DNA of 35,472 nucleotides, taken from NCBI GenBank assembly GCA_947483645.1, contig CANKLS010000006.1:1-35472 (forward strand), given 5' to 3'. Origin of the DNA: Bradymonadales bacterium (GTDB taxonomy: Bacteria; Myxococcota; Bradymonadia; REDH01). A program made the translations under genes and the position numbers. Position 1 is the stretch's first letter. Every line of letters begins with the position of its first letter. Shown here in pieces: positions 1-35,472 of the stretch. The notes beneath the pieces were generated by a model, which did no database searches, was not told where the DNA came from, and was given only the letters and a program-made list of their open reading frames with translations.

Positions 1-259
1 CGGTCGCGTCGCCGCTGCCGGAGCCGCTGTCTGTGGCCGTGTCGGCAGACTCGGCCGTATCTTCACTGGTGCCAGTGTCGGCCTCTGCGCTGTCCTCCTC
101 AACGTCGCCAGGTGCGCCGCTTCCGTCCGTTTCGCCCTGCCCGTCTGCCGCGTCGGCACCCGACCCCGCGCTCTCTGCCTTCTCGGAACTCTCGCTCGAA
201 CAGGCAACGAGGAGCGCGAAGAGGAGGAGCGAGGGAAGTCGCAGCGGCCTCAAGGTCAC
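1..259 (-). CDS. Lipoprotein with acidic linker, partial (C-terminus off window)
   Basis: Only the first 86 or so residues are inside the window. The reading frame begins with GTG at 259, which overlaps the TGA stop of the upstream gene as GTGA. An in-frame TTG at 253 is the alternative start. The N-terminus is a short basic stretch, a leucine-rich core and a lipobox ending LLVAC, so a lipoprotein signal peptide is clear. The residue after Cys is Ser, not Asp, so sorting to the outer membrane would be expected by the usual Lol rule. After the Cys comes a low-complexity linker rich in Asp, Glu, Ala, Thr, Ser and Gly, like those of the lipoproteins nearby. The functional domain lies beyond the window edge, so no function can be given. 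The stop-start overlap implies co-transcription and translational coupling with the vWA lipoprotein upstream. Confidence 0.75.
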
Positions 260-2262
260 TGCTTGTCTCCGAGGGGTGGCACGAGGATGGTCACCAGCTT
301 GGTGCCGAGCGAGCCGCCATCGCTGGTGATGAGGTCAACGTAGGCCGAGAAGACCTGCGGGACGCCGATCTGCTCCACACAGTCGTTCTGCGCCTCGATC
401 TGAAAGTTGACGGTTGCGCCGGGCGAGACGCCGCGGAACCCGTCGAGCGCACCGTCGCCATCGAGGTCGGCCGGCGTCGGCACGCCGGAGCAGCCGCTGG
501 CCGTGGCGGTGGTGGGGCGGACCGCTGAGAGGAAACAGGCGGTGTCGATGCCCGAGGCGGCAAACTCGACCTCGTCGCGCCGCGGCACGGCGCGGATGTC
601 GAAGAGCGAGCCGCCCAGCAGCGCCTGGATGCCACCGATAACGCTCGAATCGATGGAGGCCGAGCCGCCGATTCCCGAGGAGAGTACCTTGAAGACGAGC
701 GGACAGGTGCCGCCGGAGGGTGCCTCGCCCGCGCCCGCAGGTCCGGTGCAGCATTGGCTGGCGCTGCAACCCGCGGGCCGGTCGGCTCCGACGCCCCAAG
801 CGCAGGTGCCGACGACAGCGTTGGTCTGCCGCGCGATGTTCACCTGGCTGGCCAGCGAGGGGTAGTCGGCAGGGAAGATGGGAATGAACTGGCTGCCGAC
901 GGCGACGCCGATAACCTTGGCATCGATGGCAGTAAGTGCTGCGTAGGCTTCGGCCTCGCTCGCCCCGTAGGGCACGGAGCTGTTTGGCGAGCCCGCTCCG
1001 CGCGCCTGCGAGACTGCGTCGGTGATGTGAACGACAACCTTGACCTGCGAATCGCGGAAGCCTGCGCCTCCGATGGTGCCGTCGGCAATGCCGGGGATGA
1101 TGCCAGCCGCTGCGTCGAAGGTGGGGATGGAGAAGCCCGGGCCGCTGTCGACGCAGGGCGTAAAGGGTCGGCCCGCGCCCGTGGCAATCTGGTAGAGCGA
1201 CTCGATGCCCGACTCCGGTGTATCGCCGCCGCCCTCGAGTGAGAGCAGGTCGGTGCCACGCTGCGCCGCGGTCGTATCGGTCGTCAGCCTGCTTCGAAGG
1301 CGGTAGACTCCATCGCCCGGCGACCCGTAGGTGTCGCAGGGGAAGTCGGCGAAGCTCGAGACACCGATGGCAACATCGCGGATGCGGCTCGAGAGGCCGG
1401 GGATGATGGTGGTACGCAGCGACGAGCGGAGGCCGGAAATCGGGCCCGACATGGAGCCCGTGACATCCATGTTGAACATGACGTCGCCGCTCTCCAGCGA
1501 GGTGTCGATGGAGAACTCGCCGGTGTCGGGCGGCCCTTCGAATGGCAGCGTGAAGAAGAAGTCGACCAGGCTCTCAATCGTGCTCCCGCTGTCGCAGGGG
1601 TCCGAGCCGAAGGCCAGCTCGACCATATCGATGTAGCTGTCGCGATCGCTGTCCTCCTCGGTCCGGAAGGTGCTGCCCGGGCAGCCTGTCTCTTCGTTGT
1701 CGAGGAGTGAGTCGCCGTCGCTGTCGCGGTCGAGGAAGTCGGGCGTGCCGTCGTTGTCCACATCGACGCCACGCTGACCGGAGCCTGCAGGACGACCATA
1801 CTCCGCGCTGTCTGGAACGTCGTCGCCGTCGCTGTCGAGGTCGTTGAGGCTCGGCAGGCCGTCGCGGTCGGGGTCGAGCCCGCCCTCGATGAAGTCCCAG
1901 ATGCCGTCGCCATCTGTGTCTGTATCATCGTTGGGCACATCGATGGCTGTATCAACAGGTGGTGTCGTGTCATCGGCCGTGTCGGCAGTCGTGTCCGCCA
2001 ACGCGTCATCCTCGGCGTCTGCAACCGTGTCGGATGGGTCGACGGTCGTGTCCGTCGGGTCAACGCCGGTATCATCGATGGCAGAGGTATCGCCGCTGCC
2101 GGTGTCTGCACCGATGCTGCTGTCACCGCCCGCATCCACGCCAGGTCGGGTACCGCCACCGCCGCGCGTGATAGCGGTCCCTGTCCCGCCATCAGCAGCA
2201 ATACAGGCAACAAAGAGAAGAGGCAGACCAACAAGTCGGCCGATGGTAACGATGTGCTTCAT
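256..2262 (-). CDS. Lipoprotein with thrombospondin type 3 repeats and a von Willebrand A domain
   Basis: 668 residues from ATG 2262, which has a GGGGAG Shine-Dalgarno just upstream; a longer frame from a TTG at 2277 only adds residues ahead of the signal peptide. A lipobox LLFVAC places the lipidated Cys at residue 20. A linker of about 90 residues rich in Asp, Thr and Val follows. Next come calcium-binding TSP3-type repeats (DTDGDG, DPDRDG, DSDGDD, DVDNDG, DSDGDS). A vWA domain follows, with the MIDAS-like motif DVTGSMS (D-x-T-x-S rather than D-x-S-x-S) and an integrin-beta-like SFADFP segment. Several Cys residues near CTGPAGAG suggest disulfides. Family knowledge says such proteins are exported, metal-dependent adhesion or ligand-binding proteins; the ligand is unknown. 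It is transcribed divergently from alaS and its stop overlaps the start of the next lipoprotein gene. Confidence 0.85.
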
Positions 2263-2282
2263 TTGGCCGCTCCCCAAAAGTG

Positions 2283-2296
2283 CTCAACAGGTTGAG
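2283..2296. promoter_or_regulatory. Operator-like inverted repeat over the lipoprotein promoter
   Basis: A perfect 6-base dyad CTCAAC-AG-GTTGAG covers the edge of the -10 box and the predicted start of transcription. The 2-base spacer is too small for an RNA hairpin loop, so a DNA-binding dimer site is more likely. A second imperfect dyad with an AAAA loop (2319-2337) lies over the -35 box. Confidence 0.4.
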
Positions 2297-2323
2297 TGTA
2301 TGGGCAACGTATCCGCTTGCCAA
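2295..2323 (-). promoter_or_regulatory. Sigma-70-like promoter for the vWA lipoprotein gene
   Basis: On the minus strand TTGGCA (2323-2318) and TACACT (2300-2295) are separated by exactly 17 bases, a good match to the vegetative consensus. The predicted transcript would start near 2288, about 25 bases before the ATG at 2262. The match is by eye only. Confidence 0.55.
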
Positions 2324-2382
2324 CCAAAAGGTTTGGCCGAGTTAGGATGGGCGGTCGGGTGCCGCGAGACGGCGGGTTCGCC

Positions 2383-2411
2383 TTGCAGGTGGGTGGGCGC
2401 GATGTTAGACC
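2383..2411 (+). promoter_or_regulatory. Possible alaS promoter
   Basis: TTGCAG (2383-2388) and TTAGAC (2405-2410) are 16 bases apart, or TAGACC at 17. They lie about 40 bases upstream of the alaS ATG. The -10 box is weak. The same TTG-N16/18-TTAG arrangement appears upstream of coaE and of the J-domain gene, which is the main reason to list it. Confidence 0.35.
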
Positions 2412-2450
2412 CGCGCCCTCTCTCGACCCTCACGCAAGAACGCTCCGGCC

Positions 2451-5111
2451 ATGACTCCCGACCAACTTCGCAGCGCCTTTCTCCACTACTTCACCGAGCA
2501 GCTCCACACCGTGGTCGCCTCGAGCCCCGTCGTCCCCGAGGGCGACCCGACGCTACTCTTCACCAACGCAGGCATGAACCAGTTCAAGGATGTGCTCCTT
2601 GGACTCGAGAAGCGCGACTACGTCCGGGCCGCGAGCGCTCAAAAGTGCATCCGCGCCGGCGGCAAGCACAACGACCTCGACGAAGTCGGCAAGGATGGCC
2701 GCCACCTCACCTTCTTCGAGATGCTCGGCAACTGGTCCTTCGGCGAGTACTACAAGCGTGAGTCGCTCAAGTGGGGCTGGGAGTTCGTTACCAACGTGAT
2801 GAAGCTCGACCCCGCCCGCCTCTATGTCTCGGTCTACAAGGACGACGACGAGTCGTGGGACATCTGGGAGAAGGAGCTCGGCCTGGCGCCCGACCACATC
2901 GTCCGCCTCGGCGACGTGGAGGCCGGCGACGAAGAGAACTTCTGGTCGATGGGTCCCACCGGCCCCTGCGGCCCCTGCTCCGAAATCTACTACGACAACC
3001 ACCCCGAGTATGGCTTCGCCCCCTGGGCCCCGGGCTTCGATGGCGAGCGCTTCCTGGAAATCTGGAACCATGTCTTCATGGAGTTCAACCGTGACGACTC
3101 CGGCGCGCTCACCCCGCTGCCGATGAAGTCTGTCGACACGGGCATGGGCCTCGACCGCGCAGCGGCCGTCATGGCGGGCGTCGACAACGTCTTCCATACC
3201 GGCCTCTTCGCGGGCATCCTCGAGCGCACCCACTTCCTGCTGACGGGCGAGCGCATCAAGGCCTCGGAGCTCTTCCACCGCTCCAACTTCACCGAGTACT
3301 GCGTCATCGCCGACCATGTGCGGACGGTCATGTTCAGCATCTGTGACGGCGCCACCTTCGCCAATGAGGGCCGCGGCTACGTCCTCCGCCGCATCCTCCG
3401 CCGCGCCGTCCGCCACGGCCGCAACCTGGGCTTCACCAAGCCCTTCCTCTTCGAAGTGACGACCGCGGTCGTCGAAGACTTCAGCCATGTCTACCCCGAG
3501 CTCCGTCGCAAGCAGCGCGAGGCACAGACCATCATCAAGACCGAAGAGGAGCGCTTCTTCCGCACGCTGGAGCGCGGCATCGCCCTCTTCGACGAAGTCG
3601 CGCAGGCCGCCACATCCGAGGGCCGCAAGGCAATTGCCGGCGACGACCTCTTCAAGCTCTACGACACCTTTGGCTTCCCGCCCGACCTCACCGAGATCAT
3701 GGCCGGTGAGCGCGGCCTCGGCATCGACGGCGCCGGCTACCAGGTGGCCATGGAGCGCCAGCGCGACCGGAGCCGCTCCGCCGACGCCCGCTACGAAGTG
3801 GCCGGCGAGTGGGTCATTCTCCTCGAAGGCGCCGCCGACCAGTTCATCGGTTACGACCGGCTCGAGGCGACCACCGAGGTGCTCCGCTTCCGGCCCCACG
3901 CCGGCACCAACCGGCTCGACATCCTCCTCAAGGAGACCCCCTTCTACGCCGAATCTGGCGGTCAGACGGGCGACACGGGCACCATCGAGAGCGCCGACGG
4001 CAAGCTCGTCCTCCGCGTCATCGACACGCAGAAGACCACCGCCGGCCTCACCCACATCGCCGAGGTCGACTACGGCACGCTCAGTGCAGATGCCCTCGCC
4101 GCCGGCGTGATCGCCAAGGTCGATGGTCGTAAGCGGTTCCTCTCCGCCTGCAACCACACGGCGACCCACCTTCTGCACGCCGCGCTCCACAAGTTCGTCA
4201 GCGCCACCGCCTTCCAGGCCGGCAGCCTTGTCTCATCGGACCGCCTCCGCTTCGACTTCAACCACACCGCGCCCGTCAGCGAGTCGCAGCTCCGCGAGAT
4301 TGAGATCTGGGTCAACGAGCAGATTCTGGAGGCCACCGGCGTCACGGTTCATACCGGCGTCTCCATCGCCGAGGCGGAGCGCCGCGGCGCGATGATGATG
4401 TTCGGCGAGAAGTATGGCGCCGAGGTCCGGATGGTCGAGATCGGGGCGAGCTCCGTCGAACTCTGCGGCGGCACCCATGTGGGTTCGACGCGCGACATCG
4501 CCTACTTCCGCGTCGTCTCGGAAGGCGGCGTCGCTGCCGGCGTGCGCCGCATCGAGGCGGCGACCAACGCCCGCGCCTTTGAGCTCGCCAACGAAGACCG
4601 CGCCCTCGTGGAGCGGCTCTCCGAGACGCTTCGGGTGCCCGAGGCTGTCCTCACCGAGCGGCTGCAGAAGCTGCTTGCCGAGCAGTCGGAGCTCGAGAAG
4701 CAGCTCGAGCAGTTCCAGCGGGCGCAGGCCAAGACGCTGGCAGATCAGATGGTCGCCGGCGCCACCGACACCGCCGGCGTCCTCGTCGCCAGCGCACATG
4801 TAGGAGCTGTCTCGCGCGAAACGCTGATGGCGCTCGCCGACTTCGTCCGCGACCGCATGGCCGACCGGGCCGGCGTGGCCCTCGTGGCTGCGATGGTCGA
4901 CGGCAAGCCGGCCCTCGCGGTGGTCGCCACCGACGCCGCCGTCGCTCGCGGCCTCAAGGCCGGCAACCTGGTGAACGGCGCAGCGACCCACATCGAAGGC
5001 AAGGGCGGAGGTCGCCCCACGCTCGCGCAGGCCGGTGGCAAGATCGAGGCAGGCCTCGCGCCCGCCGTCGCAGGCTTCTCCGCCCAGGTCAGCGCAGCGC
5101 TCGGCGCCTAG
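2451..5111 (+). CDS. alaS: Alanyl-tRNA synthetase
   Basis: 886 residues, the usual length of a full bacterial AlaS. It charges tRNA-Ala with alanine in the cytoplasm. The class II aminoacylation core is at the N-terminus, with the motif 1 region FTNAGMNQFK and the motif 2 region HLTFFEMLGNWSFG. The editing domain carries the zinc-binding HTATH motif (His569 and His573) and the CGGTH motif (Cys672 and His676). A coiled-coil segment and the C-Ala domain finish the protein, so every expected domain is present. ATG 2451 starts directly at the conserved N-terminus (MTPDQLRSAFLHYF). It is divergent from the vWA lipoprotein, and an alpha/beta-hydrolase lipoprotein follows after 37 bases on the same strand. 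Nothing odd is seen. Confidence 0.98.
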   Translation: MTPDQLRSAFLHYFTEQLHTVVASSPVVPEGDPTLLFTNAGMNQFKDVLLGLEKRDYVRAASAQKCIRAGGKHNDLDEVGKDGRHLTFFEMLGNWSFGEYYKRESLKWGWEFVTNVMKLDPARLYVSVYKDDDESWDIWEKELGLAPDHIVRLGDVEAGDEENFWSMGPTGPCGPCSEIYYDNHPEYGFAPWAPGFDGERFLEIWNHVFMEFNRDDSGALTPLPMKSVDTGMGLDRAAAVMAGVDNVFHTGLFAGILERTHFLLTGERIKASELFHRSNFTEYCVIADHVRTVMFSICDGATFANEGRGYVLRRILRRAVRHGRNLGFTKPFLFEVTTAVVEDFSHVYPELRRKQREAQTIIKTEEERFFRTLERGIALFDEVAQAATSEGRKAIAGDDLFKLYDTFGFPPDLTEIMAGERGLGIDGAGYQVAMERQRDRSRSADARYEVAGEWVILLEGAADQFIGYDRLEATTEVLRFRPHAGTNRLDILLKETPFYAESGGQTGDTGTIESADGKLVLRVIDTQKTTAGLTHIAEVDYGTLSADALAAGVIAKVDGRKRFLSACNHTATHLLHAALHKFVSATAFQAGSLVSSDRLRFDFNHTAPVSESQLREIEIWVNEQILEATGVTVHTGVSIAEAERRGAMMMFGEKYGAEVRMVEIGASSVELCGGTHVGSTRDIAYFRVVSEGGVAAGVRRIEAATNARAFELANEDRALVERLSETLRVPEAVLTERLQKLLAEQSELEKQLEQFQRAQAKTLADQMVAGATDTAGVLVASAHVGAVSRETLMALADFVRDRMADRAGVALVAAMVDGKPALAVVATDAAVARGLKAGNLVNGAATHIEGKGGGRPTLAQAGGKIEAGLAPAVAGFSAQVSAALGA

Positions 5112-5148
5112 CGTTCCAGACAGAAAACCAGTCCCGCAGAGGTGCCGC

Positions 5149-7263
5149 ATGGCTCGATGGATGCTCCCGATTCTCCTTCTTGCCTTTGCCGCCTGCTCCG
5201 ACGACGAAGGCGGCTCCAGCGCCGCTGACACGTCGGCCGACGGCTCCGCTGCAGACACCTCCGCGGACGGCTCAGCCGACGGCTCCGCTGACGGCTCCGG
5301 CCAGACCGACCCGCCCGGTACCCGAGCGCTGCTCGATACCGAGGCGCTCGGCGAAGGCATGCCCTCCGACCGCTGGTTCGACTTTCCCTACCCCTCCGAC
5401 CTCCGCCTCAAGCCCGACGGCCGGCTCAGCCTCGCCACCATGCCCAACCCGCGGAACCTGCCGCTCATCCGTGGCATTATCCAAGCGGCAGAGCAGGAGC
5501 GTGGCTACCCCGTCACCCCGACCGCCTGGTTCCGCTTCTCCGGACCCGTCGCCGCAGAGGACGGCGCGCGGACCCTCGCGACCATCGACCCGTCGCGCGC
5601 CATCCTCGTCGCGCTGGGCGGCGAGCCAGGCGCCATCGGCCGCCCCGTACCCATCGTCGCGCAGGCGCTGGCGAAGGACATCTACGTCCCCGAAAACCTC
5701 CTCGCCCTCGCACCCGTGCCCGGATTCGTCCTGGCGCCCGGCACCACCTACGCCTTCGTCGTCTTCAACACCTTTGGCACCGCGGAGGGCGGCCCGCTCC
5801 AACCCTCAAACCTGCTAGGCGCATTGGCCCGCGGTGAGCGCCCCACCGTCACTGGCATCGACGCCGAGGCTCTTGCCGCAAACTATGCGCCGCTCTGGCC
5901 GGTGCTGACTGCAGGCGGCTACAACGCGGCATCGGTCGTTGCCGCAACCGTCTTCACCACAGGCGACACCACGCTGGAGATGTTCGAACTCTCCGAGGAG
6001 GTCCGCAGCCGCTTCGACCTCGACCTCTCCAACCTTGTGGTCGACCCCGACGACGGCGCCACCCACGAGGGCTTCTGCGAGCTGCAAGGCACAATGGAGG
6101 TCCCGGAGTTTCAGGAGGGCGCGCCCCCCTATAACACGGGCGGCCTCTTCGTCCGCGACGTCGACGGCAACGTCGTTCAGCAGCGCCGCCCCCGCATCCC
6201 CTTCGTCGTCAACCTGCCCGCTGCCCCCATGCCGGCCGGTGGCTACCCGCTCTCGCTCTTCTTCCACGGCTCCGGCGGCATCTCCACCCAGGTGGTCGAC
6301 CGCGGTACCGACGGCACAACCGCGCAGGGCCCAGCCTGGGTCCTCGCCCATCGCGGCATTGGCACTGCCTCCTCCGCACTGCCCGCGAACCCCGAGCGCA
6401 TCCCAGGCGCCTCCGACATCGCCTACCTCAACTTCGCCAACCTGCGGGCCTTCCGCGACACCTTCCGCCAGGGAATCATCGAGCAGCGGCTCTTCCTCGA
6501 CGCCCTCCTCGACCTCCGCATCGACCCCGCCACCGTCGCCGCCTGCCCGGGACTCTCGCTCCCCGCCGGCGAGACCGCCTACCGCTTCTCCCCCGACCCT
6601 GTCCTCGCCATGGGCCACAGCATGGGTGGCATGTATGTGAACCTCATCGCCCCTGTCGAACCCCGCATCAAGGCGGTCGTCCCCACCGGCGCCGGCGGCT
6701 TCTGGACCTACTTCATCCTCCAGACCCAGCTCATCCCCGGCGCCGCGAGCACCCTCAAGGCGATCCTCGGCTCGGGGCCGCTCGTCTACACCCACCCCGC
6801 GCTCGGCCTCGTCCAGACCGCCTGGGAGCCATCCGAGCCCATCATCGGCGCCAACCGGCTCGCCGCACGACCGCTCCCCGGCCACCCCGCCCGCCACATC
6901 TACGAGCCCGTCGGAGAGGGCGACTACTACTTCCCGACCCCGATCTTCGACGCGGTGGCCCTCTCGATGGAGAACCAGCAGGCAGGCGACATCGTCTGGC
7001 CCACCATGCAGACCGCGCTCACCTACAAGGGGCTCGACGGGCTGCTACCCTACCCCATCTCCCGCAACCGGCCGACCGCAGACGGTGTCGGACGCACTGG
7101 CGTGGTCGTGCAGTATCCCGGCGATGGCATCCACGACCCGCACAACATCTTCCAGCACGACGAGCGGGTGAAGCACCAGTATGGCTGCTTCTTCGATACC
7201 TTCCTCCGCGACGGCTCGGCCAGGGTGGTGGCCCCGGTTGGCCTGGACGCTCCCTGCGAATGA
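5149..7263 (+). CDS. Lipoprotein with alpha/beta-hydrolase fold
   Basis: 704 residues. ATG 5149 is chosen because it puts the signal peptide (MARWMLPILLL...) at the N-terminus and has GAGG upstream; the longer frame runs back into alaS. The lipobox LAFAAC is followed by DDEGG and then a short degenerate repeat of Ala-Asp-Gly-Ser units (about residues 24-50). The body ends in an alpha/beta-hydrolase part with the nucleophile elbow GHSMGG (Ser491), preceded by a glycine-rich HGSGG stretch that could form an oxyanion hole. A GIHDPHN segment near the C-terminus may supply the catalytic His. By fold it is probably a secreted esterase, lipase or related hydrolase anchored in the outer membrane; the substrate is not known. 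It converges on the lectin lipoprotein gene with a 9-base gap. Confidence 0.8.
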   Translation: MARWMLPILLLAFAACSDDEGGSSAADTSADGSAADTSADGSADGSADGSGQTDPPGTRALLDTEALGEGMPSDRWFDFPYPSDLRLKPDGRLSLATMPNPRNLPLIRGIIQAAEQERGYPVTPTAWFRFSGPVAAEDGARTLATIDPSRAILVALGGEPGAIGRPVPIVAQALAKDIYVPENLLALAPVPGFVLAPGTTYAFVVFNTFGTAEGGPLQPSNLLGALARGERPTVTGIDAEALAANYAPLWPVLTAGGYNAASVVAATVFTTGDTTLEMFELSEEVRSRFDLDLSNLVVDPDDGATHEGFCELQGTMEVPEFQEGAPPYNTGGLFVRDVDGNVVQQRRPRIPFVVNLPAAPMPAGGYPLSLFFHGSGGISTQVVDRGTDGTTAQGPAWVLAHRGIGTASSALPANPERIPGASDIAYLNFANLRAFRDTFRQGIIEQRLFLDALLDLRIDPATVAACPGLSLPAGETAYRFSPDPVLAMGHSMGGMYVNLIAPVEPRIKAVVPTGAGGFWTYFILQTQLIPGAASTLKAILGSGPLVYTHPALGLVQTAWEPSEPIIGANRLAARPLPGHPARHIYEPVGEGDYYFPTPIFDAVALSMENQQAGDIVWPTMQTALTYKGLDGLLPYPISRNRPTADGVGRTGVVVQYPGDGIHDPHNIFQHDERVKHQYGCFFDTFLRDGSARVVAPVGLDAPCE

Positions 7264-7272
7264 GCTGATGCG

Positions 7273-9471
7273 TCAGCGCGGGCCGATGTTCTCGTACCGC
7301 CACTCGCAGATTCCCTCGTTGAGGTTCGTGCCGCAGCCCGCGTCGTTCCAGGAACGGTTCGGGTTGGTGGTGTTGCCGTAGAGCATGGCGCAGGTTCCGT
7401 CGCCGCTCGGCTCGCTCGGACCCCAGTTGTCGTAGCCCGTCAACGGGCGCCCATAGGCAACGAAGAGCCAGTTTCCGCTCGAACGGTCGGCGCCAATCCA
7501 TGCCTTGCCGAAGTCCCAGGGCCGGTTGTCGAAGATCCAGTTGTTCTCCGTACCGTCGCCGATGGTCACGAGGTCCATGTTGGCCTGCGCGCGGCAGCGG
7601 TCCCGGTGCTGCTGCCAGGTGCGATTTCCGTTGACCTGACAGTACATGTAGCCGCGAACGGTGGAGCCATTCCCTCGTCCGGAGCAGCCCGGGGGGCAGA
7701 CGGCTTCGTCGGTCGCGCCATTGCCGTTGTTGTCCCAGCCGTCGCAGATTTCGGGCGCGTTGGGCGCCACATACTGCGTCGCATCGTTCGGGTCTCCGGC
7801 CGCGGTGACGCGACCACCGGGGTTGCTGCAGGCCGTCACCACATCGCCGCTGTTGCCCCAGCCGTCGGCATCGGCATCTCGGTAGAAGGCGGTGGTCACT
7901 CCCTCATCTGTCGAACCGTCGCAGTCATTGTCGGTTCCGTCGCAGATTTCTGCGGCGGCAGGGTTGCGACTGCCGTTGGCATCGTCGCAGTCTCCGGTAT
8001 CGACTGCAGCTTCGACCGATGCGGCGCAGCCGGTGGTGAAGGTATCGGTGGCCGGGGCGCCCGAGACAGCGAAGTTGTCGTCGTCGGCATCGAAGTAGCA
8101 GCCGTAGAAGCCGTTGCAGTTCTCGTCGGCGGCCGGCGAGACCACCTGCTCAGACGCTCCGGGGTTGATGTCGGCGCGGCTGTCGTCGCAGTCGAAGGTC
8201 GCGTCGCCACCAACGCCGAAGGTGTAGGAGCCGCCTCCGATGAGCGAGGCGGTCGGCTCGAGCGCGCACGGCACCCCCGGAAGGTCAAAGACGGCCGTGC
8301 CGTAGCCGTCGCCATCAAGGTCGCGGTAGCAGGCCCATACCCCATCGCAGTCTTCGTCGGCGTTGTTGCCCGGCAGCTCCGGCGAGGCAGGGCCGATGGC
8401 AGCATCGGCATCATTGCAGTCGAAGCTCGGACCCGCTGCGAGCGCCTCGCCGGCGTCTGTGCAGTCGGCGTCCACGCTGACCACGGTCAAGTCCGGACGG
8501 GCCGACACACCGTCGCCATCGCCGTCGAGCAGGCAGAGTTCGCCCCCGTCACAGTTCTGGTCAACCTCATCACCCGCAACCTCCTCTGCTCCGGGCGCGA
8601 CGGCTACATCGGCATCGTTGCAGTCGTCACCCGCAGCTACCGCCCCGTCCGGCTGCTGGCAGCCAACGATGGGAGCAGCCGGGTCGCCGTATCCGTCGCC
8701 GTCGGCGTCTCGGTAGAAGGTCAGCGTGTCGGTTGCGCCTTCATCGATTTCGCCATCGCAATCGTTGTCTTCGCCGTCACAACGCTCTTCGGAGAGGTCG
8801 ACGACCAGCTCGCAGACGAGCAGCCCCTCGCAGGCAAACCGGCCCGTCGCGCATCGGCCCGAGAAACCGGTATCGCAGAGGTCGCCCACCTCCGGCACGC
8901 CCTCGTCAACGAGCGTGTCGCAGTCATCGTCCTGGCCGTTGCACTGCTCCGTCGCCGCAGCGCTCACCAGCGGGTTGCTGTCGTCGCAGTCTGCGAAGGG
9001 GCAGCCCGGACCGCGGCCGCCGCCGTCTCCGTCAAAGTCGAGGCAGAGCGACGCATCGACGCAGACCCGCTCCGCATCCGTGCCCGGCAAGACCACGCAA
9101 TCCTCATCCACATCACAGTCGCGGTTCGAAAGGCAGGGCGCCGTACAGACGCCTGTCCCATCATCGGCGATGGCTAGGCAAAGGTCGGAGGCACAGTCAT
9201 CGTTCGAGGCGCAGGGCTCGCCGGAGAGACCACCGCCTGCGCCAGAGCCGTCCGGCACAACGTCGAGAGCGACATCGACGGCCGTATCTGGAGCGTCCGG
9301 CGCTCCGGTGTCCGCAACTTCTGCGCTATCCTCGTCAGCGTCGGCGGCTACGCCACTACCGGACGCATCACCCGTGTTGTTCCCCGATCCCGAACTTGCC
9401 GACACGCAGCCGGCAGCGATGGAAAGAAGTGCAGGCGCAACGCTCAGAACCCATCTCTGGTCTCGATACAT
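7273..9471 (-). CDS. MopE-type Cys/Asp repeat lipoprotein with C-terminal C-type lectin domain
   Basis: 732 residues from ATG 9471, which has GGAGG about ten bases upstream. The signal peptide ends in SIAAGC (lipidated Cys22), then an acidic linker. A Cys-rich segment (CASNDDCASDLC, CTAPCLSNRDC) follows. Then come many copies of the MopE-like metal-binding motif, such as CNGQDDDCD, CDGEDNDCDGEIDEG and CDGTDNDCDGSTDEG, alternating with DADGDGYGD-type calcium-binding loops. The last 120 or so residues look like a C-type lectin domain: a GYMYCQV start, WIGADR, EPSGDGTCAML and the WND motif followed by a Cys pair. Family knowledge points to a surface protein binding calcium or copper and perhaps a glycan; the ligand is unknown. 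It follows the PEGA kinase gene by 57 bases on the same strand, so it may be in its operon. Confidence 0.85.
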   Translation of the reverse strand: MYRDQRWVLSVAPALLSIAAGCVSASSGSGNNTGDASGSGVAADADEDSAEVADTGAPDAPDTAVDVALDVVPDGSGAGGGLSGEPCASNDDCASDLCLAIADDGTGVCTAPCLSNRDCDVDEDCVVLPGTDAERVCVDASLCLDFDGDGGGRGPGCPFADCDDSNPLVSAAATEQCNGQDDDCDTLVDEGVPEVGDLCDTGFSGRCATGRFACEGLLVCELVVDLSEERCDGEDNDCDGEIDEGATDTLTFYRDADGDGYGDPAAPIVGCQQPDGAVAAGDDCNDADVAVAPGAEEVAGDEVDQNCDGGELCLLDGDGDGVSARPDLTVVSVDADCTDAGEALAAGPSFDCNDADAAIGPASPELPGNNADEDCDGVWACYRDLDGDGYGTAVFDLPGVPCALEPTASLIGGGSYTFGVGGDATFDCDDSRADINPGASEQVVSPAADENCNGFYGCYFDADDDNFAVSGAPATDTFTTGCAASVEAAVDTGDCDDANGSRNPAAAEICDGTDNDCDGSTDEGVTTAFYRDADADGWGNSGDVVTACSNPGGRVTAAGDPNDATQYVAPNAPEICDGWDNNGNGATDEAVCPPGCSGRGNGSTVRGYMYCQVNGNRTWQQHRDRCRAQANMDLVTIGDGTENNWIFDNRPWDFGKAWIGADRSSGNWLFVAYGRPLTGYDNWGPSEPSGDGTCAMLYGNTTNPNRSWNDAGCGTNLNEGICEWRYENIGPR

Positions 9472-9528
9472 CTTCCGCTCCCTCCTTCGCGACGGCACCC
9501 TGCGCAAGTGCGCCGGCCGCTACCCAAT

Positions 9529-11358
9529 CTACTCCGTCAGAAGTGGATACTTTCCGTCGGCGGCCTTCGTCTTCGGAAGCGACTTTCGGGCCGGAGCCAC
9601 CGCAGCAGGCGCAGCGGACGCAGGCTTGGGGGCAGCGGCAACGGCCGGCTTCACCTCCACCGGCGGATTGGCACCCGACCTGACGAAGATGGCGCGCCTC
9701 ACCGTCGGTGCACCCGCACGACGGAACTCAAACACGAAGGTCTTGTTCGCTGCGAGTTCGACCTGCCGCAGCGGCGTGACCCCAAGCCGGTTGCCGGCGA
9801 TCCAGACCTCCGCACCCGCCGGTTCCGAGACGAGATCAACCTTGCCGACCGGTACCGCCGGCGAGAGCTGGAGCTGAATCTCGAGCACCTCGTCACTGTC
9901 GAGCGTGAAGGGGAAGAAGATGGTCTCGTAGCCTGCGCGCTCTAGGCGGAGGCTGTGCTCCTTGCCGAGCGCAAGCGACGCGATGTCGGTAGGGGAGGCT
10001 GCGCCGCCGAAGAGGCCATCTACGAAGAGCGTAGCGTCGGCCGGCTCGTAGACAACGCGGACTGCGCCCGCCCCTGCAGCCGGCACGACCGCTGCCAACG
10101 GAGCGGCCTCCAGCGCGGGCTGCGGCGCCACGGCGACGGGCGCTGCCGGTGCGACAGGCCTCTGCCGCGTCACAGCGAAGACCGCGAGCCCCGCGAAGAC
10201 CAGGGCAACCGCAACGGCAACTGCCGTCTGGCGCTTCGACGCGGCAAGCGCCGCATCGCCTGCCGGCCGCAAAGCGACGGCAACACCCAACGCGGACGGA
10301 ACTGCCGGAGCTGCCGGCGGAACCTGCGCGGGCGCCTCGGCAACCGAAGGAACCGCCCCGCTGTAACGGAAGTTCGCCAGGTCGACGGTAGACTCGGTCT
10401 GGACCGGAGCAGCCAACACCTTGAGCGCGACGGCCTGATCCTCTTCCAACCGGGCCGAAAAGCCCGCCGAAACCTTGGCGCCAAGCGCGTTCCAAGCCGC
10501 TGTGCTCCGGCCGGCGAGCCAGCGCTCGAGCTCCTCCGCAACCCGCTCCGCAGAGGCAATCCGCTCCTCTGGCTCCCGCTCGAGCAGCTGCATGACAAGC
10601 GCGTCAAGCTCGGCCGGTACCCCTGCGCGAAGCTGCGACGGCGGCGCAATCTCCTCCTCCGTGATCGCACGAAGGCTGGCCATGTAGCTGTCGCGCGTAA
10701 AGAGGCGACGCCCGGTCAGGAGCTCGTGAAAGACGACGCCGAGCGCGAAGAGGTCGGACCGCCCGTCGAGCTCGTGGCCGCGGCATTGCTCTGGCGACAT
10801 GTAGGCGGTCTTTCCAGCCGTCTTGGTGCTGCCAGGCTCTGATGCTGCCGTCTGCGCCACGCCAAAGTCAAATAGCCGCGTCCTTCCATCCACGCCAACC
10901 AGCAGGTTGTGGGGCGAGATATCACGGTGAACGACCGCGAGCGGATGCCCCTCACGATCGGTCGCGCGGTGTGCCGCTGCAAGACCATGCGCGGCGTCGG
11001 CGATGCATCGGGCTGCCTCATCAGCGCTCAGCGCGCTCTCACCGCCCTGCGCTACAAGCTCGTCGAGGTTGGCCCCCGCGACATACTCCAAAACAAGAAA
11101 GGGACGACCTTCGGCGACATCGGCATCGAGGACGCGGACCACGTTGGCATGTTCGATACGCCCGCCGATGCGCCCCTCCTGCAAGAACAGTGCGCGCGTC
11201 GCCTCCTGCTCCAAGAGATGGGGGAGAAGCGACTTAATGACGACAAGCCGTTCAAAGCCGCCCTCGCCTTGCCGAACCGCGAGGAAGAGGTCGGCCATGC
11301 CGCCCGTGGCGAGCTTCTTGGCGAGACGATAGTTGCCGAACGACTTGTTGAAAATCAC
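9529..11358 (-). CDS. Transmembrane Ser/Thr protein kinase with PEGA domains
   Basis: 609 residues from GTG 11358, which has GAGG six bases upstream; a TTG at 11370 would leave almost no leader after the predicted promoter. The Hanks-type kinase domain covers about residues 10-280: VVIK (ATP-binding Lys), HRDISPHN (catalytic Asp near 146), DFG (Asp near 164) and a SPEQ activation-segment end. HRDISPHN in place of HRDxKxxN is common in myxobacterial kinases. The P-loop is glycine-poor (LATGGMAD). One transmembrane helix lies at about 377-397, then an Ala/Pro linker and two PEGA repeats (about 433-497 and 505-560), expected outside the cytoplasm. It probably phosphorylates proteins in response to an envelope signal. 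The neighbours are a two-TM protein upstream and the lectin lipoprotein downstream. Confidence 0.92.
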   Translation of the reverse strand: MIFNKSFGNYRLAKKLATGGMADLFLAVRQGEGGFERLVVIKSLLPHLLEQEATRALFLQEGRIGGRIEHANVVRVLDADVAEGRPFLVLEYVAGANLDELVAQGGESALSADEAARCIADAAHGLAAAHRATDREGHPLAVVHRDISPHNLLVGVDGRTRLFDFGVAQTAASEPGSTKTAGKTAYMSPEQCRGHELDGRSDLFALGVVFHELLTGRRLFTRDSYMASLRAITEEEIAPPSQLRAGVPAELDALVMQLLEREPEERIASAERVAEELERWLAGRSTAAWNALGAKVSAGFSARLEEDQAVALKVLAAPVQTESTVDLANFRYSGAVPSVAEAPAQVPPAAPAVPSALGVAVALRPAGDAALAASKRQTAVAVAVALVFAGLAVFAVTRQRPVAPAAPVAVAPQPALEAAPLAAVVPAAGAGAVRVVYEPADATLFVDGLFGGAASPTDIASLALGKEHSLRLERAGYETIFFPFTLDSDEVLEIQLQLSPAVPVGKVDLVSEPAGAEVWIAGNRLGVTPLRQVELAANKTFVFEFRRAGAPTVRRAIFVRSGANPPVEVKPAVAAAPKPASAAPAAVAPARKSLPKTKAADGKYPLLTE

Positions 11359-11389
11359 GGGCGGCCTCAAGCATGCGTTGAATTGCCCG

Positions 11390-11418
11390 ATGCTACGCCT
11401 GCCTCCCTAGACTGTCAA
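11390..11418 (-). promoter_or_regulatory. Sigma-70-like promoter for the PEGA kinase gene
   Basis: On the minus strand TTGACA (11418-11413, perfect -35) and TAGCAT (11395-11390) are separated by 17 bases. Transcription would begin near 11383, about 25 bases before the GTG at 11358. This also argues for that start codon. Confidence 0.6.
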
Positions 11419-11425
11419 AGCAGTC
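11410..11425. promoter_or_regulatory. Inverted repeat overlapping the kinase -35 box
   Basis: GACTG (11410-11414) and CAGTC (11421-11425) flank TCAAAG and cover the -35 hexamer. CTAG tetramers at 11407 and 11429 widen the symmetry. It could be an operator or a weak terminator hairpin after the upstream gene; there is no clear T-tract. Confidence 0.3.
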
Positions 11426-11428
11426 AGA

Positions 11429-12073
11429 CTAGACGTCGTTCCAGCCTGTCCCGACCTGCTTGACGCCCACCATCATCGGCCGCGCCAACGCCATCGCGAT
11501 GGAGAAGGCCTCTTCACGCATGAAGGTCGAGGGGATGATGGGCCAGACGGCGCCGCTCTCGAGCCGCACGAAGACACCCGCTCCTTCGACCTTGGCACCG
11601 GCCGAGGCGCCCGGGACCGCGATGGCGCGGGTCGCGTAGATGACCTCGGAGATCCGGTCGAGCTCGATGGGCGTGCTGCCCGACAGGTCCATCTGCTCCG
11701 GGTTCTCGCGCAGCCGGAGGAACCCATGGTTGAGCGACAGCCAGGCGAGTGGCATCTGCCAGGTGCGGGCAAACTGCTCGGCCCGACGCCAGGCCCAGTA
11801 GGCGAGCGCCCAGACCGGCGCCGACGAGAGCAGCACCCAGGTCTTCTCCCAGCCTCCGGCACGCAGCGAGACGAAGACCAACGTTCCGGCGATCAGCGCG
11901 GCACTCACCGCAATCGAGCGCAGCCGGCCCGCGCGCGGGTCGCTACGCCGCTCCACCACGTAAAGTTCGCCGCGCTCAGGACGCACCACGAGCGGACGCT
12001 CAATCAGCGCCTCGTAGGCAACCTGGCCGAGCGCGGCCCGCTCACGGATGGTCTCATCAGAATGGTCGTTCAT
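11429..12073 (-). CDS. Membrane protein of unknown function, two TM segments
   Basis: 214 residues from ATG 12073, four bases after the stop of the upstream lipoprotein gene; the longer frame runs through that gene. I do not recognise the family. Two hydrophobic helices stand close together at about residues 53-72 and 79-100 (around IAVSAALIAGTLVFV and WVLLSSAPVWALAYWAW). A soluble C-terminal part of about 100 residues follows, with a beta-rich look and the stretch LSLNHGFLRLRENPE. The layout recalls bacterial PH-like membrane proteins, but I cannot support that call. Its tight linkage to the small lipoprotein gene suggests a joint job in the envelope. Confidence 0.7.
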   Translation of the reverse strand: MNDHSDETIRERAALGQVAYEALIERPLVVRPERGELYVVERRSDPRAGRLRSIAVSAALIAGTLVFVSLRAGGWEKTWVLLSSAPVWALAYWAWRRAEQFARTWQMPLAWLSLNHGFLRLRENPEQMDLSGSTPIELDRISEVIYATRAIAVPGASAGAKVEGAGVFVRLESGAVWPIIPSTFMREEAFSIAMALARPMMVGVKQVGTGWNDV

Positions 12074-12077
12074 GCGT

Positions 12078-12701
12078 TCACGGGGCCGCTGTCTCGCGCT
12101 CTTCCACGCAGAGCAGCGGGAGGTCGCGCATGTGGAGGTGCCAGTCGCTGCCCTCGCGAATCCAGACAATCTTCCGAATCTTGCCTGCCGCATCGACAAG
12201 GAAGAGCTCCTTTCGGGCATCCGACTCGTGCTCTTCGAGATAGGCAGTCCGGAGCGCCGAGCCTGGCGGAGCATCGGCGTCCGCAATCGCGCCGTCGCCC
12301 AGGTCAGCCGAGCCATCTACAATCCGCTGCACGCCAGGGAGCAGGAGCAGCCGAACGGGTTCGAAGCCGAAGGTCCGCCGCGCGATGCGCGTCTCGCCGA
12401 CCCCAAGAACAGCCGCAACGGTTGTCCCGTCGCCCTCGCCTAGCAGGAGCCGGGTCTCCGAGGAGAGCCGGTCGCCGGCCGTCTTCCACGCCTTTCCCTG
12501 CAGTTCGGTGTAGAGTTGGAGCGTCGCCTGCTTCGCCGCCAGGAAGTTGGCCGTGTCGTTGCGCTCGACCGCGACAGGGTTGAGTTCAACATGCTGCCAG
12601 GTCGACTCGGGCGGGAGCGGAGGGAGTTCATACTGGCTCGCACCGCAGCCAGCCGAGAGGAAAAGGAGGGCGACAAGCGCGATACGGCCGGTGTTCAGCA
12701 T
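12078..12701 (-). CDS. Small lipoprotein of unknown function
   Basis: 207 residues. The signal peptide MLNTGRIALVALLFLSAGC ends in a lipobox (Cys19), with Gly next, so outer-membrane sorting is likely. The mature part starts with a Pro-rich segment and contains a helical stretch (FLAAKQATLQLYTELQGK). The end, with LFLVDAAGKIRKIVWIREGSDWHLHM, has the pattern of a small NTF2-like or SnoaL-like beta sheet; this is only an impression. The gene lies 31 bases after the stop of the PDZ/AAA+ gene and 4 bases before the next gene, all on one strand, so it is probably part of an operon with them. Confidence 0.75.
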   Translation of the reverse strand: MLNTGRIALVALLFLSAGCGASQYELPPLPPESTWQHVELNPVAVERNDTANFLAAKQATLQLYTELQGKAWKTAGDRLSSETRLLLGEGDGTTVAAVLGVGETRIARRTFGFEPVRLLLLPGVQRIVDGSADLGDGAIADADAPPGSALRTAYLEEHESDARKELFLVDAAGKIRKIVWIREGSDWHLHMRDLPLLCVEERETAAP

Positions 12702-12732
12702 GGCGGATTACCTAGGTCCCGATGGGATTGCG

Positions 12733-15300
12733 TCAAACAGATGGGGGACCGGCGTCGGGCGTTGGTTCCACGACTGCCGCCGTCCGAGCAAGCGCTGCCA
12801 CCGTAAGCAGCGTGCCCTCGACCGCAAAGCAGGCGCCGAGCAGAACGGCCTCAAGCTCGGCATGATTCCCGCGCAGCGGGAGCCCCTTGAGATACTTCAT
12901 GCCGTCCGCCGACACCCGCAGGGGCGGCCGCGCAAAGCGTGTTGCAGCCTGCTGAAGGGTACGAGTCACCAGCCGCTCGACCTCGCGGGGACGAGCGCGC
13001 AGCGGGGTCCGTTCTAGCACCCGCTCACCCACAAACTTGAGTATTGCGTTGGGCACGACCGTTCCGCCGTGATCGGCCGACCAGGGCGCATGCTCGCACA
13101 GGATGACACGGACCGGCAGCCGCTCGAGCCGTCGCAACAGCGCCTCGAGCAGCCGCGGCGGCAGATGGCCGACAGAACGGAACGCGACGGTGCCGCCGTG
13201 CGCCGCCTTCAAGAGACCATCGCGCCCGGTGCCGGCGTCGCCAAAGAGCGTCGAGGCCAGCGTCGCGTCGTCGAAGGCCGAGACGTCCACCTCGATGAAG
13301 GGAGCGTCACGGCGCTCCGACGCCAGATGGAGCGCGCGCGCCACCAGCCCCTTGCAGGTGCCAGGCTCACCCAACACGAGCCAAGCGGCGTCGCCAGCAG
13401 CAGCGGCCAGCAGTTCGGTCCGCTCCTCCACCGACCAGAAGTCCGACCGTTCCAGATCGGCTGTAGCGTCGGTGCGGATGCGATCGTGCCGCATCGCCGC
13501 TCCGGACTCCGGGCCAGCGCGGCCAGCCGTGGTCAAGGTCGCCTTCACAGGCTCCGGTTCCTGCGCCTTGGGCTTGATGGCTGAGGCAAGGTGGCCCGTC
13601 GCCAGCATGATGAGCTCCGAGTAGGAGTCGCCGCTCGAAAGGCTCGGCAAGGCCGCCTCCAGCGTCGCCATGAGCCCATCGGGCGGGGGCGCGGGCCCGT
13701 CGCGGAAAATGACAACCATGCGAGGAACCGCCCGCGGCATCCGCTCGTCGATGACCCGCATTGCTGCGAGCTCGCCGCCGACCGCCGGCTCCACCTCTTC
13801 GTCGAAGAGGGCCTCGAAGCTCACCTGCTCGCGCAACCGAAGCAGCGTCTCGCTCGTTGCAGGGTCGAGACGGTCCACCCGCAATTCGCGTATCACATCG
13901 AGCGCGACTGGTTCGGGAGGAGGCTCGGGCTGCGCCTCAACCGCCTCATCTTCGTCGAGCGGCTCGTCCTGAGGTCCCTCCCGCCACGCGGGTTCGGGCT
14001 CGGGCAGCGGCTCGAGGTCGACCAGAATTCCCACCTTCGCGGGGAAGGCTGCCACCGCAACCGAGTAGCCTGGCGGGAGCTCCGACTGAACTCGGTTCAG
14101 CCAGGCCCGAAGCGTCTCGAGGCCACCCGACTCGCCGGCCAGCACCGTCGCGTCGGCCAGCGCTCCGGCGGCCGTCGCACCAAACATCACCGTACCGAGC
14201 AGGCTCGAGGTGCCCTCGCGGTGAAACAGAATCAGACCCACCGTTACCAGGTCAAACAGCAGCGCCAAGCCTGCCATCGCCCATCGCCGGTCACGCCGCT
14301 CCGACCGCCCCTTACGCTCGATTGCATCCATGCCCCGAACCGCGACCAGCAACAGGCAGATGGCAATTGCCGCAGATTCGGCGCTCGCGAGCCAGCCCAG
14401 GCCACCTGCGCTCGCAAGCGACGAGGCCGTCGTGAAAGCAGCCAGCCCCAACGAGGCCACCGCAACAGAACCGGCAATCCAAGGTGCATTCCCCCCGCGC
14501 CAGCGCGTGCTCGCTGTGCGTGCAAGCGACAGCCCCAGCGCACGATGCAGCAGACCCAACGCCGCCGCCCAGAGCATCAAGCGAGGCGCCGCACCGCCGG
14601 AGGCCGCCACCGCAAGCGCCGACGTCCCGGCCAGCGTTACTGCAAAAAGCCACGGAATCGCCAGGTGACGCCGCCAGAGCCGCAGCGCCCGCTCGCGCAG
14701 CGTGAGGAGCAGCGTCGTGCCGGCGATTGCCGCAGTCAGCGCCCAGAGCACAGAGAGCAGCGTTGGACGGCTCCGCACCAGCGGCAGCGACCCTTCGGTC
14801 TTCTCACCGGCGCGCTGTACCGTCACCACGACCGCAGCATCACCAGCCTCGCCCAACATCCGCTCGAGCATGGTAAAGTCGACATCCGGAGGCGCAGGCC
14901 TGTCGCCAATCCGCACCACCTTCACGCCGGGCGCGAAAATCTCCTGCGACACCTGGCCCAGCGCGCCGCGCGCTACCGGAAAGTCCCGAACCCGCGGGGC
15001 CTGCGCCACCCGGATACGCACCGTCGACGCACGAACCTCCATCGAGATGATCGCGCTCAGCTCCGAGAACGAAGAGACGGCGATACCATCCACCGCCTCG
15101 AGCCGGTCGCCAATCGCGATCGCGGCATCCGCGGGAAGCCCAACGCGCGAGGTCACACGGAGGTGCTCGTCCACCATGAGCCCGCCAAGCGCCACAGGAC
15201 GACCGACCCAAGCCAGCAGCATCGACAGGACGGCGGTCGCTACTGCGAGCACCACCGCGCTCTCCACGCGCATCAGGGGTCTGGTTGGCGACGGTTGCAT
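12733..15300 (-). CDS. Polytopic PDZ-domain membrane protein with degenerate NtrC-type AAA+ domain
   Basis: 855 residues from ATG 15300, with AGAGGG just upstream; an ATG at 15273 lacks such a site. Order seen: TM helix at about 14-33; a PDZ-like domain at about 45-105 (IAIGDRLEAVDGIAV); another exported segment to about 175; about seven TM helices between 181 and 385; an acidic Pro/Glu linker; and a C-terminal domain from about 603. This last part aligns by eye with sigma-54 activators: Walker A GEPGTCKGL (644-652), LFGDAGTG where LFGHEKGAFTGA is usual, GGTVAFRSVGHLP where GGTLFLDEIGELP is usual, and LRGNHAEL for WPGNVREL. So the sigma-54 contact loop GAFTGA is missing and the Walker B Asp-Glu is replaced by Arg-Ser. 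It is probably a membrane-tethered non-hydrolysing descendant that may still bind nucleotide. I know no described family with this order. Confidence 0.85.
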   Translation of the reverse strand: MQPSPTRPLMRVESAVVLAVATAVLSMLLAWVGRPVALGGLMVDEHLRVTSRVGLPADAAIAIGDRLEAVDGIAVSSFSELSAIISMEVRASTVRIRVAQAPRVRDFPVARGALGQVSQEIFAPGVKVVRIGDRPAPPDVDFTMLERMLGEAGDAAVVVTVQRAGEKTEGSLPLVRSRPTLLSVLWALTAAIAGTTLLLTLRERALRLWRRHLAIPWLFAVTLAGTSALAVAASGGAAPRLMLWAAALGLLHRALGLSLARTASTRWRGGNAPWIAGSVAVASLGLAAFTTASSLASAGGLGWLASAESAAIAICLLLVAVRGMDAIERKGRSERRDRRWAMAGLALLFDLVTVGLILFHREGTSSLLGTVMFGATAAGALADATVLAGESGGLETLRAWLNRVQSELPPGYSVAVAAFPAKVGILVDLEPLPEPEPAWREGPQDEPLDEDEAVEAQPEPPPEPVALDVIRELRVDRLDPATSETLLRLREQVSFEALFDEEVEPAVGGELAAMRVIDERMPRAVPRMVVIFRDGPAPPPDGLMATLEAALPSLSSGDSYSELIMLATGHLASAIKPKAQEPEPVKATLTTAGRAGPESGAAMRHDRIRTDATADLERSDFWSVEERTELLAAAAGDAAWLVLGEPGTCKGLVARALHLASERRDAPFIEVDVSAFDDATLASTLFGDAGTGRDGLLKAAHGGTVAFRSVGHLPPRLLEALLRRLERLPVRVILCEHAPWSADHGGTVVPNAILKFVGERVLERTPLRARPREVERLVTRTLQQAATRFARPPLRVSADGMKYLKGLPLRGNHAELEAVLLGACFAVEGTLLTVAALARTAAVVEPTPDAGPPSV

Positions 15301-15334
15301 CCCAAACCCTCTAGGACGCCCCGCCGCGCATGGG

Positions 15335-15387
15335 AAACAAAAAGCGTGCGGGTCGCAACCGCCGAAACTTGCGGGGCTGCGACCCGC
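15335..15387 (-). terminator. Terminator-like hairpin in the leader of the PDZ/AAA+ gene
   Basis: A perfect 10-base inverted repeat (15348-15357 with 15378-15387, core GCGGGTCGCA) encloses a second short stem CCGC/GCGG. Read on the minus strand, the hairpin is followed after a few bases by CTTTTTGTTT. That is the form of an intrinsic terminator, 35 bases before the ATG at 15300. It could be an attenuator of the PDZ/AAA+ gene. Read on plus, the same hairpin is in the mepA leader, 17 bases before its ATG. Confidence 0.6.
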
Positions 15388-15404
15388 CACCGTAAGAACC
15401 GACC

Positions 15405-17111
15405 ATGCATCCTCACCTTCGCATCGCTTTCGTCGCATGGCTCCTCGCTGCGCCCGCGCACGCTACCGAGCCGGCGCCCGATGCCGACCTCGCTGACGAG
15501 GAGCAGCTCGACGACAGCACCGATGCGCCACCGCCCCCCGACGAGCGTCCGGCCATCGACTCTCCCCTGACCTTTCGACAGATTGTCGACCCGGCCAGAC
15601 GCTCCGCCGGCTCTATCGCGCTCGGCAACACCTCCCGCGGCGGCCTCATCGACCCCGCCATGGTTCCCGACGCCGGCGAGTTCCACTACATCCTCCCCGC
15701 CCACCTCGGCCGACCGACCCACTACGGCACCGACGAACTCGTCGAACTCCTGCTCACCACCGCCGAGCAGGTAGCCACGGCCTTCCCCGCCTCGCGCCTG
15801 GCCGTCGGCAACCTCAGCGTCTTCGACGGCGGACACATCAGCTGGAGCCGCTCGCACAACTCCGGTCGCGACGTAGACCTCGGCTTCTTCCTCCGCGACA
15901 AGGAGGGCGCAGACCTGCCGCTCGAGACGCTCGTTCACATCCGACGAAGCGGCGCGGTTGCAGAGATTCCCGGCGCGACCTTCGATACCGAGCGAAACTG
16001 GGCCGTCGTCAAGGCGCTGCTCACCTCCGAGACCGCTAAGGTGCAGTGGATCTTCAGCTACGCCCCGCTCGAACGCATGCTCCTCGCCCACGCCACCAAG
16101 CTCGGCGAACCGCAGGCCCTCATCGACAAGGCCGCTACCATCATGCACCAGCCGGGCGATTCGGCACCCCACGATGACCACTTTCATGTGCGCATCTTCT
16201 GCACGCTCGACGACCGGCTCGAGGGCTGTCGCAACACCGGCCCCCGCCGCGAAGGTGTCCCCTCCTTCGACCGCGAGGTGGCGGCCCGCGCCCTCGAGCT
16301 TCTCCGCGGCACAGCCAGTTCCGACGCCGCCGTTGCACTGCAGTCTGCCCGGTTCCTCCACCGCCTCCAGCCTGAGAGCCTCGACGGACAACTCTTGGCC
16401 ATGGTGCCGCACGCCAATGCCGCGGCCCGCGCCGAACTGCTCGACCTCGCGGAGGAGCTCGGCGTCCGCCGTGGCGTGGCCCCCCTTGTGGCCCTCGCGG
16501 CATCCGACCCCGACCCGATGGTTCGCACGCGGGCCTTCCGGCTCGTCATCGCAAGCTCCGAAGAGGTAGCTACGCAGGCCACCCAGGCGATGTTGCTCGA
16601 GCCCGGACCATCGCTCGCTGACCAGACCCCAATCCGGCTTGCCATCGCACGCGCCAAAAAGGGTTCGGTCGATGGCGCCCTCATGCCGGGCTACATCGCC
16701 TCGCTCGGCGACAGCGATGCACAGGTGCGGCGCGAGGCAGGTCGCCGCATCTCTCACATCACCGCACGGCCCCACCCGCTCGACCCCGTCAATGCCACCT
16801 TAGCCGCCCAGCGCGAACAGCTGGTGGCCCACTGGCAGCAATGGTGGCGCGACCACCACAACGAAGACCGCGCAACCCGGGTCGCCGCAGCCTTTCGGGA
16901 GGCCAACCTCCGCGTGAAGAACAAGAAGGGTGACTGGGACGGCAAGGCCCTCGCCGAGGCCTGCAAGAGCCGCATCGAGGGGCTCTCCTTTGCGGCAAGT
17001 TCAAAGCTCGCCGAAATCACGGGCAAGCCAGACACCGCCGTCGATGCTACCCCGGAGCAGCGATACAACCACTGGCGCCCCCTCGTCCGCACCAGCAAGA
17101 AGCGCCGCTGA
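15405..17111 (+). CDS. mepA: MepA-like murein endopeptidase (M74/LAS fold) with HEAT-like C-terminal region
   Basis: 568 residues. A Sec signal peptide with cleavage after AAPAHA (about residue 20) sends it to the periplasm. An acidic Pro-rich linker precedes the peptidase domain (about 52-275). The zinc ligands of the LAS family are clear: SHNSGRDVDLGFF gives His151 and Asp158 (H-x6-D), and HDDHFHVRI gives the later H-x-H. Penicillin-insensitive endopeptidases of this family cut D-Ala-meso-DAP cross-links. After the domain come about 290 residues with HEAT-like units (DPDPMVRTRAF, DSDAQVRREAG) and a Trp-rich basic tail. E. coli MepA is about 270 residues, so the second half is an addition. 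It is divergent from the PDZ/AAA+ gene and converges on the DUF507 gene. Confidence 0.85.
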   Translation: MHPHLRIAFVAWLLAAPAHATEPAPDADLADEEQLDDSTDAPPPPDERPAIDSPLTFRQIVDPARRSAGSIALGNTSRGGLIDPAMVPDAGEFHYILPAHLGRPTHYGTDELVELLLTTAEQVATAFPASRLAVGNLSVFDGGHISWSRSHNSGRDVDLGFFLRDKEGADLPLETLVHIRRSGAVAEIPGATFDTERNWAVVKALLTSETAKVQWIFSYAPLERMLLAHATKLGEPQALIDKAATIMHQPGDSAPHDDHFHVRIFCTLDDRLEGCRNTGPRREGVPSFDREVAARALELLRGTASSDAAVALQSARFLHRLQPESLDGQLLAMVPHANAAARAELLDLAEELGVRRGVAPLVALAASDPDPMVRTRAFRLVIASSEEVATQATQAMLLEPGPSLADQTPIRLAIARAKKGSVDGALMPGYIASLGDSDAQVRREAGRRISHITARPHPLDPVNATLAAQREQLVAHWQQWWRDHHNEDRATRVAAAFREANLRVKNKKGDWDGKALAEACKSRIEGLSFAASSKLAEITGKPDTAVDATPEQRYNHWRPLVRTSKKRR

Positions 17112-17124
17112 AACAGGCTAGGGA

Positions 17125-17640
17125 CTAGGTTAGACCCTTGTTCTTCTGCACCCGCTCCATCGCCCGCTCGTACTCAATGTTCCAGGCAGACGAACCCTCT
17201 TCCAGGTTCTTGATCTTGCTCCGGACCTCCTTGTCTACCTCGTCATCACGGCTCGCAGTGTAGCGCTTGATGATGGGGTTGATGCGGGCGCGGAGGTCGC
17301 GGTCGCTGCCGAAAATCTCCTCCACATGGTCAGACTGCATGAAGGTCTCGATGATCTGCGACACCAGGTAGTCAATGCCCTCGTCGCCCAGCTTGAACCC
17401 CTTCTCCTTCGCCAGCCGACGCTTCATCTGCATCTCGGCCTGCTTGCCATCGTTGAGCGTCAGGTCGCGCGCCTTCGTCGAAATCTCGCGGTCGGTCCGA
17501 ACATACTCGCGGAGCACGCCGACGATATCGAGCTCGGCCTCCTGCCGCTTCCCATTGTCGAGCTCCAGCAGCTCGGCCTCAAGCAGGGCCTTGATGATGT
17601 CGTTAGCAATGAGATTGAACTGGCCGCTATACAGACGCAT
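17125..17640 (-). CDS. DUF507 family protein
   Basis: 171 residues, start MRLYSGQFNLIANDIIKALL with GAGG upstream of ATG 17640. The opening MRLYSG followed by a helix, the charged helical body and the YLVSQIIETFMQSDHVEEIF segment fit the DUF507 family, which is found mainly in delta-proteobacteria-type lineages and has no assigned function. No signal peptide or membrane helix is present, so it is cytoplasmic. The protein looks all-helical and highly charged. It lies 86 bases after rimI on the same strand and may be the last gene of the engB run or have its own promoter in that gap. The stop faces that of the mepA-like gene, 13 bases away. Confidence 0.8.
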   Translation of the reverse strand: MRLYSGQFNLIANDIIKALLEAELLELDNGKRQEAELDIVGVLREYVRTDREISTKARDLTLNDGKQAEMQMKRRLAKEKGFKLGDEGIDYLVSQIIETFMQSDHVEEIFGSDRDLRARINPIIKRYTASRDDEVDKEVRSKIKNLEEGSSAWNIEYERAMERVQKNKGLT

Positions 17641-17726
17641 GATGACCTCGATGGATGATGCCGAGCCTTACCCCCGCCTGCGTTCCGCATCAAGCGAAAA
17701 GCCCATCGCAGCAACGCCACCGCTGG

Positions 17727-18185
17727 CTACGGCATTGTCACCACGAGCCCCATCAGCAGCGCGTCTTCGCCATTGTCGGCGTAGTACTTCGGCCGGCGCC
17801 CCATGACCCGAAAGCCGAGCCGCTCGTAGAGCCGGATCGCGGGACCGTTGCCCACCCGGACCTCCAGACAGACCTGCTCCGACCCCATCTCCTCGGCCAC
17901 CGAAACCACTCTGCCCACCAGCAGCGCGCCGTGGCCTCGCGAGCGCGACGCCTCTGCCACCACCACATTGAGCAGGTGCACCTCGTCGGCCACCAGCCAG
18001 TAGACCACAAACCCAACGGCCTCGCCGTCGACCAAGAGCAGTTCCAACGCAGAGAAGTCGTTGGCGAGCTCCTGCAGGAACATCGCCTCGCTCCATGGGT
18101 GGGGCTGCCCGGCGCGTTCAATCGGCATCACGACCGAGACGATCTCCTCCGGTCGAGCGCTTCGGAACTCAACCGACGGCGGCAT
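17727..18185 (-). CDS. rimI: Ribosomal protein S18-alanine N-acetyltransferase-like GNAT protein
   Basis: 152 residues from ATG 18185. GNAT fold: an N-terminal strand VEFRSARPEEIVSV, a HPWSEAMFLQEL stretch typical of RimI, VGFVVYWLVADEVHLLNVVV, a motif-A segment with SRSRGHGALLV for acetyl-CoA binding, then NGPAIRLYERLGFRVMGRRPKYY and EDALLM. These last motifs are the RimI hallmark (N-x-x-A-x-x-LY-x-x-x-GF and Y-Y...EDA). It probably acetylates the N-terminus of S18 or a related substrate. The start overlaps the end of engB by 17 bases; no strong Shine-Dalgarno is seen, and ATG 18236 is a less likely alternative. Confidence 0.85.
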   Translation of the reverse strand: MPPSVEFRSARPEEIVSVVMPIERAGQPHPWSEAMFLQELANDFSALELLLVDGEAVGFVVYWLVADEVHLLNVVVAEASRSRGHGALLVGRVVSVAEEMGSEQVCLEVRVGNGPAIRLYERLGFRVMGRRPKYYADNGEDALLMGLVVTMP

Positions 18186-18774
18186 CCGACAACCCGGTAA
18201 AGCCCGCGATCCGCTTCCAGAGTTCGTCACGGCCATCGTGCTCCTTGGAGGAGTACCAGATGAAGTCACGCTTGATGTCGCCCCCCATCTGCTTGGCGAT
18301 GGCCACCTTCTGGTTGAAGAGCGCGTTCGACTTGAGCTGGTCGCACTTGGTAACAATCAGAATGGGCTGCAGCTTCCACTGGTGACAGGTCTGAAGCAAC
18401 AGCAGCTCTTCCTCTTCGAAGCCCCGCCGCACATCGACCAGAATCGCCAGCGCGCGCAGTACCTCCCGCGTCTGCAGGTAGGTCTCAATCATCGACTGCC
18501 AGGCCAGCTGCTCCCCGCCGCCCACCTTCGCGTAGCCGTAGCCCGGCAGGTCGCAGAGCCGGAGACGGGCATCGACATCAAACCAGCTCAGCAGGCGGGT
18601 ACGGCCGGGCGTCTGGCTCACCTTGACCAGGTCTTTGCGATACATCGCGCTGTTAAGAAGGCTCGACTTTCCCACGTTGCTTCGGCCCGCGAAGGCCACC
18701 TCAGGAAGGTCGGCCGGCGGGAAGTGGTCGGGCTTGGTACCGCTCTTTACGAAGGAACAGACTTTGGGCCTCAT
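18169..18774 (-). CDS. engB: Ribosome biogenesis GTPase EngB (YsxC/YihA)
   Basis: 201 residues, the usual length for EngB. The G1 P-loop GRSNVGKS (30-37), the switch segment QTPGRTRLL, G3 DLPGYGYAKV, G4 TKCD and G5 region YSSKEHDG are all present. The protein assists late assembly of the 50S subunit. ATG 18774 overlaps the TGA of the upstream membrane protein gene as ATGA, which fixes the start; the longer frame goes back into that gene. rimI follows with an overlap. The gene is thus the middle of a tightly coupled set. Confidence 0.95.
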   Translation of the reverse strand: MRPKVCSFVKSGTKPDHFPPADLPEVAFAGRSNVGKSSLLNSAMYRKDLVKVSQTPGRTRLLSWFDVDARLRLCDLPGYGYAKVGGGEQLAWQSMIETYLQTREVLRALAILVDVRRGFEEEELLLLQTCHQWKLQPILIVTKCDQLKSNALFNQKVAIAKQMGGDIKRDFIWYSSKEHDGRDELWKRIAGFTGLSDAAVG

Positions 18775-19793
18775 GGCAGAGCTCCGAGCGAGCTCCACAG
18801 GAGCCAAGGAAAGAGGAACAGCATCGCGAGCAGCAGGCGCGATGCAGAGCGCACCGAGCCACGCTGCCCGAAGAGCGCCGCGCCGAAACAGAGCGCGGCG
18901 ACCAACAGCACGCCACTCATTCCTACCATACTTGGCAGCGCAAGCCCCACAGATAGCTGCGCGGTCGTGAGAGCCGCGAAGGCAATGAGCGATACGACCA
19001 ATCCGCGTGCCGCAGCATCGCTTGCCAGCTCTCGGCGACTGTCACCATGCGCCAGCAACGCTGCAGCAGCGCCGCTGAACGTCAACAACAGCAGCGCCAC
19101 GAAGAAGTTCGGCTCGACCACAAACGGACCTGCCGGCAGCGGGAGAAGGCTGAGGACCTTCTCGCCCGGGCGCAGCGCGGCGCGAGCAAGTTCCTCCGCA
19201 GCGGCCTGCGTCGGGGCGGCGACCGGCAGCGTAACCACCACCGCCAGACCTAGACCCATCCAGAGCAGCGGCGCGAGCCAGCGCGGCAACGAGGTCGCTC
19301 GTCCGGCAACAAGTGCGGTCGCAGCACCGAGCACAACCCAGCCCCAACGAACCCAGAGCGCCATGGGCTGCACCAGCGGCAGAGGCAGGTCGCGGGTATG
19401 CTGCTCCGCCCCCGCGGTCGCGCTTGCCAGCGCCAACTGCGGCAAGTCACCGCTCTGCAGCAGCACCGGCGCAACCACCGAAAAGGCCGCGAAAAGCGAA
19501 CCGAGCAGCGGCAGCCAGGCCAACCAGCGCCCACGCTCGGGCAACCCCACGTCGGCAGCAGCGCGCATCATCGCGCCGATGGCGACCGCCGCTACGGCGA
19601 ACCAGGCAAAGCCTTCCGGCCGAGCAACTTGCATCGGCAGACCCGGCAGAAACTGCAGCAACAATGCCACCAGCGCTGCTGCTAGCGCAAGCAGCCCGCC
19701 GACGCGCCACGACAAAACACGACCCAGCAACGCGCCGACACCGACGCAGAGCGCGAGCAGCGCCAGCGGCTGAAGCGAAGCACTGGCCATCAT
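18771..19793 (-). CDS. Polytopic membrane protein, unknown function
   Basis: 340 residues from ATG 19793, which overlaps the TGA of the upstream gene as ATGA. Nearly the whole protein is hydrophobic, with about nine or ten TM helices and one sizeable loop (about residues 110-135, with GAEQHTRDLPLP). I do not recognise the family. Its place after a protein with ResB-like topology suggests a partner role like that of CcsA/ResC in cytochrome c assembly, but the WWD tryptophan-rich motif that marks CcsA is not seen, so I leave the function open. Ala/Leu-rich composition makes distant comparison unreliable. Confidence 0.7.
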   Translation of the reverse strand: MMASASLQPLALLALCVGVGALLGRVLSWRVGGLLALAAALVALLLQFLPGLPMQVARPEGFAWFAVAAVAIGAMMRAAADVGLPERGRWLAWLPLLGSLFAAFSVVAPVLLQSGDLPQLALASATAGAEQHTRDLPLPLVQPMALWVRWGWVVLGAATALVAGRATSLPRWLAPLLWMGLGLAVVVTLPVAAPTQAAAEELARAALRPGEKVLSLLPLPAGPFVVEPNFFVALLLLTFSGAAAALLAHGDSRRELASDAAARGLVVSLIAFAALTTAQLSVGLALPSMVGMSGVLLVAALCFGAALFGQRGSVRSASRLLLAMLFLFPWLLWSSLGALP

Positions 19794-20995
19794 GTCTGCT
19801 CCTGCATGTCTGCCATCAGCCCCTCGAGCTCCGCCAGCTGGGCAGAGGTGAGCAGCGACGACGCCGCAAAGGCTAGCTGCGCCCCACCACGGCCGCCGCG
19901 AACCCCAACCACAAGGTAGTCGCCATCGCGTCCCACCACAAAGGGCGGCAGCAGCCAGAGCAGCAGCCAGCCCAGCGCGGCAACCACCGCTCCCGCCCAG
20001 CACAAGACCAGCGCGGTGATGCTCGCGTCTGGTGTCCAGCGCAGCAGAATCACGGGATCATAGGAGGCCGCCTCTACCACCATCGGTGGCCCAACAACCG
20101 GCGCGCGCCCCGCCATCGCGGCGCCGCTCTCTGCCGAAAAGACCCATACGACCTGCACCGGAGCCCCCGAAGAGGTAACCTCGACCGCTACCGCAAGCCC
20201 CGTTGCACCGAAGAAGTCGCTACGCCCTTCCCGTAGCGTGAGCGTCTGCTCTCGCCAGGCAACCGGCTTGCCGAACGGCAGCACCAACTGCTCTGCCTTG
20301 GCACCTGGTGCACCGACCAGCACCGTAACCGAGGCGATGTCCGAGGAGCCCGACCAGCCTGCCAACCGGAGCAGGCCCCCTCGCAGCGAGTGCGAAGAGG
20401 TGGGGGTCACCTCCAAGATGCTCTTCGTCCCTGTCTTGATGTCGCGCGCCGTCACCGACACCCGCCGCACTGCAGCATCCGGCGCTCCGCTCTCGGCCAG
20501 CGAGAAGGGCAACTGCACAAGAATCGGGTGGGGGCCGTCGCCGGTCTCGCCATGGTCCACGGGATCGCCGCTACGAAGCGCAATCGTCACAGGCTGCGGC
20601 TGAGGCCAGAGCGAGGTGAGCACCGTCACCCCAGCACCGAGCAGAACCAGCGCTAGGCCAAGGCCGAAGAGCCGGCGCCGCACCGGGCTGCGCAGCTGGT
20701 CGAGCGCCAATGCACCGCCAGCCAGCAACTCCGAGCGCCCAAAGGGCAGCGGCTGCGATGCCAACATTGGCAGCCGCACAGAGAGTCGCGACCAGCCGGC
20801 GACCGGCAGCCAGAGCAACGACGCCAGCAGTACCAGCGAGACCACCAGGGCCAGCAGCGCAAGGACGCGAGCGAACGGCACGGCTGAACCACCCGACGCC
20901 GCAGCAACCGCAGCAGTCACCGCCGCAGCGACGAGCAGCCAACCGGCGACCGTGAGCGCCGTGGAATGAAGAGTGGGCGACGACTGCGGGTTCAA
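19790..20995 (-). CDS. Membrane protein with ResB-like topology
   Basis: 401 residues. Three TM helices lie near the N-terminus (about 14-36, 42-66 and 108-130). A beta-rich exported domain of about 190 residues follows, then one TM helix near the C-terminus (ITALVLCWAGAVVAALGWLLLWLLPP) and a short cytoplasmic tail. Three-plus-one helices round a large exported domain, with a DPVILLRW segment before the last helix, is the plan of ResB/Ccs1 proteins of cytochrome c maturation. The sequence match is weak, so this is a hypothesis. The start MNPQSS is divergent from coaE and the gene heads the run into engB and rimI. Confidence 0.65.
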   Translation of the reverse strand: MNPQSSPTLHSTALTVAGWLLVAAAVTAAVAAASGGSAVPFARVLALLALVVSLVLLASLLWLPVAGWSRLSVRLPMLASQPLPFGRSELLAGGALALDQLRSPVRRRLFGLGLALVLLGAGVTVLTSLWPQPQPVTIALRSGDPVDHGETGDGPHPILVQLPFSLAESGAPDAAVRRVSVTARDIKTGTKSILEVTPTSSHSLRGGLLRLAGWSGSSDIASVTVLVGAPGAKAEQLVLPFGKPVAWREQTLTLREGRSDFFGATGLAVAVEVTSSGAPVQVVWVFSAESGAAMAGRAPVVGPPMVVEAASYDPVILLRWTPDASITALVLCWAGAVVAALGWLLLWLLPPFVVGRDGDYLVVGVRGGRGGAQLAFAASSLLTSAQLAELEGLMADMQEQT

Positions 20996-21040
20996 GCGGA
21001 GACCTGGACCGACCCTTTCGGCGGGAGCAAGGGGGCAAAG

Positions 21041-21069
21041 TTGGCGCGAAACATGGCCCGTGTTAGGGC
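21041..21069 (+). promoter_or_regulatory. Possible coaE promoter
   Basis: TTGGCG (21041-21046) and TTAGGG (21063-21068) lie 16 bases apart, or TAGGGC at 17. Transcription would start near 21075, which favours the TTG start at 21108 over a GTG at 21060. The -10 box is poor by the vegetative consensus. Confidence 0.35.
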
Positions 21070-21077
21070 TTCTGCGC

Positions 21078-21107
21078 TCGCTATCACGGCCGTCAAATGA
21101 GTGTCAA
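21078..21107 (-). promoter_or_regulatory. Possible promoter for the ResB-like/engB run
   Basis: On minus, a perfect TTGACA (21107-21102) is followed after 18 bases by TAGCGA (21083-21078), which is preceded by TGA in the extended -10 position. The -35 box abuts the proposed coaE start on the other strand. Confidence 0.4.
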
Positions 21108-21764
21108 TTGAGCCTCCCGACCACGCAAGCCAACCCGTCGCCGCGCCTCATCGGACTCACGGGAGGCATCGCCTGCGGCAAGAGCGCCGTCGAGCGGTTT
21201 CTCACCGACTGCGGAGCAACGGTCATCGATGCTGACCAGCTCGCCCGCGCCGTCGTCGCACCCGGAAGCGACGGCCTCCGCGAAGTCGTCACCGCCTTCG
21301 GCCCCCACCTCTTGCTGGACACCGGCGCCCTCGACCGAACCGCGCTCGGTGCCCTCGTCTTCGCAGATGCAGAGGCACGCGCACAACTCAACGCCATCCT
21401 CCATCCCCGCATCGCAGAAGCCAGCCAGCAGGCCATCGCAGCGGCCTTCGCCACCGGCGCCCCGCTCATCGTCTACTCCGCAGCGCTGCTCGTCGAGGGC
21501 GGAACCCACCGCAGCTTCGATGGCCTCCTCGTCGTCACCTGCTCCCCTGCCCTGCAGCGGGCCCGACTCGCAACACGCGATGGCCTCTCGCAAGACGAGG
21601 TCGAACAGCGGCTCGCAGCGCAGATGCCACTTGCCGCTAAGGCCGCCGCCGCAAACTGGCTCCTCCACAACGACGCTTCCCTCGACGACCTCCGCGCGGC
21701 CACCTGCCGCCTCGCCCAAAGCTGGGGCCTTACATGTCCCTCTCCACAACGGCCCTCGCCATGA
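21108..21764 (+). CDS. coaE: Dephospho-CoA kinase
   Basis: 218 residues if it starts at TTG 21108 (MSLPTTQANPSPRLIGLTGG). The longest frame begins at 20973 but runs through the promoter region and the divergent gene. CoaE phosphorylates dephospho-CoA, the last step of coenzyme A synthesis. The P-loop GLTGGIACGKS, the DAD motif after it, HPRI and the lid-region pattern with TRDGLSQDEVEQRL are all present. The usual VPLLFE segment reads APLIVYSAALLVE. No ATG fits, so the exact start is uncertain; the Shine-Dalgarno before the TTG is weak. The TGA overlaps the next gene's ATG as ATGA. Confidence 0.92.
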   Translation: MSLPTTQANPSPRLIGLTGGIACGKSAVERFLTDCGATVIDADQLARAVVAPGSDGLREVVTAFGPHLLLDTGALDRTALGALVFADAEARAQLNAILHPRIAEASQQAIAAAFATGAPLIVYSAALLVEGGTHRSFDGLLVVTCSPALQRARLATRDGLSQDEVEQRLAAQMPLAAKAAAANWLLHNDASLDDLRAATCRLAQSWGLTCPSPQRPSP

Positions 21765-22918
21765 TGAACGCCAACGCTAGGCACCGACATCTCCTCGTCA
21801 CTGGCCTCCCTCACGCCGTCGCCGAGCTCGTCCTGCAGCGCATCCTTGGCGCCGAGCCGGCCACCACTGCAACACTCATCGTCCGTGGCGATGGCATCGA
21901 CGCCGTCGAAACCATGCTCCGCGCCTGGGGCCCTCTTGGCGCCCGCTGCCGCCTCATCCTCGGCGATGTCACCGCACCCGCCCTCGGACTCTCCGACGAT
22001 GAGCGCCTCGAAGAGGTCTCACGAACCACAGACATCTTCCACTTTGCCAGCGTCTACCACCTCGGCTTCGACAAACTCCACCTCGAGGATGTCAACCTCC
22101 ACGGCACCCGTCAGCTCCTCCTCTTCGCGCGGGGATGCGCAAAACTCCGCTGCATCCATCACTACTCCACCGCCTTTGTCGCCGGCTCTCGCTCCGGCGT
22201 CGTACTCGAAGAGGAGCTCGAGCGGGGGCAGACCTTCCGCAACACCTTCGAGCGTACCAAGTTCACCGCCGAACTCGACGTCCGTCGCGCCATGCACGAC
22301 CTCCCTATCACGGTTTACCGCCCCGGACTCGTCCTCGGCCATGCTAGGACAGGCGAACTCGGCCGCGTCGACGGCCCCTACTTCCTCGTCCAACTTCTCA
22401 GCAACGACCCCGAACGGCTCGCGCCGCCAGCCAGCTCCGCCGCCCGCTTCCCCTTCCACGCGGTGCCCATCGACTTTGTCGCCGACGCCATCGCCGCCCT
22501 CTCGGGCGATGATGCTGCGATCGGACGCACCCTCCACCTCACCGACCCCAACGCCATCGCCATCGACGATGCCTTTCGGCTCATCTCGGAGTGCGCCGAG
22601 CAGCGGGTCGTGCGCCGGACACGAGGCGACCGCGTCGCAGGCATCATGCGTCGACTCCCCTACGGAGAGGACCTCGTCAACGCCTCCCGCATCCACCTCG
22701 ACGAACTCGATACAGAGGCCTTCTTCGTCACGCGGCGCTCAGGCGAACTCCTCCGAAAGCACGGCATCCTCTGCCCCTACTTCCCCGACTACGTTGAAAG
22801 GCTCGTCGCCCACGCGCAGCGGCGGCACGACGGTTGGGAAACGGCAGATGCCCCGCGCGCCAACCAATCATCCCGCGCCTTCAAGGCACTGACGGGCCGG
22901 TTCGGCCGCGACCACTAG
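21761..22918 (+). CDS. Extended SDR (NAD_binding_4-like) with degenerate active site
   Basis: 385 residues from ATG 21761, which shares ATGA with the coaE stop; an ATG at 21734 is possible. The overall plan is that of extended short-chain dehydrogenases of the acyl/thioester-reductase branch: LVTG, DIFHFASVYHLGF, NLHGTRQLLLFA, YSTAFVAG, NTFERTKFTAE, ITVYRPGLVLGHARTGE, and VDFVADAI-like (PIDFVADAIAAL). Two key parts are changed. The TGxxGxxG dinucleotide loop reads TGLPHAVAE, and the Y-x-x-x-K pair reads F-E-R-T-K, with Phe confirmed as TTC in the DNA. It may bind a nucleotide poorly or not act as a reductase. Its stop shares the palindrome CTAG with the stop of the gene on the other strand. 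Confidence 0.8.
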   Translation: MMNANARHRHLLVTGLPHAVAELVLQRILGAEPATTATLIVRGDGIDAVETMLRAWGPLGARCRLILGDVTAPALGLSDDERLEEVSRTTDIFHFASVYHLGFDKLHLEDVNLHGTRQLLLFARGCAKLRCIHHYSTAFVAGSRSGVVLEEELERGQTFRNTFERTKFTAELDVRRAMHDLPITVYRPGLVLGHARTGELGRVDGPYFLVQLLSNDPERLAPPASSAARFPFHAVPIDFVADAIAALSGDDAAIGRTLHLTDPNAIAIDDAFRLISECAEQRVVRRTRGDRVAGIMRRLPYGEDLVNASRIHLDELDTEAFFVTRRSGELLRKHGILCPYFPDYVERLVAHAQRRHDGWETADAPRANQSSRAFKALTGRFGRDH

Positions 22919-24180
22919 ACGATGCGGATGATCCGGTCGTTCAGCAGCCGGCGCAACAGCGCAAAGGCCTCCTGACGCGGCACATTGCTCATGTCGAGCA
23001 GGTCTTCAACGTTCGTAGCTCCGTCCATCAACGAGACGAAATACATCTCTTTGGGAGCAAGCGAGGCGCTCCGGATTTCAGACGGCGCAGCAAACAGCGT
23101 AGGCGTCGCGATGAGCAGCTCGGCGTCCGACGGACCGGCAAACACGACAGGTACCGACGGCACCGTGACAGCCAGCGCCGATTCAGGCACCTCCGGCCTG
23201 CCCAGCACAGGAATCTCCCGCACAGGCGTCTCGAGCGAGCGGCGCGACGCGATCTGCTCGTCGGCAACGCTCGAAACGCTGGAGGGCAACTCCATCGGCG
23301 GCAGCGTGGCGTCGTTGTCGAAGCGACCAATCGTGCCGAACGCCATCGGAGGCATCGTGTCGGCCGCGGGGTCGCCATCAGGAAGCGATGCGACGAATCC
23401 GCGCTGCGGCGTTGGCGCATCCTCAGACTCGCGAAGCCGAACGGGGCTGTCGACCGACCGGAGCGCAGCAATCGCAGCAATCAGGTCGGGCGTCGGCGGC
23501 TGAACAGGCAGCGTCGGCATCTCGGCCGGCGGCGGATAGGGCACCAGATCGTCGAGCCCGAAGGGGTCGTTCATGAGGTCAGCAGCGAGATCGGCAAAGG
23601 CCGCATCAAAGGCAGAGACAGCTGGCGCCGGTGCGGCAGCTACTGCCTCTCGAGGAGAGGAATTCGACGGAGGCTCCCCACCCTCGCGCATGGCGGCGAG
23701 CTGCGCTGCCATCTGTGCTGCGCCTCCGCCCGGCGGAAGCGTCGGAGTCAGCGTGGCGAGCAGGTCGTCGCCGTCGAGCGCACCGGGGACCAGCGTCGCC
23801 GAGTCGGCTCCGGAGGCGAACCCCTCGGCCGCGAAGGGGTTGGAGACCGCGAAGGGCGCAGCATCGGAGGGCGGAAATAGCTCGTCGATGTCGGTGCCGG
23901 AGTCGCTCAACTCCTCCATTCCCGGTGATGCATCCAGGAACGGCAGGTCGGGCAGTTCAAGGACCTGCCCCAGATAGAGGCGGAGGTCGACCTTCACCGA
24001 CGATGCGTCGGGGTGGTGAGCCGCAACCTCGACCCGCTTCAGGGCGCGGCTGATGTCTGCGATCGGCTCAAGCTCCAGCGAAGCGCGGAGGTAGTCGCGC
24101 GCGCGCGCCCAATCACGCCGATCGGCAGACCGGATGGCTTCAAGCAACATGCCTGCGACGGTGGGGGCGAGACGGGCCAC
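22915..24180 (-). CDS. Helical-repeat/linker protein with C-terminal domain shared with the neighbouring J protein
   Basis: 421 residues from GTG 24180; ATG 24150 is an alternative. The first 70 residues (RDWARARDYLRASLELEP) look like a TPR-type helical hairpin. A long low-complexity middle (about 80-370) rich in Pro, Ala, Ser and acidic residues is probably disordered. The last 47 residues (PKEMYFVSLMDGATNVEDLL and on) resemble residues 25-72 of the J-domain protein two genes upstream (SPLDWFLLSRIDGATHLHTL and on), with the shared pattern F-x-S-x-x-DGAT followed by two helices and a hydrophobic end. This suggests a small winged-helix-like module. It follows the DnaK gene by 35 bases. No known function. 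Confidence 0.75.
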   Translation of the reverse strand: MARLAPTVAGMLLEAIRSADRRDWARARDYLRASLELEPIADISRALKRVEVAAHHPDASSVKVDLRLYLGQVLELPDLPFLDASPGMEELSDSGTDIDELFPPSDAAPFAVSNPFAAEGFASGADSATLVPGALDGDDLLATLTPTLPPGGGAAQMAAQLAAMREGGEPPSNSSPREAVAAAPAPAVSAFDAAFADLAADLMNDPFGLDDLVPYPPPAEMPTLPVQPPTPDLIAAIAALRSVDSPVRLRESEDAPTPQRGFVASLPDGDPAADTMPPMAFGTIGRFDNDATLPPMELPSSVSSVADEQIASRRSLETPVREIPVLGRPEVPESALAVTVPSVPVVFAGPSDAELLIATPTLFAAPSEIRSASLAPKEMYFVSLMDGATNVEDLLDMSNVPRQEAFALLRRLLNDRIIRIV

Positions 24181-24215
24181 GGGAACCTGCGGAGGTGACG
24201 AAAAAGGAGTGTAGG

Positions 24216-26036
24216 TTAAACGCGATCCGCGATGCCGCGGAAGACGGAGAGGGTGCGGTCAAGCGCCTCGGCGCTGCTGGAGAGCATAGCGCCGCTGGAC
24301 GACTGCACGGCATTGCGGGCCGCGTCGAGTGCCTGCTGGGCCCGTGCAAGCGCATCGCCGCCCAGGCTGTTCCCTGCCAGCTTCTCCGTAACCGCCGGCA
24401 TAAGACGTTCAATCTCACGGATGTTCCGACGGATCGTCTCGCGGCGACCATCCTCGTCATCCGTCTTCTTCACCGCCACAGAGTAGTCTTGGTTCTCGGC
24501 GACCATCCGGCTGATCTCCTCCTCGGTCAGACCGCTCGTCGCGGTCACCGTGATGGACTGAGCCTTGCCCGTCTCGAGGTCGAGCGCCTTCACAGAGACA
24601 ATACCGTCTGCCGAGATGTCGAAGGTCACATCGATTTCCACCTCGCCCGACGCCGCCTTGCGGAGCCCGGTCAGCACAAACTCACCGAGGACCTCGTTCT
24701 CTTCTGCGCGGTCGCTCTCGCCCTGCATCACGAGGATCTTCACCGAGGTCTGGTTGTCACGGACCGTCGTGAAGATGTGGCTCTGGCTGGTCGGGACCGT
24801 GCTGTTGCGCTCGATGATGACCTCGAAGCCACCGCCGAAGACCATGATACCGAGCGAGTGCGGGGTCACATCCAGCAGGAGCACGCCTACATCATCTTCG
24901 GTCAGCGCCAGCGCCTGAATCGCAGCTCCAATTGCAACCACCTCGTCTGGGTGCACACCCTTGCGCGCCTCGCGACCGAAGAAGGCAGCGACCGCCTTCT
25001 GCACAGCGGGCATCCGCGTCATGCCGCCTACAAGGATGACCTCGTCGATCTCGCCAACAGTCAGATTGCCCTCTTCGAGCGTCGCCCTGCAGATCTTCAT
25101 CGTCCGCGCCACCAGATCGGCCACGATGTCGTCGAGCGTCGCCCGGTTCAACTTCTTCTGCAGGTGGAGCGTCTCGCCCGTCTCACGCGTGAAGATGAAG
25201 GGCAGGCTGACCTCGGTCTCCCACAGCGAAGAGAGTTCAATCTTGGCCTTCTCCGCCGCATCCTTGAGACGCTGCAAGGCCATGTCGTCCTTGCGGAGGT
25301 CGACGCCGTGCTCCTGCGCAAAGTCGACCGTCAGCCACTCCATGATGCGCGCGTCAAAGTCCTCGCCGCCGAGGAAGGTATCGCCGCCCGTCGCAAGCAC
25401 GTCAAAGACCCCTTCGCTGATCTCCAGCGCCGAGATATCAAAAGTACCGCCGCCCAGATCGTAGATGGCGACGCGCTGATCTAGGTCCTTGCCATAGCCG
25501 TAGGAGAGGGCCGCAGCGGTAGGCTCGTTGATGATCCGCAGCACCTCCAGACCGGCAATCTTGCCGGCATCCTTGGTCGCCTGCCGCTGGTTGTCGTTGA
25601 AGTAGGCCGGAACGGTAATGACCGCCTGGGTCACCTCCTCGCCGAGATACTCCTCCGCGATGAGCCGCATCTCCTGCAGAATCATCGAGGAGATCTCGGG
25701 AATGGAGTAGGTCTTGTCGCGCATTCGCACGCGCACATCCTCGTGCGGCCCCTGGACGATCTCGTAAGGCGAGGTCTCCATCGTGTGGACCACCGCCGGC
25801 GATCCCCACTTGCGACCGATCAGCCGCTTGGCCGCGTAGATGGTGTGACGCGCATTCGTGATGGCCTGGCGCTTGGCGAGCTGGCCTACGAGTCGGCGCC
25901 CGCTTTCGCTGATGGCCACGGTGCTCGGCGTGGTCTTGTATCCAGCCTTGTTCGGGAGGACCTTGGGTGACCCGTCAACAAGAACCGAGACGCAGGAGTT
26001 CGTTGTGCCGAGATCGATGCCTATCACTTTGCCCAT
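24216..26036 (-). CDS. dnaK: Hsp70 chaperone DnaK, paralogue type
   Basis: 606 residues from ATG 26036, with AGGAGAAG upstream. ATPase domain signatures are intact: GIDLGTTNSCV, the IYDLGGGTFDIS phosphate loop and VILVGGMTRMP. The substrate domain is recognisable (LDVTPHSLGI instead of the common LDVTPLSLGI; NSTVPTSQSH). The lid is present but short, ending in LDRTLSVFRGIADRV, with no Gly/Gln-rich tail or acidic EFEE-type terminus, and the whole is about 30 residues shorter than a housekeeping DnaK. The companion gene encodes a J-domain protein instead of a standard DnaJ/GrpE pair. I infer a specialised DnaK; myxobacteria have DnaK paralogues in motility and polysaccharide control, but I cannot assign one here. 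Confidence 0.93.
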   Translation of the reverse strand: MGKVIGIDLGTTNSCVSVLVDGSPKVLPNKAGYKTTPSTVAISESGRRLVGQLAKRQAITNARHTIYAAKRLIGRKWGSPAVVHTMETSPYEIVQGPHEDVRVRMRDKTYSIPEISSMILQEMRLIAEEYLGEEVTQAVITVPAYFNDNQRQATKDAGKIAGLEVLRIINEPTAAALSYGYGKDLDQRVAIYDLGGGTFDISALEISEGVFDVLATGGDTFLGGEDFDARIMEWLTVDFAQEHGVDLRKDDMALQRLKDAAEKAKIELSSLWETEVSLPFIFTRETGETLHLQKKLNRATLDDIVADLVARTMKICRATLEEGNLTVGEIDEVILVGGMTRMPAVQKAVAAFFGREARKGVHPDEVVAIGAAIQALALTEDDVGVLLLDVTPHSLGIMVFGGGFEVIIERNSTVPTSQSHIFTTVRDNQTSVKILVMQGESDRAEENEVLGEFVLTGLRKAASGEVEIDVTFDISADGIVSVKALDLETGKAQSITVTATSGLTEEEISRMVAENQDYSVAVKKTDDEDGRRETIRRNIREIERLMPAVTEKLAGNSLGGDALARAQQALDAARNAVQSSSGAMLSSSAEALDRTLSVFRGIADRV

Positions 26037-26064
26037 GGCGTCTTCTCCTACGCGATTCGTCGAC

Positions 26065-27321
26065 TCAAAAGAGGGGGCGCGACCGAGTCCGGTCGAGCGC
26101 GTTCCGCGCGATGGCGTGGGTGGGGTCTAACTGCAGCAGCTCTCGGTAGGTCTCGGTCGCCGCCTCCGCATCCCCTAGCCGCGTCTCGAACTCGGCGCGG
26201 AGGCCTAGCAGGTCGATCTGCGATGCGCCGAGCGAAGCAGCACGTTCAAACTCCGCGCGGACACGCGTTGCCGGGGCATCGGTGCGGATGATCGCGGTCA
26301 GAAACTTGAGCTGAAGGTCGCCGCGCGGCGCCGTTTCGACCGCACGCGCATAGTGTTCCGAAGCGCCGCGCCAGTCGCTCTCCGACTCGGCCCGCCGCGC
26401 TCGCGCAAGGTGGACATCGAGGCTACGCTTGCTCTGCCCCTGCTCGTTCGGCTCACGACGCTGGCCGGCCTCCTCGAACTGCCACTCACCGATGTAGCCC
26501 TTGGCGAGCAGCAGGTCGTAGCCCTGACGGCGGCGCGGCGACGAAAGCACCGAGTAGGCGCGGTTGAGCCAGACGAAGACATCTTCAATCTTCGCACCGA
26601 AAACGCCCGTATCCTTGCGGAACCAGCGGTCAGGATGGAACCCCTTGGAGAGCCGGAAGTAGGCCCGCTTCGTCTCATCCCTGTCGGCCGTCTGCCCAAT
26701 CTGGAAGAGGTCGTAATAGGTCACTTTGCGGAGGTGGTAGTGGTAATAGAGCACCACCTGCTTCTGCCGGTCTGTAAGCGCCGTGCCCGTGGCCATCTCG
26801 ATGGGATCGAACATGAAGGCCTCGAACCGGACCGGCCAGTGCGTCGGCACCGCGGCGCCGCTCAATGGTTCCGACTCGCTACGCAACGCCGGGCGCACGA
26901 CCGGTGGCGGCTCGATTGCCTGCCGACCGGTCGAGCTCTTCGAGGAACGGGGCCCTGCTTCCGCGCGATGATTTCCCGAGGAGGTGAGAGACTTGGCACG
27001 GGGACGGGTCGGGATCCGGTCTTCGGCGGTGAATGCCGAACGCGAGCCGGAGGCCGGCCAGGCGCCATCGGGAGCCGCGAGCGCGGCCTGCTGCGCAGAG
27101 GGCGTCGACTCAAGCTGAATCAGGCCCGCCGTCTCAAGCCGGCGGCAGGCGGCAACCACCTGCTCATCGGTCTGCCCCGTGATCTGGCCGAGCGTGTGGA
27201 GGTGGGTCGCACCATCGATCCGTGACAGCAGAAACCAGTCGAGCGGAGAGACCTGCAGGCCCGAATAGTCGGTGACAGGCAGCCGCACCGGGACGGTTTT
27301 GAGTGGATTCGGATGACTCAT
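26065..27321 (-). CDS. J-domain protein with N-terminal small domain and C-terminal TPRs
   Basis: 418 residues from ATG 27321 (MSHPNPLKTV). Residues about 15-72 form the small domain shared with the third gene of the set. A Pro/Ser-rich linker spans 75-165. The J domain is at about 200-272 (YYDLFQIGQTADRDETKRAYFRLSK), with the HPD tripeptide at 229-231 that triggers Hsp70 ATPase. Its loop is long (FHPDRWFRKDTGVFGAKIED). TPR-type helices follow (RGASEHYARAVE, GDAEAATETYRELLQLDP). It should act as co-chaperone for the DnaK 28 bases downstream, with the TPRs binding clients or partners. There is no signal peptide, so it is cytoplasmic. Confidence 0.88.
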   Translation of the reverse strand: MSHPNPLKTVPVRLPVTDYSGLQVSPLDWFLLSRIDGATHLHTLGQITGQTDEQVVAACRRLETAGLIQLESTPSAQQAALAAPDGAWPASGSRSAFTAEDRIPTRPRAKSLTSSGNHRAEAGPRSSKSSTGRQAIEPPPVVRPALRSESEPLSGAAVPTHWPVRFEAFMFDPIEMATGTALTDRQKQVVLYYHYHLRKVTYYDLFQIGQTADRDETKRAYFRLSKGFHPDRWFRKDTGVFGAKIEDVFVWLNRAYSVLSSPRRRQGYDLLLAKGYIGEWQFEEAGQRREPNEQGQSKRSLDVHLARARRAESESDWRGASEHYARAVETAPRGDLQLKFLTAIIRTDAPATRVRAEFERAASLGASQIDLLGLRAEFETRLGDAEAATETYRELLQLDPTHAIARNALDRTRSRPLF

Positions 27322-27374
27322 TCGGAAAACAAGACCCGCTGCGGGGAGAAGACAACGCACAGTTATGGTTCGCC

Positions 27375-27404
27375 ACCCTAACGCTCCACCGCCGCCTTCT
27401 GCAA
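27375..27404 (-). promoter_or_regulatory. Possible promoter for the J protein/DnaK operon
   Basis: On minus, TTGCAG (27404-27399) precedes TTAGGG (27381-27376) by 17 bases, or TAGGGT (27380-27375) by 18. The ATG at 27321 is some 54 bases on. No CIRCE-like repeat is seen in this 94-base gap. Confidence 0.35.
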
Positions 27405-27415
27405 GCGGGAAACGG

Positions 27416-28627
27416 CTAGGCTGGCATTGCAAAGACCGCCGACAGTACCGCCACCGCAAGGTCCACGTCGGCCTCGGTCGCGATGAGCGGCGGAACAAAC
27501 CGGAGCGTGTTGCCACCGGCCGTGTTGAACAGCAGCCCATTTTGCACACCCTTCACCATCAGCGCGGTCGCATCGTCAGCCGTCCCGTTAACCTCCACGC
27601 CCACCATCAGCCCCAGTCCGCGGACCTCGCGAATGCGAGGCTGCTGTCGCGCTAACGCCCGCAGACGGCCGAGCAAGTAGGCGCCAACGCGGGCCGCGTT
27701 CTCGGGGAGCGCTTCGTTGTCGAGCGTCTCTAGCACAGTCAGGGCTGCGCGCGCTGCCAGCGGGTTGCCTCCGAAGGTGGTGCCATGGCTCCCCTTCGTA
27801 AAGGCGGCAGCTACCGATTCCGTCGCGAGGGTGGCCCCAATCGGAACACCGCCGCCCAGCCCCTTGGCCAGCGTGACGATGTCGGGCTTGATGCCGTAGT
27901 ACTCGGACGCCAAGAAGCGGCCGGTGCGGCCGATGCCAGACTGCACCTCATCCACAATCAGGAGCGCGCCGCGCTCGTCGCAGAGCCGCCGGAGCCCCTG
28001 CATAAAGGGGCGCGACGCGACCCGCACACCACCTTCGCCCTGAACCGGCTCCACCATGACGGCGGCCGTGTGGGCGGTCCAACGGGCCTCGACCGAGGCC
28101 AAATCGTTGAACTTGGCATAGGAAAACCCGGGCACCATGGGCTCAAAGCCCTCGTGGTACTTGGGCTGCGCGGTTGCGCTGACGGCGCCGTAGGTGCGGC
28201 CGTGGAAGGAGCCTTCCAGCGTGATGAGCTCAAACTTGGGCGACCGCTGAACGATGCGGGCGTGGCGACGGGCCAGTTTGATGGCGGCCTCGTTGGCCTC
28301 TGCGCCAGAGTTGCAGAAGAATACTCGATCTGCGAATGTTCGCCTAATCAGTTCTTCTTGAAGAAGAATCTGCGGCTCCGAGAAGTAGATGTTCGAGATA
28401 TGCGTCAGCTTCGAGATCTGGTCCGTCAGCGCCGCGACCAGCGCGGGATGAGCATGACCCAGCGACAGCACCGCGATCCCGCCGAGGAAGTCGAGATACT
28501 CCTTCCCCTCCCTGTCCCAGACCCGCATCCCCTTGCCGTGATCCAGCACCACGCTCTGCGGGCTATACGACGGGCTCATGGAGCTCCGACCGGCTGCCAA
28601 CAACGACGCTGTCTCTCGCTTCTCCAT
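27416..28627 (-). CDS. argD: Acetylornithine aminotransferase-like class III PLP transaminase
   Basis: 403 residues. It would convert N-acetylglutamate semialdehyde to N-acetylornithine in arginine synthesis, and ArgD enzymes often also serve lysine synthesis. Signatures: LGGIAVLSLGHAHP, FCNSGAEANEAAIKLAR, the FHGRTYGAVSATAQ loop, DEVQSGIGRTG with the PLP Asp, TLAKGLGGGVPIGA with the Schiff-base Lys, and GTTFGGNPLA. The length is normal for ArgD. ATG 28627 is four bases after the xerC stop and the Shine-Dalgarno GAGGAG lies inside the last xerC codons, so they are co-transcribed. Close relatives (ornithine or succinylornithine transaminases) cannot be excluded. Confidence 0.9.
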   Translation of the reverse strand: MEKRETASLLAAGRSSMSPSYSPQSVVLDHGKGMRVWDREGKEYLDFLGGIAVLSLGHAHPALVAALTDQISKLTHISNIYFSEPQILLQEELIRRTFADRVFFCNSGAEANEAAIKLARRHARIVQRSPKFELITLEGSFHGRTYGAVSATAQPKYHEGFEPMVPGFSYAKFNDLASVEARWTAHTAAVMVEPVQGEGGVRVASRPFMQGLRRLCDERGALLIVDEVQSGIGRTGRFLASEYYGIKPDIVTLAKGLGGGVPIGATLATESVAAAFTKGSHGTTFGGNPLAARAALTVLETLDNEALPENAARVGAYLLGRLRALARQQPRIREVRGLGLMVGVEVNGTADDATALMVKGVQNGLLFNTAGGNTLRFVPPLIATEADVDLAVAVLSAVFAMPA

Positions 28628-28631
28628 CGCG

Positions 28632-29603
28632 CTACTCCTCTGTTCCCTTGCTCGGTCCTGACGGCCGGCGCGCCCGCGGGTGGGCCCGGTCGTAGACCTG
28701 CATCAAGTGATCTACTGTCACATGCGTGTATCGCTCCGTCGTCCGAAGGCTTGCATGGCCCAGCATCTCCTGGATGGCACGCAGGTCTGCGCCGCCCTCC
28801 AGCAGATGGGTTGCAAAGCTGTGGCGCAGACCGTGCGGCGACACGCGGCGCACTGTTCCTGCCCGCGCCTGCGCTGCATCGAGCAGCCGCCGAACGCTCC
28901 GGTCGCCCATCCGGCCGCCGCGACTGTTCACAAAAAGTGCCCGCTCCAGCAGCCCCTCCCGCAACAGGAGATGGCGCACCGCCAGATAGCGCCGCACTGC
29001 CTCGATAGCCTTGCTGCCTACAGGCACCTCGCGCTCCTTGCGCCCCTTGCCCAGTACCCGGACCCAGCCCTCCTGGAGCGATAGGTCACCAAGGCTCAGC
29101 CCTACGAGCTCGCTCACACGGAGGCCGGCCCCATACATGACCTCCCACATCGCCAAGTCGCGGAGCAACGCAGGGGTCTCCTCCTCCGCCTGCGGCTCGA
29201 CCAGCTCCCGCGCCTCATCGGCCGTCAGAAAGGAGGCAAGCGGCTTCTTCTGCTTGGGCGACTGAATCAGCGCTGGGGTCGACTCTTTTACCTCTCCCCG
29301 CTTGAGCAGGAAGCGGTAGAAGCTCCGCATCGCCGACAGCCCCCGCGCTACCGAGGAGCGCTCCAGATCGCCCTGTCGGAAGGCGAGGTAGCGCCGCATC
29401 GAGGCAATCGTCACATCGTCCAGCCCCGCAGGCCGCTTCGCAGTCTCCTCGAACCAGCCAAAAAACGACCGGATGTCCCGTTCATAGCCGCTCAGCGTGT
29501 GCTTGGAGGCGTTCCGCTCTACCCGCAGGTAGTCGAGGAAGCGCCGGAGCGGGTCGACCCAGGCAGAGGCTGGCGTAGGGATGTTAGAGGGTACCTGTTC
29601 CAT
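28632..29603 (-). CDS. xerC: Tyrosine recombinase XerC
   Basis: 323 residues from ATG 29603; a GTG at 29624 could add seven residues. The N-terminal SAM-like core-binding domain (FLDYLRVERNASKHTLSGYERDI) is followed by the catalytic domain. Catalytic residues are visible in order: Arg in GAGLRVSEL, Lys in GKGRKER, HGLRHSFATH (His and Arg), GHASLRTTERYTHV (His and the nucleophile Tyr). With a partner XerD it would resolve chromosome dimers at dif at the septum. It sits after trmFO, as in Firmicutes, which favours XerC over XerD and over a phage integrase. No att-like repeats are seen beside it. Confidence 0.9.
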   Translation of the reverse strand: MEQVPSNIPTPASAWVDPLRRFLDYLRVERNASKHTLSGYERDIRSFFGWFEETAKRPAGLDDVTIASMRRYLAFRQGDLERSSVARGLSAMRSFYRFLLKRGEVKESTPALIQSPKQKKPLASFLTADEARELVEPQAEEETPALLRDLAMWEVMYGAGLRVSELVGLSLGDLSLQEGWVRVLGKGRKEREVPVGSKAIEAVRRYLAVRHLLLREGLLERALFVNSRGGRMGDRSVRRLLDAAQARAGTVRRVSPHGLRHSFATHLLEGGADLRAIQEMLGHASLRTTERYTHVTVDHLMQVYDRAHPRARRPSGPSKGTEE

Positions 29604-29641
29604 GGAGCGCTCGTCGCACGCCACCTAAGCGGGGGCAAGTT

Positions 29642-31090
29642 TCAGACGTGTGCGGTGGGTAGCGGACGGTCACCGAGCATGCGCTCGAGCGGTAGCCCCT
29701 CGGTCAGCGCCGGGTGCCGGTAGCTGCCCTGCAGAACCAGGCCGCGGCTGCGCGCCGGCGCAAGCCATGCCTCGAGGTCTGCCAGTGCCCGATGCGACAC
29801 GGCCTCGCGCCGGTCCGATCGTGCCGACCTCCCAGACTTCGCCTCTTCGACGGGCGGCATCATACCAAAGTGGATGTTGGTCGGATGGTAGGCCTTGGCA
29901 TCCATCGTCAGCTCGCCGGTCACGTGCCGGCGGAGCGCGCCGAGCGCCGTCGTCGCAGGCGGCAGGTCGAGCGGCTGGCCGGAGAGCTCGGCTGCCAGGA
30001 AGAGCGCAAGCAGCAGCCCGCTGGCCTGAGACTCCACATAGCCCTCCACGCCCGTGATCTGGCCCGCGAACCGCAGGTGCGGCGCCACCTTCATGGCGAA
30101 CCGATCGTCGAAGACCTCCGGCCCGTGCACATAGGTGTTCCGATGGACCGAGCCCCAGCGCATGAACTCCGCCTTCTGAAGCCCCGGGATCATGCGGAAC
30201 ACCCGTCCTTGGTCGGGCTGCTTCATACGCGTCTGAAAACCGACCAGATTGTAGGAGGTGCCTTCGCGGTTCTCCATGCGAAGCTGCACCACCGCGTAGG
30301 GGCGCCGGCCGGTGCGAGGGTCTTCGAGCCCCACCGGCTTCATCGGTCCAAACGCCAGCACCTTGTCGCCGCGCGACGCCATGACCTCGATGGGAAGGCA
30401 GCCCTCAAAGAAGCGAGCCTCCTCAAAGGCATGCAGCTCAGTGAGCTCCGCGGCCCGCAACGACTCCACAAAGGCGTAGTACTCCTCTTTGTTCATTGGG
30501 CAGTTGATGTAGTCGTCGCCGCCCCCCTTCTCATACCGGCTCTGCGCAAAGGCGATGCTACGGTCGACGGAGTCGGCATGCACGATCGGCGCCACCGCAT
30601 CGTAAAAGTAGAGCCGCTGCCGGCCCGTCATCGCGGTGATCTTCTCGGCGAGCGGCTGCGTCGTCAGCGGGCCCGACGCCACCACAAAGATACCGGCTTC
30701 AGGACCTGGAATCTCCGTAACCTCGCCGCGCACCACCTCGATGAGCTCCTCAGCGTGAACCACCTCGGTGACCCGGGCGCCAAACCGCTCCCGGTCGACG
30801 GCCAGCGCGCCGCCTGCGGGCACTGCTGTCTCTTCTGCAATCTGCATCAGAATCGACCCGGCACGCCGCATCTCCTCCTTCAGCAACCCGACGCCGTTCG
30901 TGAGCGCGTCGCCGCGGAAGGAGTTGCTGCAGACGAGCTCTGCAAAGTGCTCGGTCTGGTGGGCTTCGGAGGGACGCACAGGGCGCATCTCATGCAGGCG
31001 GACCGAGATGCCGCGGCGGGCGAGCTGCAACGCGAGTTCGGAGCCGGCCATGCCTGCGCCAACGATGGTAACTTGGGGCGTTCGGCTCAT
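29642..31090 (-). CDS. trmFO: Methylenetetrahydrofolate-tRNA-(uracil-5-)-methyltransferase TrmFO
   Basis: 482 residues from ATG 31090, with a purine-rich GGAG/AGAGAG region upstream. TrmFO makes m5U54 in tRNA with methylene-THF and FAD. The N-terminal FAD loop VGAGMAGSE (Gly11 to Gly16) is followed by the family marks CSNSFRGD, GLLKEEMR, YFYDAVAPIV, YINCPMNKEEY, FEGCLPIEVMA and FGPMKPVGLEDPRTG, and near the end HFGMMPP. The protein is somewhat longer than the usual 435-470 residues because of a C-terminal tail of about 45 residues (REAVSHRALADLEAWLAPAR). It stands between dprA and xerC. Confidence 0.95.
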   Translation of the reverse strand: MSRTPQVTIVGAGMAGSELALQLARRGISVRLHEMRPVRPSEAHQTEHFAELVCSNSFRGDALTNGVGLLKEEMRRAGSILMQIAEETAVPAGGALAVDRERFGARVTEVVHAEELIEVVRGEVTEIPGPEAGIFVVASGPLTTQPLAEKITAMTGRQRLYFYDAVAPIVHADSVDRSIAFAQSRYEKGGGDDYINCPMNKEEYYAFVESLRAAELTELHAFEEARFFEGCLPIEVMASRGDKVLAFGPMKPVGLEDPRTGRRPYAVVQLRMENREGTSYNLVGFQTRMKQPDQGRVFRMIPGLQKAEFMRWGSVHRNTYVHGPEVFDDRFAMKVAPHLRFAGQITGVEGYVESQASGLLLALFLAAELSGQPLDLPPATTALGALRRHVTGELTMDAKAYHPTNIHFGMMPPVEEAKSGRSARSDRREAVSHRALADLEAWLAPARSRGLVLQGSYRHPALTEGLPLERMLGDRPLPTAHV

Positions 31091-31154
31091 CTCTCTGCTC
31101 CAACCAGACGGGGCGAGCGAACTAACGCTCTGCCCTACCCGCCGCAAGTTGCCG

Positions 31155-32165
31155 TCATCGACAGGCTCGCCGCCACTGCGTCGCACGCCGCTCCAGCAGG
31201 CCGTCCATTTCAAGCTCTGTCAGCGCCGCCACCGCCTCGCCGCCCGCCAGCCCGGAGAGACGCACCACCTCGTCGCCCTCCTCCAACTCGGCGGAAAGCA
31301 CGGCCCAGAGTCGACTCGCAGCCTCCGACAACGCGACCGAGGGCACCGCAAAGGTCTGCGCTGCGGCTGGCGCCAGCGGCAGCGCCCGCGAGCCCTCCGC
31401 CAGCGACGTCCCAAGCAGCACTGCCAGCTCCTCTGCTCGTGTAACCACGCTCGCGCCTCGCCCCAGCAGGCCATTCGAGCCCATCGCGCTCGGCTCCCAC
31501 GGCGCACCCGGCAGCACCCCAACCGGCCGCTGCAGCCGGCGGGCAAAACCAGCCGTCGTGAGTGCGCCGCTCTGCACCGGAGCCCGCACCACGAGGGTAC
31601 CGAGCGAGAGCGCCGCGATGGTCCGGTTTCGCGCCACAAAGAGCGTATCGAAGGGCCGGCAGCCAAGTGGCTGCTCCGTGAGGATGCAGCCGCCTGCTGC
31701 AACAATCTCTGCAAAGAGGCTGCGATTCTGTGCCGGCCCTGCCTGCAGCATCCCGCCCGCCAGCACCGCGACTGTCGGCAGGCCGGCCCGCAGCGCCGCC
31801 CGATGCGCCATCGTGTCGATACCGCGCGCGCCGCCGCTCACCACGGTCAGCCCAAGGCGCTGCAGCGAATCGTCGAGCCAGTCGCGCAGCGCTGCCTCTT
31901 CTTCAGCCGCAGGGCTCCGCGTGCCCACCACCGCCACCGACGGCTGGTGCAGTACCTCCACATTGCCGCAGCCTACGAGCCAGTGGCCGGCTGGAAACCA
32001 GTGAAGGCCGAGCACCGATGGACGCATGACGAACGGCTTGCCCAGCCCCATTCGCTCCAGACGGGACAACTGGCGGGCAAGGTGAGGCGCCGCGCGTTGC
32101 TCCCGCTCCTCTGGCGGGCAGGCAGTGGCAGGCAGATTCCAATCAACGAAGGCAGGGTCGAACAT
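31155..32165 (-). CDS. dprA: DNA processing protein DprA
   Basis: 336 residues. DprA protects incoming single-stranded DNA and loads RecA in natural transformation. The Rossmann-like core shows VVGTRSP, SGGARGIDTMAH, AGG, TEQPLG, FVARNRTIAALS and RPVGVLPGAP, all typical. The C-terminal 60 or so residues (RLWAVLSAELEEGDEVVRLSGLAGGEAVAALTELEMDGLLER) form the winged-helix DML1-like domain. The N-terminal SAM domain of longer DprA proteins is missing or very short. No strong Shine-Dalgarno is seen before ATG 32165. The gene follows the cinA-like gene by 71 bases and precedes trmFO by 64. Confidence 0.92.
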   Translation of the reverse strand: MFDPAFVDWNLPATACPPEEREQRAAPHLARQLSRLERMGLGKPFVMRPSVLGLHWFPAGHWLVGCGNVEVLHQPSVAVVGTRSPAAEEEAALRDWLDDSLQRLGLTVVSGGARGIDTMAHRAALRAGLPTVAVLAGGMLQAGPAQNRSLFAEIVAAGGCILTEQPLGCRPFDTLFVARNRTIAALSLGTLVVRAPVQSGALTTAGFARRLQRPVGVLPGAPWEPSAMGSNGLLGRGASVVTRAEELAVLLGTSLAEGSRALPLAPAAAQTFAVPSVALSEAASRLWAVLSAELEEGDEVVRLSGLAGGEAVAALTELEMDGLLERRATQWRRACR

Positions 32166-32236
32166 GAGAACACCGAGATGGCAGAGGGGGTCTCTCTCCT
32201 TCTCGTCATCTGCGGCCGATTGTTGCGAGGATTCGA

Positions 32237-32983
32237 TCAGTCGCCCTGTTCGACTCGGACCAGCGCGCTGCCGAAGCGGACGGAGAGCGCCTCTGTTGCT
32301 CGGGAAACGGCCTCCGCCTCGCGGGATTCAACTGTGATCCGGGTCCGGTAGTCATCCGCACCCCAGACGGGGTAGGAGCCCAGCGCCACCGCCGGCTCAG
32401 CCATCAGGACCGCCTCCAGGTGGGCCGCAACCTCGCCCTCGCCACAGGTCAGGAAGAGGGTTGCAAGCGCCACGGGCTGGCCGTCGAAGCGGGCTACCAC
32501 CGCACGGAGCTGGTTGGCGAAGAGCTGCGGGACTCCGGGCAAGACGAAGAGGTTGCGCACCTGCGTCAGCGGCCACATCGTCCGTCTGTCGCTGTGGATC
32601 TCTGCGCCTACCGGGACCATCGCCATGCGGCGCCAGACGGCGAGTTCGGCGGGGCGGGCAGCGAAGTGCTGATCAATCCAGGCGCGCAGCGACGGCTCCT
32701 CCTGCATCTCGAGGCCAAAGCCAGCCGCGATGGAGGCAAGCGTGATGTCATCGTGGGTGGGGCCGATGCCGCCGCTGGTGATGACAAAGGTGGCGCGGGC
32801 TGCGAGCTCCCGCGCCGCCGCACCGATGGCGGCCACGTCGTCGGCGACGATCCTGACCTCCACGAGGTCGATGCCGTGCCTCCGGAGCGTCGCGATGGCG
32901 AGCTGGCCATTCTGGTCCACGATTTTCCCCGACAGGAGCTCGTTTCCGATGAGCAGGAGGGCTGCGGTGACGGGTGCAGGCAT
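32237..32983 (-). CDS. cinA: CinA N-terminal (MoaB/Mog-like) domain protein
   Basis: 248 residues from ATG 32983, five bases after the stop of the upstream gene. The MoCF-type fold is marked by IGNELLSGKIVDQN, ITSGGIGPTHDDIT and LFVLPGVPQL. These fit the N-terminal half of CinA, which in other bacteria has ADP-ribose pyrophosphatase activity. The C-terminal PncC nicotinamide-nucleotide amidase domain of full CinA (about 410 residues) is absent and no separate pncC is in view. A role in competence is suggested by name and by dprA next door, but the activity of this form is unknown. Confidence 0.85.
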   Translation of the reverse strand: MPAPVTAALLLIGNELLSGKIVDQNGQLAIATLRRHGIDLVEVRIVADDVAAIGAAARELAARATFVITSGGIGPTHDDITLASIAAGFGLEMQEEPSLRAWIDQHFAARPAELAVWRRMAMVPVGAEIHSDRRTMWPLTQVRNLFVLPGVPQLFANQLRAVVARFDGQPVALATLFLTCGEGEVAAHLEAVLMAEPAVALGSYPVWGADDYRTRITVESREAEAVSRATEALSVRFGSALVRVEQGD

Positions 32984-32988
32984 GGAAT

Positions 32989-35472
32989 TCACGGCGTCGG
33001 AACGGGGATGCTGAAAAGTACGGCGCGGCGATCGCGCTGCACCGTAACCCGCAATGTAGTGGTGCCGAGCCCGTCGAGCCACAAGAGGCGATCGCGTGGC
33101 GTAAGCCCGCGGCCCGCGGCGGCGGTCCCGGGAGCGATTGCCTCCACGAGCGCGGCGCGGCCGTCGCAGACCAGCGCGAGGCCGGCTTCGCGGAAGGCCG
33201 CGCGGACCTCTTCCGCCTCGGCGCCGCAGATGGGGCTGCCGAGGGCGAGCCGCGCCGGTTTGGCCTCGCGACCAAGCGTGAGCGATGCGCTGCCGGAGCC
33301 CCAGGCGACGTGCGCTGCCTCGATGTTCACAGCTTCGCCGTCGGTCCCCTGCAGCAACGCAACGCCCTTAGCATCGCTCACCACCCAGGGCCCTGCGACC
33401 GCGCCGGCCCGACGCACAAAGGCGCCTGCGACAGGCGCACCCTGCGGGTCTACCACGATGACGCTGCCCTCCCGCTCCGACCGCATCGCCGGACAGACCT
33501 TCTCCACCCGTTGCTCAGCCGAAAGTGCCACGCGGAGGCTCGCAGGCGCCTTGCCAGAGGCCGCGCAGGTCACCGTATAGTCGCCCGGCGGAAGTGCCGC
33601 GAAGCGCATCCGTTTCCACGGTTCGATGGCCCCCTTCGGAAGTGTGTAGAGCGCAGCAGGAAAGGCAGGCGACAGCGCCAACGACACCTCCACCGCCATC
33701 CCTTCCGCAGCCATCTCCAGCTCAGCACCTCGTCCGAACCGGTAGTCAGCGGGCTCGCCAAAACCAGCCACCAGCACCGACAGCGGCGGCACCTCTGCCA
33801 GCGCCGCCAGCAGCCTGTCGGGCTCGGCGCGGCAGGGCTCGGTCTCGAACCAGCCATCGTCGCCCACCTCTGCCGAACAGACGGGCTGCTCGCCACTGCC
33901 GCGGGTGAACCAGACCGTTGCCCCCACCGCAGCTTTGCCCCGCGGGAGATAGAGTCGGCCTCGCATCAGCCTGCCGGCATCGCGCAGCAAGACGAGGTGC
34001 TGGTCGTCGAGGCCCCGCTCCGGAAGCACGAACCGTGTCTTGAGCGGTTGGTAGTCGGGGTGGCTTACCGCAACCTCCACCTGCTCGGTCAGACCCTCGA
34101 AGAGGATGATGCCGTCGGCAGCCGTGACCCGCGGCGCGGGCGTCCACCAGGGCGGAAAGCCGGTACTGCGGACCACCACGCTCGCCCCCTCGATGGCGCC
34201 CTTCGCCTCATTCTCCACCCTGCCTCGGAGCGCGCGGCCAGGCCGAAGCACAAGGCGCACCCCAGATGTCGGAACATCGGCACGCAGCTGCAGCAGGCCG
34301 CTCAGGCCAGGCGACATCCCCTTCGACTCCGCGACCACGACCGCCTCGCCCTCGGGCAGCCCCGTGAGGATGAACGAGCCGTCGGCCCGAGACACGAAAT
34401 CGATTGTCGGCACCCAGAAGAAGGTCCCCTCGGGCCGAACCAGCGGGTGGATGTTGTCAAAGATGCTCTTGCGAACCTCCCAGACTGAGCCGGCCTTGTC
34501 GCGGACGATCGCATAGACGGCAGCGCCTCCAACGGGCACATCGGCGCCGTTCACGACGCGACCGGTAACGGTCCCGCCCTGGCTGAGCTCCACCTTGATG
34601 GCCATCTCAGGGGTGACCGCCAGCTCCTGCTGCCAGGGCAGATAACCGGGTGCCCGCACAGAGAGCGAGAACTGCTCTCCGACCGGTAGGTAGTCGAGCG
34701 TCGTGAGGCCCTGTTCGACCCCATCCGAGAGCGCCAGCACATGCATCGCATCCCGCGACACCGTCACGACGGCCATCTCGACCGGAGCGCCCGTGATTTT
34801 GTCGACGATGGTCACCGCGACGGCAGGAGCCGGCTCGACCTCGAGCTGCACCTCTACCTCGGAGGCAGAACCTTCGGCAACCGCCGGCACCGCCACGCTC
34901 TCAAAACCTGTTCCGCCGAGCGCGTCGGTGGCGATGAGCTCCACCGAGCCGACCCGCAGACCGCCGATGGAAAACAGGCCGGCGCTGTCGGTGAGCGCCT
35001 GCTGCTGCGGGAACATGCCGGCCTGGCCCGCATGCACAAAGATACCGGCGGCAGGCTGCCCGTCACGCGTGACCCGACCTCGAATGATGGAGCCGCCCTG
35101 CAGCGTCAGCAGGACCGGCTCTGGCTGACCGAGCAAGGCCGTCTCGAACCCCGGCCCGTAGCCGGCCAGTTCGGCCTGAACGACAACCGTCCCTGCGCCG
35201 CGCGAAACAACCCGAAACCGACCCTCCGCATCCGTCGTCACGCGCGGAGCAGCCCCGTTCGAGAGCACCGTCACGGTGACGCGCGCGCCAGGCGCGGGGC
35301 TGCCGTCGGGCAGCACGACCTGGCCCGTCACCATCCCCGAACCCTCCGCAATCACCTCGCCGACGCTGCCGGAGCCGGCGATCTGCGAAACCTCGGCGGT
35401 CTCGGGCGCGGGGCGCTGCGACTCTTCGATGCGCCAACGGGTGAACCAGGCCAGCGCGATACCGAGCAGTGC
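32989..35472 (-). CDS. Membrane-anchored carboxypeptidase-regulatory-like repeat protein with C-terminal PDZ-like domain, partial
   Basis: The open frame continues to the window edge without a stop, so the N-terminus lies outside; 827 residues are visible. A GTG at 35355 is an internal codon. The first visible residues (ALLGIALAWFTRWR) are the end of a TM or signal-anchor helix. Then come about seven carboxypeptidase-regulatory-like beta-sandwich units, each with the pattern G-x-V-x-x-x-x-G-x-P-x-x-G-A-x-V (VTGQVVLPDGSPAPGARVTV, IRGRVTRDGQPAAGIFV, VTGRVVNGADVPVGGAAVY, LRGRVENEAKGAIEGASV, MRGRLYLPRGKAAVGATVW). The last 85 residues look like a PDZ domain (VEAIAPGTAAAGRGLTPRDRLLWLDG). It is exported and anchored; a role in protein binding in the envelope is inferred. 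Confidence 0.82.
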   Translation of the reverse strand, partial: ALLGIALAWFTRWRIEESQRPAPETAEVSQIAGSGSVGEVIAEGSGMVTGQVVLPDGSPAPGARVTVTVLSNGAAPRVTTDAEGRFRVVSRGAGTVVVQAELAGYGPGFETALLGQPEPVLLTLQGGSIIRGRVTRDGQPAAGIFVHAGQAGMFPQQQALTDSAGLFSIGGLRVGSVELIATDALGGTGFESVAVPAVAEGSASEVEVQLEVEPAPAVAVTIVDKITGAPVEMAVVTVSRDAMHVLALSDGVEQGLTTLDYLPVGEQFSLSVRAPGYLPWQQELAVTPEMAIKVELSQGGTVTGRVVNGADVPVGGAAVYAIVRDKAGSVWEVRKSIFDNIHPLVRPEGTFFWVPTIDFVSRADGSFILTGLPEGEAVVVAESKGMSPGLSGLLQLRADVPTSGVRLVLRPGRALRGRVENEAKGAIEGASVVVRSTGFPPWWTPAPRVTAADGIILFEGLTEQVEVAVSHPDYQPLKTRFVLPERGLDDQHLVLLRDAGRLMRGRLYLPRGKAAVGATVWFTRGSGEQPVCSAEVGDDGWFETEPCRAEPDRLLAALAEVPPLSVLVAGFGEPADYRFGRGAELEMAAEGMAVEVSLALSPAFPAALYTLPKGAIEPWKRMRFAALPPGDYTVTCAASGKAPASLRVALSAEQRVEKVCPAMRSEREGSVIVVDPQGAPVAGAFVRRAGAVAGPWVVSDAKGVALLQGTDGEAVNIEAAHVAWGSGSASLTLGREAKPARLALGSPICGAEAEEVRAAFREAGLALVCDGRAALVEAIAPGTAAAGRGLTPRDRLLWLDGLGTTTLRVTVQRDRRAVLFSIPVPTP

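Follow-up and report, generated by a model that had tools for sequence, protein, structure and literature searches.

The window, that is, the whole stretch of 35,472 nucleotides analyzed here, carries a gene for an 855-residue membrane protein derived from bacterial enhancer-binding proteins (bEBPs). The features recognized in this gene (with residue numbers of its product) and in its surroundings are the following:

12733..15300, minus strand: membrane pseudo-bEBP, 855 residues
15202..15258, minus strand: first transmembrane (TM) helix, residues 15-33, from hydropathy; N-terminus inside by the positive-inside reading
14971..15192, minus strand: PDZ-like repeat 1, residues 37-110 (Pfam PDZ_6, 8.3e-4)
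14767..14967, minus strand: PDZ-like repeat 2, residues 112-178, degenerate (profile-profile comparison with repeat 1, E 2.3e-6)
14137..14766, minus strand: six or seven TM helices, residues 179-388 (helices in both models; six hydropathy peaks)
13576..14130, minus strand: conserved middle domain with no assigned fold, residues 391-575, presumably cytoplasmic
13006..13455, minus strand: pseudo-AAA+ domain, Sigma54_activat-like, residues 616-765
13348..13371, minus strand: Walker A GEPGTCKG, residues 644-651, with Gly649 replaced by Cys
13213..13248, minus strand: L1 region, residues 685-696, GAFTGA deleted
13168..13194, minus strand: Walker B remnant GTVAFRSVG, residues 703-711, acids replaced
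12778..13005, minus strand: AAA lid, residues 766-841, sensor II Arg lost
15405..17111, plus strand: Peptidase_M74 murein endopeptidase, divergent neighbor, with weak HEAT matches and the motifs SHNSGRD and DHFH
17125..17640, minus strand: DUF507 gene, conserved neighbor past the M74 gene
12078..12701, minus strand: predicted lipoprotein of 207 residues, next gene
11429..12073, minus strand: single-TM protein of 214 residues, next gene (a PH-like fold is a guess)
9529..11370, minus strand: Ser/Thr kinase with a PEGA domain, downstream

The presence of an NtrC-like module on a polytopic membrane protein, as advanced in the original prediction, was borne out. Judging from hydropathy and charge, the two PDZ-like repeats would lie in the periplasm. 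The PDZ_6 match of the window protein scores 19.5 bits, below the Pfam cut-off of 27; the same domain was detected at E ≤ 0.05 in 17 of 28 aligned family members (best value, 3.4e-6), four of the 28 being devoid of that part. Fold prediction of the N-terminal 590 residues yielded no usable domain (mean pLDDT 36). The middle domain, into which an acidic stretch is inserted in the window's genus, shows a residue pattern that prompted its consideration as a GAF domain; hhalign did not support this candidate (probability of 0.1% against a local 13-row GAF profile), and none of the 28 members has GAF among its listed Pfam families. Reading of the 855 residues by eye revealed no HExxH zinc motif of the kind found in PDZ membrane proteases of the RseP type, and Pfam returned no HTH match in the window copy.

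The fold of the C-terminal module was checked and is AAA+, as had been anticipated. At the level of sequence, both pore loops and the hydrolysis motifs are gone from this domain, and the P-loop remains. Indeed, the GAFTGA loop (L1) is lost in the window copy and in all 28 aligned members, on which all motif counts are based, and loop L2 is a gap in 28/28. The Walker B pair DE reads R-S in the window; across the family, the Asp column is occupied by R (11 members), Q (6), K (5), E (5), and D (1), and the Glu column by S (9), N (8), G (4), D (4), H (2), and T (1), the catalytic Glu being missing in all 28. No Arg occurs among the 26 residues listed for the first arginine finger of the 28 members, and, at positions whose alignment is uncertain, Arg is found in 6/28 at the second finger and in 3/28 at sensor II; both fingers and the sensor II Arg are missing from the window copy. 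The loss of sigma-54-contact and hydrolysis motifs, initially noticed in one protein, is real and conserved in 28/28 aligned members. Also confirmed was the retention of Walker A, with its Lys and a single Gly to Cys change: the first, second, and third P-loop Gly are present in 28, 27, and 25 members, respectively, the Lys in 27, and an Ala four residues further on in 28. The only two invariant columns of the whole-protein alignment, G644 and A654, are located in or beside the P-loop. By eye, the Lys is also kept in eight of nine complete f5 copies that came up subsequently and that, together with the G033 fragment, lie outside the 28-row counts. The 33 canonical rows, used only as ruler and outgroup, were picked for GAFTG, LDE[IV], and a length above 215, so that their intact motifs are by construction; in an alignment assembled without motif-based selection, the rows lacking the Walker B acids were either family members or fragments missing the region.

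The gene was found in 35 out of 57 genomes of the class, belonging to families f1 (5/6), f3 (8/8), f4 (1/1), f5 (17/21), and f7 (4/5). When the best three candidates per genome were scored, none was found in f2 (0/13), f6 (0/3), or 320 genomes of other classes, the outside matches listed being PDZ-sized. These absences constitute weak evidence because of the best-three scoring and because the profile search overlooked 10 of the 17 f5 members, which were recovered via their M74 genes. The first wider search used the N-terminal part alone as query and was not swamped by ordinary bEBPs; it reached f3, f4, and one f7 genome and, once these were added, further f7 and f5 genomes. Ten additional f5 members, one of them a fragment, were located next to M74 genes. 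The protein-database matches listed comprised five close relatives and a single remote ortholog, P0019, besides ordinary-looking bEBPs. P0019, annotated as a hypothetical protein of a deltaproteobacterium, is the protein of G006 (a third genus) and displays the order TM, PDZ, TMs, middle domain, pseudo-AAA+, and Fis HTH. The ortholog of G005, from another genus (L034:7853-9553), is devoid of PDZ repeats, has one clear TM, at its N-terminus, and keeps the pseudo-AAA+ domain, a C-terminal Fis HTH, and the M74 neighbor. In G003, the f1 genome without the gene, the contig starts within M74. Several candidates were discarded on reading: the weak outside-class matches in G178 and G287 are other PDZ proteins, and a 435-residue frame of G049 (L234), which scored 1.1e-8 against the family, looks like part of an ordinary bEBP.

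Decay of a single copy, which would have refuted the original prediction, is ruled out by losses common to relatives and by low dN/dS. The five close database relatives (66-91% identity) exhibit the same motif losses. The window copy and three others from its genus, one of which (L006) is a fragment, form six pairs, whose dN/dS values ranged from 0.03 to 0.14 in the AAA part and from 0 to 0.06 in the lid; linkers and tail were less constrained (up to 0.89). Purifying selection thus acts on the AAA part in the window's genus. Among the best three candidates per genome, none was found to combine the same domain order with intact motifs. Sigma-54 is present in the 11 genomes examined (11/11), which rules out its loss as the cause of motif loss in them. 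A quick unrooted tree, in which some branches are long, has a single branch (SH-aLRT 99) that splits the 28 members from the 33 canonical AAA domains; this topology fits, without proving it, a single origin of the pseudo-AAA+ family, which the common N-terminus also supports. The protein is a bEBP by descent and not a functional bEBP by membership, since it lacks several defining features.

A Fis-type HTH was detected in relatives from f1, f4, and f7, and weakly from f3. HTH_8 values were 3.5e-9 in G005, 4.1e-11 in G006, 1.1e-10 in G010, 4.8e-8 in G055, 5.8e-8 in G054, and 8.3e-7 in G057, borderline in G049 (0.053), and weak in f3 (about 0.1, with HTH_50 at 0.004 to 0.2). By eye, the C-termini of the f1 genus g1 and of the 16 f5 copies complete at this end carry no HTH, and none was detected among the 20 window ORFs scanned with Pfam. 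With labels taken from this by-eye reading, HTH presence on the tree needs at least two changes; the simplest story would be an ancestor with the HTH, which the window's genus and f5 then lost separately. Since the f1, f4, and f7 relatives (and weakly those of f3) keep the domain, this ancestor was probably a regulator that bound DNA while tethered to the membrane.

In the window, 104 bases separate the start of the gene from that of the divergent M74 gene. This head-to-head arrangement is shared by all five f1 genomes having the gene (f1 cases being the window, L001, L002, G005, and G006 and, by coordinates, G001, G002, and G004, the gene of the last being split across contigs) and by 17 f5 genomes, namely, 7/7 first-found members and 10 later ones that are biased toward the pairing because they were located through M74 genes. 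One gene intervenes between the two in f4, and no adjacent M74 gene was found in f3 (8 loci) or f7 (4 loci) within stretches of 3 to 17 kb. At three f3 loci (L141, L142, and L143), the gene adjoins, by eye, a ribosomal protein L3-like gene. Most genomes contain several M74-like genes, and among 20 M74 stretches fetched, a member was adjacent in 10 and no member was present in 10 (two loci in G057, second loci in G039 and G005, and one each in G055, G054, G049, G016, G035, and G043); L230 of G057 is an M74-DUF507 pair without a family member. The M74 gene of the window carries the metal-site motifs; SHxxGRD was present in 23/23 and DHFH in 13/23 of the M74 neighbors scanned. Binding of the PDZ part to the M74 C-terminus was considered and rejected, as no common PDZ-ligand-like end was found among the M74 C-termini. 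Downstream, the lipoprotein and the single-TM protein accompany the gene in the window and its genus. The single-TM protein was matched in 25/57 class genomes, and a lipoprotein relative adjoins it in 8/20 stretches outside G005 and the window's genus.

The architecture, the losses, the selection, the HTH-bearing relatives, and the M74 linkage in two families are all read from sequences. In many members of the class, a motor domain has joined a membrane protein and been stripped of its motor parts, often next to the gene of a wall-cutting enzyme, which suggests the reuse of an old switch for envelope surveillance. The preferred reading, which we regard as evenly balanced between right and wrong, is that of a polytopic membrane sensor derived from a bEBP, whose periplasmic PDZ-like repeats would read the state of the envelope or wall and whose pseudo-AAA+ domain would be either a switch that only binds or an assembly module, in both cases probably with nucleotide. 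The TM helices and the middle domain would join the two periplasm-facing repeats to the cytoplasmic pseudo-AAA+ domain, and the state sensed may be tied to the M74 endopeptidase. The cell wall is proposed as the target because of the putative periplasmic location of the repeats and the M74 neighbor in two families, and a binding-only module because the P-loop is retained and the hydrolysis motifs are gone. Relatives with the HTH would act through sigma-54-independent DNA binding, and the window's lineage, devoid of the HTH, by contacting a further protein at the membrane. As the M74 pairing outlasts HTH loss, the link may be more than local transcription control. Against the sensor reading, G005 keeps the M74 neighbor despite missing the PDZ part and most TMs. 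The f3 and f7 loci with no M74 gene beside them, the M74 genes without a family member, the sub-threshold PDZ score of the window protein, the lack of a common PDZ-ligand-like end, and the P-loop substitutions of some copies also count against it. The scaffold use originally envisaged stands only in part: a module without sigma-54-contact and hydrolysis motifs agrees with it, but the HTH-bearing relatives indicate that the protein was probably not a scaffold originally. The envelope link that it proposed gains backing from the M74 neighbor in f1 and f5.

Canonical bEBPs (NtrC1, PspF, FleQ, NifA) share with the family the AAA+ and lid fold, the P-loop and, in several relatives, the Fis-type HTH. 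They differ from it in that the family has a polytopic membrane N-terminus and lacks GAFTGA, L2, the Walker B acids, the arginine fingers, and the sensor II Arg, and in that the window copy has no HTH. CadC and ToxR typify membrane-bound one-component transcription factors; like the HTH-bearing relatives, they join a periplasmic signal part to a cytoplasmic DNA-binding part, but they have other folds, whereas the family has a pseudo-AAA+ domain in between and the window copy no HTH. MepA is an endopeptidase of the M74 type. According to PMC8996183, E. coli Prc (a PDZ-protease, as a title cited there has it) controls DD-endopeptidases together with NlpI, and MepA rises less than 2-fold without prc; this control offers a parallel, but no protease domain is known in the present family. 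GAFTGA-less bEBPs acting at sigma-70 promoters, namely Caulobacter NtrC, R. capsulatus NtrC, and V. cholerae "VspR", are described in PMC10274813. They share the L1 GAFTGA deletion, and some are reported there not to need ATP hydrolysis; those proteins, however, carry a receiver with a conserved phosphorylation site, whereas the proteins studied here sit in the membrane and lack far more of the AAA+ motifs. Of the two features that delimit the sigma-70 group, L1 loss and an HTH, G005 and G006 have both and the window copy has L1 loss only. Three bEBP-type AAA domains (L103, L119, and L134) lack GAFTGA but have the Walker B acids and are possible sigma-70-type regulators; as these have lost GAFTGA alone, that loss is not special, but the near-total motif loss is. 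In PspF, the Walker B mutation E108Q tightens ATP binding and leaves <1% ATPase activity, and the mutant is hexameric (PMC4132715). By analogy with this mutant and the GAFTGA-less NtrC proteins, and given the kept P-loop, a static AAA-derived membrane switch may be proposed.

Among the alternatives, it is possible, if doubtful, that in the window's genus and f5 the bEBP fold has left transcription altogether and forms a membrane nucleotide-sensing pseudo-ATPase, which would couple the energy or second-messenger state to the murein endopeptidase via the PDZ part. Rather unlikely is a plain protein-binding platform that binds no nucleotide and keeps the P-loop only for its fold. The third P-loop Gly is Cys in the window and the G002-like copy (L002 10001-12565) and Ala in P0006, the Lys is Arg in G049 and G017, and the remaining nucleotide-site motifs are lost, all of which would suit such a platform; however, few columns of the family are as conserved as those of the P-loop Gly and Lys, and the other motifs drift. 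A transcription regulator in all lineages, with a partner protein supplying DNA binding in the window's genus, is a distinctly unlikely alternative: the HTH of G005, G006, f4, f7, and weakly f3, and the divergent layout with M74 in f1 and f5 argue for it, but the M74 pairing persists in the f1 genus g1 and the 16 f5 copies whose complete C-termini have no HTH, and the Pfam scan of 20 window ORFs yielded no HTH domain. An active ATPase with unusual catalytic residues, to which the acidic residues that f7 and f4 retain in or next to the Walker B position might point, is highly improbable in view of the missing catalytic Glu (28/28, with Asp in 4), the missing L2 (28/28), and the scarcity of Arg at the fingers and sensor II. 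A relic heading for loss is hardly credible: many motifs are gone, two lineages have lost the HTH, and G005 lacks the PDZ part and most TMs, but the AAA part and lid are strongly constrained in the window's genus and the gene is present in 35/57 class genomes.

Precedents exist for membrane regulators, for pseudo-ATPases, and for GAFTGA-less bEBPs taken singly; their combination, its spread over several families of one class, and the endopeptidase link did not come up among the papers listed by full-text searches covering few subscription journals, so that earlier descriptions may exist. bEBPs are known as transcription motors, and the living relatives of this family show stepwise change: membrane-bound, with the motor lost, and with the DNA-binding domain lost in two lineages still beside a cell-wall hydrolase gene. 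Under the preferred reading, the conversion of an AAA+ motor into a static switch could be tested in this family, which would also provide a candidate envelope-sensing system.

Elsewhere in the window, positions 7273-9507 encode a protein that combines a C-type lectin domain with six metal-binding motifs of the MopE type, and a tyrosine recombinase adjoins a GidA-like gene at 28632-31213, a pair that looks ordinary.
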